From Algimonas arctica (lineage in GTDB: Bacteria; Pseudomonadota; Alphaproteobacteria; Caulobacterales; Maricaulaceae), in assembly GCF_014652695.1 (NCBI RefSeq), contig NZ_BMZH01000008.1, positions 1-64,000 on the forward strand: a DNA stretch of 64,000 nucleotides. The letters run 5' to 3'. The notes under the pieces were generated by a model. That model was not told where the DNA came from, searched no databases, and saw only the letters and a program-made list of their open reading frames with translations. The translations under genes and the position numbers were made by a program. Positions 1-64,000 of the stretch are shown here, piece by piece; position 1 is the first letter of the stretch; the number at the start of each line of letters is the position of its first letter.

Positions 1-103
1 ATCCGAAACGCAGGCATGCTAACAACGGGATGTTGTCACCCGTCGAATTTGAGATGACAGCAAAATGAAGTAGCAAGGTGTCTATAAAGCTAGGGGCACA
101 TCA

Positions 104-457
104 TTAATCAAAATCAGAGAGTCTTTCTTCCTCGATTTTCCGAATAACTTTTTCATTTGCTTGAAGTGATTTAAGTTCACTCACCAAGGCGCTATAGATT
201 AGTGATATTGTAGTAAGCCTTTGTTGACCATCGATTACATCAAGTCGTTTCGTATCTTTATTTTTGACAGTAACAATCGTACCTAGAAAATATTCTAAAG
301 TAGATGATTTGGCCTCACTTAAATCGTCTAGCAACTGCTGAACTTCGTTATTTTGCCAAGAATATTCACGCTGATGTTTTGGAACTTGAAGGGGAGTATC
401 TAAAACTCCCCCTATTCCCACAAGATCGAAATCATTTCCAGATTTTTTAGGTGCCAT
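104..457 (-). CDS. Truncated DUF262 (GmrSD-like) domain protein
   Basis: The 117-residue product carries the N-terminal signatures of DUF262: VPKHQREYSW at residues 25-34, YFLGTIV at 56-62 and IDGQQRLTT at 75-83. DUF262 proteins usually run to 300-700 residues; family members include the GmrS part of modification-dependent GmrSD nucleases and uncharacterised defence genes, and the DGQQR motif is tied to nucleotide hydrolysis. Here a TAA stop follows SDFD right after the motif region, so the helical remainder and any HNH nuclease part are missing. The segment is visibly richer in A+T than the neighbouring thiC. The most likely reading is a decayed remnant of a horizontally acquired defence gene; a short functional protein is possible but less likely. 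The 103 bases to its left show no recognisable continuation. Confidence 0.6.
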   Translation of the reverse strand: MAPKKSGNDFDLVGIGGVLDTPLQVPKHQREYSWQNNEVQQLLDDLSEAKSSTLEYFLGTIVTVKNKDTKRLDVIDGQQRLTTISLIYSALVSELKSLQANEKVIRKIEEERLSDFD

Positions 458-468
458 ATCGCGTACTA

Positions 469-2403
<1,935 letters not shown>

Positions 2404-2406
2404 CTA

Positions 2407-2442
2407 ATTTCGATTGTATTTACGATTTCGATTGTATTTACG
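2407..2442. repeat. Two perfect tandem copies of an 18-bp unit upstream of thiC
   Basis: The unit ATTTCGATTGTATTTACG occurs twice without spacer (2407-2424, 2425-2442), 73 bp upstream of the thiC start. It lies in the 310-bp gap between thiC and the histidine phosphatase gene. The rest of that gap holds an imperfect hairpin around 2541-2567 but no recognised gene. The repeat may be a replication-slippage product or a protein-binding iteron; the sequence does not decide. Confidence 0.8.
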
Positions 2443-2644
2443 TCAGACGGGCTTGGCGGAGAGTGGCGTTTGCGGAAACTGAATAGTCGACGCGGCTGCG
2501 GCCTGTGCCAAAAGGCCATCATAGATTCTTCGGACTTTGGACAAACATGCAATATGTTTTGGTCCTCTCTTACGAGCCCTAAACCTGGCGGACAGCTATC
2601 TGCATTTCGCTTGGTAAGATCAGCACGTTGCGTCCAAATTTGCA

Positions 2645-3217
2645 TCACGGAGTGTCACTATAGCTTTCAGCCGTCGCGCCGAACCGCAGCAACGTGCTGA
2701 CCGTTTTTCCATCCGCGCCCATCGTCACAACATACAACCGATCATATTCTGTCGCTTCGACGATTGGCGTGCCGCCGTCACCGCCTAGGGCCTCGGCCAA
2801 CTCCCCCGTCGTATTGCTATGTCCGACGACCAGATGTCGGCCGCCGTCGGCTTTCAATTGCGCGGCCATGGCCGGTAAATCACGCGGATCGTAAAGCTCG
2901 ACTTCGAGACCTAATTGCTCGGCTAGCGGCCCAGCGGTTTGGCGGGTTCGGGCGTAATCGCTACTGTGAATGCGCTCGATTTCGGCGTCGATCAGCAGAT
3001 CCGCGAGCACGTCGGCGCGGGTGTGTCCTTCGGGCGTCAGGTCCGGATCATCCTCTGTCAGTTTCTCGGCATGGCGTACGAGGAAAATTGTTGCAGGCGC
3101 ATGCGTCTGCGTGACGATAACGTCCGTTGGTTCGGGCGCAGAGGCACAGGCCGCTAAGCCGACCATCGCGATTGACGCGAAAAATTGGGTGAAACCCTGT
3201 TTCAGGTTCAATCTCAT
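2645..3217 (-). CDS. Histidine phosphatase family lipoprotein
   Basis: The 190-residue product starts with a lipoprotein signal peptide (lipobox LAAC) and then has the histidine phosphatase core: LVRHAEK with the phospho-accepting His, SDYARTRQTA, and VVGHSNTT with the second catalytic His. The short SixA/PhoE-like layout fits a small phosphatase acting in the periplasm, substrate unknown. The start at 3217 (MRLNLKQ) places the signal peptide at the N-terminus; an in-frame extension to 3280 would bury it. It stands alone between thiC and an acyltransferase on the same strand. Confidence 0.85.
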   Translation of the reverse strand: MRLNLKQGFTQFFASIAMVGLAACASAPEPTDVIVTQTHAPATIFLVRHAEKLTEDDPDLTPEGHTRADVLADLLIDAEIERIHSSDYARTRQTAGPLAEQLGLEVELYDPRDLPAMAAQLKADGGRHLVVGHSNTTGELAEALGGDGGTPIVEATEYDRLYVVTMGADGKTVSTLLRFGATAESYSDTP

Positions 3218-3393
3218 GTCCGTCCTTCCGCCCCATACGGGGATCAAGTTCAAAGAGTGCGTCTCAACCGTAACAACCATCGGAGCCGCTGCTTCGCATC
3301 GGTCAGCAGGCTAGACGCTGCTGCACCTTCGCTATTTTTGCTTTGAGCAAAAATTCCGGCTCCGCCGGACCGCTACGGTGCCCCTCGGATATG

Positions 3394-4512
3394 TTAACTC
3401 TGACGCGGCGCGGCGCGTTTGGCAAGGGCTACGCGTGTCAGTCGCAGCAGCGGGCGTTCAACCAAACGGTAGAGGATGAGCGCACTAATGACGCTGCCCC
3501 CCACACCCACGACCGTAAACCCGACCACAGACATCACCGACACGTCGGTGAACAGACCGACCTGTTCGAAGACACGCTTTAACACGAGCAAAACCAAAAA
3601 ATGCGACAGATAGAGCGTGTATGATGCGTCCCCGACCTTGCGAAGCCATCCCGCAATCTGCCCGTGTCCCGATATTTCCCATCCGACAATGCCAAACACA
3701 ATTAACCCCGACGATAGGCCAAACCCCAGCACCCGGCTCCGGTTCAACGCGTCTGCGTCAAATCCGCTCGCAAAAACCATGGCCGCGATGAAGGCCAAAA
3801 CGCCGATTGCGGCAACGGCAAGCGCCGCAGGGGCCGGAATGCGCGCCGCTTTTAGACCATAGGCCACAGCGGCCCCGATCAAGAACTCCAGACACAGGGA
3901 ATTAGCTAGCGTCAAAGACCAACTAGACGGAAGTCCGCTATCTGCGGGTGTGACATTCCAAAGTAATAACAAGATCACGCCCCACGCGATCAGCCCTATT
4001 GGACGCCACTTTGCCGAGACAAGCAGTAACAAACCAAACACACCGTAAAACGCCATTTCATAGATCAACGTCCAACCGACCGCGAGCACGGGCATCTCGC
4101 CCTGCGGCCAGAGCAGCATGGAGCGGGCAAACATGCCCCATGCCGTGGCAGATGTGTGCGTGGCGGGCGACGCGGGCTGCCCATAAGTCACGAGAAAATA
4201 GAGCGCCATGAGGGCGCAAAACACCCACCAGAGTGGATAAACCCGCGTGACACGGTCCCATAAAAATCGAGCGGCCGTTCCAACGCCTGCCGCCCGGCCC
4301 CCCGCCACCCAAACCATCACAAACCCGCTAATAACAAAGAACAAATCGACCCCGGCCCAGCCGCGATCCCATACGCCCGTAAACTCTGAAGTGCCGACCA
4401 GTTCTCGCCAAATTTGCACGCTATGGAAAATAACGACCAACAGAGCGGCGACCGCGCGCAGCGATTGCAATGAATGCAGCCGGAGCGGCGCAGGAGTTGG
4501 TTCAATACTCAT
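3394..4512 (-). CDS. Acyltransferase 3 family membrane protein
   Basis: The 372-residue, strongly hydrophobic product has about ten predicted TM segments and opens with LQSLRAVAALLVVIFHS, the acyltransferase-3 (OafA/NodX-like) signature with its conserved Arg and His. The next conserved block, WAGVDLFFVISGFVMVW, and the late block YTLYLSHFLVLLVL are also present. Family members O-acetylate or O-acylate surface polysaccharides and lipids in the inner membrane. There is no C-terminal SGNH domain and no polysaccharide gene nearby, so the acceptor cannot be deduced. Confidence 0.9.
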   Translation of the reverse strand: MSIEPTPAPLRLHSLQSLRAVAALLVVIFHSVQIWRELVGTSEFTGVWDRGWAGVDLFFVISGFVMVWVAGGRAAGVGTAARFLWDRVTRVYPLWWVFCALMALYFLVTYGQPASPATHTSATAWGMFARSMLLWPQGEMPVLAVGWTLIYEMAFYGVFGLLLLVSAKWRPIGLIAWGVILLLLWNVTPADSGLPSSWSLTLANSLCLEFLIGAAVAYGLKAARIPAPAALAVAAIGVLAFIAAMVFASGFDADALNRSRVLGFGLSSGLIVFGIVGWEISGHGQIAGWLRKVGDASYTLYLSHFLVLLVLKRVFEQVGLFTDVSVMSVVGFTVVGVGGSVISALILYRLVERPLLRLTRVALAKRAAPRQS

Positions 4513-4721
4513 CGCGCCGCGTTAGCGGGCCGTTTCCCGATTGAAAAGGCAGGATCACGAAATGACGCGACGCCATTAACGGGCGGTCGACCTCATTCAG
4601 GCAGTTTTCCTGCCATCTAAACGCGTCAGAACAACATCTTTTCCGGGCGAAAGAAGACGTGATGAGATGGTTTAAAACTCGCTATAGCAGATCGCCAGCG
4701 CGTTCGGCTTGGCGCTTAGCC

Positions 4722-5570
4722 TTATTCAGCCGGACACTGCGGCGCGGGCAAGCCTTCAATGAACGACAGGATGTCGGCCTTGAGTGTACTTCCCCCGTCA
4801 AAGTGACGCGACAACACGCGAACCGGATCAATGTGGTTCATGTCGTCATAGATTGATAAGGTGGTTTTATGCCCCGCCGCATCGAGGCGCTTGGACAGTT
4901 TGACGGCATTCCCGTAGCCCACCGTCGTATCGTCCTTGCCATTAATCAGCATGATCGGCGGCAGATCACTATTCACGCGGTTCATCGGCGCGTCTTGTCC
5001 TTGGAACCGATCCGGAAAAATGGTCGTGTAGGGCGCATCCGTCATCGGGTAAGCGCCCGTGGGCGCTGCCAAGCTGACAAGACCCGCAATACGGTCACAG
5101 GCCACGACCTCAGACAGATCCGGCGCCATCACTGTCATCAAGATATTATAGCCCCCGGCGGAGTGCCCCATGAGAACGAGCGAGCGACCCGGAAAGGCGT
5201 CCGCAACGGCGTTCACAGCTTTGCCTGTATCCGTGATCATATCAGGATAAACAGAATTGGGGTAAAGGCGATAATCCGGGACGGCGACATCATAGCCTTC
5301 TTTGGTGAACCCTTCAGCGACAAATTTATACATGCCCTTTTCGCCGCGGGTCCAACCTCCACCATAAACGAAAACGATGACGGGTGCGTTCGCCTTGGCG
5401 TTTGACGCGCGATAAATATCCATCGTTTGGCGATCTTTGTCGCCGTAGGCGATGTTCTTATCTCGGTCGAAGCTTGAGGACGGCGTTATTCCGTTCAGAA
5501 CACCGGCGGCGGAACAGCCGACGAGCAACATAGCAAGGCCGGGTAAAGCGGAGAGTCGAAGTGATTTCAT
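4722..5570 (-). CDS. Alpha/beta hydrolase (esterase-like) lipoprotein
   Basis: The 282-residue product has a lipoprotein signal (LLVGC lipobox) followed by an alpha/beta-hydrolase fold of the carboxylesterase/BD-FAE type. The oxyanion-hole stretch reads VFVYGGGWTRG (YGGG in place of HGGG), the nucleophile elbow is GHSAGG, and NGKDDTTVGY and MNHIDPVR supply the Asp and His. The start at 5570 overlaps the stop of the upstream GST gene as ATGA, indicating translational coupling. It is probably an envelope esterase; the substrate is unknown. Confidence 0.85.
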   Translation of the reverse strand: MKSLRLSALPGLAMLLVGCSAAGVLNGITPSSSFDRDKNIAYGDKDRQTMDIYRASNAKANAPVIVFVYGGGWTRGEKGMYKFVAEGFTKEGYDVAVPDYRLYPNSVYPDMITDTGKAVNAVADAFPGRSLVLMGHSAGGYNILMTVMAPDLSEVVACDRIAGLVSLAAPTGAYPMTDAPYTTIFPDRFQGQDAPMNRVNSDLPPIMLINGKDDTTVGYGNAVKLSKRLDAAGHKTTLSIYDDMNHIDPVRVLSRHFDGGSTLKADILSFIEGLPAPQCPAE

Positions 5571-6199
5571 GATGTTCCTACGCATGACCAGGCCAAGTCG
5601 TTCGGTTTTGCTGTGATCACAATATGGTTGGCTTGCGCAGAAAACCGCGCGAGCCATGTTTGCAAGGCCGAGTATTGCGACAGATCAAATCCGCCTTCCT
5701 CTGCGACATGGGTGTAAGCATAGAGCGACACATCCGCGAGGCTACACTGCGCCCCAACGAACCAGTCATGATGACGAAGATGCGCCTCCATCACCGCCAG
5801 CGCCGCATGCCCCCGTGGCATCAATGCCGCCAGCTCATGGCTGCGTGTATCATGCGCATAGTTACGAATAAACCGCGCCACCGCGATGGCGGGCTCGTGA
5901 CGATATTGCTCCCAAAACTGCCATTGCAGCATCTTGGCATGATCATAGGGGTCCGTCGGCACCAAATCTGAGCCGTCCGCCAGATAGCGGATAATCGCAT
6001 TGCTTTCGGCCAGCGTGCGCCCGTCGTCCAGAATCAGCAACGGGATTTGACCCGCCGGGTTCAACGCGAGGAAATCTTTGGACTGTGTCTCGCCTGCATG
6101 AATATCGACATCAATATGATCATAACGCAGGCCGAGCTGGGCCGCGACCCACCTGACCTTGTAGCTGTTGCCCGACGGCAGATAGTCATAAAGTTGCAT
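5567..6199 (-). CDS. Glutathione S-transferase family protein
   Basis: The 210-residue product shows the two GST domains: an N-terminal thioredoxin-like fold (MQLYDYLPSGNSYKVRWVAAQLG, with NPAGQIPLL and the glutathione-binding ESNAI) and an all-alpha C-terminal domain with SLADVSLYAYTH. The closest general type is a bacterial beta/theta-like GST. The start at 6199 begins the domain cleanly; another ATG six codons upstream is possible. Its stop overlaps the start of the esterase lipoprotein by 4 bp, so the two form a small operon. Confidence 0.88.
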   Translation of the reverse strand: MQLYDYLPSGNSYKVRWVAAQLGLRYDHIDVDIHAGETQSKDFLALNPAGQIPLLILDDGRTLAESNAIIRYLADGSDLVPTDPYDHAKMLQWQFWEQYRHEPAIAVARFIRNYAHDTRSHELAALMPRGHAALAVMEAHLRHHDWFVGAQCSLADVSLYAYTHVAEEGGFDLSQYSALQTWLARFSAQANHIVITAKPNDLAWSCVGTS

Positions 6200-6273
6200 A
6201 GCGGGTCTGTAGCGCATCGCCCTTCCCTCACAAGGGGGCTTCGGCTAGGTGACGCCTTTGTGAAGGGGATTGC

Positions 6274-7806
6274 TTGACCACTGCCATAGGATCACTCGAC
6301 CGTAAGCGTCTGCCTGCCGGATCTGTGCTTGTCGTTGGGGCCGGACTGGCTGGGCTCTACCTTGCGCTCAAGCTCGCGCCGCGCCCGGTCTATGTGCTGA
6401 CGTCGCGCCGCTCGACCAAAGGGTCGGCCTCGGCGTGGGCGCAAGGCGGAATCGCCGCCGCTCTATCCAATGAAGACAGTCCGGAAAGCCACGCGTCAGA
6501 TACAATTGCTGCGGGCGACGGCCTCGTCGATCCGAAAATCGCGCATATGGTCGCCGCCGAAGGTGCGTCCCGCGTCCACGATCTCGCCGCGCTGGGTGTG
6601 CCGTTTGATCGCAATGACGCGGGCGAGCTTTATCTCTCGCTCGAAGCGGCTCATTCCCTACCCCGCGTCGCGCGAGTCAAAGGCGATACGGCAGGCCGCG
6701 AAATCATTAATGTTATGCTCAAACACGCCCAAGCGGCTGAGCATATCGAAGGTTTAATTGGGTGGCGTGCGGAAAGCCTTTTGCTCGACGGCGCAGGCGG
6801 CATCGCCGGCGCACTGGCGCGGCAAGATGATGGCACGCTCCTAGCCTTAGAAGCCGACGTGACCGTGCTGGCCACGGGCGGTGTCGGCGGGTTGTTTTCT
6901 GTCACCACCAATCCGCGTACGGCCCGCGGCGATGCGCTGGGTATGGCGGCCGTCGTCGGGGCGAAACTCCGGGATATGGAATTTGTCCAATTCCACCCGA
7001 CCGCGATCGATATTGGCCGCGACCCCGCCCCGCTCGCGACCGAAGCCCTGCGCGGTGAAGGCGCGACATTGGTCAATGCCAATGCCCGCCGCTTCATGCA
7101 GCGCTACAGCCCCCAAGGCGAACTCGCCCCGCGTGATGATGTAGCCCGCGCGATTTTTGCCGAAATACAAGCCGGACGCGCCCCGTTTTTAGATTGCCGC
7201 AAGAGTGTTGGCGCGCATTTCCCCCACGAATTCCCGACCGTATTTGAGAGTTGTATGAGCGCCGGAATTGATCCGCGTACAGATCTAATCCCCGTCGCGC
7301 CCGCCGTGCATTACCATATGGGCGGCGTCGCGACGAATGATGTCGGGCAGTCCTCCTTACCCGGTCTCTATGCGATCGGCGAATGCGCCGCGACAGGCCT
7401 GCATGGGGCCAATCGTCTGGCGAGTAATAGCCTGCTCGAAGCCATCGTCTTTGGCGGACGGGCCGCCGCGCATATTAATAGCGCTCTTCTGCCGGAACGC
7501 CGCGCCGAAGGTGTGCGCGTGCAGCCTTGGCTGTCGATGGGACCCTCGGTTAGCCAATCTCTGCGCCACTCCATGACGGAACATTGTGGAGTTCGCCGCA
7601 GTGGGGCTGGGCTCAACCGTCTCCTTGATATTATCGACGGGTTGATCGACCGCGTCGGACGCGCCAATCCTCTTATTGCCAGCAGAATGATTGCCGCTGG
7701 CGCATTGGCGCGCGAAGAAAGCCGTGGCGGACATTTCCGCGAAGACTTCCCGCAAGAATCCCCCAATTCACGCTCAAGTTTCCTCACCTATGATCAGTTG
7801 CAGTAA
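6274..7806 (+). CDS. nadB: L-aspartate oxidase NadB
   Basis: The flavoenzyme oxidises L-aspartate to iminoaspartate, the first step of de novo NAD synthesis. The 510-residue product has the FAD Rossmann motif GAGLAGLY, the fumarate-reductase-type block SASAWAQGGIAAAL, the active-site segment EFVQFHPTA, and the C-terminal flavin block GLHGANRLASNSLLEA. Translation appears to start at TTG 6274 with a GAAGGGG ribosome-binding site a few bases upstream. nadA and nadC are not adjacent. NAD kinase is encoded about 18 kb downstream. Confidence 0.96.
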   Translation: MTTAIGSLDRKRLPAGSVLVVGAGLAGLYLALKLAPRPVYVLTSRRSTKGSASAWAQGGIAAALSNEDSPESHASDTIAAGDGLVDPKIAHMVAAEGASRVHDLAALGVPFDRNDAGELYLSLEAAHSLPRVARVKGDTAGREIINVMLKHAQAAEHIEGLIGWRAESLLLDGAGGIAGALARQDDGTLLALEADVTVLATGGVGGLFSVTTNPRTARGDALGMAAVVGAKLRDMEFVQFHPTAIDIGRDPAPLATEALRGEGATLVNANARRFMQRYSPQGELAPRDDVARAIFAEIQAGRAPFLDCRKSVGAHFPHEFPTVFESCMSAGIDPRTDLIPVAPAVHYHMGGVATNDVGQSSLPGLYAIGECAATGLHGANRLASNSLLEAIVFGGRAAAHINSALLPERRAEGVRVQPWLSMGPSVSQSLRHSMTEHCGVRRSGAGLNRLLDIIDGLIDRVGRANPLIASRMIAAGALAREESRGGHFREDFPQESPNSRSSFLTYDQLQ

Positions 7807-7896
7807 AATCAGTCGGCCCCGATAGCGCTTAGAGAAAACTGGAACAAAAGAAGAACTTTTATTGCATTCCCCGTCAATTCGCGCGATAGACGAAGA

Positions 7897-9303
7897 ATGC
7901 CAAAGCCAACATCCGTCTTCGTCTGTCAATCCTGCGGGTCCGTCCACGGTAAATGGGCCGGGCGATGCGATGCCTGCGGCGAGTGGAACACGCTCGTCGA
8001 GGAAGCCAAAAGCCAGAACGCGGCCCCGGCTCATAAGCGTCGCAAAGGGCGCGGATTGGACTTCGTTGATCTGGGCGCTGAGACGATGGACGTCCCCCGG
8101 CTTGTCACCGGCATTGGCGAACTTGACCGGGTCACGGGCGGCGGTCTGGTATCCGGCTCCGCGCTGCTGGTCGGCGGCGATCCGGGCATTGGGAAATCGA
8201 CACTTTTACTGCAAGCCGTTGGGGCGCTCGCCAAGCAGGGCAAAAAAGTCGCCTATATTTCCGGCGAAGAATCGGTTGGCCAAGTCCAGCGACGCGCCAA
8301 ACGGCTCGGCGTCGCCGATCAACCCGTCAGTCTGGCGTCGGAAACGTCCCTCACCCCGATTTTGGACGCGCTCACGGCGACCAAACCCGATGTCGTCATC
8401 ATTGATTCAATCCAAACCCTCTGGACCGATCAATTAGGCGCTGCGCCGGGGACCGTCGCGCAAGTCCGCGCCTGTTCACAAGAACTCGTCCGCTTCGCCA
8501 AGAAGTCCGGGTCCTGCGTCATTTTGGTCGGCCATGTGACCAAGGACGGACAGATTGCCGGACCCCGCGTGGTCGAACATATGGTCGATGCGGTGCTCTA
8601 TTTCGAAGGCGAACGCGCACACCAATTCCGGATTTTACGCGCGCATAAGAATCGCTTTGGCCCGACGGATGAGATCGGCGTGTTCGAGATGTGTGATACG
8701 GGCCTGTCAGAGGTGCTCAACCCGTCCGCGCTCTTCCTCGACGGACGCGGCGATGCGTCCGAAGGCTCAGCCGTTTTTGCCGGGCTGGAGGGATCGCGTC
8801 CGGTCCTGACCGAAATCCAAGCGCTGGTTGCGCCCGCCGCGTTTGGCACCCCGCGCCGCGCCGTTGTCGGCTGGGACAGTAGTCGGCTGGCGATGGTTTT
8901 GGCGGTGCTCGAAGCGCGCTGCGGGCTGAGTTTCGCGGGCAAGGATGTCTATCTTAATGTTGCGGGCGGGTTTCGGATCAATGAACCGGCGGCGGACCTC
9001 GCCGTCGCGGCCGCGATTGCCAGTTCCTCGTTTGATGTGTCACTGCCGTCTGATCTCGTCGTCTTTGGAGAGATCAGCCTGTCCGGTGATGTGCGCCCCG
9101 TCAGCCGCGCCGACGCGCGCTTGAAAGAAGCGGCCAAATTAGGGTTTGAACGCGCCCTCGCCGCCCCGTCCCCCAAGCGCGAAGGCCGCAATGACAATGC
9201 TGCCATCCCGATCATCGCAATCCGCTCTTTGCGAGACCTCATTCGGCGTGTAGAAGCCGCCGCAGAACGTGGTCCGGATACGCCGGAGAGCTGGGCCGCC
9301 TAA
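7897..9303 (+). CDS. radA: DNA repair protein RadA
   Basis: RadA is a hexameric ATPase/helicase that promotes branch migration in homologous recombination. The 468-residue product has the N-terminal C4 zinc finger (CQSCG...CDACG, residues 9-26), a RecA-like core with Walker A GGDPGIGKST and Walker B VVIIDSIQTL, the RadA-specific KNRFG motif, and a C-terminal Lon-protease-like domain (VAGGFRINEPAADLAVA) without a catalytic dyad. The length is normal. It lies between nadB and the cvpA-purF pair; recA itself is at 34-35 kb. Confidence 0.97.
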   Translation: MPKPTSVFVCQSCGSVHGKWAGRCDACGEWNTLVEEAKSQNAAPAHKRRKGRGLDFVDLGAETMDVPRLVTGIGELDRVTGGGLVSGSALLVGGDPGIGKSTLLLQAVGALAKQGKKVAYISGEESVGQVQRRAKRLGVADQPVSLASETSLTPILDALTATKPDVVIIDSIQTLWTDQLGAAPGTVAQVRACSQELVRFAKKSGSCVILVGHVTKDGQIAGPRVVEHMVDAVLYFEGERAHQFRILRAHKNRFGPTDEIGVFEMCDTGLSEVLNPSALFLDGRGDASEGSAVFAGLEGSRPVLTEIQALVAPAAFGTPRRAVVGWDSSRLAMVLAVLEARCGLSFAGKDVYLNVAGGFRINEPAADLAVAAAIASSSFDVSLPSDLVVFGEISLSGDVRPVSRADARLKEAAKLGFERALAAPSPKREGRNDNAAIPIIAIRSLRDLIRRVEAAAERGPDTPESWAA

Positions 9304-9338
9304 CGACAATTCGGCAACGATCAGGCCACAGGATTCCC

Positions 9339-10085
9339 ATGTTTGCCCAGATTTTGCCTGCTGAAACTTTTTTCGCTCAACTTTTCGGGGTCCCTCAATT
9401 GTCGGGACTCATTTCCATCGGATCCTTTACTTTCAACGGGTTCGATACAGCTGTTTTGATCTTGCTGATCATTTCAGGGCTTTATGCCTTTGCGCGCGGC
9501 TTCATGCGCGAGATCATTTCCATCACGGCGCTCCTCTTCGCGGCGGTTGTAACTCTCTTCGTCTATGGCCAGTTTCGCTTTACGGCGCGGGGCTTGATCT
9601 CCCCAGCCGAACTCGCCGATGGCATTCTGATACTCGGCACGGGCTTTTTGTCCTATTTCGTCGCCGCTATCGTGATGGCCAAGATTGGCAAGACAATCGG
9701 CGGGGAGAAACCCGGGTTTATTGACCGTCTATTAGGGGCGGCCTTTGGCGTAGCGCGCGGGCTACTCGTCGCGTCACTCTTTGTCATTTTCTGGTCAGCG
9801 GATTACCGGGCATCCCAAGACGCGCGTGAGTTTAACGACTATATCGCCAGCAACCCACAGAGTTTCCCGCCAGACGTTGTCGCAAAAATGCCGAAATCCA
9901 TGCGCGATCAATTAGAGGCCGAACCCACTGAATTGCCTGGCCTTTTCGTCGATTCCACGTTTTATCCCCTACTCGACCGCATTGGGGGTGTAATCCGGGC
10001 CTTGCCTTTCGCGGATATGCGCTCATATGCCGATCGCATCAAAGACGGCGACCTCGATGGGATCGCCGAGGAGATTCGATCATGA
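9339..10085 (+). CDS. cvpA: CvpA family membrane protein
   Basis: The 248-residue product has about four TM helices and the CvpA-family pattern FDTAVLILLIISGLYAFARGFMREI, followed by GFIDRLLGAAFGVARGLLV. In E. coli cvpA sits just upstream of purF and is needed for colicin V production; its basic role is unsettled. Here the stop overlaps the purF start as ATGA, reproducing the conserved coupling. The C-terminal 80 residues are soluble and acidic. Confidence 0.92.
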   Translation: MFAQILPAETFFAQLFGVPQLSGLISIGSFTFNGFDTAVLILLIISGLYAFARGFMREIISITALLFAAVVTLFVYGQFRFTARGLISPAELADGILILGTGFLSYFVAAIVMAKIGKTIGGEKPGFIDRLLGAAFGVARGLLVASLFVIFWSADYRASQDAREFNDYIASNPQSFPPDVVAKMPKSMRDQLEAEPTELPGLFVDSTFYPLLDRIGGVIRALPFADMRSYADRIKDGDLDGIAEEIRS

Positions 10086-11560
10086 TCGACGCCCCCACTG
10101 TTTCAACAGACATCGACATTGAGGATGACCGTATCCGCGAGGAATGCGGTGTCTTCGGCGTTTTCGGCGTTGATAACGCGGCGAGTTTTGCCGCCCTTGG
10201 CCTTCATGCTTTGCAGCACCGTGGACAAGAAGCCTGCGGCATCGCCACCTCGGACGGGGAGATTTTTCACACTGAACGCCACCTCGGCCTCGTCGGCGAT
10301 AATTTTACCGGCGATGATCCGTCAGAGCGCCTGCCCGGCCATATTGCCATTGGGCATAATCGATATTCAACAGCCGGTCAGCATGGGCTTCGGGACGTAC
10401 AGCCGCTTTATTCCGAGTTGAATATTGGCGGGTTCGCGATTGCCCACAATGGTCACATCACCAATGCTTTCACCATCAAAAGCGCGCTCGTCGAAAAAGG
10501 GGCTCTATTTCAAAGCACGTCTGACACTGAGGTCATGATTCACCTCGTTGCCCGCTCAAGCGGCAAGGACTTATCAGACCGATTCGTCTCTGCGATCCGA
10601 CAGATTGATGGCGGCTATGCCTTTGTGGCCATGACCAAAGATTGCATGATCGGCGCACGGGACCGATTCGGGATTCGCCCGCTCCTACTCGGACGCATCA
10701 ACCACAGTTATGTGTTAGCCTCCGAGAGCTGCGCCTTCGATATGGTTGGCGCAAAATTTATTCGGGAAATCGACCCCGGCGAAGTCGTGGTCATTAATGA
10801 AGACGGTATGCGGAGCTTCACCGCGTTTCCAAATGCGATCAAACGCCCGTGCATTTTTGAATTCGTTTATTTTTCCCGCCCCGATTCTATCGTCAGCGGC
10901 AAAAGCGTTTATGAAGTCCGCAAACGGATGGGCCAACGTTTGGCACAAGAAACACCCGCCGATGTTGATGTCATCATCCCCGTGCCTGATTCCGGTGTCC
11001 CCGCCGCGCTCGGCTATTCACAAGAAACCGGCATTCCATTCGAACTCGGTATTATCCGCAACCATTATGTCGGCCGGACCTTTATCCAACCGACCCAAGG
11101 CATGCGCGATATGGGCGTGCGCCTCAAACATTCCGCCAACCGCTCCATGATCGAAGGCAAACGCGTTCTGCTCGTTGACGATTCGATTGTTCGCGGCACG
11201 ACCTCAACGAAAATTGTTCGCATGATCAAAGCCGCTGGCGCGAAGGAAGTTCACTTCCGGTCTGCCTCCCCGCCGATCAAGTTCCCGGATCATTACGGCA
11301 TTGATATGCCAAGCAAAGACAAGCTCATCGCATCAAACTATTCGCTAGAAGAGATGCGGCACATGCTCGAAGTGGATAGTCTCGGCTTTCTTTCTGTTGA
11401 GGGTCTTTACTGGGCGATGGGCGAAGACATGCGCAATGATGACGCGCCGCAATATACGGATCATTGCTTTACGGGTGACTATCCGACCCCTCTTATTGAC
11501 CGTGAGCGTGAGCTGGCGGGTGGCGGCAAGCAACTCTCGTTTCTTGTCGAAGTCGCTTAG
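10082..11560 (+). CDS. purF: Amidophosphoribosyltransferase PurF
   Basis: PurF makes phosphoribosylamine from PRPP and glutamine, the committed step of purine synthesis. The 492-residue product has an N-terminal Ntn glutaminase domain whose nucleophile Cys lies in EECGVFG (residues 20-26), with HRGQEACGIA and GHNRYSTAG following. The C-terminal type I PRTase domain has the PRPP loop VLLVDDSIVRGTTS. About 20 residues precede the catalytic Cys and would be removed as a propeptide. The start codon overlaps the cvpA stop. The 3' end runs into an imperfect tandem repeat that includes the stop codon. Confidence 0.97.
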   Translation: MIDAPTVSTDIDIEDDRIREECGVFGVFGVDNAASFAALGLHALQHRGQEACGIATSDGEIFHTERHLGLVGDNFTGDDPSERLPGHIAIGHNRYSTAGQHGLRDVQPLYSELNIGGFAIAHNGHITNAFTIKSALVEKGALFQSTSDTEVMIHLVARSSGKDLSDRFVSAIRQIDGGYAFVAMTKDCMIGARDRFGIRPLLLGRINHSYVLASESCAFDMVGAKFIREIDPGEVVVINEDGMRSFTAFPNAIKRPCIFEFVYFSRPDSIVSGKSVYEVRKRMGQRLAQETPADVDVIIPVPDSGVPAALGYSQETGIPFELGIIRNHYVGRTFIQPTQGMRDMGVRLKHSANRSMIEGKRVLLVDDSIVRGTTSTKIVRMIKAAGAKEVHFRSASPPIKFPDHYGIDMPSKDKLIASNYSLEEMRHMLEVDSLGFLSVEGLYWAMGEDMRNDDAPQYTDHCFTGDYPTPLIDRERELAGGGKQLSFLVEVA

Positions 11561-11612
11561 CCGGACTTGTCGAAGTGGCCTGACGGGCCTTGTCTGAGCG
11601 GCCTGATGGGCC
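11544..11612. repeat. Three imperfect 23-bp tandem copies across the purF stop
   Basis: Copies start at 11544, 11567 and 11590, each beginning TTGTC. Copies 2 and 3 match at 19 of 23 positions; copy 1, which encodes the last purF codons and the stop, is more diverged. The array fills most of the short gap between purF and the SDR gene and looks like local duplication of the purF tail. Confidence 0.6.
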
Positions 11613-11638
11613 GCATAAAAGTCGCGTAGGATTCATCA

Positions 11639-12373
11639 ATGACTAAACCTTTGGACGGTCGCATCACGCTTGTCACCGGCGCGTCGCGCGGCATTGGCTA
11701 CGCTGCGGCGAAAGCCCTCGCGGCCGCCGGGAGCCACGTCATCGCTGTCGCCCGCACACAAGGCGGGCTTGAATCCCTCGATGATGAGATCAAAGCCTTG
11801 GGCGGGACCTGCTCGCTCGTGCCGATGGACTTGCGGGATTTCGATCAAATTGACCGATTGGGCGGTCTGTTGAACGACCGCTACGGTCGTCTTGATGGCT
11901 TGCTCTGTAACGCAGGTGTTCTCGGCGATATTACACCGGCCAATCACGTCACGCCCAAGGATTGGATGCGGATTATCGACGTCAATATGACGGCCCCTTA
12001 CCGCCTTATCCGCTCGCTTGACCCCTTGCTCCGTGTGAGCGACGCAGGACGGGCTGTCTTTATGACCAGTTCAGTGGCGCGGGCACCGCGGGCCTATTGG
12101 GCGGCCTATGCGGCGTCTAAAGCCGGGATGGAGACATTCGTGCGCTGTTGGGCCGAAGAAATCGCGGACATCACCAAAATTCGTGTCAACCTGCTGAACC
12201 CAGGCGGCACAGACACACAGATGCGGGCCAAGGCTATGCCCGGCGAAGACAAGTCAACGCTACCGACACCCTATGACGTCGCGCCTCTGATCGCGGAAAT
12301 GTTGGGCCCAGATTACACGGCGCATGATACGCTCGTCTCGTATCGGGATTGGGCGAAAGCGCAGGCGGAATAA
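11639..12373 (+). CDS. SDR family NAD(P)-dependent oxidoreductase
   Basis: The 244-residue product is a classical short-chain dehydrogenase: the cofactor motif is TGASRGIG (residues 14-21), the NAG motif is LLCNAGVLG, the catalytic Ser is in FMTSSVA, and the YxxxK motif is YAASK. It follows purF by 78 bp on the same strand and may be read through from it. Substrate and precise function are not evident. Confidence 0.9.
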   Translation: MTKPLDGRITLVTGASRGIGYAAAKALAAAGSHVIAVARTQGGLESLDDEIKALGGTCSLVPMDLRDFDQIDRLGGLLNDRYGRLDGLLCNAGVLGDITPANHVTPKDWMRIIDVNMTAPYRLIRSLDPLLRVSDAGRAVFMTSSVARAPRAYWAAYAASKAGMETFVRCWAEEIADITKIRVNLLNPGGTDTQMRAKAMPGEDKSTLPTPYDVAPLIAEMLGPDYTAHDTLVSYRDWAKAQAE

Positions 12374-12428
12374 TTTAAAGATAGTCTTTGCCTGTGTTAC
12401 GATCAAAAAAATGATCGGGGATATACAG

Positions 12429-14360
12429 ATGAAACATTTTCTTACGACCGCGGCGACCGCATTCGCCCTCTGCACATTGGCAGCGTGCTCAGCTGACGCA
12501 CCCGTTCAAACCGAGACGGAGTCACAGTCCAGCGCTGCGAGCCATACGACCTATTCGGCAGACGCGTTTTTCCAAACGACCTCCTTTGGCCTTCCGTCTG
12601 GAGACGGTGCCGCATTTAGCGCCGAGACAGGCGATATTCTCGTTTCATCGGATGAAACGGGCGTATTCAACGCCTATCGCATGAATTCGCAAACCGGTAA
12701 TCGTCAAGCCCTAACCAGCTCAACCACCAATCCAATTTTTCCCATCAGTTGGTTTCCCAATGATGATCGTATTCTCTTCAGCCAAGATGGCGGCGGGGAT
12801 GAACTCGACCACGTTTTTGTTCGAAAAACAGATGGATCCGTTCAGGATCTCACGCCGGGTAATCCGGTCAAGGCGAGCTTCTTGGGCTGGTCTGATGATC
12901 GCAGCACCTTTTACCTGCTGAGTAATGAGCGGGACGCAAAAACGTTCGATGTCTACGCCTATTCGGCAGACGATTACTCCCAGACCCTCGTGTTTGAAAA
13001 CAGCCTTTTTGACGTCAATGCGATCAGCGGTGATGGCCAATATATTGGCCTGACAAAATCGCGCACATCGGCTGATTCCAATGTCTATGTGGCCGACCTC
13101 GCCGCTGGCACTGACCCCAGCCTTATCACAGAGCATACAGGCAATGTTGGCCACGCGGCCTTCGGCTTTTCATCGGATAATGGCCACTTATATTTCGGCA
13201 CGAATGAAGGCGGAGAATTCACTCGAGCGGTCAGCTATGATCTGAAAACCGGGACGAAAGCTGACGCCATGGCCGCCGATTGGGACGTCAATTATTTCGG
13301 CGAGTCGCCGTCGGGGCGCTATCGGATTGGTATTGAAAATGCCGATGCGACCGGCGTTCTGACGCTAACGGACACACACACAGGAAACGCGGTCACGCTG
13401 AATAATATCCCGAACGGGGAAATTCGCAATGTCCGCTTCAATGGGGACGAAAGTCGCGTCGCCTTTATCGTCAATAGTAGCACATCGCCGTCCAACATTT
13501 ATGTCGCCGACATGATGACGGGAGACGCGCGTGTTCTGACGTCTGCGCTAAACCCGGCCATTGACCCGGCAATCATGGTCGATAGTTCGGTCGCGCGATT
13601 TGAGAGCTATGACGGGCTTGAAATACCCGGCATTCTCTACCGCCCGAAAACAGCCAGCGCCGCCAATCCTGCGCCCGCCCTCGTTTTGGTCCACGGCGGC
13701 CCCGGGGGTCAAACGCGGCGCGGTTACAGCGCCATGATCCAGCATCTCGTGAATCACGGCTACGCCGTTTACGGGATCAATAATCGCGGTAGCTCTGGGT
13801 ACGGCAAGACCTTCTTTCATTTGGATGACAAACGTCACGGCGATGTCGATTTGAAAGATGTTGTGGCGTCAAAAGACTTCCTTGGCGACATGGATTGGAT
13901 CGACGCCGACAGGATCGGGATAATGGGCGGCAGCTATGGCGGCTATATGGTCGCGGCGGCCCTCGCGTTTGAGCCTGAAGTGTTCGATGTCGGGGTCAAT
14001 ATTTTTGGTGTGACGAATTGGGTTCGCACCTTGGACTCTATTCCGCCGTGGTGGGAAAGTTTCCGCGAATCCTTGTTTGATGAGATGGGCGACCCCGCCA
14101 CGGATGGCGAGCGTCACCGCGCGATCTCGCCACTATTCCACGCTAGCAATATTGTTCGGCCCCTTCTGGTCGTTCAGGGGGCGAATGATCCCCGCGTTTT
14201 GCAGGTCGAGTCCGACGAACTCGTCGCGGCCGTTCGCGCCAACGATGTCCCGGTCGAATATGTGTTGTTTGACGATGAAGGCCATGGTTTTCGCAAGCGC
14301 GAAAACCGGATTAAGGCGTCACAAGCCTATGTCGAATTCCTCGACACCTATTTGAAATAG
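12429..14360 (+). CDS. S9 family prolyl-oligopeptidase-like lipoprotein
   Basis: The 643-residue product has a lipoprotein signal peptide (LAAC lipobox). A seven-bladed beta-propeller of TolB/DPP-like repeats (about residues 40-380) precedes a C-terminal alpha/beta-hydrolase domain. Catalytic residues are visible: nucleophile Ser in GGSYGGY, Asp in [10 protein letters not shown], His in DEGHGF. The family cleaves short peptides, usually after proline or at acyl-amino termini, here probably in the periplasm. The start at 12429 opens the signal peptide directly; 35 extra in-frame codons upstream would overlap the SDR gene and spoil it. An intrinsic terminator follows. Confidence 0.92.
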
Positions 14361-14366
14361 ACGAGT

Positions 14367-14396
14367 ATGCTGACGCCGATGGGCGTCAGCATTTTA
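14367..14396 (+). terminator. Intrinsic terminator after the S9 peptidase gene
   Basis: An 11-bp perfect stem (ATGCTGACGCC/GGCGTCAGCAT) with a GATG loop is followed by TTT. It starts 7 bp after the peptidase stop and separates it from the converging alcohol dehydrogenase gene. Confidence 0.85.
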
Positions 14397-14413
14397 TCAC
14401 GCCCCTGAAGGCG

Positions 14414-15418
14414 CTAGTTTTCCAGTACGATCCGGTAACGGGCCTTCCCAGACTCAAGCCGTTCGATCGCGGCATTGCATTCCGACATGGGGAACGTCTC
14501 GATCATCGGTTTGATATCGTGACGAACGCAGAATTCTAACATTTTAGCGACCATATCAGGCGGCCCTGTGTCTGAGCCCGCGACCATGCGGGCACCGCCC
14601 ACTAACGCGTTGGCGGGGATGCCCATCGGCTCTGGGATAATCCCGACCGTGATCAGTTTCCCTTCGGGACGCAGCGCGCGCATATACAAGGGCCAATTCA
14701 GGCTGACGTTTACGGTCGTCAGAATATAATCAAAGTAGCCTCGCTCCGCCTTAATCGCGGCGTCGTCGCGACTATTGACGATGCGATGCGCGCCCAGCGC
14801 TTTCAACTCATCTTCCTTATCCATAGAGGATGTGAACGCCGTCACTTCGCAGCCCCATGCATTGGCAAATTGCACGGCTAAATGGCCCAGCCCGCCAATG
14901 CCGATAATGCCGATACGGTCCGTCGGTTTGAGATCGAAATCAAGGAACGGCGCGAATACCGTGATGCCGCCGCAAAAAAGCGGGCCCGCAGATTTGACGT
15001 CGATGCCGTCCGGCAACGGCACGGCCCAGATGTGCTGCACGCGGATACGATCGGCAAACCCGCCCCGTCCCGCGATCGTAGACGTCCCCGTCTGACAACG
15101 CTGTTGACGGCCTGACAGGCAAGGCGAGCAATGCTGGCAGCTATGGGACGTCCAACCAACGCCGACCATTTGGCCAACTTTCAGATGGGTGACACCCGAC
15201 CCGACCGCTGCAATTTCGCCGACAACTTCGTGACCGGGCACCAAGGGATATCGGCTGCCGCGCCAATCATTATTGATCATGGACACGTCGGAATGGCAGA
15301 CGCCGCAGGCGGTAATCTTGATTTCAACTTCATCCGCACCAATCAACCCCGGATCATAGGAGAATGGCGCCAGCGACCCACCGGCTTCTGTCGCGGCGTA
15401 GGCATTAATGTCAGTCAT
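14414..15418 (-). CDS. Zinc-dependent alcohol dehydrogenase (CAD/YahK-like)
   Basis: The 334-residue medium-chain dehydrogenase has the catalytic zinc site CGVCHSD with GHEVVGE, the structural zinc cluster CQHCSPCLSGRQQRC, and a Rossmann motif GIGGLGHLAVQ typical of the cinnamyl-alcohol-dehydrogenase subgroup, usually NADPH-dependent aldehyde reductases. The length is a little short of the usual 345-350. It stands just downstream of an XRE regulator on the same strand, so shared regulation is possible. Confidence 0.9.
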   Translation of the reverse strand: MTDINAYAATEAGGSLAPFSYDPGLIGADEVEIKITACGVCHSDVSMINNDWRGSRYPLVPGHEVVGEIAAVGSGVTHLKVGQMVGVGWTSHSCQHCSPCLSGRQQRCQTGTSTIAGRGGFADRIRVQHIWAVPLPDGIDVKSAGPLFCGGITVFAPFLDFDLKPTDRIGIIGIGGLGHLAVQFANAWGCEVTAFTSSMDKEDELKALGAHRIVNSRDDAAIKAERGYFDYILTTVNVSLNWPLYMRALRPEGKLITVGIIPEPMGIPANALVGGARMVAGSDTGPPDMVAKMLEFCVRHDIKPMIETFPMSECNAAIERLESGKARYRIVLEN

Positions 15419-15445
15419 AATAGGCTCCGAGCTTGGTCGACCCTT

Positions 15446-15673
15446 TTAACCCCATTCCCCACTGAATTGAAACAGCTCTTCAAGCGGCTCGCCGAGAACA
15501 TGAGACAGGCGGAAGGCAAGTTCGAGCGAGGGCGAGTATTTTTCGGCCTCAATGGCGATAATCGTCTGGCGCGTCGCCCCCACACGGCGCGCAAGCTCGG
15601 CTTGCGTCAGGTCCGTGCGCGCCACACGGATGCGCTTGATCTGATTGGCAATATGGGATTTCTTACCGCCCAT
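15446..15673 (-). CDS. XRE family helix-turn-helix regulator
   Basis: The 75-residue product is almost entirely an HTH_3 domain: [18 protein letters not shown] then [20 protein letters not shown], the pattern of small YozG-like regulators. Its ATG overlaps the stop of the membrane protein gene upstream as TAATG, so the two are co-translated. Palindromic sites upstream of that partner are likely its operators, making this a self-regulated pair. Confidence 0.9.
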
Positions 15674-16152
15674 TAGGTCGCTCGATAGCGAAGAACGACC
15701 GCCCCGTGTCGCATCAGGTCAGCAACGTAGCTTACAAAAACCAAAGAAAATAGGATTTCAACGGGCGTTTCAAACGCGATTGAACCTGTGTATTCGTCCG
15801 CAATGATGTAGCTCATCAAAATACCGACAGTTGTCAGCCCAACGCCTGCATGCAGTGCTATGTAGCCGACCCGCGATCCGAAAGACTGAATTGCCACGTC
15901 CCGTTCATCCCGATCTACCTCACCCTGACGGCGACGAACGGAGAATATAATCCCGATCACTGCATGGTAAAATATTGTGATGATTACGAGTTTAAGAAAC
16001 AATTCTCCGGTCTCACCCGGTGACAGATTGGACGGATTGAGCGACCAACCCGGCGCAATGGCTTTCCAGAACCAAACGAACACAAACCCATCCGCCAGTA
16101 GCGTTATCCAGCTCTGCCGTTCCGGCTCACTCATATCAGTAATAATCGACAT
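15673..16152 (-). CDS. Membrane protein of unknown function paired with an XRE regulator
   Basis: The 159-residue product has about four predicted TM segments (around [57 protein letters not shown] and [17 protein letters not shown]) and a charged cytoplasmic loop with [16 protein letters not shown]. Small membrane proteins of this kind are commonly encoded next to a YozG-like XRE protein; no biochemical role is established. The start at 16152 is chosen because GGAGGGG lies four bases upstream; an ATG at 16164 would overlap the operator palindrome. Confidence 0.8.
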
Positions 16153-16162
16153 TCGCCCCTCC

Positions 16163-16182
16163 ATGTAAGATATACCTTACAT
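16163..16182 (-). promoter_or_regulatory. Probable operator: perfect palindrome ATGTAAG-N6-CTTACAT
   Basis: A perfect 7-bp inverted repeat with a 6-bp spacer lies immediately upstream of the GGAGGGG ribosome-binding site of the membrane-protein/XRE operon. Its position fits autorepression by the XRE protein. A related site lies 36 bp further upstream. Confidence 0.6.
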
Positions 16183-16198
16183 AGGGTGAAGTCGCGTA

Positions 16199-16218
16199 AT
16201 GTCAAATATATGTTACAT
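16199..16218 (-). promoter_or_regulatory. Second, imperfect operator-like palindrome
   Basis: ATGTCAAATATATGTTACAT keeps the ATGT/ACAT ends and dyad symmetry of the site at 16163-16182. It sits in the 69-bp gap between the der stop and the membrane-protein start. Two sites spaced about 3.5 helical turns apart suggest cooperative repressor binding. Confidence 0.45.
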
Positions 16219-16221
16219 CAC

Positions 16222-17664
16222 CTAGCGTTTCTTCTCGCCAAGCGGTTCGCGGCCTTTGATCCGTTTGATATTATCATAGGGGTTTTCGTCGGCTTTCACG
16301 ATCATGCGGATCGGAATACCGGGCAACCCGAAGTCTTCCCGCAAGCCATTGACCAGATAACGGCGATAGCTTTCCGGCAATTTTTCGGCGCGCGAACATT
16401 TCAACACGAAGGTTGGCGGACGCGTTTTGGTTTGGCTGATATATTTCGGCTTGATCCGACGACCCGCGACGGCGGGCGGGGGATGTCGCGCGACTTTTTC
16501 AATCAGCCAGTCATTGAGCTCTGACGTCTTGATTTTGGCCGACCAATCATTGTGAATACGCTCAATCGCCGGCAGCAATTTATCGACGCTTTTACCCGTC
16601 AGACCAGAGAAGGTCACAACCGGAACACCGCCAAATTGTGGCAGTAAACGCCCGGCCATTTCGCGTAGCGCTTTGGAAAGTTCAGATTTATTTTCGACGA
16701 GATCCCATTTGGTCACACCAATCACCATGGCGCGGCCTTCGCGTTCAACCAGGCTCGCCAATTGCAAATCCTGTTTGTCGAAAGGCGATGTCGCATCCAT
16801 CAACATAATTACGACTTGGGCGAAACGGAGCGCACGGATCGTGTCCGACACACTCATGACTTCGAGCTTCTCATGAACTCTGGCTTTTTTCCTGATGCCC
16901 GCCGTATCGTGGAATTGAACGCGGCGGCCCTGCCAAATATGATCAATCGTGATGCTATCCCGCGTCACACCGGCTTCTGGGCCAACCAACAAACGGTCCT
17001 TGCCAATCATGGTGTTGATCAGCGTCGATTTCCCTGCATTAGGCCGACCGATGATCGCAATCCGAACCGGGGCTTCACTAAAGTCCATCTCCTCGGGTTC
17101 AGTCAGATCGATCTCGCGCAGTGCCATCTCGATCACATCGTCTAAATCGACAAAACCGAGATTATGCTCAGCCGCGACTTCAACCGGATCCCCCATACCG
17201 AGCGAATAGCCTTCGGTAACGCCGACATCCGCAGCCGAGCTTTCGACCTTATTGGCGACCAGCACGACGGGTTTACCGCTCTTACGCACGAATTGAGCGA
17301 AGATACGATCCAACGCTGTCACGCCAGCGCGCGCGTCATACACAAACAAGACGAGGTCAGCGCCCATAACGGCCGCTTCTGTCCCGGCGCGCATCCGCGC
17401 CTCCAACTTGTCACCTTTGGCGTTTTCATAACCCGCCGTATCCAGCAACGTCATTTCGTGGCCGCGGATTTTGGATTTTGCTTCGCGCACATCGCGCGTC
17501 ACGCCCGGCGTATCATCGACAATCGCGAGTTTCTTGCCCGCGAGACGATTGAACAGCGTCGATTTACCAACATTGGGACGCCCAACGACTGCAATCCGGG
17601 GGGGACGCATTTTAGGGGCGTCCGGGTCGATGTCGTCTTCGACCTCGTCTCTATATTTTTTCAT
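16222..17664 (-). CDS. der: Ribosome biogenesis GTPase Der (EngA)
   Basis: The 480-residue product has the two tandem G domains unique to Der: first GRPNVGKSTLFNRL with DTPG, second GRPNAGKSTLINTM with HDTAGIRKKARV, NKxD-type motifs (ANKVES, TKWD) in each, and a C-terminal KH-like domain. Der acts in maturation of the 50S subunit. The start at 17664 overlaps the bamB stop as ATGA; an internal ATG at 17610 would remove 18 acidic residues not present in E. coli Der. The order yfgM-like/bamB/der matches that in many proteobacteria. Confidence 0.96.
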   Translation of the reverse strand: MKKYRDEVEDDIDPDAPKMRPPRIAVVGRPNVGKSTLFNRLAGKKLAIVDDTPGVTRDVREAKSKIRGHEMTLLDTAGYENAKGDKLEARMRAGTEAAVMGADLVLFVYDARAGVTALDRIFAQFVRKSGKPVVLVANKVESSAADVGVTEGYSLGMGDPVEVAAEHNLGFVDLDDVIEMALREIDLTEPEEMDFSEAPVRIAIIGRPNAGKSTLINTMIGKDRLLVGPEAGVTRDSITIDHIWQGRRVQFHDTAGIRKKARVHEKLEVMSVSDTIRALRFAQVVIMLMDATSPFDKQDLQLASLVEREGRAMVIGVTKWDLVENKSELSKALREMAGRLLPQFGGVPVVTFSGLTGKSVDKLLPAIERIHNDWSAKIKTSELNDWLIEKVARHPPPAVAGRRIKPKYISQTKTRPPTFVLKCSRAEKLPESYRRYLVNGLREDFGLPGIPIRMIVKADENPYDNIKRIKGREPLGEKKR

Positions 17665-19094
17665 CGGAGGGCGATCAATTTGGCTTTGTCCGTCAACATA
17701 TAGACGGTTTCATTCGCGATAATCGGCGGCACCATGACGGTGTCACCCAATTTGCGGTCTTCAATGATGGAGCCATCATAAGGATTGATGATCATCATGC
17801 GGCCACGGCTAGACGCCACGACAAGACGGTCACCCGCAAGAACAGGACCGGACCAGACAATGCGGTCTTTCCGTTTCTTGGGCTTCTTAAATGTCTCTAA
17901 TTGCTGGATCCAGATTACGGATCCGTTGAGTTTAGACAGGGCCGCAACCTTGCCGTCTGTTGTAACGGTGAAGATGAAATCCCCGGCAACCCACGGCATG
18001 CCGATGGACCCGGCGGGCTGCGACCAAACACGCTGACCTGTGCGGAAATCGAACGCCGTCATGACACCGGATTGCGCTGTCGCAATAACGTAACCGTCCG
18101 CAATGACAGGGCCAAAGGCAATATCATTAAGCGCAGCCAGCGGTGTCAAACGCGTCGAGGACGCCAAAGCATCCTGCCACAACACACCGCCATTTTGTGC
18201 GCGCAACGCAACCAGTTCCCCAGAGGAGAACGGCGCAACGACAACATCATTCATTACGGCGGGCGCAGGAACAGTCAGCATGCGGGCCGTTTCGACAATC
18301 CCTTGGTAGGTCCAAAGGACGGCGCCTTTATCGCGCGCGTCAAAGGCCATAATTTCGTTATCATCGGTAATAGCGTAAACTTTACCATTGGCCACAGTAG
18401 GCGCGGAATGGAGCGGAACGCGAACGCGCTTACGCCATAACTCATCCCCTGATTTAGCATCGAGCGCCAACAAAACACCGAGGCCGGACGAGACATAAAG
18501 CACGCCGCCGTCATAGGCGACGCCGCCGCCAACACCGTCTTTATCCTTACCCGATCCATCAATAAACGACCGGGGGTCGCGAATGCGGTCAATGATCGAC
18601 GTACCTTTCGTCCGGGTCGTCTCAGCCTCTGAAACCTCGATTTCAAAATCCCAGATGCGCTTTCCGCCGGCTTCATCAAAAGCCCGAACCGTACTATCCG
18701 CGTCCATCACATAGATCACCCCATTGGCGACTACGGGCGGCGCGGCGATAAAGCCCTTACGATTAGACCCGTCACCCACATCTTTAGACCAAATTTTCTC
18801 GAGCGGTCCTGATGCGCCGGTATGCTGCACTACGTGGGCGACATTGCCGCCCAATTGCGGCCAGTCGGTATTGACGTAAACAGGCGGCAAAACGATTTGC
18901 TCAGGGGTGACAGTCCCGTCAACCGATAGCGTGTCGTTAAGTTCAAGAATAGAAATACGGCGGTCTGAGCCGGCAACGTCGCCCTGATCCGGACCATCGC
19001 CACTAAAGGGGTTGATTGAGCTCAGCGTTGAACACCCTGTCAGCAAGACAGTCGCCAGCGCAGTTGTCAGAAACGGTTTAAGGTGTGTCGTCAT
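17661..19094 (-). CDS. bamB: Outer membrane assembly lipoprotein BamB
   Basis: The 477-residue product has a signal peptide with lipobox LLTGC and an eight-bladed PQQ-type beta-propeller (repeats such as VYVMDADSTVRAFDEAGGKRIWDF). BamB is the propeller scaffold of the BAM complex that inserts beta-barrel proteins. It is somewhat longer than E. coli BamB (392), mainly through an N-terminal linker after the lipid anchor. The start at 19094 gives an intact signal peptide and overlaps the upstream gene by 17 bp; der is coupled downstream. Confidence 0.93.
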   Translation of the reverse strand: MTTHLKPFLTTALATVLLTGCSTLSSINPFSGDGPDQGDVAGSDRRISILELNDTLSVDGTVTPEQIVLPPVYVNTDWPQLGGNVAHVVQHTGASGPLEKIWSKDVGDGSNRKGFIAAPPVVANGVIYVMDADSTVRAFDEAGGKRIWDFEIEVSEAETTRTKGTSIIDRIRDPRSFIDGSGKDKDGVGGGVAYDGGVLYVSSGLGVLLALDAKSGDELWRKRVRVPLHSAPTVANGKVYAITDDNEIMAFDARDKGAVLWTYQGIVETARMLTVPAPAVMNDVVVAPFSSGELVALRAQNGGVLWQDALASSTRLTPLAALNDIAFGPVIADGYVIATAQSGVMTAFDFRTGQRVWSQPAGSIGMPWVAGDFIFTVTTDGKVAALSKLNGSVIWIQQLETFKKPKKRKDRIVWSGPVLAGDRLVVASSRGRMMIINPYDGSIIEDRKLGDTVMVPPIIANETVYMLTDKAKLIALR

Positions 19095-19845
19095 TGTCGG
19101 ACCCCTCTTCATTATCGGAACCCTCTTCAACAGTGGACTCGTTGGGCAGCTCCATCGTCGGAGCCTCAGGGGCATCCAAGCTCGGCGTTTGCCCTGTTGC
19201 AGCGGTCGTCCCCATCAGGACAAGTGCTTGTTGAGCCCGCCGCGCGACCGTGTCCGGCACACCGGGAATAGTATCAAGATACGCGAATTCAGCGCGGGCT
19301 TGATCCAATTTCCCTTGATTAAGGGCCGCCGTCGCCAGCAATTCGCGGGCAAGAAATTCATAGGGTGCGCCTTGGACCGAGAGGCGCGAGGCGCGCTGTT
19401 CGACATCGCCCCATTCGCCGCGGTTCGCGACAATATAAGTCGATTTTAGCGCGGCCAGCTGTGCATGGCGCTCCAGCTTAAAGCGGTTGCTCGCCGCATC
19501 ATAAAGACGGATCGCTTCAGCGTCATTGCCTTGCTCTGCCGAAATAATCGCGGCGCGCATCAAAGACAGCCCCGCATACCCATCCGGAGCGACATCCGCG
19601 AGAGCCAGAAAGGCCAAACGGGATTGATCGACCTTGCCGTCTTGCAACAACGTATCCGCTTCAAGGTAGCTATAAGACGCGGCACGAGCCGTGCGGTCCT
19701 TGCTATAGTCGCGCCATTCGACGACACCGACGGCGATAACAATCGCAACCAGCATGCCGATGATAAGAGGTCCGAATTTACGCAGGAACTTGTTGTAATC
19801 GTCCTTGCGAAGTTCCTCTTCGACTTCGGAGATGAAATCGACCAT
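19078..19845 (-). CDS. YfgM-like tetratricopeptide membrane protein
   Basis: The 255-residue product begins with a cytoplasmic helix MVDFISEVEEELRKDDYNKFLRKFG, one TM segment (PLIIGMLVAIVIAVGVVEW) and a periplasmic TPR-like helical region, the layout of the YfgM family, an ancillary SecYEG subunit linked to periplasmic chaperones. The last 40 residues are acidic and Pro/Ser/Glu-rich with NEEGSDN-type repeats. It is the first gene of the block leading to bamB and der, overlapping bamB. Confidence 0.85.
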   Translation of the reverse strand: MVDFISEVEEELRKDDYNKFLRKFGPLIIGMLVAIVIAVGVVEWRDYSKDRTARAASYSYLEADTLLQDGKVDQSRLAFLALADVAPDGYAGLSLMRAAIISAEQGNDAEAIRLYDAASNRFKLERHAQLAALKSTYIVANRGEWGDVEQRASRLSVQGAPYEFLARELLATAALNQGKLDQARAEFAYLDTIPGVPDTVARRAQQALVLMGTTAATGQTPSLDAPEAPTMELPNESTVEEGSDNEEGSDNDDTP

Positions 19846-19904
19846 GATTATCCCAGTGTGGTGAAGCCAGCAAAACGCAGTATGAAAAGCTCATAATACG
19901 TGCG

Positions 19905-19921
19905 GCAGGTTTGCCACCTGC
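19905..19921 (-). terminator. Weak hairpin after panB
   Basis: GCAGGT/ACCTGC forms a 6-bp stem with a 5-nt loop in the 151-bp gap between panB and the yfgM-like gene. No clear U-run follows, so terminator function is uncertain. Nothing else was recognised in this gap. Confidence 0.3.
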
Positions 19922-19996
19922 TCTAACTTTGTGACCCCGCCCCCGCAACCGCAAACGGCATGACGTTTCAGTCAGAATCGACGGTTTATAGGCGCC

Positions 19997-20857
19997 TCAA
20001 TCCTTGAATACGTAAAGGTTTTCAGCCCGCGGAAAGGTTCGGGATTTCACCTCATCCGCATATTGACTGACAGAGGCATCGATCTGCTCACGCATATTCC
20101 CGAATTTATGGACAAATTTTGGCACCCGATCGAACAAACCCAACATATCGGGCGTAACAAGAATTTGGCCATCGCAATTGGGCGAGGCGCCGATTCCGAT
20201 GGTTGGAATATCGACCGCTTTTGTCACCCGCTCCGCAATTTCAGCCGAAACACCTTCGACGACGACGGCGAACGATCCTGCTTCGGCGGCGGCGACCGCG
20301 TTGCGAAGAATTTCATCCGCGACCTTTTGGTTCCGACCGCGCGCCCGGAACCCGCCCAGAACATGCATGGATTGCGGACGCAATCCGACATGGCTCATCA
20401 CCGGAATGCCGCGCTCCACCAGATAGGCAATCGTCTTGGCCGCATAAGAGCCGGATTCGATTTTCACAGCTTGGCAGCTTGTTTCCATCATCACACGTGA
20501 GGCCGAGGCGAACGCCGTATCCGGCGTGCCTTCATAGGACCCGAACGGCAGGTCAACGACGACCATCGCCGTCTTGGACCCGCGCATCACCGCCTGCCCG
20601 TGCATAATCATCATATCCATCGTCACCCCGACCGTGCTGGGCAGGCCGTGGACAACCATCCCGACAGAATCGCCGACCAAGATCAGGTCGCAATGCGGAT
20701 CGATTATTTCCGCCGTTGGCGCGTCATAGGCGGTCAAACACACAATGGGTTCGCCCCCTTTACGGCCCGTAATTTGCGGGGCCGTGACTCGTCGGGTCCG
20801 TTTGACTGGGCGGGAATGAGGCCGGCTATCAGAGGGAGGTTGAGGCTGTGCTGACAT
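19997..20857 (-). CDS. panB: 3-methyl-2-oxobutanoate hydroxymethyltransferase PanB
   Basis: PanB adds a hydroxymethyl group from methylene-THF to ketoisovalerate, making ketopantoate for pantothenate/CoA synthesis. The 286-residue barrel has LTAYDAPTAEIID, the Mg-binding LVGDSVGMVVHG, VDLPFGSYE, and VMSHVGLRPQS. The start ATG overlaps the stop of the acyl-CoA dehydrogenase gene as TAATG, an unusual pairing since panC is not adjacent. The N-terminal 25 residues are a basic Pro/Arg-rich extension. Confidence 0.95.
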   Translation of the reverse strand: MSAQPQPPSDSRPHSRPVKRTRRVTAPQITGRKGGEPIVCLTAYDAPTAEIIDPHCDLILVGDSVGMVVHGLPSTVGVTMDMMIMHGQAVMRGSKTAMVVVDLPFGSYEGTPDTAFASASRVMMETSCQAVKIESGSYAAKTIAYLVERGIPVMSHVGLRPQSMHVLGGFRARGRNQKVADEILRNAVAAAEAGSFAVVVEGVSAEIAERVTKAVDIPTIGIGASPNCDGQILVTPDMLGLFDRVPKFVHKFGNMREQIDASVSQYADEVKSRTFPRAENLYVFKD

Positions 20858-22593
20858 TAGAGGTCCGCCAATTGGTCGCGGGGGAAGTCATAGATCGGGT
20901 CCGCGCCAGCCCGAATGGATATCAGCAGACCGCCCGCCGTCGGCATAATCCGCAGGGCGTGGTATCGCGCCAAGCTGGCCATCGCTGCGGACTGCTCATC
21001 CCCCGCGACAACGCCGCGCGCAACTGTGCGCGCCAATAATGATCCACTGATGACTTTCGCACACAATTCCAGATAGGTCGTGGCCACACCGAGCGCATCG
21101 ACATCTGTTGCGCTGAGGATGATATCCGTTGCCGTGGTCAGGGTTTCCAACCCCTGCTCCATCGCTGCCGCGCAGACAGACAGATCAACACCGCCTTGGC
21201 CAGACGCGCCCTGCACCGTTTTCACGCCGTCGCGCAGCTCAGCAATAAGATCACGCATGGCCTCCCCCCCATCGCGACGGAGCTTGCGACCGATCAAATC
21301 CATCGCCTGAATACCGTTCGTGCCTTCGTAAATCGGGGCGATTCGAGAATCGCGGTAATGTTGCGCCGCGCCCGTTTCCTCAACAAAGCCCATGCCACCG
21401 TGAATTTGCACGGCGACACTCGACACATCGACACCGGTGTCAGAGCCATAGGCTTTGGCTATCGGGGTTAGGAGACCCTCGCGCGCGTGATTGCCTAAAT
21501 CGCCCGCCTCGGCCGTCGCGAGACAAATCGATCGCGCGCCCATGAGTTTGGCTTTCATATCGATCAACATGCGGCGAACATCGGGATGATCAATGATCGG
21601 CGCGCCGGCCTCTTGGCCCGGTGGCACGCCTTGAACCCGGTCATGCGCATATTGTAGCGCGGCCTGATAGGCGCGTTCGCCAATCGCGACGCCTTGCACC
21701 CCGACAAAGAGGCGCGCTTCGTTCATCATGATAAACATCGACGCGAGACCGCGGTTCACCTCACCGACGAGATATCCGGTCGCACCGCTAAATTCCATCG
21801 TACAGGTCGGACTGCCGTGAATGCCGAGCTTATGTTCCAGACCAATCGGCTGGAAATCATTGCGATCCCCAAGTGAGCCGTCCTCATTGACGAGATATTT
21901 TGGGCAGATGAAGAGCGAAATTCCGCGCGAGCCCGCCGGGCTATCGGGCAACCGTGCCAAGACCAGATGGATAATATTGTCCGCACAATCATGATCACCC
22001 CACGTGATGTAGATTTTCTGGCCCGAAATCGCATAAGTGCCATCGCCATTATCGACTGCCTTGGACCGCACAGGCCCGAGGTCCGACCCCGCCTGCGGCT
22101 CAGTCAGACACATCGCCCCTGTCCACTCACCCGCCAACATTTTCGGCAAGTAAGTCGTTTTCAAAGCGTCACTCGCATGCGCGTCGATCGCTTTTATCGC
22201 AGAACTGGTCAGCATCGGGCAGAGGCCCAATGCCATATTCGCCGCGTAGAGCATTTCATTGGTCGCCACGCTGACAGTACTCGGCAAGCCCATGCCGCCG
22301 ATCTCAGCGGGAAGCGCAACCGTTTGCCACGCGCCATCGACAAATTGTTTATAGGCCGATTTGAAGCCCGGTGACGCCGTGACATTGCCGTCTTCTAACG
22401 TCGCTGGATTTTGGTCGCCGTCCCAATTGATTGGCGCGAACACATCTCGCGCAAAATCAGCCGCACCACCCAGAATTGCGTCGAGTAGATCAGGCGGCGT
22501 GTCCTCGAACGATCCGGTTTGTCCAATCGCATCTAAGTCGACGCCGTGGCGCAAAAGATAGCCGATCGCATTGACGGGCGGTGTGAAGCTCAT
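20857..22593 (-). CDS. Acyl-CoA dehydrogenase (DmdC-like, long form)
   Basis: The 578-residue product has the extra N-terminal helix of the large acyl-CoA dehydrogenases (YLLRHGVDLDAIG), the FAD/substrate block MCLTEPQAGSDLG, the catalytic-base region IYEGTNGIQAMDLIGRKL, VQIHGGMGF, and a C-terminal helical extension. This is the layout of 3-methylmercaptopropionyl-CoA dehydrogenase DmdC and related FadE-like enzymes in alphaproteobacteria. The exact acyl substrate cannot be assigned from sequence; no other dmd gene is present. Confidence 0.9.
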   Translation of the reverse strand: MSFTPPVNAIGYLLRHGVDLDAIGQTGSFEDTPPDLLDAILGGAADFARDVFAPINWDGDQNPATLEDGNVTASPGFKSAYKQFVDGAWQTVALPAEIGGMGLPSTVSVATNEMLYAANMALGLCPMLTSSAIKAIDAHASDALKTTYLPKMLAGEWTGAMCLTEPQAGSDLGPVRSKAVDNGDGTYAISGQKIYITWGDHDCADNIIHLVLARLPDSPAGSRGISLFICPKYLVNEDGSLGDRNDFQPIGLEHKLGIHGSPTCTMEFSGATGYLVGEVNRGLASMFIMMNEARLFVGVQGVAIGERAYQAALQYAHDRVQGVPPGQEAGAPIIDHPDVRRMLIDMKAKLMGARSICLATAEAGDLGNHAREGLLTPIAKAYGSDTGVDVSSVAVQIHGGMGFVEETGAAQHYRDSRIAPIYEGTNGIQAMDLIGRKLRRDGGEAMRDLIAELRDGVKTVQGASGQGGVDLSVCAAAMEQGLETLTTATDIILSATDVDALGVATTYLELCAKVISGSLLARTVARGVVAGDEQSAAMASLARYHALRIMPTAGGLLISIRAGADPIYDFPRDQLADL

Positions 22594-22704
22594 GGGATTC
22601 TCCGAAATTAGAGCTGCGCTATGCCATGCACTTGCGGCAATATGTAGGATTTTTTCGTCGCACCCCCGGTTGCGAACTGTTAAAATAAGGGCGAAGAAGC
22701 CCCT

Positions 22705-23169
22705 ATGTATCGCGCTACCCTCATCGTCTTTTCCACGCTTGTCTTAGCGGCCTGCGGAAGTGGTGGCGATAATGACGCGACAAACGTGAGCGTCGCGAGC
22801 TCTAGCGCGGCTGTGGCGCCAATGACATCCATGGAACGGGGGGCGATCCTGTTTAAGCGCTGCCGCGCATGCCACACGCTGGATCAAGGCGACCGTCATA
22901 AAGTCGGACCCAACCTTTGGGGTGTATTCGGACAAACCTCAGGCACCCGTGACGATTTCAACTATTCCGCCGCTATGGCCGGGTCTGATATTGTTTGGAC
23001 GGACGCCACAATCTCGGCCTATCTCGAAAAGCCCAGCACCTATCTCCCCGGCAACCGCATGAGTTTTGCTGGGCTGCGCAAAGAAAAAGACCGTCTAGCC
23101 GTTATCGAATATTTGCGCGCGAACACAGGCGCAGAGGCTCTGGGCGCAGAAGACACATCAGGCGGCTAA
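22705..23169 (+). CDS. Class I cytochrome c lipoprotein
   Basis: The 154-residue product has a signal peptide with lipobox LAAC, a Ser/Ala-rich linker, and a c2-type cytochrome domain: heme attachment CRACH near residue 53, KVGPNLWGVFG, and the methionine ligand in LPGNRMSFAGL. Being lipid-anchored, it probably shuttles electrons at the periplasmic face of a membrane. It converges with the next gene, their stop codons overlapping. Confidence 0.92.
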   Translation: MYRATLIVFSTLVLAACGSGGDNDATNVSVASSSAAVAPMTSMERGAILFKRCRACHTLDQGDRHKVGPNLWGVFGQTSGTRDDFNYSAAMAGSDIVWTDATISAYLEKPSTYLPGNRMSFAGLRKEKDRLAVIEYLRANTGAEALGAEDTSGG

Positions 23170-23179
23170 AATTTCCGCC
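23161..23179. terminator. Short hairpin spanning two convergent stop codons
   Basis: GGCGG/CCGCC forms a 5-bp stem around CTAAAATTT. The stop codons of the cytochrome c gene (+) and the barrel-like gene (-) both lie in its loop region. It is weak, but its placement suits bidirectional termination. Confidence 0.35.
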
Positions 23180-23969
23180 AGAGCCCGATTTTCCAGCCCC
23201 TTTCCAGCACAGCGCTGCGACCCTCCAGTGTCGTCGTATAGCCCAATTCCAAATAGTCGCGTTTACGAAGACGGTAGACAACGCTGGATTCGATGCCCCA
23301 TCGCGATTGGCGGGCAATATCGAGCCGCTCGAAAACGCCCGGTTCAATATCTGTGTAATGTGTCTTCGCCAGCAGCATAATGCGGGGCAGCGGTTCAAAA
23401 CCAAGTGTGAATTGCGCATGGGAACTCGCGAACTCACCCCCCGGTGTCACCCGTCCCGCCCCCTGTAATTCAGCGAAAACATTACGGCCCCAAATCGTCC
23501 GGCTTTCCCCCCACAACCCCCGCAACTCAATCGTCGGTTTCCGGCTCTCGAGAGTCAAAAGCGCGTCGGGCAGGTCAATTCCATCAACATAACTTAGTGC
23601 CAACGCGGTGGCGTGGCCTTCGCGGCGACTGATTTGATATTGCAGTCCGGCAGAGATGGAAGACGGTTTGGAAAAGCGCGTATTCAGTCCCGGACCCACG
23701 ATCTGAGTGTCTTGCCAGTCGAATGTGCCAATCAAAGCCAGGCGCGGGGTTAAGCCCATATTACCGTAAGTTTGGACGATTTTTTTATTGTAGATATCAA
23801 GGCTTACAGTCTGCCCAAAATCATCCTTTGCCGTGTCTGCCGAGGCATAGACATAACCGCTGATAATTTCTCCGTGCCACGGATCGGGGTTCCATGCCGA
23901 GGCATAGGCCTGCGGACAAAAGGCGAACCACAGCCCTATTCCGCCTAAGATTGTCCCCCGACCTCTCAC
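23166..23969 (-). CDS. Secreted beta-barrel-like protein of unknown function
   Basis: The 267-residue product has a signal peptide (GGIGLWFAFCPQAYASA) followed by alternating amphipathic beta-strand segments and a C-terminal Phe (IGLWRKF), the mark of an outer membrane barrel handled by BAM. No family was recognised with confidence; it resembles small porin-like or MetA-pathway-type proteins. Translation probably starts at GTG 23969. It overlaps the cytochrome c gene tail-to-tail. Confidence 0.7.
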   Translation of the reverse strand: MRGRGTILGGIGLWFAFCPQAYASAWNPDPWHGEIISGYVYASADTAKDDFGQTVSLDIYNKKIVQTYGNMGLTPRLALIGTFDWQDTQIVGPGLNTRFSKPSSISAGLQYQISRREGHATALALSYVDGIDLPDALLTLESRKPTIELRGLWGESRTIWGRNVFAELQGAGRVTPGGEFASSHAQFTLGFEPLPRIMLLAKTHYTDIEPGVFERLDIARQSRWGIESSVVYRLRKRDYLELGYTTTLEGRSAVLERGWKIGLWRKF

Positions 23970-24051
23970 ACCAGACCATATTCACCTCGCCACGCGCGCG
24001 TCAAATGCTATAGCGGCCCTTCAGTTCGCATTGCGCTAGGATATCTGCCTC

Positions 24052-24816
24052 ATGAAAATTGCTTTCACCGCCAGCCAGAAGCCCGGTGCAAAGACACTCA
24101 TGGACCAGTTCGTCGCGATTTACGGCAATCACGATGCGGGCGAAGCCGATGTGATCGTCCCTATTGGCGGCGATGGTTATATGCTCAAAACTCTGCGCCG
24201 TTATATGGCCCTAATTCGGCGCGGACTGCCTGTTTTTGGTATCAATCGCGGTACGGTCGGGTTTCTCATGAACCATCCCGGCATCAACGACCTGCCGGAC
24301 CGGATAGAACAAGCCAAAGAAGCCATCGTCTCACCCTTACGCATGGACGCGGTAGCCAAAGGCGGGACGATTTCAGAACTCGCCTTCAACGAAGTCTCCT
24401 TATTCCGCCAAACTCAACAAGCCGCCCATATCCGAATTATGGTCGATAATAAGGTTCGGTTGGATCACCTCATGGCCGACGGCGTTCTTGTCGCGACCCC
24501 GGCGGGGTCGACAGCTTATAATCTGTCCGCCCACGGCCCCGTGATACCGCTTGGCGCTGATATTCTCGCGCTGACCCCGATTAGTGCGTTTCGTCCACGG
24601 CGCTGGCGTGGGGCGCTGTTGCCCAATTCCGCCAAAGTCTCGCTCGAAGTGCTGGACCCAGAACGTAGACCCGTGTCCGCGTCCGCCGATAATTTGGAAA
24701 TTCGGAATGTTCACCGCGTCGATGTTGAACAGGATCACGCCACCAAATTGACGCTTCTGTTTGATTCCGATCACGGCTTAGACGAGCGGATATTGCGCGA
24801 GCAGTTCTCGACTTAG
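24052..24816 (+). CDS. nadK: NAD kinase
   Basis: The enzyme phosphorylates NAD to NADP. The 254-residue product has the diacylglycerol-kinase-like motif PIGGDGYMLKTLR (GGDG), NRGTVGFLMN, the NE motif in AFNEVSLFR, and ADGVLVATPAGSTAYNLSAHGP, all conserved in NadK. Its short length is normal for alphaproteobacteria. With nadB it is the second NAD(P) gene in the window. Confidence 0.96.
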   Translation: MKIAFTASQKPGAKTLMDQFVAIYGNHDAGEADVIVPIGGDGYMLKTLRRYMALIRRGLPVFGINRGTVGFLMNHPGINDLPDRIEQAKEAIVSPLRMDAVAKGGTISELAFNEVSLFRQTQQAAHIRIMVDNKVRLDHLMADGVLVATPAGSTAYNLSAHGPVIPLGADILALTPISAFRPRRWRGALLPNSAKVSLEVLDPERRPVSASADNLEIRNVHRVDVEQDHATKLTLLFDSDHGLDERILREQFST

Positions 24817-24826
24817 ACTGTATTTG

Positions 24827-24844
24827 AAGCCCCGGTGCGGGCTT
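24827..24844 (+). terminator. Possible terminator after nadK
   Basis: AAGCCC/GGGCTT forms a 6-bp stem with a 6-nt loop 10 bp after the nadK stop. There is no U-run. The facing DUF2336 gene ends 18 bp beyond. Confidence 0.35.
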
Positions 24845-24861
24845 AAGCGGATTTTCAGCGC

Positions 24862-25962
24862 TTATATGGCTTGCGGACCGAGGCCATCATCCAGCCAATT
24901 TAACCAGATATCTCCAAACTCAGTCGCGGCAGGGTGGCTTGCGATCCGTTCGCCCATCAATCGTTGGAACCGCGCACGCGACACATAAGCGCCACTGCGT
25001 TCTATATCGCGAAAAGCGACGGCGCTGGCGACAACCAGTTCGCGCGCCGCTTCGCCGAGGCCGGATCGGTGCAGTAAAGCATTCAAGCCAAATGTCCGCG
25101 TGTCCAAGACGATCATCCCGGCTTTGGTTGATGATATCCCCGCCAGCTTCGCCAACGCCAACTGCACAAAACGCCAATCCCCTTGCCCGGCAGCGCGGGC
25201 AATCGTTGCCTCGTCCAGACGCTTTCTTTCGATCAACGCATCGACATAAGCAGAAATCGCATCCGGCGACCAATCGGCCGCAGACCAAGAGGCTTTGGCG
25301 CGCTCCCCGGTTTCACGGGCGATCTGTGCATGTTCGTCAGTTTCAGGCGCGAGGTTCTGATCAACTTGATCGACCTGCTGATGGATTAATGCGACCGCGA
25401 GATCCTGCGGCATGTCCTGGCGGCACAGCGCGGCTTCGCGAATCAAATCGTCGTGCTCAGCCAATTTGACCATACGCGCCGCATCAGATTTCGAGATCAA
25501 CGCGCTATCATTGGCGGCCAGTGTGGCGATGGACGACAGATCGCCAAAGCTAATCACGGCTTGGCTAACCTTTTGCGAAAGTCTGTGACGCGAGGCAATG
25601 GCCTGTGTTTTCACACCCGCGCGTGAGCGCAAAACCGCAATCAAATCATCATCGCTGACGGAAGGCGAGGAGGCGAGGATCGGGACGGCGATACTATCAA
25701 TGTCATTGATCAAACGGTTCGCAACAGAGCGCGGTAAGTTGTTCGACAATCGCAGTGTGACCGCGAGCGCACGACGCACTTCTTCTGACACGTCCCGCGA
25801 CAGCACTTCAAAAATCTGACTGGACAGACGCCGTTCAGCGTCTGACAACGGAAGATCACGCACCATACGGCCGATCGCCTGCGCTGCAAGCGCACGCTGT
25901 TCGGTCGACGGATTGCCGATCGCAGTTTCTATCATCTGATTGGGGACGGGGCCTAGCGCCAC
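24862..25962 (-). CDS. DUF2336 domain-containing protein
   Basis: The 366-residue product is an all-alpha protein with repeated degenerate motifs (DLPLSDAERRLSSQIFEVLSRD; DDDLIAVLRSR; SDAARMVKLAEHDD) characteristic of DUF2336, a family largely confined to alphaproteobacteria and without an established function. Some members are linked to cell-cycle or stress signalling in the literature, but nothing here shows that. The start is GTG 25962, preceded by GGAGA at good spacing. Confidence 0.85.
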   Translation of the reverse strand: MALGPVPNQMIETAIGNPSTEQRALAAQAIGRMVRDLPLSDAERRLSSQIFEVLSRDVSEEVRRALAVTLRLSNNLPRSVANRLINDIDSIAVPILASSPSVSDDDLIAVLRSRAGVKTQAIASRHRLSQKVSQAVISFGDLSSIATLAANDSALISKSDAARMVKLAEHDDLIREAALCRQDMPQDLAVALIHQQVDQVDQNLAPETDEHAQIARETGERAKASWSAADWSPDAISAYVDALIERKRLDEATIARAAGQGDWRFVQLALAKLAGISSTKAGMIVLDTRTFGLNALLHRSGLGEAARELVVASAVAFRDIERSGAYVSRARFQRLMGERIASHPAATEFGDIWLNWLDDGLGPQAI

Positions 25963-26057
25963 GATCTGTCTCCGTTTCGTTCGGGTAACAGCTATGGGAA
26001 CAGGGTTAACTCAGGCTTACCAGAGGCCGCCATGAGCATAAAATTTAATGAGAAAAA

Positions 26058-26134
26058 TGGTACCGCCTTCTGGTCTCGAACCAGAGACCTCCTGCTCCAC
26101 AAGCAGGCGCTCTAACCAACTGAGCTAAGGCGGC
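26058..26134 (-). tRNA. tRNA-His (anticodon GTG)
   Basis: A 77-nt cloverleaf can be folded, CCA included: acceptor GCCGCCT/AGGCGGT, D stem GCTC/GAGC, anticodon stem CCTGC/GCAGG around loop TTGTGGA (anticodon GTG), and T stem TCTGG/CCAGA with loop TTCGAGA. Position -1 in the gene is T rather than G, the first pair is G1:U72, and the discriminator is A73. This is the alphaproteobacterial form of tRNA-His, which lacks the G-1 identity element used elsewhere. Confidence 0.96.
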
Positions 26135-26141
26135 ACTCTAA

Positions 26142-26170
26142 TTCGGACGCCTTTAAACAAGGCGTCCGAA
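26142..26170 (-). terminator. Hairpin between the M48 protease gene and tRNA-His
   Basis: A perfect 10-bp inverted repeat, TTCGGACGCC/GGCGTCCGAA, with a 9-nt loop sits 36 bp past the protease stop and 8 bp before the tRNA. It probably ends protease transcription. It is followed on the minus strand by only a short T pair. Confidence 0.55.
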
Positions 26171-26205
26171 CGCTTCAAGCGGTGATTGCCGCTAATTTCA
26201 TACCC

Positions 26206-27150
26206 TTATGCATCTGCTGGGATATCAAGTTGCTCAAACCCGCGACTACCCAGCTTTTGTTGTGCCGTGATATAGTCAGACAAATCTTGCGCGCGACGTT
26301 CGGGCGTCGGGTGTGTTGAGAGAAATTCCGGACCCCGAGACGCACTGCTTTCCGCGCCCATCTTTTCCCACAGGCGCACGGCCTGATAAGGATCATAGCC
26401 CGCTTTCGCCATATATTTCGCACCCAGTTGATCGGATTCGAGTTCTTGTCTCCGACCATAGGGCAGAACAACACCGAGTTGAAAACCCATGCCGAGGGCC
26501 GCTTGCAAATATTGCGTGTTGCGACCCGCACTGTTCATGCAGTCATTATAGGCGCGTTGTGATGTTTCTTTGCGGCAACGTTTGCTCAATTGAGATCCGG
26601 CCAAAATCGTTCCGCCTGCAATGGCCAACTGGCCCAGCATCATCTGGCTATACCGCTCTTGCGCGTGCGCGCCGGTGACGTGACCCACTTCGTGGCCCAT
26701 AATCGCCGCGATTTGATCATCGTTATCGGTAAAATCCATCATGCCTTTGTAAAAGCCCACGCGGTTGCCCGGTAGAACGAAGGCATTTTTTGTGTCTTCA
26801 TCGAAAACCGCATAATCCCACGTTTGATCCGCCCGTCCCGCCCCTTGGGAGATACGCGAGCCAATATTGCGCAGCCGTCCGGTGTAGCGTGGATCATTGC
26901 TGGTGGGGGTCTGACGTTTCACGTCAGTCCAGCTCTGCGCGGCGGCTTGTGCCAATGATTCTTCGCTCGGCGACAGCGCGATGAATTGCGACCGACCCGT
27001 TTCAGCGTTGGTCGCACAAGAGGCAATTGCCCCGCCCGCGGCGATCATGCTCGTCGCGCCCGCATATTTTAAAAACTGGCGACGATACAGCGTTTCCGGA
27101 TCAGGTTTCGCCTGAATGTTGGTTGTTGGCGTTTGATGTGCATTACACAT
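26206..27150 (-). CDS. M48 family metalloprotease, Tat lipoprotein
   Basis: The 314-residue product begins with a twin-arginine signal (YRRQFLKYAG) ending in a lipobox (IASC), then has the M48 peptidase core: HEVGH (zinc ligands and catalytic Glu) and a downstream Glu ligand in ELESDQLG. Like LoiP/BepA-type proteins it probably performs quality control of outer-membrane or lipoprotein substrates in the periplasm. The Tat motif suggests export in a folded, metal-loaded state. An AGGAGG ribosome-binding site 7-8 bases before ATG 27150 fixes the start. Confidence 0.92.
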   Translation of the reverse strand: MCNAHQTPTTNIQAKPDPETLYRRQFLKYAGATSMIAAGGAIASCATNAETGRSQFIALSPSEESLAQAAAQSWTDVKRQTPTSNDPRYTGRLRNIGSRISQGAGRADQTWDYAVFDEDTKNAFVLPGNRVGFYKGMMDFTDNDDQIAAIMGHEVGHVTGAHAQERYSQMMLGQLAIAGGTILAGSQLSKRCRKETSQRAYNDCMNSAGRNTQYLQAALGMGFQLGVVLPYGRRQELESDQLGAKYMAKAGYDPYQAVRLWEKMGAESSASRGPEFLSTHPTPERRAQDLSDYITAQQKLGSRGFEQLDIPADA

Positions 27151-27343
27151 ACAATGATCCTCCTAAGACGCGGACTATGAACGACGGCCCATAATCTAAC
27201 GAAGCTGAACACAGTATAGTTCCAATTGTCATACGCTGCAAATGTCATGAAAAGGTCAGTTAGTTTCCGTTCATTTCGTGTCATCTATGGCCCGTATCGG
27301 CGCGCCGGACGTTGTTCGGTTATGTGACCTTAAGGAGAGACGC

Positions 27344-30300
27344 ATGCGAGCCCTTATCATTGGCATTAGTCTATTGGTTGTTGTCATTCTCGGAACGCTA
27401 TTCATCGTACCTAGTCTGGTTCCCTCAGAGACATACCGCACAACGATCCAAGACCAATTGACGAAGGAACTTGGCCGCGAGGTCCGTATTGAGGGTGATG
27501 TCAGCCTCTCGACCTTCCCCGTTGTGAAAGCCAAAACCGGCCGCGCCTCCATCGCCAACCCGTCCGGGTTTTCCCGCGATTCGCTTGCCTCGATTCAAGG
27601 GCTCGAAGCGCGCATTAAACTGTTGCCGCTTTTTTCAAAACGCGTTGAGATCGCCCAATTCACCTTGATTGACCCCGATATTCTGCTCGAACGCCTCCCT
27701 GATGGACAGGTGAATTGGGAGATCGGCGCGCCGTCATTAGACACAGAAACGACTTCTGAGACACCATCTGAACCGACAGGGCCCTTTAAACGCGATGGCC
27801 GATACGCCGCCGTCGATCCGAGTCTGGGGGCGTTTCGGATAGAGAACGGCCGCTTGCTTTATATTGACGGAACAACCGACACCCGTCGAGAACTGACCGA
27901 GATCAATGTGCAATTGTCGCTCCCCGCCATGACAAAAGCGCTCGATTTGATCGGGACGCTCGTGATGGACGGCGACCCGCTTACACTTGACGTCACACTG
28001 GATAGCCCCCGCGATTTCCTGGAGGGCCGCGAAACCCGGTTGAATGCGCGCGTTGAGACCGATGGGGCCACCCTCTCGCTCGACGGCACAGTCCCGCCCG
28101 GAACAGAGATCGCCTTTGACGGCTCGGTCAACGGCGATCTCAGCAATGTTGCCCTCATTCAGGACTTTTTGTCTGAGCCTATTCCCGGACTGGCCCTGCT
28201 TAAGACGGCCAAACTATCTGCCGATCTATCCAGCGATGGCACCAATGGCGTCACAAAATTTTCTAAGCTCGACCTGAGCGCCAAAGGCAACGCCTTCGCC
28301 CTCACCTTTGCGGGATCCGGGCAATATGATGGCGAGGTCTCGCTGACAGGCCGTTATGATCTCACGGCGACAGATATAGCCGCCCTTGCCGCGCCCTTCG
28401 CGCCAGATATCAAAGGTCTCGACGTCGTTGGTCCAACGAAATCTGCGGGCACTGTCACCCTCAACGGCACAAACGTGTCCGTCAAAGACATGACCGCGAC
28501 AACAAGAAGCGCGGATCTTGATGGTGATATCTCCGGCGCGTTTTCCAAACGTGGCGATATCCTGTCTGGCGCGGCTCAATTTGACGTCTTGATCGCGGAT
28601 GCTGGCCCATTCGCGCGCCGTTTCGTTCCGGACCTGACGCGAGATGCGGATCTTGCCGGGACCGTCAAAGCCAAAGGTGCGATTATGCTGGACGGCGACA
28701 CAGTTAAAATAACCAATCTCGTGGCAGAAACGAACAGCGCCGTCGCGACCACCCGATATGACGGCGCCGTGTCCATGGTCGGCGACACACTCGGGGCGGA
28801 CGGTAATTTCATCGCCACGCTCCCGTCTGTAACCGCGCTCAATGCCGCGACGCAAAAGGACATTCCTTATAGTGACGCCATCGGCAAAGTGAGCGCGACA
28901 GGCCGCGTCTCCGGCCAATCTGACAATCTGCGGATTGAAGCCCTCGTCGCAGACCTCAGCGACGGTGAGATTAACGGCCAATTCAAGGGTCGAGCGACCT
29001 TGGCAGACGCGGTCTCACTTGCGGGTGATTTGTCTGTCTCCGGCGATTCTTTGCGTGCGTTGGCAGCGCGCTCTGGCACGGTTTTACCGCCATCGACCGA
29101 TAAAGGCGCCGTGTTTGAAGCCTTCGCCCTATCCGGGAGGGTCACGGGCCCGGTCGATGATATGGCGCTCTCAAACGCCGCGCTTCGTCTGGACCAGCTC
29201 TCAGCCACAGGTCAGTTCACCCTGTCGATGGACGGAGAACAACCTAAACTGACGGGGACGCTCACCCTCCCCGGCCTCGATCTGCGGCCCTATATGGCGG
29301 CCTATAGTGCGCAACAGCCCGCAGGCGCGATCCAACCCTGGAGCAAAACCGCAATCCCAACCGAAGGGCTTCGCGCCCTTGATGCGGACCTCTCGCTCTC
29401 CACGCCGAACATTAAACTGACACGCCTTTCGCTCGGCGCAACGCAGGCTCGCGCGCGGCTCACAGACGGCGTTCTGAAGACAACGATCCCCGAAGTGGGT
29501 CTCTATGGCGGGTCCGGAAACGCCACCTTCACACTCGATGGTCGTACGGCAGAACCAAAAATCAATCTCACAGCCGGGCTGAATAGCCTGCAAGCGCAAA
29601 ACTTTCTCGGGGCTGTTGCGGGTTTCACACACGCCACCGGTATGGGCGCGACTGAAATTTCATTGAGCGGTCAGGGCACAAGCCAAGCCGCGATTATGCA
29701 ATCGCTGACCGGACTTGGGAGTTTCTCAGTCAAAGACGGGTCCATTAGCGGGATTGATGCGGGCGAATTTCTCACCGGATTGCAGCAAGCGCTAACGGCG
29801 CGGTCCTTACCCGGCGGATTAGGGCCATCAAAAACCACACAGTTTAACAATCTAATCGGTAAGTTTTCGATGATGGAGGGCGTCGCAAAAATTGACGCCT
29901 TCGCGCTCTCCGCGGCGCAAGTGCAAGTCGAAGGCTCCGGTCAAATTGATCTGGGCAATCAAACTTTGGATGTCCGTCTTCGTCCAAAAACCGTCGGTGA
30001 CAATGCCAAAGGGCTCGCCGCGTTTGGTATCCCGCTGCGCTTTACGGGGCCTTTTGGCGCCGCAAAACCGCAGCTTGATTCGGATTTCCTCGGACAGGTC
30101 ATTCAGGCCCGGGCCGCTGCGGAAGCGAAAAACTTAATTTCGGACCGGATTGGCGGAACGGGCGGAAATGTCGTTGGCGGCGTGCTCGGCTCTATCTTAG
30201 GCGGCAATACGAAAACGCCCGAGTCAACGGCAAGCCCAGCCCCCATTGAGACGGAAACGCCAGACACGCCAGAGGAGGCCTCCGAATCTGCGGACAAAGA

Positions 30301-30367
30301 CCCAACGCCAGAGGAAAAGGTTGAAGATGCGTTGCGGGGACTGTTTGGCAAGAAAAAACGGGATTGA
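27344..30367 (+). CDS. AsmA family protein
   Basis: The 1007-residue product has one N-terminal TM (ALIIGISLLVVVILGTLFIV), the AsmA N-terminal domain (VPSETYRTTIQDQLTKELGREVRIEG, LLPLFSKRVEIAQF), a long beta-rich middle of degenerate repeats, and the C-terminal AsmA domain ending in GIPLRFTGPFGAAKPQLD. AsmA/TamB-like proteins are thought to bridge the periplasm and move phospholipids toward the outer membrane. The tail is acidic, Pro/Glu/Thr-rich, ending in basic KKKRD. The start at 27344 follows a strong AAGGAGA site; 22 in-frame codons upstream are excluded. Confidence 0.92.
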   Translation: MRALIIGISLLVVVILGTLFIVPSLVPSETYRTTIQDQLTKELGREVRIEGDVSLSTFPVVKAKTGRASIANPSGFSRDSLASIQGLEARIKLLPLFSKRVEIAQFTLIDPDILLERLPDGQVNWEIGAPSLDTETTSETPSEPTGPFKRDGRYAAVDPSLGAFRIENGRLLYIDGTTDTRRELTEINVQLSLPAMTKALDLIGTLVMDGDPLTLDVTLDSPRDFLEGRETRLNARVETDGATLSLDGTVPPGTEIAFDGSVNGDLSNVALIQDFLSEPIPGLALLKTAKLSADLSSDGTNGVTKFSKLDLSAKGNAFALTFAGSGQYDGEVSLTGRYDLTATDIAALAAPFAPDIKGLDVVGPTKSAGTVTLNGTNVSVKDMTATTRSADLDGDISGAFSKRGDILSGAAQFDVLIADAGPFARRFVPDLTRDADLAGTVKAKGAIMLDGDTVKITNLVAETNSAVATTRYDGAVSMVGDTLGADGNFIATLPSVTALNAATQKDIPYSDAIGKVSATGRVSGQSDNLRIEALVADLSDGEINGQFKGRATLADAVSLAGDLSVSGDSLRALAARSGTVLPPSTDKGAVFEAFALSGRVTGPVDDMALSNAALRLDQLSATGQFTLSMDGEQPKLTGTLTLPGLDLRPYMAAYSAQQPAGAIQPWSKTAIPTEGLRALDADLSLSTPNIKLTRLSLGATQARARLTDGVLKTTIPEVGLYGGSGNATFTLDGRTAEPKINLTAGLNSLQAQNFLGAVAGFTHATGMGATEISLSGQGTSQAAIMQSLTGLGSFSVKDGSISGIDAGEFLTGLQQALTARSLPGGLGPSKTTQFNNLIGKFSMMEGVAKIDAFALSAAQVQVEGSGQIDLGNQTLDVRLRPKTVGDNAKGLAAFGIPLRFTGPFGAAKPQLDSDFLGQVIQARAAAEAKNLISDRIGGTGGNVVGGVLGSILGGNTKTPESTASPAPIETETPDTPEEASESADKDPTPEEKVEDALRGLFGKKKRD

Positions 30368-30462
30368 GGCATAGGTTAGGCGTAATAATCCATTTCAACC
30401 GGACGATTGCAACGCACCGGGCTTATAGGCCAGTATAGTCTGCCCTTGAAGGAGCGTAATTT

Positions 30463-31326
30463 ATGGCCGTTTTCGACCCTGTTATTGACGAGCAGACCCC
30501 CGCTGCCGACTTTACCATCGCGCAGAAATGGGACCGTTATACTGCTGAAGAACACGCGGCTTGGGACACGCTTTACGCCCGTCAGGTCGAGATTACGCGC
30601 GAACGCTCCGTCAAAGAATTTCGAACAGGCCTCGGGCTGCTTGATCTAGGCTCAGGTGGCATCCCCGACTTGGATGTCATTAATCCCAAGCTAAAGGCGC
30701 TCACAGGCTGGGAAGTTGTCATGGTCCCTCACCTCGTCCCGGATGAGGTGTTTTTCACCCATCTCGCCAATCGCCGTTTCCCAGCGGGTCGTTTTATCCG
30801 CAAGCCCACCCAGCTCGATTATTTAGAAGAGCCTGATATTTTCCACGATATTTTCGGCCATGTGCCGATGCTCACGCTGCCCGTTTTTGCCAATTATATG
30901 CAGGCTTACGGTCGTGGTGGATTACGCGCGAAATCGCTCGGCCGTCTCAAAGAACTCGCCCGGCTCTATTGGTACACGGTTGAATTCGGTCTGATCCAGC
31001 GCCCCAGCGGTTTGAAAATTTACGGCGCCGGGATTGTCAGCTCTGCGGGGGAAACGCCGTTCTCGTTAGACAGCCCATCCCCGAACCGGATCGGCTTTGA
31101 TTTGGAACGGGTTATGCGCACGGATTATATCATTGACGATTATCAGCAGCTCTACGTCGTGATCGAGAGTTTCGAACAATTACTCGGCGCGACCCAGCAA
31201 GATTTCGGGCCGATCTATGACCGACTGAGCGCGGATGAAACGCGCTACACCGTCACCGACTTGATCGAGGACGACCAAATTATCACGCGCGGCACGCAGG
31301 CCTATGCCGCCGCAAAAGCGGGCTAA
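30463..31326 (+). CDS. phhA: Phenylalanine 4-monooxygenase PhhA
   Basis: This pterin-dependent non-heme iron enzyme converts phenylalanine to tyrosine. The 287-residue bacterial-length product lacks the ACT regulatory domain of the animal enzymes and has the iron site HDIFGHVP (two His) and Glu in [10 protein letters not shown]. An AAGGAG site precedes ATG 30463. It would feed tyrosine into the hppD-maiA-fah operon at 47-51 kb. No pterin-carbinolamine dehydratase (phhB) is adjacent. It overlaps alaS tail-to-tail. Confidence 0.96.
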
Positions 31327-31331
31327 CCCGC
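31314..31331 (-). terminator. Terminator overlapping the alaS stop codon
   Basis: GCGGG/CCCGC with a 4-nt loop that contains both convergent stop codons (phhA and alaS). Read on the minus strand it is followed by TTTT, so it suits termination of alaS. Confidence 0.5.
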
Positions 31332-33956
31332 GAGCGCCGCTTTGATCGCGTCCAAGGCCTGCTCGGCTTTATCCGGCTGGCTTCCGCCAGCTTGAGCCAT
31401 GCCCGGTTTTCCGCCGCCCCGGCCGCCAACTTCCACGGCGCCCGCATTTACCAGATCGACCGCTGAGTAGGTTTTGGTCAAATCATCCGACACAGCCACG
31501 GCCACGGCGACTTTTCCGCCTTCGCGGGCAATAAACGCAACGATCCCTGAGCCCAACTTATCGAGTTGCTCATTCAGCATGGGGCGTAATTCTTTACCGC
31601 CGATGCCTTCGAGAACGCGGCCAACGAAAGGCACGCCGCCGATCTCTTCTGGGCCACTGGATTTCCCGCCGCCGCCTAAGGCGAGTTGTTTGCGCGCTTC
31701 GGACAAGTCTTTTTCGAGCTGTTTGCGTTCCGCCATCAGACCTTCGATCCGGGCGACAACATCGTCCGGTTTGGATTTCAATTGATCAGCTGCCGCCCGC
31801 GCAAAACCCGCCTGTTGTTCGAGATATTGCCGCGCCGCTTCGCCCGTTACGGCTTCGACGCGACGGATACCCGCAGCGACAGCGCCCTCAGAGACGATTT
31901 TGAACAACGCGATATCGCCCGTCCGCGCGACATGCGTTCCGCCGCAAAGCTCGACCGAATAATCCGTGCCGTCCGTATCTTTGCCCAGCGCCAAAACGCG
32001 GACTTCATCACCATATTTTTCGCCAAACAGCGCCATTGCACCAGCCTCAATCGCGGCCTCTGGGGCCATAAGGCGGGTTGAACTTTCGGCGTTTTGTTGA
32101 ATGACCGCGTTCACCGCGTCTTCGACACGCGCTAATTCTTCGCGCGTAATCGCGCCGCCGTGGCTAATATCAAACCGGATCCGATCCGCGTCTACCATCT
32201 GCCCTTTTTGGGTGACGTGATCGCCGAGCACCCGGCGCAAAGCCTCGTGCATTAGATGGGTCGCGGAGTGGTTGCGCTTGGTCTTTTCGCGCCAATCGGG
32301 ATTGACCGAAATTAGCGGGGTCGCGCCGACCGATATCTCGCCGGTTAATGTGCCGATATGAACGTGAAGGTCCCCCGCTTTTTTCTGAACATCGGTAATG
32401 TCGATGCGCGCGCCATTGTCGAACTGCGCAACACCCCGGTCTCCCGCCTGTCCACCGGATTCCGCGTAGAACGGCGTTTCTTGGGTCAGGAACATGACAG
32501 GCCCCGGCACAGCGTTTTCCACGCGCTGATTATCTTGTAAAATCGCGACAATGGCGTGCGTCTCAGAGAGCCGTTCAAACCCGGTAAAGGCGGTTGGGCC
32601 GCTTTCTTCGCGGATGGCTTTGAAAACATCTTCGGTTTCGTCTGTATCAAACTTCCCGCCATCGGCTTGGCTCTGCGCCCGTTGTCGTTCCATCGCGGTC
32701 TCAAAGCCCATCACGTCAACGCCAATCCCCCGTCCGCGTAACGCATCCTGCGTCAGGTCCAGCGGGAAGCCGAACGTATCATAAAGTTTGAACGCGGTTT
32801 CGCCGGGCAGTTCATCGCCGGCGCCAAAGCCCTGTGTCGCGTCTTCAAGCAAGCCCATACCCCGGCCCAATGTCCGGCGAAAACGCTCTTCTTCTTGTTC
32901 AAAGGTGGCCTCAATCGTGGCTTGCGCCCGTTTCAATTCCCCATAAGCGCCCCCCATTTCAGTGACGAGGGTCGGCACTAAGCGGTGCATCAGCGGATCT
33001 TTCGCACCGAGCAAATGGGCGTGGCGCATGGCGCGGCGCATAATACGGCGCAGCACATAGCCGCGCCCTTCATTGGACGGGCTGACCCCGTCGGCCATCA
33101 GAAACGAACAGGAGCGAAGATGATCCGCAATGACGCGGTGACTAAACTTGGCGTCGCCTTCGGCTTTCGCCCCCGTCAGATCAACGGACGCGCCAATCAA
33201 TGTTTGGAATAAATCCGTATCGTAATTATCGTGTTTACCTTGCAGGATCGCGGCAATGCGTTCCAAACCCATGCCCGTATCAATCGACGGTTTTGGCAAG
33301 TCGGCTTGGCGACCATCGGCGTGGCGCTCATACTGCATGAACACGAGATTCCAAATCTCGATGAAACGGTCGCCATCCTCATCCGGTGATCCGGGCGGAC
33401 CCCCTGCGACGCTGGGGCCGTGGTCGTAGAAAATTTCGCTACACGGTCCGCACGGGCCTGTGTCGCCCATAGCCCAGAAATTATCATCGGTCGCAATCCG
33501 AATAATGCGGTCATCCGGCAGGCCCGCGATTTTTTTCCACAAATCAAACGCATCATCGTCTGTGTGGTAAACCGTGACCAATAGCTTGTCTTTGTCGAGG
33601 CCATAATCCTTGGTCACCAATTCCCAAGCGTGATGGATGGCGCGCTCTTTAAAGTAGTCGCCAAAGCTGAAATTACCGAGCATTTCAAAGAACGTATGGT
33701 GGCGCGCGGTATAGCCAACATTATCAAGATCATTGTGTTTGCCGCCAGCCCTGACGCATTTCTGCGAAGATGTCGCACGCGGGCTCTCCGGCGTTCTTTG
33801 GCCGGTGAAATTATCTTTGAACGGCACCATGCCCGCATTGACGAACAGCAGGGTCGGGTCATTGTCCGGCACGAGCGGCGCAGACGGCAAGACCAAATGG
33901 TCGTTGCGGTCGAAATAATCGAGGAATTGGGCGCGAATGTCAGCGAGGGATGTCAT
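31323..33956 (-). CDS. alaS: Alanine--tRNA ligase
   Basis: The 877-residue product is a full-length class II AlaRS: the catalytic domain begins [24 protein letters not shown], with [10 protein letters not shown]. The editing domain has zinc-binding NHSATHLMH and [10 protein letters not shown], and a C-Ala domain rich in glycine ends the protein ([15 protein letters not shown]). The start at 33956 (MTSLADI) matches the family; 12 extra in-frame codons upstream do not. It lies between the convergent phhA and recA on its own strand. Confidence 0.97.
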
Positions 33957-34133
33957 GGGCCCGCCTATAAGCAGGCCCGTCATCAGTGCCAAGTCAGGAC
34001 TTGTCCCTGCGCGGTCCCTCGAAGCGGTATTCTGCAGTCAAAATACGCGGCTTTGGGGCTCAGACTTGACGATAAAACAAAAAAGACGCGCCCCCCTTAC
34101 GCGGGCCGTGTCCTTTTATCTCAGCGTGCTAAT

Positions 34134-34169
34134 CTGACGGGTGATGGCGGTTACGCCAGCCCCCGTCAG
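34134..34169 (-). terminator. Two-tier hairpin downstream of recA
   Basis: Outer stem CTGACGGG/CCCGTCAG (8 bp) encloses an inner stem GGCG/CGCC. It starts 11 bp after the recA stop in the 223-bp gap before alaS. No U-run follows, so it may be a Rho-dependent or processing hairpin. Confidence 0.45.
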
Positions 34170-34179
34170 AAACGTCACA

Positions 34180-35286
34180 TTAAGCGCTCAGTTCTGCCTT
34201 TGGCTCATCGCCATCGTCTTCGACACGTTCGCCAGACGGCATCAGCAATTCCTCATCCAACAGCCCTTTTGCGCGCAAAATTTTCTGCTCAATCTCGGCC
34301 ATCATCTCTGGGTGCTCGATCAAGAAGCTGCGAACATTTTCTCGCCCTTGGCCGATCCGCTCATCACCGTAGGAATACCAAGAGCCGGACTTTTCGATCA
34401 CATCGGCGAGCACGCCCATGTCGATCAATTCACCCGTTTTAGAAATGCCTTCGCCATACATGATATCGAATTCGACTTGACGGAACGGCGGCGCGACTTT
34501 GTTTTTCACGACTTTTACGCGGGTCTGATTACCGACCACTTCGTCGCGGTTTTTGATTGCCCCAATCCGGCGGATATCAAGACGCACAGAGGCGTAGAAC
34601 TTCAGCGCATTCCCGCCCGTTGTTGTTTCCGGAGACCCGTACATGACGCCGATTTTCATCCGAATTTGGTTGATGAAGATGACCATACAGCCCGATTTGG
34701 AAATCGACCCGGTCAGTTTGCGCAGCGCTTGACTCATCAGACGCGCCTGCAAACCGGGAAGGCTATCGCCCATATCGCCTTCGAGTTCGGCGCGCGGCGT
34801 CAGAGCCGCAACCGAGTCGATCACGAGAATATCGACGGCGCCTGAGCGCACCAATGTATCGGCAATCTCCAGGGACTGTTCCCCTGTATCCGGTTGAGCG
34901 ATCAGCAATTCGTTGACATCAACACCCAGCTTGCCCGCATAGACCGGGTCGAGCGCATGTTCGGCATCGATAAAGGCCGCAACACCGCCTGTTTTTTGGC
35001 ATTCCGCGATGGCATGCAGCGCCAACGTTGTTTTACCGGAGCTTTCCGGGCCATAAATTTCAATGATCCGGCCTTTGGGCAGACCGCCAATACCGAGCGC
35101 GATATCCAGACCGAGCGAGCCCGTCGAAATGCTCTCCACATCCATAGATGATTTATCGCCCAGCTTCATCACCGAGCCTTTGCCGAAGGATCGATCGATT
35201 TGTGACAGAGCCGCGTCGAGCGCCGCTGATCGATTCTTGTCTGTTGCCTTTGAGACAACCTTGAGGGGGGTGCTATTTCTCGCCAT
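34180..35286 (-). CDS. recA: Recombinase RecA
   Basis: The 368-residue product has Walker [10 protein letters not shown], Walker [11 protein letters not shown], the RecA signature [14 protein letters not shown], loop L2 around GGNALKFY, and a C-terminal acidic tail (DDGDEPKAE). It catalyses strand exchange and LexA self-cleavage in the SOS response. The upstream region carries a perfect alphaproteobacterial SOS box at 35402-35416 and a second degenerate one, so LexA control is expected. Confidence 0.98.
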
Positions 35287-35368
35287 GAGACTTCTCCAAT
35301 CGCGGGGACCGGAGCCCTTCGGCGCCCCAAGATATAACGGCTTTAATCGGACTGCCGTGATGCACTAT

Positions 35369-35383
35369 GTTTCATGTTTGTTC
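35369..35383 (-). promoter_or_regulatory. Degenerate second SOS box
   Basis: GTTTCATGTTTGTTC on the plus strand is GTTY-N7-GTTC with one mismatch from the consensus half-sites. It is inverted relative to the perfect box at 35402-35416 and matches its reverse complement at 12 of 15 positions, 18 bp apart. Confidence 0.4.
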
Positions 35384-35401
35384 TCACCCCGCAAGCAAAA
35401 A

Positions 35402-35416
35402 GAACAAACACCGAAC
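35402..35416 (-). promoter_or_regulatory. SOS box (LexA operator) of recA
   Basis: GAACAAACACCGAAC is an exact GAAC-N7-GAAC direct repeat, the LexA-binding consensus of alphaproteobacteria. It lies 116 bp upstream of the recA ATG. The remaining recA-cckA gap (309 bp) shows no gene. Confidence 0.85.
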
Positions 35417-35595
35417 AATTTTATCAGGTCACATTAGCACAACATCTTGTGCCCGTAAGATTATTTAAGGTCACAGACACAGCCTATTGTGTGCCGGGTA
35501 CAGATTGTCGCAGTTCGGCCCTGCACCAAAAGAGCAGACGATGGACACACGCCCACCCGCGCCATTAGAAAATGTACGCTCCCGAAAGCCCGCTC

Positions 35596-38118
35596 CTATT
35601 GCGCCTCACCAATCTCGGACTTCACCTTCTCCGCCAGCTCTGCCAGCGTAAAGGGCTTAGGCAAGAACGTGACATCGGGTTCTTCGGCCAGAAGGTCTGA
35701 GAATTTCTCTTCCGCATAGCCCGAAATAAACACGATCCGGGCATTCCCGAGAAGTGCGCGCCCTTGTTTCAGCAAGCCCGGACCATCGAGCCCCGGCATG
35801 ACGACATCCGACAACAGTAAATCAAACGGCTCAACCGCATCTTCGAGAATCTCGAGCGCTTCTTCGCCGTCCTCGGCCTCTGTCACCTGATAGCCGCGCT
35901 TGCGCAGGCTTTTGGCCGCAATAATTCGCACAGCGGCTTCGTCTTCGACGAATAGAATGTTGCCCTGCCCCGCGAGATCGGCAGGCTTACGCTCGGCCAC
36001 AACAACAGGAATTGCCGCCGCTTTTTCCTCGGCGGTCGGCTCTGAGGCCGCAGGCAGATAGATATTAAAGGTCGTGCCCTGACCGAGCTGACTATCAACG
36101 GCGAGGTGTCCGCCCGATTGTTGGATAATGCCGTAAACGGTGGCGAGACCCAATCCGGTCCCCTTGCCCAAGTCCTTTGTCGTGAAGAACGGCTCAAAAA
36201 TCTTCGCCTTGACCGCATCGGTCATCCCGGTGCCCGTATCAGACACCGCAATACGCACGACATCATCTGATGGGAAATCACGCAGAGCCGCGAGCAAGAC
36301 TTGATCTTTAATATGAGGGCGGGAGAGCCGTTCAGATTCGATTGTAATGCGGCCGCCACCCTGGGCTTCCATCGCGTCACGCGCATTCACGCACAGGTTC
36401 ATGACGACATTATCAAACTGTGATCGGTCAACCATCACGGCGGGCAAATCGCGCGCGTGACTCAGTTCCAATTGCGCCTGACCACCCAAGGTTTGCTTCA
36501 GCGTCAGATACATGTCCGACAGGGCTTCGGACACATCAATCCGTTCAGCGCGCCGCGTCTGTTGCCGAGAAAAGGCGAGCAGTTTTTTGACCAACGCGGC
36601 TGCGCGCGCGCCGGTGGCATTAATATTTTGCAGCTCCGGATAGGACGGATCGCCAACAGGATGGCGTTGTAGCAACTCATCCGTGTTCAGACGAATTGCG
36701 GTGAGCAAATTATTGAAATCATGGGCGACCCCCGCGGTCAGCTGTCCAATGGCCTGCATCTTCTGGCTCTGGCGCACCTGCTCTTCGAGCGACTTGCGCG
36801 CACTAATATCGACGAGATAGGCCCAAAGACGCTCTGGAATGACCGGGTCCGGCACAACGTAAAGCGCGACGGGAACGGCCTTGGGTCCAGCCAGAAGCAC
36901 GTCGATCGCGCCCAGCTCGGCCATATCCGCCGGAGAATGCCCCGCTAAAGTTTGTTGCACCGTCGCCCCGTCAAACAGTGACAGGAACGATTGGTTCGCA
37001 GGTACGTCGCGGCCCGAGAGATTACGGAAGGCTTTGTTATAATAAGTCACGCGGGCGGTCATAATATCCGCGCCATCAACATGCAGGACGCCAAAGGGCA
37101 CTGAGGCAAAGGCCGAGGCTTGTTCGATCATTTGCCCCACGGCAGGCTGAGTGGCGGCGATCGGCTTACGGTGATCTGCGCCGGGGCGCGACGTATGGCC
37201 GTGCAGGGCAACAGACGCGATGAGGTCGCCCGTGTCCGTAGCGGTCCAGCGCGCGATCATAACCGTGGGCGTCACCACGCCTTTGCGCGTAATCAGCCGC
37301 GTATCGGCCCGAACGGTTTTCCCGTGAACGGCCTCTGAATCCAGAAGTATAAGGGGATCTTCGATAAATTCATTGATATGAGCGGGGCTTAGCGCCTCCG
37401 GTCCGCCCAACCACCGCTGCATCGTGGCATTGATAGAAATGACACGACCATCCCGCGTGACAGAGAACAATCCAATCGGCGCATTCGAGAGAGTCGATTC
37501 AGATTCATCCAGAGCGTCAACTTCATCGATTTGCCACAGCACGACATCCGTCCCTGATCCGGCCGCAAGACGGGAAACCGTGATGCGAAAACGCGACAGC
37601 GTTCCATCAGGCAAGACGAGGTTTATGTCTTCTTCCGCCCGTTTCGTGTCAGGCCCAATGTGGTGCAGGCGGAAAATCGCGGCCGAACCATCTTTTTCCG
37701 TTGTCGAAAAGAGGCGGTCCACAGCCGGGAGCGCGTCGCCTAAGACATCAACATCGAGCTGTTTGACGACATCGAGATAGGCGCGGTTCGCTAGCGTCGG
37801 CTTGCCATTACGCGTAATCAACTGCGGGCGGATCGATTTGAAAAACGCGTCACTATAGAGTGAGTCCCGACTGGCGGCCCGGCGATCTTCACCGCCGCCC
37901 GCGCGCATCACGATCAACAACCCTGCTGCCAGCAAGACTGCCAAAGCAATGACACCGCCAACCAGCACTTGCAGTCCAGGCTCCAGACTGCTCCACGCCA
38001 ATGCGCCCCAAACACTGCCGATCAGAACGAGAATGATCAACACAGCGAGGCCGATCCAGCCAGCGCGCTGATCAGGGGACCGATAACGATCGGTCTCTTT
38101 AGGAATCACATCATTCAT
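35596..38118 (-). CDS. cckA: Cell-cycle hybrid histidine kinase CckA
   Basis: The 840-residue product has two N-terminal TM segments (about residues 22-70), PAS-like regions, a HisKA domain with phospho-acceptor in [14 protein letters not shown], an HATPase domain ([29 protein letters not shown]), and a C-terminal receiver with phospho-Asp in [10 protein letters not shown]. This is the layout of CckA, which through ChpT phosphorylates CtrA and CpdR in Caulobacter and relatives. Neighbouring recA on the same strand is separated by the SOS promoter region. Confidence 0.93.
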
Positions 38119-38208
38119 GACGTTACGCTTTAGCGTTTAAATTGACATTGTGGCGATAGTTTCGGACCATACACCGGACCTATGGCAAATCTACGGAAAT
38201 TCTAGCTG

Positions 38209-40044
38209 ATGAAACATCTCTCAACCACGGCCTTGGCAAGTCTCATGATCGGATTGGCGATTCTACCGGGCTGTCGCGCTGGGGGCGGCCCCGATGTTGA
38301 CCGCGCCACCATTGTCCAACAAGAATCAGACCGCCTGAACGCGTGGTTCGCTGAGCGCTTTGCCGAAGGCCTCGCCCGGTCTCCGATGAGCCAAACTTAT
38401 TTTGGCAAGCGCGATAACCAAGATAAACTCGACGACAATAGTCAGATCGCGCAGGATGAAGAAGCTGCCCTTCGCCAGAACTGGCTCGCGGAAATGCGCC
38501 GCGATTTCGATGTCGACCGCTTAGACACGCAAACGCGGCTGTCCTACACCTTGTTCGAGGTCGAGCAGGCGGATTGGCTGGCGACCCACGCGGTGGCTCA
38601 AAATGATTATGTTTTCCAACATATGAGCGGTCCCCATTCGAGCCTGCCGAGTTTCATTATCAACTTTCACAAGATCGAAACGGAAGCCGATGCGCGGGCT
38701 TATATCTCTCGTCTAAACGCGTTTGATGATTTCTTGGGTCAAGCCGAAGCCCGCGCTCAAGCGCAAGCCAATGCCGGCGTGCTCCTGCCGCGCTTCGTAT
38801 ATGATAAAATCACAAGCCCGGCCCAAAACATCATCACGGGCGCACCCTTTACCCCCGGTGATGACAGCCCTCTGTTTAAAGATTTCAAAGCCAAATTGGA
38901 CGCCAGCGATATTGGCGGGGCCCTGAAAGCGGAACTGACCCAAAACGCGCAAGAGGCGCTCCTGACCGCCGTAAAGCCCGCCTATGATTCCATGCTAGTA
39001 ATGTTTGAAAAACATGCGGCCATGACAACGGATGAAGATGGCGCGTGGAAATTACCCAATGCCGAAGCCTATTATTCGACCCGCCTGAAACATTACACCA
39101 CGACGGACCTCACCGCCGATGAAATCCACAACATTGGCCTGTCCGAAGTCGCCCGCATTCAAGCGCGGATGCAAGACATCATGGACCGCGTTGAGTTTGA
39201 CGGCAGCTTACAAGATTTTTATGGCTTTCTCCGGTCCGATCCGCAATTCACTTACGCCAATGATGACGATGGTCGTGCGGCTTATATCACAGACGCCACA
39301 GCGATTATTGATGAGATGAAAGCGCGATTAGACGGCCTGTTCTTGACAAAACCCAAAGCGGACATGATCGTCAAACGAGTTGAGCCGTTCCGTGAAGCCA
39401 CAGCGTTTGGCGCTTTTTATGACAGTCCCGCGCTCGATGGATCACGGCCAGGCACCTATTATATCAATCTGAAAGACATGGTGGATCAGCCCACATTCCT
39501 GCAACAAGCGCTGGCCTATCACGAAGGTATTCCGGGCCATCACATGCAGATCGCCATTGCGCAGGAATTACAGGGGTTACCAGAGTTTCGCGCCCTCGGC
39601 GGCCACACGGCCTTCATCGAAGGTTGGGGGCTTTACGCCGAAGAAATTCCGAAGGAACTGGGGCTCTACACCGACCCTTATAAGGAATTTGGGCAACTCG
39701 GCATGGAGATTTTCCGCGCGGCCCGGCTCGTCGTCGACACGGGTATCCACGCGAAGAAATGGACGCGTGAAGAGGCGGCGCAATATTATCTTGCTAACAT
39801 CCCGAACCCCGAAGGCGACGTGCGCGCGGAAATCGACCGCTATATCGTTTGGCCGGGTCAGGCGACCGCCTATATGATTGGTAAGCTCAAGATTATTGAG
39901 TTGCGCCGCAAGGCCGAAGCCGCGCTGGGTGACGCCTTTGATGTTCGGGAATTCCATGATGCCGTCCTAACCAATGGATCCGTGCCGCTCGACATTCTCG
40001 AAGCTAATATCGACATTTATATCGCTGATAAGAAAGACCAATAA
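38209..40044 (+). CDS. DUF885 family peptidase-like lipoprotein (first copy)
   Basis: The 611-residue product has a lipoprotein signal (LPGC) and the DUF885 fold, a zincin-like alpha-helical metallopeptidase, with HEGIPGHHMQ as presumed zinc-binding/catalytic motif and EGWGLYAEEIPKELG downstream. Members are presumed periplasmic peptidases, often acting with dipeptidyl peptidases. Its stop overlaps the start of a paralog as TAATG, so the two form a tandem-duplicated operon. Confidence 0.9.
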   Translation: MKHLSTTALASLMIGLAILPGCRAGGGPDVDRATIVQQESDRLNAWFAERFAEGLARSPMSQTYFGKRDNQDKLDDNSQIAQDEEAALRQNWLAEMRRDFDVDRLDTQTRLSYTLFEVEQADWLATHAVAQNDYVFQHMSGPHSSLPSFIINFHKIETEADARAYISRLNAFDDFLGQAEARAQAQANAGVLLPRFVYDKITSPAQNIITGAPFTPGDDSPLFKDFKAKLDASDIGGALKAELTQNAQEALLTAVKPAYDSMLVMFEKHAAMTTDEDGAWKLPNAEAYYSTRLKHYTTTDLTADEIHNIGLSEVARIQARMQDIMDRVEFDGSLQDFYGFLRSDPQFTYANDDDGRAAYITDATAIIDEMKARLDGLFLTKPKADMIVKRVEPFREATAFGAFYDSPALDGSRPGTYYINLKDMVDQPTFLQQALAYHEGIPGHHMQIAIAQELQGLPEFRALGGHTAFIEGWGLYAEEIPKELGLYTDPYKEFGQLGMEIFRAARLVVDTGIHAKKWTREEAAQYYLANIPNPEGDVRAEIDRYIVWPGQATAYMIGKLKIIELRRKAEAALGDAFDVREFHDAVLTNGSVPLDILEANIDIYIADKKDQ

Positions 40045-41897
40045 TGACCTATCTTCGCCCCCTCGCCGTCACGCTGCTTCTGCTTGGCGCCTGTTCACAA
40101 GCGGACACATCGACCCAAGCGACAGCGCCCGCGACCTCAGACGTCGCGCAAGCCGAGTCACCCAGCAGTGAGCAAACAGAATCAGCCATGTTGAATGCGT
40201 GGTTCGAACGTCGGTTCGAAGAAAATGTGATGGAGAGTCCTGAATATCTGGCTCGCCTTGGCCGCAAGGACCGCAATGATGAATGGAATGATGAAACCAA
40301 AGCGGCTTGGCTCGATCGTATGGATCGTGTCCGGTCCGATCTCGAATTTCTGACACAGGAGGTCGATGTTGACGCGCTGGACGAAGATACAGCGCTGTCG
40401 CACCGCCTGTATGTCCGAAACGCCGAGACCACGCTCGAAGGCATGCGCTGGTATGATTATAATTATTCCTTCAACCAAATGTACGGCACGCATTCGGGAA
40501 TCCCGACCTTTTTGCTCAACCAGCATAAAATCGAGAATGAAGCCGATGCGCGAGCCTATGTTACGCGGCTAAAGACCATTCCCGCAAAGATGGACCCTGT
40601 TATCGAACGCTCCAAGACCAGTTTCGACAAAGGCATCGCGCCGCCCAAATTCGTCTATGCCCATTTGCTCCGCGATATTGATAATATCACGTCCGGCGCC
40701 CCGTTTGAGCCCGACGCAGAGTTAAACCTGATGCTCGAAAACTTCCGCGCGAAAGTCGAGTTGCTCGACCTTTCGGACGAAACGCGCGAAACATTGTTCG
40801 CGGACGCTATTCAAGCGATGGATGAGCAAGTCGGGCCCGCCTACGCAAGACTAAACGCTGAGCTGCGGCGTCAACAAGCCAGCGCCAGTGCTGACGATGG
40901 TGTCTGGAAACTGCCCGATGGGGCTGACTATTACGCGTACCGATTAAACCTGATGACAACGACCGATCTGTCGGCCGACGAAATCCACGATATTGGCCTG
41001 CGTGAAGTGGATCGGATCCACGCAGAAATGCGCGAGATCATGAAAACCGTCAAATTTGACGGCGATTTACAGGCCTTCTTTGCCTTCATGCGCACAGATC
41101 CGCAATTCTACTATCCGAACACGGAAGCAGGGAAAGCCGACTATCTAGCCGAGGCCACGGCGATAATCGACGTGATGAAAGGCCGCTTGGATGACGTCTT
41201 TCTACGCAAGCCCAAATCAGCCCTAGAAGTCCGGGCCGTCGAAGCATTCCGCGAACAAAGCGCGGGCAAAGCCTTCTATAATGCCCCGGCCTCTGATGGG
41301 TCCCGTCCCGGTTATTATTATGCCAATTTGTACGACATGGCCCAGATGCCGAAATACCAGATGGAGGCACTCGCCTATCACGAGGGTATTCCCGGCCACC
41401 ACATGCAGATCGCCATTGCGCAAGAACTCGAAGGCGTGCCGTTGTTCCGTAAATATGGTCGCTACACACCGTATAGCGAAGGTTGGGGGCTTTATTCGGA
41501 GTTTCTCCCCAAAGAGATGGGCTTCTATGAAGATCCCTATTCAGACTTCGGCCGGCTGGCGATGGAATTGTGGCGCGCGTGTCGCTTAGTTGTCGATACG
41601 GGCTTGCATCACAAACAGTGGACCCGCGAAGAAGCGATCGATTATTTGAAAGAGAATACGCCCAACCCTGAAGGTGACATCACCAAGGCGATTGAACGCT
41701 ATATCGTCATGCCGGGACAGGCGACTGCCTATATGATTGGCAAGATCAAGATTTTGGAGCTGCGAGAACACGCCAAGACCGAGCTCGGCGACGCGTTCGA
41801 TATTCGTGAGTTCCACGATGTCATCATTGCCAGCGGCCCTGTGCCGCTCAGCATTATGGAAGAACGGGTCAACGCCTATATCACCGCGACCCGTTAG
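40044..41897 (+). CDS. DUF885 family peptidase-like lipoprotein (second copy)
   Basis: The 617-residue paralog of the preceding gene has the lipobox LLGAC, HEGIPGHHMQIAIAQEL and EGWGLYSEFLPKEMG. The two proteins align end to end (for example DADARAYVTRL against DARAYISRL, and NPEGDITKAIERYIVMPGQATAYMIGK against NPEGDVRAEIDRYIVWPGQ), showing local duplication followed by divergence. Both keep the putative active-site motif, so they may have different substrates. Confidence 0.9.
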   Translation: MTYLRPLAVTLLLLGACSQADTSTQATAPATSDVAQAESPSSEQTESAMLNAWFERRFEENVMESPEYLARLGRKDRNDEWNDETKAAWLDRMDRVRSDLEFLTQEVDVDALDEDTALSHRLYVRNAETTLEGMRWYDYNYSFNQMYGTHSGIPTFLLNQHKIENEADARAYVTRLKTIPAKMDPVIERSKTSFDKGIAPPKFVYAHLLRDIDNITSGAPFEPDAELNLMLENFRAKVELLDLSDETRETLFADAIQAMDEQVGPAYARLNAELRRQQASASADDGVWKLPDGADYYAYRLNLMTTTDLSADEIHDIGLREVDRIHAEMREIMKTVKFDGDLQAFFAFMRTDPQFYYPNTEAGKADYLAEATAIIDVMKGRLDDVFLRKPKSALEVRAVEAFREQSAGKAFYNAPASDGSRPGYYYANLYDMAQMPKYQMEALAYHEGIPGHHMQIAIAQELEGVPLFRKYGRYTPYSEGWGLYSEFLPKEMGFYEDPYSDFGRLAMELWRACRLVVDTGLHHKQWTREEAIDYLKENTPNPEGDITKAIERYIVMPGQATAYMIGKIKILELREHAKTELGDAFDIREFHDVIIASGPVPLSIMEERVNAYITATR

Positions 41898-41924
41898 GTC
41901 GCGGAACGTTTGCGGGTTGGCCGT

Positions 41925-42365
41925 TTAGCCGGCCCGCAGGCGCTCGCCGCGTTCGTGCATTTCTTGCGCTTCAAGGGATAAGGTCGCTATCGGCCGCGCA
42001 TCAAGACGGCGCGGGCTAATGGGATCACCCGTCTCTTCGCAATAGCCATAAGTCCCGTCTTCAATCCGGGCCATGGCACTATCGATCTTGCGCACGAGCT
42101 TGCGAAGGCGGTCTTTGGTGCGAAGTTCTAATTGACGATCCGCATTATAGGTTGCGACATCCGTGGGATCGGGATGATTGACCCGTTCGCCTTGAAGATA
42201 TTCAACCGTTCCGCGCGTTTGCGCCGTGATCTCTTCGCGCCATGCGAGGAGTTTTCTACGGAAATATTCCCGCATGCGATCATTCATAAATTTTTCGTCG
42301 TCGCCCGGCACATAATCATTGGGCACAGCAACAGTTTTAGTAGTCGTGGACTTTTTCTTGGCCAT
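41925..42365 (-). CDS. dksA: RNA polymerase-binding transcription factor DksA
   Basis: The 146-residue product has the coiled-coil with the DPTDVA tip (Asp66, Asp69, Ala71 matching D71, D74 and A76 of E. coli DksA) that reaches the polymerase secondary channel with ppGpp. In the C4 zinc-finger region, only Cys109 of the four ligands remains: the stretch reads YCEETGDPISPRR...ATLSLEAQE where E. coli has CxxC twice. Such zinc-free DksA proteins are known in alphaproteobacteria. The start at 42365 (MAKKKS) gives the usual length. Confidence 0.93.
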   Translation of the reverse strand: MAKKKSTTTKTVAVPNDYVPGDDEKFMNDRMREYFRRKLLAWREEITAQTRGTVEYLQGERVNHPDPTDVATYNADRQLELRTKDRLRKLVRKIDSAMARIEDGTYGYCEETGDPISPRRLDARPIATLSLEAQEMHERGERLRAG

Positions 42366-42657
42366 GGTCGTTTCCCGAGTAAACGATTCACAAAGATATA
42401 GAGACTCCTGGGCGTTATCGCCTTCTATCAATCCGCTTCGCCCCCATCCCATCGAGGCGACTGAACGACGTTCATGGCCACGCGATATGTCGCAATCGCC
42501 CTAAGCTCAAGAGGGTGCGTGACATATGGCTGATAATTTCATTCGCCCCTTTGAAAACACGTATTTTTTGCGCGATACGCCCTTGCAACAGGCGACGTTC
42601 CCTCAGAGAGACGCTGGAAATATAGCCCGATAGATTTTTGATAGTGAAAGTGACCCT

Positions 42658-43500
42658 ATGCGATTCGAAGGCACAAAAGATTACGTTGCCACTAAGGACC
42701 TGATGATGGCGGTGAATGCGGCCATTACGTTGGAGCGGCCGTTGCTGATCAAAGGGGAGCCGGGCACAGGCAAAACCGTTCTGGCGCATGAAATCGCCAA
42801 AGGTCTCAATGCACCGCTGTTGGAATGGAACATCAAATCGACAACCAAAGCTCAACAAGGGCTTTATGAATATGACGCCGTGGCGCGTTTGCGCGACAGC
42901 CAACTCGGGGATGACCGAGTCCATGATATTTCCAACTATATCAAAAAGGGCAAAGTTTGGGACGCGTTTGAGAGCGAACAGCGCCCGATCCTCCTGATCG
43001 ACGAAATCGACAAAGCCGATATCGAATTCCCGAACGACCTTCTGCACGAACTCGATAAGATGAGCTTCCATGTTTATGAAACGGGACAGACGATTACAGC
43101 GGCACAACGCCCGATCATCATCATCACGTCAAATAATGAGAAAGACTTGCCCGATGCGTTTCTGCGCCGGTGCTTCTTTCACTACATCCAGTTCCCGGAT
43201 GACCAAACCATGGCAGAGATCGTCAATGTCCACTTCCCAGACTTAAAGCCGCGTCTGCTGTCCGCTGCGCTTAAGCGCTTCTTTGAAGTCCGCGCGATGC
43301 CGGGTTTAAAGAAGAAACCCTCGACCTCAGAATTACTCGATTGGCTGAAATTGTTACTGGTTGAGGATATTGATCCGGAAACATTGCGCGAGACTGATAA
43401 GACAAAAATGATCCCGCCACTGCACGGCGCGCTGCTGAAGAACGAACAAGATGTGCATCTGTTTGAACGGCTAGCGTTTTTGACTCGGCGCGAGAGCTAA
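42658..43500 (+). CDS. MoxR family AAA ATPase
   Basis: The 280-residue product has Walker A GEPGTGKT, Walker B ILLIDEIDKAD, sensor-1 ITSNNEK and arginine-finger DAFLRRCFF, typical of MoxR-type AAA+ chaperones that help assemble or load metal cofactors in partner complexes. Such genes are normally followed by a VWA (CoxE-like) partner; here a strong terminator follows 26 bp after the stop and no VWA gene is in the window. The 292-bp gap upstream, after dksA, holds no supported gene. Confidence 0.9.
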   Translation: MRFEGTKDYVATKDLMMAVNAAITLERPLLIKGEPGTGKTVLAHEIAKGLNAPLLEWNIKSTTKAQQGLYEYDAVARLRDSQLGDDRVHDISNYIKKGKVWDAFESEQRPILLIDEIDKADIEFPNDLLHELDKMSFHVYETGQTITAAQRPIIIITSNNEKDLPDAFLRRCFFHYIQFPDDQTMAEIVNVHFPDLKPRLLSAALKRFFEVRAMPGLKKKPSTSELLDWLKLLLVEDIDPETLRETDKTKMIPPLHGALLKNEQDVHLFERLAFLTRRES

Positions 43501-43526
43501 GCCGCTCCCGCCCTCATTTAAGCAAC

Positions 43527-43556
43527 AAAAAACGGGCGCAGCTGCGCCCGTTTTTT
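43527..43556. terminator. Strong bidirectional intrinsic terminator after moxR-like gene
   Basis: A 30-nt perfect palindrome: A6, the stem CGGGCGCAG/CTGCGCCCG, then T6. It terminates the MoxR gene and, on the other strand, transcripts coming from the sugar porter side. Confidence 0.93.
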
Positions 43557-43584
43557 TATGTCTGCAAACGCGAGAATGAGAGTC

Positions 43585-43656
43585 TTAAAGGCCTAAAAGT
43601 AAGGCGAGAAAGAACATCAGCACAGCGAGCAAGAAGGTTTTTATCGCTTCGATCAT
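43585..43656 (-). CDS. Possible 23-residue membrane peptide
   Basis: An ATG at 43656 opens MIEAIKTFLLAVLMFFLALL-LGL then stop at 43585: a short polar start with one Lys followed by about 16 hydrophobic residues, enough for one TM helix. It lies between the sugar porter stop and the strong terminator, on the porter's strand. No good ribosome-binding site is visible. Many bacterial single-TM small proteins look like this, but chance is not excluded. Confidence 0.35.
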   Translation of the reverse strand: MIEAIKTFLLAVLMFFLALLLGL

Positions 43657-43731
43657 GGCGACAGCTTAGCAGCATTCAAGGCAGCGCGCTAGCCGCCTTG
43701 ATATGAAACTTTTTTGAAGCGGGTAAAACCC

Positions 43732-45162
43732 CTAGCCTTCCATGTCTTCCAGCTCTTTGCCTTTGGTTTCTTTAACGAACCAGATGACGAAGAAGACCGA
43801 AATCAACGCAAACGCCGCGTAGATAGAGTAAGCCGCTGCAAGCCCGATACTCGCAAGCCAGATCGGAAAAGTGAACGTGATGGCAAAATTGGTCAGCCAT
43901 TGCGCCAAACCGGCAATCGCGAGGCCGGAGCCGCGGATTTGATTCGGGAACATTTCACCAAGCATGACCCACATAACCGGACCCCATGACATGTTAAAGC
44001 ATACGACATAGGCATTGGCCGCAATCAGGGCGACGAGGCCCATTTTGCCCGGCAGTTGCAATGTTCCCTCGGCGTCCAGCGTGCCTTGCGAAAAGGCAAA
44101 GGCGACAGCCGCCAAGCTCAGCGCCATGCCGACAGAACCCCAAACGAGGAACGGTTTCCGACCGATTTTATCGATCGTAAACAAGGTGATCATCACAGCT
44201 GCAATCGATAACATGCCGGACATAACGTTGATCAACAGGGCATCATTTTCCGTGAAGCCCACCGCCTGCCACAGCACAGCGCCGTAGTAGAACACCACGT
44301 TAATCCCAACGAGTTGTTGGAACATGGCGAGGCCAATACCGACCCAAACGATTGAACGGAAGACTGTCCCGCCGCTCGTTTTCGTTGCCAGCACATCCGA
44401 CAAACGGGGCTTGTGATCGTTCGCCAAAGAGGCCCGAATTTCAGAGACTTTTTCTGTCGCCTTCGGATCACCGAACAGTTTCAAGAGCGTTGCTTTTGCG
44501 CCGGCTTCATCGTCTTTGAACATTGAGAAGCGTGGGCTTTTCGGAATGAAAAACAATAAGACAAGGAACAAGACCGCTGGGACCAATTCCATCCAGAACA
44601 TCCAACGCCATGTCTGGAAACCACCCCAGAATTCCGTCGTCGATCCGCCCGCCGTCTTGGCCAAGAAGTAGTTCGACAAGAACGCGAGGGTGAGACCGAC
44701 AATAATCGCAACCTGCTGGATCGACGTTAAACGCCCCCGTTGGTGGGCGGGCGCAATCTCAGCGATGTAAGCTGGCGCCATGACGGACGCCGCCCCAACA
44801 GCCAAACCACCAATAAGACGATAAAGGATAAACTCGAATGGCGTGCCCGCGATACCTGACCCGAAGGCCGAGATGATGAATAAGACCGCGGCCACAATCA
44901 GCATGTTCCGTCGACCAAATTTATCCGCGAGCCAACCCGCACAAAACGCCCCAATTGCCGAACCCAGCAACATCGAAGATACTGAGAATCCAGTCCCGAC
45001 ACTGTCAGAATTAAAGGCCTGCTGGAGGCCATCGATTGTTCCGTTCACAACGCCAGAGTCGAAACCGAACAGGAACCCGCCCAGCGTCGCGACAATGGTG
45101 ATTAACAGAATGAAGCTTGAATTCGCGCGCCCGACCTCAGGCGTTGATGTGGCTGTCGCCAT
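43732..45162 (-). CDS. Sugar porter family MFS transporter
   Basis: The 476-residue product has twelve TM segments with sugar-porter signatures: GGFLFGFDSGVVNG, ADKFGRRNMLI, IAEIAPAHQRGRLTSIQQ (PESPR-like site reads PKSPR), QQLVGINVVFYYGAVLW and GPVMWVMLGEMFP. Homologs import hexoses or pentoses by proton symport. An AAGGGG site precedes ATG 45162. It is not next to any sugar-catabolic gene in this window, so the substrate is unknown. Confidence 0.92.
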   Translation of the reverse strand: MATATSTPEVGRANSSFILLITIVATLGGFLFGFDSGVVNGTIDGLQQAFNSDSVGTGFSVSSMLLGSAIGAFCAGWLADKFGRRNMLIVAAVLFIISAFGSGIAGTPFEFILYRLIGGLAVGAASVMAPAYIAEIAPAHQRGRLTSIQQVAIIVGLTLAFLSNYFLAKTAGGSTTEFWGGFQTWRWMFWMELVPAVLFLVLLFFIPKSPRFSMFKDDEAGAKATLLKLFGDPKATEKVSEIRASLANDHKPRLSDVLATKTSGGTVFRSIVWVGIGLAMFQQLVGINVVFYYGAVLWQAVGFTENDALLINVMSGMLSIAAVMITLFTIDKIGRKPFLVWGSVGMALSLAAVAFAFSQGTLDAEGTLQLPGKMGLVALIAANAYVVCFNMSWGPVMWVMLGEMFPNQIRGSGLAIAGLAQWLTNFAITFTFPIWLASIGLAAAYSIYAAFALISVFFVIWFVKETKGKELEDMEG

Positions 45163-45286
45163 TATTTTTCCCCTTGTTTCCCGACCACCCTCTTATCCTT
45201 CGGGCGGTCTATTTTGGGGTTTCATCCGCCATAATGATAAGCGTGTCAATCAAGATGCGAGCGTTAACATAAACAGTATCTACGCC

Positions 45287-46303
45287 TTACACGCGACCGC
45301 CTGCGCCCCATAAGCTGGGATCAATCGGTTCAAATAAACCGTCTCGGTTCAAAGTGACCGGCTCGTCCGCAAACCAGAACGGGCCATCAAGGTCTGCATA
45401 ATCGGCATCTTGCGCCAATAGATGGGCGGGGGCAATCGCCACCGTCGGTGCGAGCATACAGCCAATAAACACGGCCAGCCCCCTCGCCCGTGCCGCGTTC
45501 CGGATGGCTAAGGCCGCGCTCAATCCGCCGCACTTATCCAGCTTAATATTCACCGCTTGGTAGAGCCCGTCGATCCGGTCAAAATCAGCGGCTGTCTGAA
45601 AACTCTCATCGGCACAGAGCGGGAGAGATTGCGCAGCCAACAACAGGGCCGCCCGGGCTGCGGGGTCAGTTTCACATCCAATCGCTAAGGGCTGCTCTAA
45701 CAATTCATAGCCTAAGGACGCCGCTATCGGAGCCAGCGCCCCGAGCTGCGTGACCGTCCACCCGGCGTTGGCATCAATGACTTTTCGCGTGGACGGCGCT
45801 GCCTGCGCAACGGCGCGCATTCGATCGGGTTCAAGCTCAGCCGATCCACCTAATTTTACCTTGAGCAAAGGCCGCCAGCTTTCCGCCCGCGTCTGCGCCG
45901 CCATGGCATCTGGATCGTCCAAGACAATGGTGAAGGCACTGGCAACGGGTTTCGGAATGATGTTGAGCGCAGCGCCGACCGTCGTGTGATCGCGCGCGGC
46001 CTCTAACTCCCACAGCGCCGCATCAACGGCGGCGCGGGCGCCACCTGCCGGGAGAATATTCAATAGCGCATCCCGCGTGACGCCGCGCTCTAACGTGGCG
46101 CGAACGGTCTCAATTTGCGCGGCTAAACTCTCCGGCGTTTCACCGAAATAACGGAGGCCTGCTGCGGCCCCTCGCCCAATATGAAGCCCATCCGACAGTT
46201 GGACTGACAGATAGGGCTGATGCGTTCGTGCCCCCGTCGAAATGACGAAAGGACGGACGAGTTTTGGGGCGTCGATGGCAAACGAGAGTGTGAGGCGCGT
46301 CAT
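45287..46303 (-). CDS. Enolase-superfamily dipeptide/N-acyl amino acid epimerase (DgcA-like)
   Basis: The 338-residue product is of the muconate-cycloisomerase subgroup. Visible active-site residues are Lys in LKVKLGG (KxK), Asp in VIDANAGW, Glu in LLEQPL, Asp in LCADES, and the second base in NIKLDKCGG. Closest described types are L-Ala-D/L-Glu epimerase and the DgcA N-acetyl-Glu racemase. It is the last gene of the aromatic degradation operon's strand, 27 bp beyond scoB; a role in that pathway is not evident. Confidence 0.87.
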   Translation of the reverse strand: MTRLTLSFAIDAPKLVRPFVISTGARTHQPYLSVQLSDGLHIGRGAAAGLRYFGETPESLAAQIETVRATLERGVTRDALLNILPAGGARAAVDAALWELEAARDHTTVGAALNIIPKPVASAFTIVLDDPDAMAAQTRAESWRPLLKVKLGGSAELEPDRMRAVAQAAPSTRKVIDANAGWTVTQLGALAPIAASLGYELLEQPLAIGCETDPAARAALLLAAQSLPLCADESFQTAADFDRIDGLYQAVNIKLDKCGGLSAALAIRNAARARGLAVFIGCMLAPTVAIAPAHLLAQDADYADLDGPFWFADEPVTLNRDGLFEPIDPSLWGAGGRV

Positions 46304-46330
46304 AGAGCCTCTCTAACAGTTCACCGTCAC

Positions 46331-46960
46331 TTAGCGAACGAGAGTTGCTTCAGTTTTGGACACGACTTCATCCCAGCTGACATCCGGGGCCAGTTCAACC
46401 AGTTTCAATCCGGCCTCTGTGACGTCAAAGACACCCAGATCCGTGATAATTCGATCGACACATTTTTGACCCGTGAGGGGCAATGTGCAGGATTTCAGCA
46501 ATTTGGCTTCGCCGCGCTTATTCGTATGATCGGTGATCACGACCACACGGCCCACGCCCGCGACGAGGTCCATCGCCCCGCCCATGCCTTTGACGAGTTT
46601 GCCGGGAATCATCCAATTGGCAAGATCGCCATTTTCCGCCACTTCCATCGCGCCCAAAATTGCCATGGCAATTTTGCCGCCGCGGATCATCGCGAAACTG
46701 GTCGCGCTGTCAAAAAACGCCGTGTGCGGCAACTCTGTAATCGTCTGCTTGCCCGCATTGATCAGGTCTGCATCCTCTTCCCCGGCCAGCGGAAACGGTC
46801 CCATGCCAAGCATGCCGTTCTCGGACTGCAAAGTGACACTCATGCCGTCCGGAATATAGTTCGCCACCAGCGTCGGAATACCAATGCCGAGATTAACGTA
46901 AGTTCCGTCTTCCAGCTCCAGCGCCGCGCGCTGAGCCATTTGATTTCTATCCCAGCTCAT
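46331..46960 (-). CDS. scoB: 3-oxoacid CoA-transferase subunit B
   Basis: The 209-residue product matches subunit B of succinyl-CoA:3-ketoacid CoA-transferase, with the catalytic Glu in [11 protein letters not shown] and [11 protein letters not shown]. With ScoA it activates acetoacetate, an end product of tyrosine degradation, using succinyl-CoA. It overlaps scoA by 4 bp (ATGA). Confidence 0.93.
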
Positions 46961-47661
46961 GATTTTGACTCCCGCACGGTGCGCTGTTCAATTCGCTTTT
47001 CATGGTCACCTTGGATCAAGCGGTGAACATAGATGCCGGGCAAGTGAATCGCGTCGGCGTCAAGCTCGCCGGGTTGAACGATCTCTTCGACTTCCATGAC
47101 GCAAATCTTGCCGCAGGTCGCCGCAGGCAAGTTGAAATTACGCGCCGTCTTGCGGAAAACGGCGTTGCCCGTTGTGTCGGCTTTCCACGCTTTGACGATG
47201 GCGAGATCAGCGACGATACCGCGCTCTAAAATATAGGCCTCGCCGTCAAACTGCTTTTCTTCTTTGCCCTCGGCGATAACTGTGCCGACACCCGTTTTCG
47301 TATAGAACCCCGGAATGCCTGCGCCGCCTGCGCGCATCCGTTCGGCCAATGTGCCTTGCGGGATGAATTCAAGTTCCAGTTCGCCGGACAGATACTGACG
47401 CATAAACTCGGCGTTCTCACCGACATAAGACGAGCCCATCTTTTTGATTTGCTTGGTCTGCAGCAGTTGGCCGAGACCGAAGTCATCGACGCCCGCATTG
47501 TTGGAATAAGCGGTCAAGTCTTTGGTCCCGGCGTCGCGGATCGCCGCAATCGCCAGTTCCGGAATACCGCAGAGGCCAAATCCGCCAGCCGCGAGAGTCA
47601 TGCCGTCAAACAGTATACCCTCGAGCGCCGCCTCGGCTGAATCGTAAACTTTATTCTTCAT
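46957..47661 (-). CDS. scoA: 3-oxoacid CoA-transferase subunit A
   Basis: The 234-residue product has the CoA-binding [10 protein letters not shown] loop and [12 protein letters not shown], marking the alpha subunit of the acetoacetate CoA-transferase. Its start overlaps the fah stop as TAATG and its stop overlaps scoB, placing acetoacetate activation directly after the fumarylacetoacetate step. Confidence 0.93.
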
Positions 47662-48671
47662 TAGACCGCTTTCACTTCATTCTCGATAGAGCCAAAGATG
47701 GACTGGCCATTATCGTCTAGCATTTCGATTTTGACCGTATCACCGGGACTCATAAAGGGTGTCACGGATTCACCCGTAGCAATTTTTTCAATCATCCGAA
47801 TTTCCGCGATACAGCTATAGCCGAGACCGCCTTCGGAGACAGGTTTACCCGGATCACCGTCCGGACCTTTATTCGACACAGTGCCGGACCCGACAATTGT
47901 GCCCGCCGTGAGCGGCCGTGTTTTCGCGGCGTGGCTGACGAGGCGCGCGAGGGAGAAAGTCGCGTCTTTATGCGCGAGCGGGCGGCCAAAGGGCTTGCCA
48001 TTATAGTCAATTTGAAGCGCAAGATGGACGAGACCATCTTTCCAATGCGCGCCCAATTCGTCTGGCGTGATCGCAACGGGGCTGAACGCACACGGTGGCT
48101 TGGATTGCAGGAAGCCAAAGCCTTTGCCGAGTTCTGCTGGAATCAGGCCGCGCAAGCTGACATCATTACACAGCAAGATCAGCTTGATGTGACCGAGCGC
48201 GTCGGCCTCAGATACGCCGAGCGGAACATCATCGGTAATAACGGCGATTTCGCCTTCCATATCATAGCCCCACGCCATGTCCGTGAACGGGATCGGATCA
48301 TGCGGCGCGAGGTTCGGGCCGGACACGCCTTGATACATCAATGGATCATCATAAAAACTGGCCGGCACTTCTGCGCCGCGCGCTTTGCGGACCAATTCAA
48401 CATGGTTGATATAAGCGGAGCCATCGACCCATTGATAGGCGCGAGGCAGCGGGCTTTCGACGGCGCTTTGATCGAACGGCATGCTCGGCGCGTCGCCGGA
48501 CTCAAGAGCCTCTGACAGCGTTTTCAACCGCGGAGCCATCGTCGCCCACGCATCAAGCGCGGATTGCAGTGTCGGCGCGATATCGGAGGCATCGGTATAT
48601 TTGGACAGGTCTTTGGAGACAATGATGAGGGCGCCATCACGGCTGCCATTTTTGAGGGTCGCGAGTTTCAT
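47661..48671 (-). CDS. fahA: Fumarylacetoacetate hydrolase family protein
   Basis: The enzyme splits fumarylacetoacetate into fumarate and acetoacetate, the last ring-derived step of tyrosine degradation. The 336-residue product has the FAH-family metal site ([13 protein letters not shown], with Glu/Asp ligands) and [18 protein letters not shown]. It is of the shorter bacterial type (about 335 residues), shorter than the 420-residue FAH of animals and pseudomonads. It is flanked by maiA and scoAB, which supports the assignment. Confidence 0.9.
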
Positions 48672-48683
48672 ACGGGCGTTTCC

Positions 48684-49328
48684 TTAAGTAGCGTCTATTT
48701 GGTTTTCAGGACGCGCTCGGTCGAACGCCTCCAAGGTCGCGCAATGCGCGTCTATTTTTGCAATCAGCGGATAGGCTAACAGGTCAGTCTTCCAACGGCG
48801 GGCATTATAAACCTGTGGGATCAAAACGATCTCAAACAGTGTGGGTTGCCCGAACGGTAAGTCAGGGCTTGCCCATGTATGCGCGGCCAGGCGCGCTTCG
48901 ACAGGCGCAAAGGTCTTTGCGATCCATGTGGCATACCACGCCTCAATAGCGGCTTGATCCGCGCCGAATTCAGTGCGCAGATATTTCAAAACCGCGAGAT
49001 TATTGGGCGCATGAATTTCTGTCGCCACCGCATAATAGAGATCGCGGCAGAGTTCCGGCGCATCCGTCGGCACAAAGGCAGGGTCCGGATAGGTCGCGTC
49101 CAGCCAATCGAGAATGGCGAGAGACTGGGTCATTTGCACATCACCCGCTTGGAACAGCGGCACCGTTCCGTGTGGATTGACGGCCAGATAGTCCTCACTC
49201 TTTTGTTCGCCCAATTTCAAATTGATCGGACGATAGTCATGACGCAGCGACTTGAGACCCAGCGCAATCCGGATGCGATAGCTGGTCGAAGACCGCCAGT
49301 AGCCCCAGAGTGTCAGCGCATCGATCAT
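48684..49328 (-). CDS. maiA: Maleylacetoacetate isomerase (zeta-class GST)
   Basis: The 214-residue product uses glutathione to isomerise maleylacetoacetate to fumarylacetoacetate. The zeta-class active-site stretch SSCS appears as SSTS in YWRSSTSYRIRIALGL, and VNPHGTVPLF and the MTQSLAILDWL glutathione-site motif follow. It overlaps the VOC gene by 4 bp and precedes fah by 12 bp. Confidence 0.92.
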   Translation of the reverse strand: MIDALTLWGYWRSSTSYRIRIALGLKSLRHDYRPINLKLGEQKSEDYLAVNPHGTVPLFQAGDVQMTQSLAILDWLDATYPDPAFVPTDAPELCRDLYYAVATEIHAPNNLAVLKYLRTEFGADQAAIEAWYATWIAKTFAPVEARLAAHTWASPDLPFGQPTLFEIVLIPQVYNARRWKTDLLAYPLIAKIDAHCATLEAFDRARPENQIDAT

Positions 49329-49912
49329 ATGTCTTCTTTCTTTTCAGGGGCTTTATTTTTCGCATTCGCGGCATTGGCAATTTCATGTAGCCACGCGGCG
49401 TGGCGAGGCGCTTTTTTCGTCTCACTCCACTCATTCAACATCGGGCGAGAGACGCGCTTAAGCTCTGCATATTGCTCATCCGTGCCAATATCAGCGGCGA
49501 GTTCGACGCGGTGTCCGTTCGGGTCAAAGAAATAGATCGATTTGAAGATACCGTGGTGTGTGGGGCCAAGCACGTCGAGGCCCATCGCTTCCAGATGCGC
49601 TTTCGCGGACAGGAGTTCATCTTCCGAGCCGACCTTAAACGCCAAGTGCTGCACCCAGTCCGGTGTATTGCGGTCGCGGTCCATATCCGCCTGATTAGGC
49701 AATTCGAAAAAGGCGAGAACATTGCCGTTCCCGGCTTCCAAGAAGACATGCATGTAGGGATCATAGGCGCCCGTGGACGGCACATGATCTTCGGCGAAAG
49801 CCTTGGTGAATTCCATGCCGAGCGCGCGTTCGTAGAACTCTACGGTCTCTTTCGCATCCCGGCAACGGTATGCCACGTGGTGGACGCCGCCGAGCTTGGG
49901 AGTGGATGTCAT
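49325..49912 (-). CDS. VOC family (glyoxalase/extradiol dioxygenase-like) protein
   Basis: The 195-residue product is a two-module VOC protein with metal-ligand-like His12 (GVHHVAY), a His in WVQHLAFKV and a Glu in GHRVELA, a 2-His-1-Glu set compatible with glyoxalase or ring-cleaving dioxygenase activity. The C-terminal 40 residues are Ala/Lys-rich and outside the fold. It sits where a homogentisate dioxygenase would be expected, between hppD and maiA, but resembles neither the cupin-type HmgA nor HPPD. A GAAAGG site precedes ATG 49912. Confidence 0.8.
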   Translation of the reverse strand: MTSTPKLGGVHHVAYRCRDAKETVEFYERALGMEFTKAFAEDHVPSTGAYDPYMHVFLEAGNGNVLAFFELPNQADMDRDRNTPDWVQHLAFKVGSEDELLSAKAHLEAMGLDVLGPTHHGIFKSIYFFDPNGHRVELAADIGTDEQYAELKRVSRPMLNEWSETKKAPRHAAWLHEIANAANAKNKAPEKKEDI

Positions 49913-49923
49913 ATCGTGCCTTT

Positions 49924-50370
49924 CTATAGCCATCGCCGAACGTTTTGGCGGTAATCAGAATAGTCTTTGCCAAAAATTTTCGTCAAAACTTTCTCTTCGG
50001 GCTTGATTTGAAATTGCGTGATGTAAGCCACAGCAATGACAGCCATCGCGAGACCGACCCACAATCCAAAGAAAACACAAACGCCTATCGAACACGCTGC
50101 CATGCCGACATACATCGGGTTTCGACTAATCGCATAAATCCCATTTGTTACAAGCGCGCTTGCCGCTTCGGGGCGAATTGGATCGACTGTCGTGCGTTTC
50201 ATTTTGAAACCAAAAACAGCCACTCCCATGAAAATAATTCCGCTCAAAAACAGAGCCGACGCAAAAAGTACCTGCCCCGTCATTGGGTCGTCACCGACGA
50301 CACCGAACCCCGCGGCAACCCATCCAAGCAGAACAGGAACCGTGAATATAATGAGGGGTGGAATTCTCAT
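49924..50370 (-). CDS. Isoprenylcysteine carboxyl methyltransferase-like membrane protein
   Basis: The 148-residue product has about four TM segments and the ICMT/PEMT-like C-terminal signature: NGIYAISRNPMYVGM, then EEKVLTKIFGKDYSDYRQNVRRWL (with the conserved E, GxxY and RxxxW elements). Bacterial members are SAM-dependent methyltransferases of uncertain substrates. It lies inside the aromatic degradation operon between hppD and the VOC gene, with no obvious pathway role. Confidence 0.85.
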   Translation of the reverse strand: MRIPPLIIFTVPVLLGWVAAGFGVVGDDPMTGQVLFASALFLSGIIFMGVAVFGFKMKRTTVDPIRPEAASALVTNGIYAISRNPMYVGMAACSIGVCVFFGLWVGLAMAVIAVAYITQFQIKPEEKVLTKIFGKDYSDYRQNVRRWL

Positions 50371-50426
50371 AACGTCCCTTTCTTATCTCAGATGAGAATA
50401 GAGTGTTTCGCGACAGCCTCTGCTGC

Positions 50427-51527
50427 TTAAGCGACGTCTAAAACGCCGCGTTCAATTTGGTCGCGTTCAATAGATTCAAAAAGGGCTTTGAAATTGCCTT
50501 CGCCAAACCCGTCGGCATAGTCGCCGACGCGCTGGATAAATTCAAAGAAGACCGGACCAACGCGTGGTTCTGCGAAAATCTGTAAAAGTAGACGCGGTGT
50601 GCCGTCTTCCGTCGTCCCGTCGAGCAGGATGCCGCGTGATTTCAGCGCGTCAATCGGACGACCATGCCCCGGCAGACGCCTGTCAAGCATAGCGTAATAC
50701 GTCTCTGGCGGTGCCGTCATGAAGGGGACACCTTGCTTTTTCAGGCGGTCCCAGCAATCCACGAGATCATCACAGATCAAGGCGATGTGCTGGATCCCCT
50801 CGCCATTATACTCGCGCAGAAATTCTTCGATTTGGCCTTTGCCGCCTTCGCCTTCTTCATTGAGAGGAATGCGAATTTTACCGTCCGGAGCCGTGAGCGC
50901 TTTGGACGTGAGGCCCGTATATTCGCCCTTAATGTCAAAGTAGCGAATTTCGCGGAAGTTGAAGAGCTTCTCATAGAAATCGGCCCAATAGGCCATACGC
51001 CCCCCATAGACATTATGGGTCAGGTGATCGATTTTATTGAAACCACAGCCTTCAGGGAATTTCTCAACACCGGGCAAAAATTCAAAGTCGATGTCATAGA
51101 TCGACAGTCCGTCATCCCCCTCATCCGCATACCGATCAATGAGATAGATGATCGAATTACCGATGCCGCGAATGCCCGGAATGCGTAGCTCCATCGCGCC
51201 TGTGCTGACCTCAACCGGCTCAGCGCCTTGTTCTAGCAAATGTGTGTAAGCCGCCTGAGCGTCCCGAACCCGAAACCCCATGCCACACGCGGATGGACCA
51301 TGTTCGCGGGCGAAGTAATAAGCCGCAGAGTTGGGTTCGTAATTAGTGATCAGATTGATCCCGCCTTGTCGCCAGAGATTAACGTCTTTGGAGCGGTGAG
51401 TCGCGACATGCTGAAAGCCCATCGTTTTAAAGACAGGTTCCAACACACCTTTTTCAGGCGATGAAAATTCAATAAATTCAAAGCCATCAAGGCCTGCAGG
51501 ATTTTCGAAAAGGTCAGCCATCGTCAT
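50427..51527 (-). CDS. hppD: 4-hydroxyphenylpyruvate dioxygenase
   Basis: The enzyme converts 4-hydroxyphenylpyruvate to homogentisate using Fe(II). The 366-residue product has the iron ligands His in IDHLTHNV, His in GIQHIALIC and Glu in FFEFIQR. The N-terminal VOC module and the C-terminal helix ([17 protein letters not shown]) are both complete. The start may be 51527 or the ATG two codons on. It heads the operon, facing a divergent MarR gene whose shared promoter region holds repeats. Confidence 0.95.
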
Positions 51528-51559
51528 TCACTCGCTATCTGGGTTGCAGCATTGCATAT

Positions 51560-51590
51560 AGTTGTATAGACAATCAGTTGTGATTGCAAC
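51560..51590. promoter_or_regulatory. Probable MarR operator region between hppD and marR
   Basis: The 84-bp divergent intergenic region holds an AGTTGT direct repeat (51560 and 51576, 16 bp apart) and the dyad TTGTATAGACAA at 51562-51573. GTTGCA (51543) and TGCAAC (51585) form a wider inverted repeat. The arrangement suits a MarR-type repressor controlling both genes. Confidence 0.45.
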
Positions 51591-51611
51591 TTTTAACTAG
51601 GGGACGGCCTC

Positions 51612-52097
51612 ATGAGCAGTATGAATAGTCCTATGAAATCCGCCCCTGAGACTGAAGGGCTTCCACAGAGCCTCCCGCTTGATGATAGCGTGGCCTATAA
51701 GGTCACTGTGATCGCAGATCTCATCGCGCGCCGCGTCTCACATGTGGCCGCAACGGTCGGTGGAATCAACCTTAGCCAATGGCGCGTCCTCGCGGCGATT
51801 GGCGATCAAGAAGGCCGGACGGCGAGCCAGGTCGTCGACATGACGCCGATGGATAAAGGCATTGTCTCACGCGCCGTCGCCAGTCTCGTGACACAAGGTT
51901 ACCTCATTCGGCAGGCGTCTGATCAAGATGGTCGCGTGTCTCACCTCTATATGACGACCAGTGGACGCGAGACATTTTCGCATATTGTGAGGGAACTTGA
52001 TCGCACCGGAGCGACAGGTGAAATGATCTTGGCGGACGCAAAACGTGACGCTTTGTTGAAAAACTTAGACCAAATAATCCGGGAATTCCCACGATAA
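51612..52097 (+). CDS. MarR family transcriptional regulator
   Basis: The 161-residue product has the winged-helix core: LSQWRVLAAIGDQEGRTASQVVDMTPMDKGIVSRAVASLVTQGYLIR, then a wing with DGRVSHLYMT. It is divergent from hppD and is likely to repress the aromatic operon and itself, relieved by an aromatic intermediate; the ligand is inference. Confidence 0.9.
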   Translation: MSSMNSPMKSAPETEGLPQSLPLDDSVAYKVTVIADLIARRVSHVAATVGGINLSQWRVLAAIGDQEGRTASQVVDMTPMDKGIVSRAVASLVTQGYLIRQASDQDGRVSHLYMTTSGRETFSHIVRELDRTGATGEMILADAKRDALLKNLDQIIREFPR

Positions 52098-52138
52098 AAA
52101 CAAATGAAATCAAACGCTAATGCCAGATACCACGTAAC

Positions 52139-52150
52139 CTAATGCATTAG
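52139..52150. promoter_or_regulatory. 12-bp perfect palindrome upstream of WS/DGAT gene
   Basis: CTAATGCATTAG lies 54 bp before the acyltransferase start, and a half copy CTAATGC lies about 20 bp upstream. It could be an operator or promoter element. Confidence 0.35.
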
Positions 52151-52203
52151 TATGACTCCTCTAATTTTCTCGTGTAGGCTTGAAAAAAAATAAGGGGAAC
52201 AGA

Positions 52204-53781
52204 ATGAAACAGATGCAGGGTCTCGACTCGGTTTTCGTGTCGATGGAGCGCGAAGCGGCTCCCGTTCATATTGGCTCGCTTCTCATCTATGACCCAAGCA
52301 CAGCCAAAGACGGCTTCGTGCGCTTCAAAGACATCTTGTCCTTCATCGAATCCCGTCTGCATATGTCAGATACAATGCGCCAGAAGATGGTCAAAGTCCC
52401 CTTCGGGATTGACTACCCCTATTGGGTTCAGGACAGTAATTTCGATATTGAATATCATTGTCGTCATATCGCTTTGCCGAAACCCGGTGATTGGCGACAG
52501 CTCTGCATTCAAGCAGCCCGCATATTTGCCCGTCCCTTGGACCTGAACCGCCCACCGTGGGAATTTACGATCATCGAAGGGCTAGACAACATCCCCGGCG
52601 TGCCCAAAGGCTCCTACGCCATGCTGACAAAAGTCCACCACGCGGCCATCGACGGCGTGTCGGGCGTGGACATGATGAACGTTCTGCACACATTGACGAA
52701 TGACGATACGGAAATACTGCCCCGCGATAATTGGAGACCTGAACCGGACCCCAGCCAGATTGGCATGTTCGCCCGCGGCTATGCCCGCAGCCTACTCAAT
52801 CCAGTTCGCCAAGCGATGGCCATGCGTCATGCAGCCCCGGGCATGGTCCGTGCGGCCAAAGGACTGATCCAGCGGGATTTCGACTTTAGCGCGCTGATGA
52901 AAGCGCCAAAAACGCGGTTTAACGGCGTCGTGTCACCGCACCGCATGTTTGATGCGCGCACGTTTGACATGAAAGACATAAAGCGCATTCGCGCGCTCGC
53001 CACAGGCTCAACATTGAACGATGTTATGCTCTCTGTCGTTGGCGGCTCGATGCGTCTCTATCTCGATCATTACGGCGAACTCCCCGACACGTCGGTCACA
53101 ACGATGGCCCCGATTTCAGTTCGGTCCGATAATGAGAAGAACACAGCAGGTAATCAGGTCGCGGCGATGTTCGTACCATTGGGCTCGCATATCCCGTCCG
53201 CACAAGAACGTATTCGCTATGTGACGGAAGAAACGGTCAAAGCGAAATCCTTCACGACCGCTCTTGGCGCACGGCAAATGGCCGAAATGTCAAAGCTTGC
53301 GCCCGCCCCGGTTATGAATATCGGCGCGATGCTCTATTCCCGGTTTAAACTGGCCGATCATATCAAGCCTATCATCAATACGGTCGTCACCAATGTCCCG
53401 GGACCGCCCGTGCCTATCTATTCAGCGGGCGCGAAACTGATCGGGATGCACGGTATGTTGTGCCTCGTCGACGGGGTGAAATTGGGCCATGTGATCCACA
53501 GTTATTGTGGTGAAATCACCGTGAACTTCACGGCCTGCCGTAGCGCCATTCCAGACCCCGATTTCTATTCGGAATGTATCCAGAACAGTTTTGAGGCTCA
53601 TTTGGCCGCCGCCGCCGCGCTGGAAAAATCCACGAATAGTAAGGCAGCTGCAGGCGCCACACCCACGGCTGAGAAAAAGCCTGTCAAAAAACCTGTGAAA
53701 GCCGCAACGAAAACAGTCAGAACCAAGACTATCATTACAAAATCAGCGGACACGAAAGCGGCCAACAGCCATTCGGGCTAA
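52204..53781 (+). CDS. Wax ester synthase / diacylglycerol acyltransferase (WS/DGAT)
   Basis: The enzyme esterifies acyl-CoA with fatty alcohols or diacylglycerol to make storage wax or triglyceride. The 525-residue product has the catalytic HHxxxDG motif (KVHHAAIDGVSGVDM), NDVMLSVVGGSMR, and the conserved NVPGPP block near the end of the catalytic part. A Lys/Ala/Thr-rich tail of about 45 residues follows, which most homologs lack. AAGGGG precedes ATG 52204. Confidence 0.9.
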   Translation: MKQMQGLDSVFVSMEREAAPVHIGSLLIYDPSTAKDGFVRFKDILSFIESRLHMSDTMRQKMVKVPFGIDYPYWVQDSNFDIEYHCRHIALPKPGDWRQLCIQAARIFARPLDLNRPPWEFTIIEGLDNIPGVPKGSYAMLTKVHHAAIDGVSGVDMMNVLHTLTNDDTEILPRDNWRPEPDPSQIGMFARGYARSLLNPVRQAMAMRHAAPGMVRAAKGLIQRDFDFSALMKAPKTRFNGVVSPHRMFDARTFDMKDIKRIRALATGSTLNDVMLSVVGGSMRLYLDHYGELPDTSVTTMAPISVRSDNEKNTAGNQVAAMFVPLGSHIPSAQERIRYVTEETVKAKSFTTALGARQMAEMSKLAPAPVMNIGAMLYSRFKLADHIKPIINTVVTNVPGPPVPIYSAGAKLIGMHGMLCLVDGVKLGHVIHSYCGEITVNFTACRSAIPDPDFYSECIQNSFEAHLAAAAALEKSTNSKAAAGATPTAEKKPVKKPVKAATKTVRTKTIITKSADTKAANSHSG

Positions 53782-53856
53782 CCGATGCGCCGAAATTCGT
53801 TAACCAACAATCGCGTAAGAATACATAAGGCAGCCCCCTAGGGGTCGCCGACGATC

Positions 53857-54627
53857 ATGACGAAAGACGATATGAGCAGAACCATGGCCAGCAAAGCACC
53901 GTCCCTTCTTTGGACACTCACTGAAGGACGAAGCCTCTTTGAGCTTAATTCCTTTTATGCCCTCCGCCTCTTGATGAAGCGGCTGCCCAAAGGCGACGGT
54001 CATCCAGTCATTGCCCTGCCCGGCTTTGTCGCGAGCGATCGGTCAACCCAACCGATGCGCCGCTTACTCACCGATCTCGGATATTCAACTTATGGCTGGG
54101 GCCTCGGGCGAAACCTGAAATTCAATGACCAGCGCGAAGGCGAAATGCGCGATCTCCTCAAGACTGTGCATGAACGTGAGAGCCAGAAAGTCACACTGAT
54201 TGGCTGGAGCCTTGGCGGCGTATTTGCGCGCGAAATGGCCAAGCATAATCCTGACGCGGTCCGCAGTGTCATCACACTCGGCAGTCCGATTTCGGGCGAC
54301 ATGGATCAAACCAATGCCAGTCGTTTATATGAATTCATGAACGGCGCACCGACAAAAGATATGCAAACGCGACTGTCCACGCTCTCCGTCGCGCCCCCGG
54401 TACCAACAACGTCCGTTTACTCGAAAACCGACGGCATCGTCGCGTGGCGCGGGTCAATCCAAGCCCCTGGTGGCCAGACAGAAAATATCCGCGTCCCGGC
54501 CAGCCATACGGGTCTCGGCGTCAATCCGTTGGTCATGAATATTCTGGCTGATCGTCTCGCCCAACCAGAGGGTGACTGGGCACCGTTTGAAGCCGAGGGC
54601 CTGAAACGCTTTATCTACCGCAAATAG
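53857..54627 (+). CDS. Alpha/beta hydrolase (lipase-like)
   Basis: The 256-residue product has HPVIALPGFVASDRST (oxyanion region), the nucleophile elbow GWSLGGVFA, Asp in YSKTDGIVAWR and a His in ASHTGLGVNP, all placed as in triacylglycerol lipases. It follows the WS/DGAT gene by 75 bp on the same strand, so it may turn over the same storage lipids. No signal peptide is seen, so it is likely cytoplasmic. Confidence 0.85.
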   Translation: MTKDDMSRTMASKAPSLLWTLTEGRSLFELNSFYALRLLMKRLPKGDGHPVIALPGFVASDRSTQPMRRLLTDLGYSTYGWGLGRNLKFNDQREGEMRDLLKTVHERESQKVTLIGWSLGGVFAREMAKHNPDAVRSVITLGSPISGDMDQTNASRLYEFMNGAPTKDMQTRLSTLSVAPPVPTTSVYSKTDGIVAWRGSIQAPGGQTENIRVPASHTGLGVNPLVMNILADRLAQPEGDWAPFEAEGLKRFIYRK

Positions 54628-54636
54628 GTCGAAGGC

Positions 54637-55653
54637 TTAGAAACGGTAACTCACCCGCAACGCGTCCTGACAGAACAGGTCCAACTCGACGAGGCAAACA
54701 CGTTCGATCGCGTCCACGATCTCATCCAGTGACGCGCGTCGACCATTGGCGACCACCATGGCGTGCTCCAGCGCCCCAATATAAGTCTCATAACGACCTT
54801 GGGACTGTTCTTGTAGCAAGGCATTATCGGTAATGGCCTTCGTCGCGCCGGAAATGAACAGTGTGATCGCGGCAAAGTCGACCCAATGTGTTGGCAAGTC
54901 GTGCGCTGGATCAAAAATTTTGATGCCCAACGATATAAAAGCCAGCGTGACGGCTGAGAAATACATCACGTCTTGCAGAGAGGTGACGCTGCGCATTTTG
55001 CCGCGCAAAGACGCGACCTCACTACTGGCAAAATTGATCTGATAGCGGACGCGCAATTCTTCGAACGCTTCTCGCGCTTGAGCCGCCATCGTCGGGTCCG
55101 CGTCGCCTAACTTTTCATGGTCTGGCGTATCCAGTGCTTTGTCCGGACTAAACCGTTCCAACACGGCCATACCAGCGTTCAGATCATTCTCTAAGCGCGA
55201 TAAATGCCGTGACGTGAATTCTGTCACAGCCGTTTGAAGCCCCGCCTTATCCCGCACATTATCGCCAAGATGGAAGCTCTGAAATTTCAAACTCCGGATC
55301 CGCTCACACGCGAACCGATTGAGCAACCAGACTTGCTTTTGCCGTGTCACAATGATCATCGCCTGCATCGCAATCCCAAGGATCGCCAAGACCGCCGCGC
55401 CGAGCGTGAGGGATGTCGTCCACCGGGTTGCGTCCAAAACGAGCGCATCTGAAATCGTATAAATCGCGCTGATCGCGATCAACAAGATCGCGAACCGGCC
55501 GACGCGGTGATATATCCGTTTGGCGCGCACCGCCTTCGCCTCATGCTGGTGAAAGGCCTCATCAAGCAGCGAATTTTCGAGCAATGGGCCAATATCCGCA
55601 AAGCGCGCCTGCGTGGCGTCACTGGGGAACATATCTCGATTGGCGATATTCAT
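54637..55653 (-). CDS. Four-TM membrane protein, SLATT/DUF4231-like
   Basis: The 338-residue product has TM segments near residues 53-71, 80-102, 229-246 and 257-275, arranged as two TM pairs, each followed by a helical stretch: WLLNRFACERIRSLKF after the first, QGRYETYIGALEHAM after the second. The pair-plus-charged-helix pattern resembles SLATT/DUF4231 effector-type proteins, but the match is by eye only and unproven. GGAG seven bases before ATG 55653 fixes the start. It is divergent from the protease gene, sharing a 130-bp promoter region. Confidence 0.6.
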   Translation of the reverse strand: MNIANRDMFPSDATQARFADIGPLLENSLLDEAFHQHEAKAVRAKRIYHRVGRFAILLIAISAIYTISDALVLDATRWTTSLTLGAAVLAILGIAMQAMIIVTRQKQVWLLNRFACERIRSLKFQSFHLGDNVRDKAGLQTAVTEFTSRHLSRLENDLNAGMAVLERFSPDKALDTPDHEKLGDADPTMAAQAREAFEELRVRYQINFASSEVASLRGKMRSVTSLQDVMYFSAVTLAFISLGIKIFDPAHDLPTHWVDFAAITLFISGATKAITDNALLQEQSQGRYETYIGALEHAMVVANGRRASLDEIVDAIERVCLVELDLFCQDALRVSYRF

Positions 55654-55783
55654 AACGCGCTCCTGCTTGCCACGGCCTATCAGCTTGCGAGCCCGGAGCA
55701 AGCATAGGCACGAAGAAAGCCGCCCATAGATTATTTGTTCAAAACAGGTTTGGGTGATAGCAACTTACGCAGGGGCGCAACTT

Positions 55784-57901
55784 ATGATTCAGATCTTTTT
55801 TCGGACCAAACTCAGCGCGTTCCTCGCGATCCCGGTCGCGCTCTCCGCCTGCACGACTGTGTCGAACCCTGCAGAATTAGCCGCACACTACGACCCCAAC
55901 TCAAGCTCAGAGGCGACACAAACAATGGCCGTGACGCCAGCGATGGTATCGGACCATCGTTTGGTCGATCTACCGCTCGTCATGCTCGACAAGATTGAAC
56001 AGAAGACGGCCTTTGCGGTCGATCCCAATCCTTTTTCGCCTTTAACCCCAGATGAAATCGCCGCAGAAGTGGCCGAGCAACAGCGGATCAGCCTTGAAAT
56101 AGATCAAAAAATAGCGGCGCGTGAAGCGGCAGAAGCCGCAGGTCTGTGTGAGGGTGCGCGGGAAGATATGCCGCTAATTTGCCACTATATATCGACGCCC
56201 GCCTCAATGAACGCCATCACGATCCCTCGGTTTGCAGCCCCCTTTCAAGTGCAATTTTTGATGAATGAACAAGGCGCGCCGACCGATTTATTACTCGCGA
56301 AGTTTCCAAATCTGCAGGAATGGGAAGCGCGCCATGTCTGCGGCGGGTCACTCATCGCAGCTGGCTGGGCCCTGACCGCAGCACATTGTTTTGTCGCGCC
56401 GAATGCAGATCGAAGCGGGTTTAGCGTTCCAACTTTCGCCTACTCAATGCGCTTGGACGTCGAAAACATTGCCACAACACAGTCCAAAACTTTAAAGGTT
56501 GCCGACATTATCATTCACCCGAGTTACGACATTAAAACCAATTTGAATGATCTCGCTTTGGTCAAATTCGACACTGACGATTTGGCGTCACAGGGTAGAA
56601 TATCGTGGTTCGAAGGAACGGGCATTTCGAAAGACAACCGTCTTTATGATGTCACGCTCACGCCGCAAGGGATCGCAATCGAAGACATTAATTCACAGAA
56701 ACTGTTGCTGGACCCCAAAACACGCAGACTGTCTCAGAACAATTTCGCGGCGGTTGATCGTCCCGAACAAAGGCCGCGATACATCGCAGAGCACCAGACT
56801 ACTGGCAAAATTTACGTTACGGACATGACCACAGGTGTCCGGACGGAAATTGGTCGGAATGCCATGGAGTTTTCTAAAGAAGGTGTCAGCTCAGACGGAA
56901 CGCGGGTCATTTTGATTGGCAATAAAGGGCGCGGCGAAGTCTGGAGTGTTCCGCAAAAACGCCGCCTCGCCATCTTCGACGTCCTTCCCGTCTTTTACCC
57001 GCGTGATGCAATCCACTTTTCTAGGGACGGGAAAAAATTCCACCTTTGGTCTCGAAATGGTGAAAGCCAAATTCGCGAAACAGACTCTGGAAAACTCCTA
57101 AAAACGATCAATCATAGTCTGCCCGTCTATGATGCCAAACAGGGTCCAGAGCGACTGATCATTATTGAGGGTGAGTTAGGCAGTGTGGAACTTTTGGACA
57201 TCGACACTGAGACCGTGCCGTTCAGAGCCTTTCATGGCGGTTACATCGTCAAAACTGACTTTAATGAGGACAGTCTGCTGACGTGGACAGATGATGGTCG
57301 CGTCCGGCTCTTTGATCTGAAAACCGGCGAACAAACCTTGCACTATATCCATACCGCCGAAGTCCTCGATCGGACCACCTTTGCCGCGGTGCCTAACGAC
57401 CCGGCCCGCATTCAGACGGTTCGTTTGGGTATCGCCAACCCTGATCCTGATCTTGAGGAATATTTGTCCGCTTATGGTTGGGGCAAAACCCATTTTGAGA
57501 GAACGAATGTTGCCTCTGCCCTGTTGCGGAAATTATCCCTCACCGCGATTAGTTGGGACGCGTGCAATGAGCTGCGTGACAAAAGAAACGCGACGAACGC
57601 CGCAAGAACGGGCCGGACAATTCGACCATCACAGACAGACCCAAGCGCATTTTGCGCCCTTGGATCGGGCCGCAAAACCTGTCGCGGTGATAGCGGCGGC
57701 CCGATCCTGTCTGGAACAGATTTAATCGGTGTGGTTAGCCGAGGGTCCGGTCTCTGTTGGTCCGACGACGCGCCAACAACTTTCGCGTCAGTCCCGAAGG
57801 CGACAGACTGGATTAAAGACGTCGTCTGCAATGTCACGCCGAATGACGGTCAAGCGACCTACCTGCCCGCGCTTTGCGCCGCGACAGACCCCATGAGCTA
57901 G
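55784..57901 (+). CDS. Trypsin-like lipoprotein with inserted beta-propeller domain
   Basis: The 705-residue product has a lipobox (ALSAC), a 150-residue N-terminal region, and a peptidase S1 domain split by an insertion. Catalytic His201 is in LTAAHCF, Asp256 in NDLALVKF and Ser637 in CRGDSGGP; the Cys186-Cys202 disulfide of the family is kept. In chymotrypsin Asp and Ser are 93 residues apart, here 381: residues about 283-545 form four or more WD-like strands (KIYVTDMTTGV, VRLFDLKTGEQ) before the trypsin GWG motif resumes at 565. The residue aligning with specificity position 189 is Lys631, not Asp. Upstream AGGGG supports ATG 55784. Substrate is unknown; the lipid anchor implies the periplasm. 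Confidence 0.85.
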   Translation: MIQIFFRTKLSAFLAIPVALSACTTVSNPAELAAHYDPNSSSEATQTMAVTPAMVSDHRLVDLPLVMLDKIEQKTAFAVDPNPFSPLTPDEIAAEVAEQQRISLEIDQKIAAREAAEAAGLCEGAREDMPLICHYISTPASMNAITIPRFAAPFQVQFLMNEQGAPTDLLLAKFPNLQEWEARHVCGGSLIAAGWALTAAHCFVAPNADRSGFSVPTFAYSMRLDVENIATTQSKTLKVADIIIHPSYDIKTNLNDLALVKFDTDDLASQGRISWFEGTGISKDNRLYDVTLTPQGIAIEDINSQKLLLDPKTRRLSQNNFAAVDRPEQRPRYIAEHQTTGKIYVTDMTTGVRTEIGRNAMEFSKEGVSSDGTRVILIGNKGRGEVWSVPQKRRLAIFDVLPVFYPRDAIHFSRDGKKFHLWSRNGESQIRETDSGKLLKTINHSLPVYDAKQGPERLIIIEGELGSVELLDIDTETVPFRAFHGGYIVKTDFNEDSLLTWTDDGRVRLFDLKTGEQTLHYIHTAEVLDRTTFAAVPNDPARIQTVRLGIANPDPDLEEYLSAYGWGKTHFERTNVASALLRKLSLTAISWDACNELRDKRNATNAARTGRTIRPSQTDPSAFCALGSGRKTCRGDSGGPILSGTDLIGVVSRGSGLCWSDDAPTTFASVPKATDWIKDVVCNVTPNDGQATYLPALCAATDPMS

Positions 57902-57908
57902 GCTCAGC

Positions 57909-58268
57909 CTATTCGTTGGTGCCACCTTGGATAATCACGCCTGAGCCGCCGCCTTCGACACAGTCGCCATTGTCATCCAGCACCTCACAGGCGCAGCTGC
58001 CATCAGGCGCAATTACGGCACAAACTGAGGTGTCGCCTTGAATAATAACACCGGATCCGCCGCCTTCGACGCAGTCACCATTCGCATCAGTTTTTTTGCA
58101 AGCACACGTATCATCCGGGCCGGGCACAGCGCATTCCATCTCCATTGTCTTCGTATTCATGTCGACGGCTTCCGTCACGGCCTTCGGTTCGGCGTCATCG
58201 ACGTTGTCTGCAGGTACACAGGCGGATAAAGCGAAGGCGGCAAGTGTGCCGAGAAGAATATGTTTCAT
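57909..58268 (-). CDS. Small lipoprotein of two 37-residue four-cysteine repeats
   Basis: The 119-residue product has a lipobox (LSAC at 14-17), an acidic linker, and two repeats (46-82 and 83-119) that match at 26 of 37 positions. Each repeat has Cys at relative positions 1, 10, 12 and 21 and ends in GDCVEGGGSGVIIQG. No family was recognised; the repeats could be disulfide-bonded or metal-binding. GGGAG precedes the ATG. It faces the trypsin-like gene tail-to-tail, 7 bp away, on the strand of the TIR gene behind it. Confidence 0.75.
   Translation of the reverse strand: MKHILLGTLAAFALSACVPADNVDDAEPKAVTEAVDMNTKTMEMECAVPGPDDTCACKKTDANGDCVEGGGSGVIIQGDTSVCAVIAPDGSCACEVLDDNGDCVEGGGSGVIIQGGTNE
57931..58152. 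repeat. Two tandem 111-bp coding repeats
   Basis: Copies begin at 57931 and 58042, with exact 111-bp periodicity, encoding the two 37-residue repeats of the small lipoprotein. Protein identity between copies is about 70%, so this is an old duplication. Confidence 0.75.
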
Positions 58269-58295
58269 GATGATGCTCCCGTTAATACGTTGATG

Positions 58296-60239
58296 CTAGT
58301 CGCCCAATCCCAAACGCACAAGCAGCGCGTTAAAATCATCGCGATCACGCAGGGGCCTTAAAGCCGGGTCGATCAAGGTGAGCGAAAGGCCTGTATCCTC
58401 AAGCCTCTCCGCTTTTAGCAATGTTTCCATAGCGGCGTCTACGTCCCCCATTTGAGCAAGGATTTGCGCCTGTTGATAGGCGGCAGCATCTCCAAATCGG
58501 TCCATCAGCGCCGTATAATAGCGCGCTGAGCCAACATTATCTTCGAGCCGCGCCGACCCAATCGCCTGACACGTATATTTTTCCATCAAGTTGGCTTCGT
58601 CCTGACAGGCGTCGAGGCCGCCACCGGCGTCACCGGAATAGATTTTCGCCAGACCGAGCCAGGCCCGCACCGTTAAACGGCTCGGATCCGACGCCAGAAC
58701 ATTCTGATAAAGTGTGATGGCGCGTTCGAATTGCCCGGCTGAATAATAGGCATAAGCCACCGTCTCCATCGCATTGGGATTGAGCGGATCGCGCGCCACC
58801 CCGCGCTGCGCCATACTGATCGCGTCCTCGGATCGACCGACACCGGCGAGATAGATCGCATAGCGGTTGATGTCTTTGACGAGCGTGAGCCCGATCCTCT
58901 CCGCTGTTTCCAAAATGGGTTTGGCCGCTTTGAAATCGGCGCGCCCTGAAATCAAAACAAAGCCGTACGTCATATGCGTACTCGCCACATCTGGCGCGAC
59001 CTCAACGCCTAATCGCGCGCTTTTTATGGCTTGCTCAATTAGACGCAATGATGCCGCCTTGTCCGGGCTCGTGGCCCCCTTATGGAGCAATATTTCGGCC
59101 AAGGCTGCGTGGGCGAGTCCGAATTGCGGGTCGAGTTCAACCGCCCGTCGGAACCGTTGCGTGGCAATGTCAATATTTTCAGGCGTCGCCGCACGGTAAA
59201 GGAGTTCATTGGCGCGCATATATTCGTCATACGCTTCGGGGTTTTCCGTTAAGCCGCCGAGCGGTTCCGAGGTCGAGTTCGTCATTATCTTGACAACATT
59301 TTGGATGATAACGTCCCGCACCACCGAAATTCGGTCCGCTAAATAGGGATAGGTTTCTATCCATTGCACAACACCCTTGCGACCATTGACCAAGCTCACC
59401 ACAAATTGTTGCCGCCCCTGCAATATTTCCAGACGGCCTTCCAAAATATGATCAACGCTCAGTGCTTTGGCGATCCGCGTCGGATCGGTACTTTCACGCG
59501 TCGCCTCTTGCGATGATGAGCGCGCGATGACCTCTAGCAAAGGGTTAATCGACAACCCGTCCCGGACGGCGGAAGCAAGACCGTCCGCAACATAGTCGAG
59601 AGACGGCTCACCCGCGCGGTTGAGAAACGGCAGGACGGCAATATTGCGACCGAGAGATCGTCCAGCCTCTTGGAACGTCCGCACGGTCAAGACCGTTCCA
59701 ACGACAGCCACGGCGCCGCCTGCCAGCATGAGCGTGCGGCGTGACATCCGGGGTCTTGAAGACACGGTCCCGCCAAAGCGGTTGGCGGGGTCCAGCGGCT
59801 CATATTCGCGGTCGTGCAGCTTGGCCAACCCCCGCATGAGTTCATCCTGCACGTCCGGTCGATTATACCATTTGCGCATATCAATGACTTGGAGTTGGCG
59901 GAAACCGAGCGGCGGCATAGTGCCATCCAAGGTGAGCGGGATCAGCCGTTCGCGCTCTCGACCACTCGTCGCTTCGTCCCGTACCCAATGCGATCCAACC
60001 GCCTGACGCGACCACAGCACAACGACGGCTTTGGCGGATTCGAGTGCTGCTTCCGTTTGGGACAGGAACTCCGTTCCGCCCTCAAGCATTCCGTCCCACC
60101 AAACATGATATCCTGCCGCTTCAATCGCGTCGATAATGGGTAGAGCTTGAGGTTGATCGGCGCGAGAATAGCTAAAAAATACCGTCGGTTTCACGACGGC
60201 CTCCTCACCTTGTTCTGTCTCTGGTTTACGAGCCGCCAT
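58296..60239 (-). CDS. TIR domain - TM - TolB-like - TPR protein
   Basis: The 647-residue product has an N-terminal TIR_2 domain (about 17-145): VFFSYSRAD, WWDGMLEGG, VVVLWSRQAV, and HWVRDEA whose Glu89 aligns with the catalytic Glu of TIR NADases. A basic RRTLM stretch and one TM (about 170-186) follow, then a TolB-like/FlgO-type domain (NIAVLPFLNRAG, DHILEGRLEI) and five or more TPRs. The RR before the TM predicts a cytoplasmic TIR and periplasmic TPRs. AAGGATATC before ATG 60239 fixes the start; an ATG 35 codons upstream is possible. It is upstream of the four-cysteine lipoprotein on the same strand. Confidence 0.85.
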   Translation of the reverse strand: MAARKPETEQGEEAVVKPTVFFSYSRADQPQALPIIDAIEAAGYHVWWDGMLEGGTEFLSQTEAALESAKAVVVLWSRQAVGSHWVRDEATSGRERERLIPLTLDGTMPPLGFRQLQVIDMRKWYNRPDVQDELMRGLAKLHDREYEPLDPANRFGGTVSSRPRMSRRTLMLAGGAVAVVGTVLTVRTFQEAGRSLGRNIAVLPFLNRAGEPSLDYVADGLASAVRDGLSINPLLEVIARSSSQEATRESTDPTRIAKALSVDHILEGRLEILQGRQQFVVSLVNGRKGVVQWIETYPYLADRISVVRDVIIQNVVKIMTNSTSEPLGGLTENPEAYDEYMRANELLYRAATPENIDIATQRFRRAVELDPQFGLAHAALAEILLHKGATSPDKAASLRLIEQAIKSARLGVEVAPDVASTHMTYGFVLISGRADFKAAKPILETAERIGLTLVKDINRYAIYLAGVGRSEDAISMAQRGVARDPLNPNAMETVAYAYYSAGQFERAITLYQNVLASDPSRLTVRAWLGLAKIYSGDAGGGLDACQDEANLMEKYTCQAIGSARLEDNVGSARYYTALMDRFGDAAAYQQAQILAQMGDVDAAMETLLKAERLEDTGLSLTLIDPALRPLRDRDDFNALLVRLGLGD

Positions 60240-60367
60240 GATATCCTTGCTTATCACCTTTAAAACAGCCCTTGGGTCTGCGCGCAACATAAACCGAGCG
60301 ATCAAGGCGTTACATTTGGATACACTCGATTGCTTGTTTTGCACGGTCCAGCGCGCGATCTAAGTTT

Positions 60368-61372
60368 ATGTCACCAAAACTTTCCTACCTTCCCCTCGCC
60401 TTGCTTTTGCTCACGTCGGCCTGTGCGACTGAGACCATCATCCCCCCGGATCATATCCCGCCGCCATCAATGCGTGATGGGACTTCAAGAGTCGGATTTG
60501 ATGGTGGTCCAGCGGGAGGACCCGGTCCGCGACACATGCGCGATCACCGTATCGTTCAAATTGAACACGCCCCGACAATTTATCCTGCCACGGTTCCGCC
60601 GATCACAGAGAACCAAGTGACCGTGACGGTCGATGAGCAATGGCGATATATTAAGTCTAATTCTATTTCTAAGCATTTGACGGGGGCGTTCCCCAACCCC
60701 GGCAATCCAAACACCATTTCCGAATTTGAGATTGATATTCGCGTTCCGCTTAACCCCGTCCATTCCGGTCGGGCCACACGAGTAAAAGATCTAGGGGTCG
60801 CTTTAAACGGCGTCACCTTCGATCCGGGCGCAGGCGAATTCTATCGCGGCGACCCCTCACTCGGTTGGTCGTATGAAGCTCTGTCTGGCGCAGTCGCGCT
60901 CGGGCTGGATGATAATCACGCTCACGTCCAGCCGACTGGGAAATATCATTATCACGGATTGCCAACCGGGTTGATGGATCGACTCGCGGTGGATGCTTCG
61001 ACCCATTCTGAGCAAATTGGATGGGCGGTCGACGGCTTTCCGATCTATGCGCGTTACGGCTACACTCATGCCGACGGAACCGAAGTGTCGGACATGACGT
61101 CAAGCTACCGCCTTAAATCAGGTCAGCGCCCCTCGGGTGGCGACCAGCCGGGCGGAAACTATGACGGCACATTTACGGCAGATTACGTCTATGTCCCCGG
61201 CTTGGGCGATCTGGATGAGTGTAATGGAAAACTGACGGTAACACCGGATTTCCCCAATGGTACCTACGCCTATTTCCTAACCACGGACTATCCGGTTGTC
61301 CCGCGATGCGTCATGGGCACACCAGACCCGGACGCGCGGCGAGACGGCCCGCCCCCGCGACAAAGGCGTTGA
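60368..61372 (+). CDS. YHYH domain lipoprotein
   Basis: The 334-residue product has a lipobox (LTSAC), a Gly/Pro/Arg-rich N-terminal stretch and a YHYH domain with the hallmark KYHYHGLP near residue 197, preceded by DDNHAHVQPTG and followed by WAVDGFPIYARYGY. The domain is found in secreted bacterial proteins, often next to EF-hand proteins, function unknown. The tail is DARRDGPPPRQRR. It is divergent from the TIR gene. Confidence 0.88.
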   Translation: MSPKLSYLPLALLLLTSACATETIIPPDHIPPPSMRDGTSRVGFDGGPAGGPGPRHMRDHRIVQIEHAPTIYPATVPPITENQVTVTVDEQWRYIKSNSISKHLTGAFPNPGNPNTISEFEIDIRVPLNPVHSGRATRVKDLGVALNGVTFDPGAGEFYRGDPSLGWSYEALSGAVALGLDDNHAHVQPTGKYHYHGLPTGLMDRLAVDASTHSEQIGWAVDGFPIYARYGYTHADGTEVSDMTSSYRLKSGQRPSGGDQPGGNYDGTFTADYVYVPGLGDLDECNGKLTVTPDFPNGTYAYFLTTDYPVVPRCVMGTPDPDARRDGPPPRQRR

Positions 61373-61465
61373 TTGTAACAACGGTGAAACATCATTGAGC
61401 GACTGTAAGATGCGTTTTACGGGATTGTCCGCTACGGACGGGGTCAAATCACTGAAAGACCGCTC

Positions 61466-61999
61466 ATGGCTCGCCTAACCTTCCTTACGACCCCCGCGAT
61501 ACTCATCGCGCTTTGCAGCCTCACGGCCTGTGCGTCCGGCCCAAAACGCGGCGGCGGACCTCAAGGCGGAGGGGGCGGCGGCCAATCCTCTGGCGTATTC
61601 GCTCACCCCGTTGGGCTTTATTTTGTTGGACATGATACAGATAATAACCGGGTCACGACCCTCACCGAATTAGACGCGGGTATAAAAATGGACTGGGCCA
61701 AATTTGGCCGCAACCCGAGCGCTACGCAATTTCAAAGTTGGAGCCTCAACGCCCTCGGTTCCGGGTCTGCCATGCCAACGTTTCTCAGCTTTGATACCAA
61801 TATGAATGGTGTGATTACAGAGTCTGAATTTGAGACCCGCTTGATCGGTGAATTTAATCGGCTCGATAAAAATGGAGATGGCAAATTGATGCGCTCAGAA
61901 TTGATTTTCAACGTTCAACAGCGCAACACTGAAGACCGCTCTCAAAGCAAACCCAGTGGTGGCAAAAAAGGGCAAGGTGGTGGGCGTCCACCGCGATAA
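61466..61999 (+). CDS. EF-hand domain lipoprotein
   Basis: The 177-residue product has a lipobox (LTAC), a Gly-rich linker (GGGPQGGGGGGQ) and three EF-hand-like loops: DTDNNRVTTLTEL, DTNMNGVITESEF and DKNGDGKLMRSEL, the last two with good calcium-ligand spacing. The tail is Lys/Gly/Arg-rich. It follows the YHYH gene by 93 bp on the same strand, so the two are probably co-expressed surface or periplasmic proteins. Confidence 0.87.
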   Translation: MARLTFLTTPAILIALCSLTACASGPKRGGGPQGGGGGGQSSGVFAHPVGLYFVGHDTDNNRVTTLTELDAGIKMDWAKFGRNPSATQFQSWSLNALGSGSAMPTFLSFDTNMNGVITESEFETRLIGEFNRLDKNGDGKLMRSELIFNVQQRNTEDRSQSKPSGGKKGQGGGRPPR

Positions 62000-62012
62000 T
62001 GCCTTAACCGCG

Positions 62013-63521
62013 CTAATGCGGAATAATCACCTTCACCTGTAAACCGCCATCTGGGCGGTTTACCAAAATGAGTTGCCCACCATCAGTTTGAATAACGGAT
62101 TGCGCAATTGACAACCCAAGCCCAGTTCCACCCGTTTTCTTATTCCGAGACGTCTCCAACCGCACGAACGGATCTAGGACACGCAACAAGTCTCGGTCAG
62201 GAATACCGGGCCCGTTATCCTCGATTAAGATCGTCACATGGTTGTCTGACGCCTCAGCTCTGAGCGTGACAGCGCCGGCATAACGCACGCCATTATCAAT
62301 TAAATTTCGAAGCGCGCGCCGCATTGCGTCACGGCGCATTTTTACAACAATGGGACCGTTCTCTTCATAGGCAACCCTGTCGCCTTGTCGGTGATAGGTT
62401 TCGACAAGCGCATGGAGAAAGGATGGCAAATTAACGGGCGCTAACGCCTCATTGCCGGATAGGTCTTTGGCCCATCCCAAAACGTCTTCCGTTAGCGCCG
62501 TCATTTCACCGATAGAATTAATCAAGGCGGTTTTCGTGTCTCCACCCTGCATATTTTCGACGTTTATACGCATCGCCGTCAACGGCGTGCGCAAATCATG
62601 CCCGACAGCCCGCAACATGGTGCGCTGACTTTCGATCAATCGCGTAAGGCGATCCTGCATCCGGTTAAACGCGATGGCCGCATTACGGACATCATCCGGC
62701 CCGGTCTCTGACAAGGCAATCGGAGTTTCACCGCGGCCCAGCCGCTTCGCCGATTCTGCGAATTTCCCATAAGGCGAGACGATGCGTTGAATGAAGAACC
62801 CGCCCACAAGCAAAGTCAAAAGAAGCAATACGCCTGTCGCCAAAAGGATTCGCGGCGCCAAACGCCCTCTTGGATAATGTGGAACCATCGCATTGAAAAA
62901 CAAGCCGTCTTCCACTTGGACAGAGACGAGAAGCTCCTCAATTCCGGGAGCAAAACCTCCTGATCCCCCCGGCGGGGTCTGCGGACGAAAGTGTGGCTCT
63001 CCTGCAGGTCGAGGCGGCCCCGGACGGCCATCAGGGCGTCCATCCAACGGCCTCGGGCCTGCTGATCCAGGCCTCGGTCTTGCGCCGGGTCGATCGGCCT
63101 GAGCCACTCTGAGGGTCTCATCCCCTGCGCGCTTGGCATTCGGCCCCTCGCGCAAAAGTGTCACATCAACGCCAAGGACTGACAGGCCATTCGCATCGAG
63201 TTGTTTTTGCAGTGCCGCTTCTAATTTGGGCTTACTTTTACCCGTCGGAATACCAACCGCGCGGTTACTGTCTGAATAGAAAAACGCACCGCGCAGGCCT
63301 CTCACTTCGGGCAAATAAAACGGGAGACGCACCCCCTCCAATTCAGGCGGATTAAGAAGAATATCTTCCACCGTCTGCAAAACCTGTTGGTTCAAATCAT
63401 TCTGCCGCACCAAGGCTCGCTCACCCACCAACAAAACGAGATTGACGCCCTGTGCAACGGTTAGCACCGCGAATAATACGAGCATGAATTGCTGCGCCAC
63501 GCTGAGGCGGAATCGTCTCAT
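62013..63521 (-). CDS. Sensor histidine kinase
   Basis: The 502-residue product has TM1 (about 11-33), a periplasmic sensor region, TM2 (about 224-246), HAMP (247-299), a HisKA helix with phospho-acceptor His308 in AVGHDLRTPLT, and an HATPase (NLIDNGVRYAG, DNGPGIP, GGTGLGLSIAQ). The sensor holds a Pro/Arg/Gly-rich stretch at about 145-190. The start ATG at 63521 overlaps the TGA of the response regulator's natural frame as ATGA. Because the regulator is frameshifted, the two reading frames are joined in this sequence. The signal sensed is unknown; it faces the EF-hand gene tail-to-tail. Confidence 0.9.
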   Translation of the reverse strand: MRRFRLSVAQQFMLVLFAVLTVAQGVNLVLLVGERALVRQNDLNQQVLQTVEDILLNPPELEGVRLPFYLPEVRGLRGAFFYSDSNRAVGIPTGKSKPKLEAALQKQLDANGLSVLGVDVTLLREGPNAKRAGDETLRVAQADRPGARPRPGSAGPRPLDGRPDGRPGPPRPAGEPHFRPQTPPGGSGGFAPGIEELLVSVQVEDGLFFNAMVPHYPRGRLAPRILLATGVLLLLTLLVGGFFIQRIVSPYGKFAESAKRLGRGETPIALSETGPDDVRNAAIAFNRMQDRLTRLIESQRTMLRAVGHDLRTPLTAMRINVENMQGGDTKTALINSIGEMTALTEDVLGWAKDLSGNEALAPVNLPSFLHALVETYHRQGDRVAYEENGPIVVKMRRDAMRRALRNLIDNGVRYAGAVTLRAEASDNHVTILIEDNGPGIPDRDLLRVLDPFVRLETSRNKKTGGTGLGLSIAQSVIQTDGGQLILVNRPDGGLQVKVIIPH

Positions 63522-64000
63522 AATTGCGTCACGTCCACGGCCAAACGGTAGCCTCCCCCAGACCGTTTTAATGTAATCTGGATTGGCTTTTGAGAGTTCA
63601 ATTTTCTGAAGAAGCCGACTGACCATGACGTCCACACTGCGTTCAAAGGGCAATGCTTCGCGCCCTTTCGTCCGGTTCAGAATATCATCGCGCGACAATG
63701 TGACAAAAGGAGCCGCGACGAACACTTTCAGAACTTCTAATTCGCCCGTGCTAAGCGTCTCGACCAGTCCATCGGATCGGGTCAACTCACTACGGTCAAT
63801 GTCGAGCTTCCATGTCCCCAATTGAAACCGTCGTGACGGCGTAATCCGAGAATTCGATTGAACCCGGCGCAGCACAGACCGAATACGGGCCACCAATTCT
63901 TGGGGGTTAAATGGCTTCGTCATATAATCATCCGCCCCCACGTCGAGACCGAGGATGACATCACTATCGTCGGCCAACGCCGTCAGCAGAATAACGGGAA
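63518..64000 (-). pseudogene. OmpR-type response regulator, partial and frameshifted
   Basis: The right window edge cuts the gene: the visible part starts inside the receiver (PVILLTALAD, GADDYMTKPF) and continues into a winged-helix domain (GTWKLDIDRSELT, LSTGELEVLKVF, RSVDVMVSRLLQKIE, DYIKTVWG). After VWG the usual ending would be RGY plus a few residues. In this frame the sequence instead runs R-L-P-F-G into the kinase; in the +1/-2 frame it reads GYRLAVDVTQL then TGA at 63518-63520, overlapping the kinase ATG. One indel around 63551-63560, next to a C5 run, explains this. It may be real or a sequencing error. Confidence 0.75.

Follow-up and report, generated by a model that had tools for sequence, protein, structure and literature searches.

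TIR domains have been coupled to SLATT proteins in bacterial conflict modules in which a TIR gene lies beside a gene for a 2TM SLATT protein, and SLATT has been described as an ADP-ribose-regulated membrane effector; in the accessible parts of the two reports, both are predictions (PMC9503650, PMC7159879). An occasional zincin-like metallopeptidase is mentioned together with TIR-SLATT modules in the same part of PMC9503650. In Thoeris, according to the available part of PMC11204291, the TIR protein makes an NAD+-derived signal, which activates a SLOG partner or a membrane effector (SIR2-SLOG, TM-macro). Exchangeable trypsin-like or caspase-family proteases that activate their partners by cleavage are described for the Hachiman/AVAST nuclease-protease pairs in the part of PMC12799240 at hand, which reports partner-activating proteases from several immune systems. 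Here we analysed a stretch of 64,000 nucleotides of Algimonas arctica (contig NZ_BMZH01000008.1; the whole stretch is called the window), in which an S1 protease with an inserted propeller is encoded next to a small acidic lipoprotein, a TIR protein and a SLATT-like protein. The set of protease, acidic lipoprotein and TIR protein, often with SLATT, gives the impression of an alarm or immune system across the envelope that is so far undescribed, and in the mainly open-access literature, as far as its texts were accessible, no description of this gene set or of a propeller inside an S1 protease was found.

As in the TIR-SLATT modules, a SLATT gene lies beside the TIR gene in 8 of 15 loci that combine TIR and S1 genes (see below), including the window, where the SLATT scores are under the cut-offs. 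Unlike the modules in the accessible parts of PMC9503650 and PMC7159879, the TIR protein here also contains a hydrophobic segment and TPR repeats, and its constant partners are an acidic lipoprotein and an exported protease of the S1 or CHAT type. Some of the modules contain a SLOG-like domain fused to SLATT, which resembles Thoeris as portrayed in the available part of PMC11204291, from which they differ by the addition of an exported protease and a lipoprotein. Among the module neighbours that were scanned, no SIR2 or macro match was found that would indicate a ThsA-type effector, and the NCBIfam Thoeris type III model gave a weak partial match. In contrast to the nuclease partners in the Hachiman/AVAST pairs (PMC12799240, part at hand), the neighbour of the protease here is a TIR protein, and the protease itself is exported.

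The protease gene (55784..57901, forward strand; ATG at 55784, end of the stop codon at 57901) encodes 705 amino acids with a lipoprotein-like signal (LSAC, Cys23), which was called from its motif and not by a signal-peptide program. The Pfam Trypsin profile matched the protein at 2.3e-29 in two stretches of one continuous profile. The first stretch (56330..56578, forward strand; profile positions 24-97) contains His201 and Asp256, and the second (57407..57814, forward strand; profile positions 103-220) contains the GWG motif at residues 565-567, Lys631 at position 189 and Ser637. Because the stretches map to 24-97 and 103-220, the approximately 276 residues that part them (residues 266-541; 56579..57406, forward strand) are an insertion between nearly adjacent profile positions. 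The initial annotation had reported an intact His201/Asp256/Ser637 triad, a retained GWG motif, an Asp-Ser spacing of 381 and a lysine at the position equivalent to 189, all of which were confirmed, the triad by alignment and Lys631 by alignments to trypsins. The window-type protease shares the triad, GWG, GDSGGP and conserved cysteines with ordinary S1A trypsins (PF00089), and the catalytic His-Asp-Ser order, which marks S1A membership, is kept by every one of the eight full-length proteins with a propeller. It differs from these trypsins in its propeller in the inter-barrel linker, in Lys189, in an additional upstream cysteine pair and in that no IVGG N-terminus was recognised. The cysteine pair is common to the propeller proteins and to the f4 and G096 propeller-less ones; none was seen in the propeller-less L023b, G390 and G117. 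A dead protease or pseudogene is not favoured, given the triad in all eight full-length propeller proteins and the purifying selection in one pair (L023/L025). Five trypsin-family genes were detected in the genome of the window at E up to 1e-5.

Relatives of the protease were sought by a protein search against 149 relatives in the order, a genome-contig scan and a profile search of 398 genomes of the order. The genome-contig scan yielded five loci, three of which lie in records named Hellea, Hyphomonas and Marinicaulis. Full-length propeller proteases were found in the window, G014, G065, G116, L023 (Hyphomonas sp. BRH_c22), L025 (identical to G368), G198 and G211, and further propeller pieces of G065 at contig ends (L019 and L168). 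The architecture is not a product of chance: eight full-length proteins share it, and with L023 and L025 near-identical, they represent seven separate locus types. Between fixed cut points, the eight propeller proteins span 294-545 residues, nine proteins without a propeller span 22-32, and G096a, which also has none, spans 49; the insertion site is therefore the linker between the two barrels. Seven of nine propeller-type N-termini appeared lipoprotein-like by eye, with a plain signal-like start in G014 and a hydrophobic anchor in G116. A single origin of the propeller is one possibility; an 18-row tree, which has long branches and little support, requires two changes. From this tree, G065b (truncated), G096b (no usable GWG) and the fragment G065c were left out, and loci at hand served as outgroups. 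A second S1-like gene follows the propeller-less protease with Lys189 in G096 (L020:7518-8627). It encodes Asn at the expected catalytic Asp (ANIALV) as well as GDSGAP, and its product may be inactive. Within a class sample, matches at E up to 1e-20 occurred in 1 of 385 genomes, which was that of the window itself. At most two candidates per genome were scored in this sample and in the 398-genome search, and at most three in the TIR profile search described below, so that the counts from these searches are lower bounds.

That a propeller lies inside the S1 fold, as the initial annotation had also claimed, was upheld by Foldseek matches to WD40 proteins, whereas the window protein's own model and sequence signal are weak. 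The insert matched the Pfam WDR36 propeller family at 5.9e-4, far under the curated cut-off. The window copy of the propeller is the shortest; a 41-residue period is clear in L023/L025 and the best lag of the window protein was 61, and a home-made repeat profile recognised just two clear units in it. The AlphaFold model of the window protein, built on a six-row alignment, reached an overall pLDDT of 50.6 and a pTM of 0.40, with low confidence in the S1 halves and a pLDDT by ten-residue block of 52-88 for residues 341-520 and 34-55 for about 271-340. Four-stranded units were visible at approximately 275-309, 333-368, 374-412, 418-453 and 458-493, followed by three strands at 497-522, and it is from the strands of this model that we count about six units. 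In Foldseek, the best match of the insert to WD40 proteins had an E-value of 8.4e-14 over 250 columns, with low TM-scores (best listed target TM 0.56).

The model of L025 was better (pLDDT 61.8, pTM 0.45) and resembled seven-bladed WD40 structures (7bie, target TM 0.70, 343 columns), with a pLDDT below 50 at insert residues 333-408. It has both barrels, at a pTM of just 0.45 and with S1 blocks of pLDDT 59-85 (121-200) and 51-87 (601-690). Neither of the two outcomes that would have spoken against the initial annotation, a lack of WD40-type matches or S1 halves outside one domain, was observed, the second at the low confidence of these models, by which the packing of the halves into a single domain is a prediction. 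Strong Pfam WD40 signals were obtained for L025 (8.9e-20), L017 (1.3e-20), G116, G198 and G211, and no WD40 match by Pfam for the insert of G014. A chance or miscalled propeller was rejected on account of the strong WD40 matches of relatives at the same insertion point. Repeating four-stranded blades, the mark of WD40 membership, were seen structurally in the models of both the window protein and L025. By these models, the window insert is a WD40-type propeller between the S1 halves, and it is plausible that it regulates the protease or recruits substrate. In the L023/L025 pair, dN/dS was 0.30 for the propeller and 0.13 and 0.08 for the S1 parts, values that rest on 28, 3 and 3 replacement changes, respectively, in one pair and thus a small sample. 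The faster evolution of the propeller in this pair fits a recognition role.

Lys189 was present in all nine propeller-type C-terminal halves (eight proteins and one fragment, two of them near-identical). It also occurs in G096a, which has no propeller, and Asp takes its place in the f4 sisters G107 and G155a. By eye, two proteases from outside the order have Ser (G817) and Asp (G557) at this position. At position 226, likewise read by eye, the window protein has Thr, three proteins (G014, L023, L025) have Ser and the remaining five of nine have Gly, and the usual Trp215 is missing from the window protein (Arg) and from G014 (Val). The best-scoring PDB chain in the trypsin alignments, 4niv, which we take to be an engineered trypsin, also carries Lys at position 189. 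The preference for acidic P1 residues that the initial annotation expected from this lysine is a prediction; a D189K mutant of trypsin reportedly did not gain it. The idea that Lys189 is a partner match for the acidic lipoprotein is weakened, because sister proteases with Asp189 also accompany acidic lipoproteins.

The small acidic lipoprotein is encoded next to the protease gene on the reverse strand (57909..58268; 119 amino acids, lipobox LSAC), and its mature part contains 21 Asp+Glu versus 4 Lys+Arg. Two near-copies of the motif GDCVEGGGSGVIIQG occur in it, and its relatives show an acidic run and a Gly/Arg-rich tail at the end. The TIR gene follows at 58296..60257 (reverse strand; 653 amino acids, reading frame open to 60344), and its end lies 395 bases from the protease gene. 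It encodes a TIR_2 domain (59859..60182, reverse strand), a hydrophobic segment and a TPR part. The TIR_2 domain is the sole TIR_2 match of the genome at E up to 1e-5 and retains the WxxxE motif, which is kept in 10 of 10 aligned proteins. The hydrophobic segment of the window protein is weak (residues 174-192, score 1.68), and that of the TIR proteins of L060, L062, L150 and L152 is under the chosen threshold; because of such cases, the topology of the TIR protein is a prediction only. The middle of the protein is presumably TolB-like, and a search of solved structures returned no relative of this part. CadC-like one-component receptors consist of an N-terminal output domain, one membrane segment and a C-terminal TolB-like and helical-repeat part. 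The module TIR protein may resemble them in layout, with TIR in place of the DNA-binding domain.

The SLATT-like membrane protein (54637..55653, reverse strand; 338 amino acids with hydrophobic segments) scored 26.1 bits with Pfam SLATT_3 (1.2e-5) against a cut-off of 26.3, and its other family scores were also under the curated cut-offs. No relative of SLATT, and no useful one of SLOG-SLATT, was obtained in the search of solved structures. The same four genes occur with other flanks in G014, which belongs to the same genus: the ortholog of the left neighbour lies approximately 38 kb from the module there, and the right neighbour was not found in that genome. Comparison of the window reading frames beyond 45 kb with L016 matched one histidine-kinase-like pair, module genes aside. 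Judged by eye, the genes that flank the module in the window resemble housekeeping genes and not a defence island. PADLOC reported nothing for the protease, the SLATT-like protein or the lipoprotein, and partial TIR and caspase matches only. A further TIR-TPR gene of G014 has neither S1 nor lipoprotein in its vicinity (L140; G014:C1, about 97 kb).

To count the module within the order, we used profiles for TIR, the TPR part, SLATT and S1, and scored an S1 gene when it lay within 3.5 kb of the TIR gene; as the profiles were built from module members, these members match by construction. TIR and S1 genes met this distance, with or without a propeller in the protease, at 15 distinct loci, 14 of them in the 398 genomes of the order (the window, L016, L017, L018, L020, L021, L023, L025 (= L059), L057, L058, L060, L062, L150, L151 and L152). 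They span five families of the order and are not independent, since five come from one genus (g22). The S1 and TIR genes are convergent in 12 of the 15, co-directional in L020 and L058 and divergent in L062. An acidic lipoprotein was found near the TIR gene in 15/15 loci with S1 versus 1/28 without (L138), a contrast that is partly tuned because the scan was written after examples had been seen. SLATT is near TIR in the window, L016, L017 and L058, and SLOG-SLATT in L021, L060, L151 and L152, which gives 8/15; in the other 7/15, SLATT is missing from the examined stretch. The SLOG label was assigned from motifs and is our assumption, and databases back just the SLATT/DUF4231 part of these proteins, under curated cut-offs.

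The neighbours of TIR genes were inspected for 31 of 78 match rows, namely the 20 best-scoring rows and 11 from further down, and S1 was nearby in 14/20 of the former and 0/11 of the latter; the remaining TIR genes in the census were reached via SLATT (15 of 28 SLATT match rows). The top rows without S1 comprise a short contig with SLOG-SLATT (L137), SLOG-SLATT at a contig edge (L138), a TIR gene split over two overlapping frames (L139, in G302), a locus that begins at a contig edge (L141) and two with no S1 in the stretch (L140 and L142). No TIR gene adjoins L019 or L168, the contig-end propeller pieces of G065. Beside its propeller protease, L025 encodes a protein with a caspase domain and another trypsin, which carries DUF4384 (L025:1948-5580). 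At L092, L093, L094 and L103-L106, other TIR proteins adjoin SLATT without protease or acidic lipoprotein, and an adjoining reading frame of L103 looks formylglycine-enzyme-type by eye. In genus g20 (L095-L101), full-length SLATT homologs lie approximately 4-5 kb from a gene for a trypsin-like lipoprotein; no TIR match was found near them, and they were left out of the module count.

Outside the order, a phylum sample of 115 genomes contained two full-length strong TIR matches. G557, of the same class and another order, encodes SLOG-SLATT, TIR, acidic lipoprotein and S1, and G817, of another class, S1, acidic lipoprotein and TIR. On a plasmid of Novosphingobium sp. RL4, TIR, SLOG-SLATT and a small acidic lipoprotein are accompanied by a CHAT lipoprotein (Pfam CHAT 1.3e-42) in the place of S1. 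The lipoproteins of G557, G817 and this plasmid were identified with a looser scan than that used for the 15 loci. Across loci, the genes stay together with some variation in gene order. Modules of this kind that have S1 sisters lacking a propeller, or in one case a CHAT protease, suggest that the propeller can be dispensed with.

From this pattern we infer the function of the module, the specificity of the protease and the order of activation. Our preferred reading, held tentatively and with somewhat less than even confidence, is that of an envelope-spanning, protease-gated TIR-SLATT alarm system in which the propeller is a recognition or control module. By motif, both the protease and the small acidic lipoprotein have signals of the export or lipoprotein type. 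The TIR protein is predicted to traverse the inner membrane such that its TPR part reaches into the periplasm, where protease and lipoprotein would gate it. A disturbance of the envelope might cause the protease to cleave or release the lipoprotein or the outer part of the receptor. The TIR domain would then cleave NAD+, yielding an ADP-ribose-type signal or NAD+ depletion, and its product could open the SLATT or SLOG-SLATT protein, so that the cell is stopped. The propeller in the inter-barrel linker may serve recognition or docking and in this way control the protease. The broader proposal, that exchangeable exported proteases (S1, S1 with WD40 propeller, CHAT) and an acidic lipoprotein gate a transmembrane TIR receptor which opens SLATT effectors through a signal made from NAD+, that the propeller gives the protease a fast-evolving surface for recognition, and that this is a new kind of immune or alarm system acting across the inner membrane, is possible and a little more doubtful still. 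Several observations speak against this best explanation: SLATT is missing in 7 of 15 loci, L019 and L168 are without TIR, the TIR gene of L139 is split and has no S1 near it, the hydrophobic segment of the TIR protein is weak, PADLOC detected TIR only partially, the flanks are housekeeping-like and five loci come from g22.

The same housekeeping neighbours would suit a role in envelope quality control or stress signalling, in which the periplasm is monitored and TIR tunes NAD+ or metabolism without killing, so that the module would not serve immunity. The export of protease and lipoproteins is in line with this, as are the searches of phage records, which gave no match to the TIR protein at 1e-10, and of plasmid records, which gave no match to the protease at 1e-10. 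Such a role is harder to reconcile with the patchy distribution (the protease is present in 2 of 18 genus genomes, several of them incomplete), the SLATT partner, the exchange of the protease, including for CHAT, and the caspase-domain neighbour in L025, and we regard it as rather unlikely. The protease could also be the output, with TIR or TPR regulating an exported enzyme that attacks proteins of phages, predators or competitors outside the inner membrane. Its constant position beside this TIR subfamily and a fast-evolving propeller that could bind foreign targets would agree with this; however, the membrane would separate the TIR domain from the protease, and 8 of 15 loci have a SLATT or SLOG-SLATT effector, which makes this option improbable.

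Finally, the protease may be an ordinary secreted peptidase, next to which TIR, lipoprotein and SLATT persist as inherited synteny without joint function. Propeller pieces without a TIR neighbour in G065 (L019/L168) and the convergent orientation in 12 of 15 loci, as expected from shared ancestry, are compatible with this. It is largely refuted by the occurrence of the same partners in five families and outside the order, in other arrangements, with other flanks and with a CHAT replacement, and we consider it very improbable.

With the protease-gated alarm system as the preferred reading, the meaning of the protease probably moves from that of an odd enzyme to that of a part of a TIR-SLATT module that spans the envelope and whose exported protease is exchangeable. 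To our knowledge, bacterial TIR systems sense from the cytoplasm, and protease-gated surface immunity is represented by the Toll pathway. If the reading is true, TIR together with an exported protease and a lipoprotein would be a bacterial counterpart of such immunity, and with the module one could test how events at the envelope are converted into NAD+ signalling. The propeller would clearly exemplify, in a natural enzyme of the chymotrypsin fold, how a regulatory domain can be built in between the barrels.
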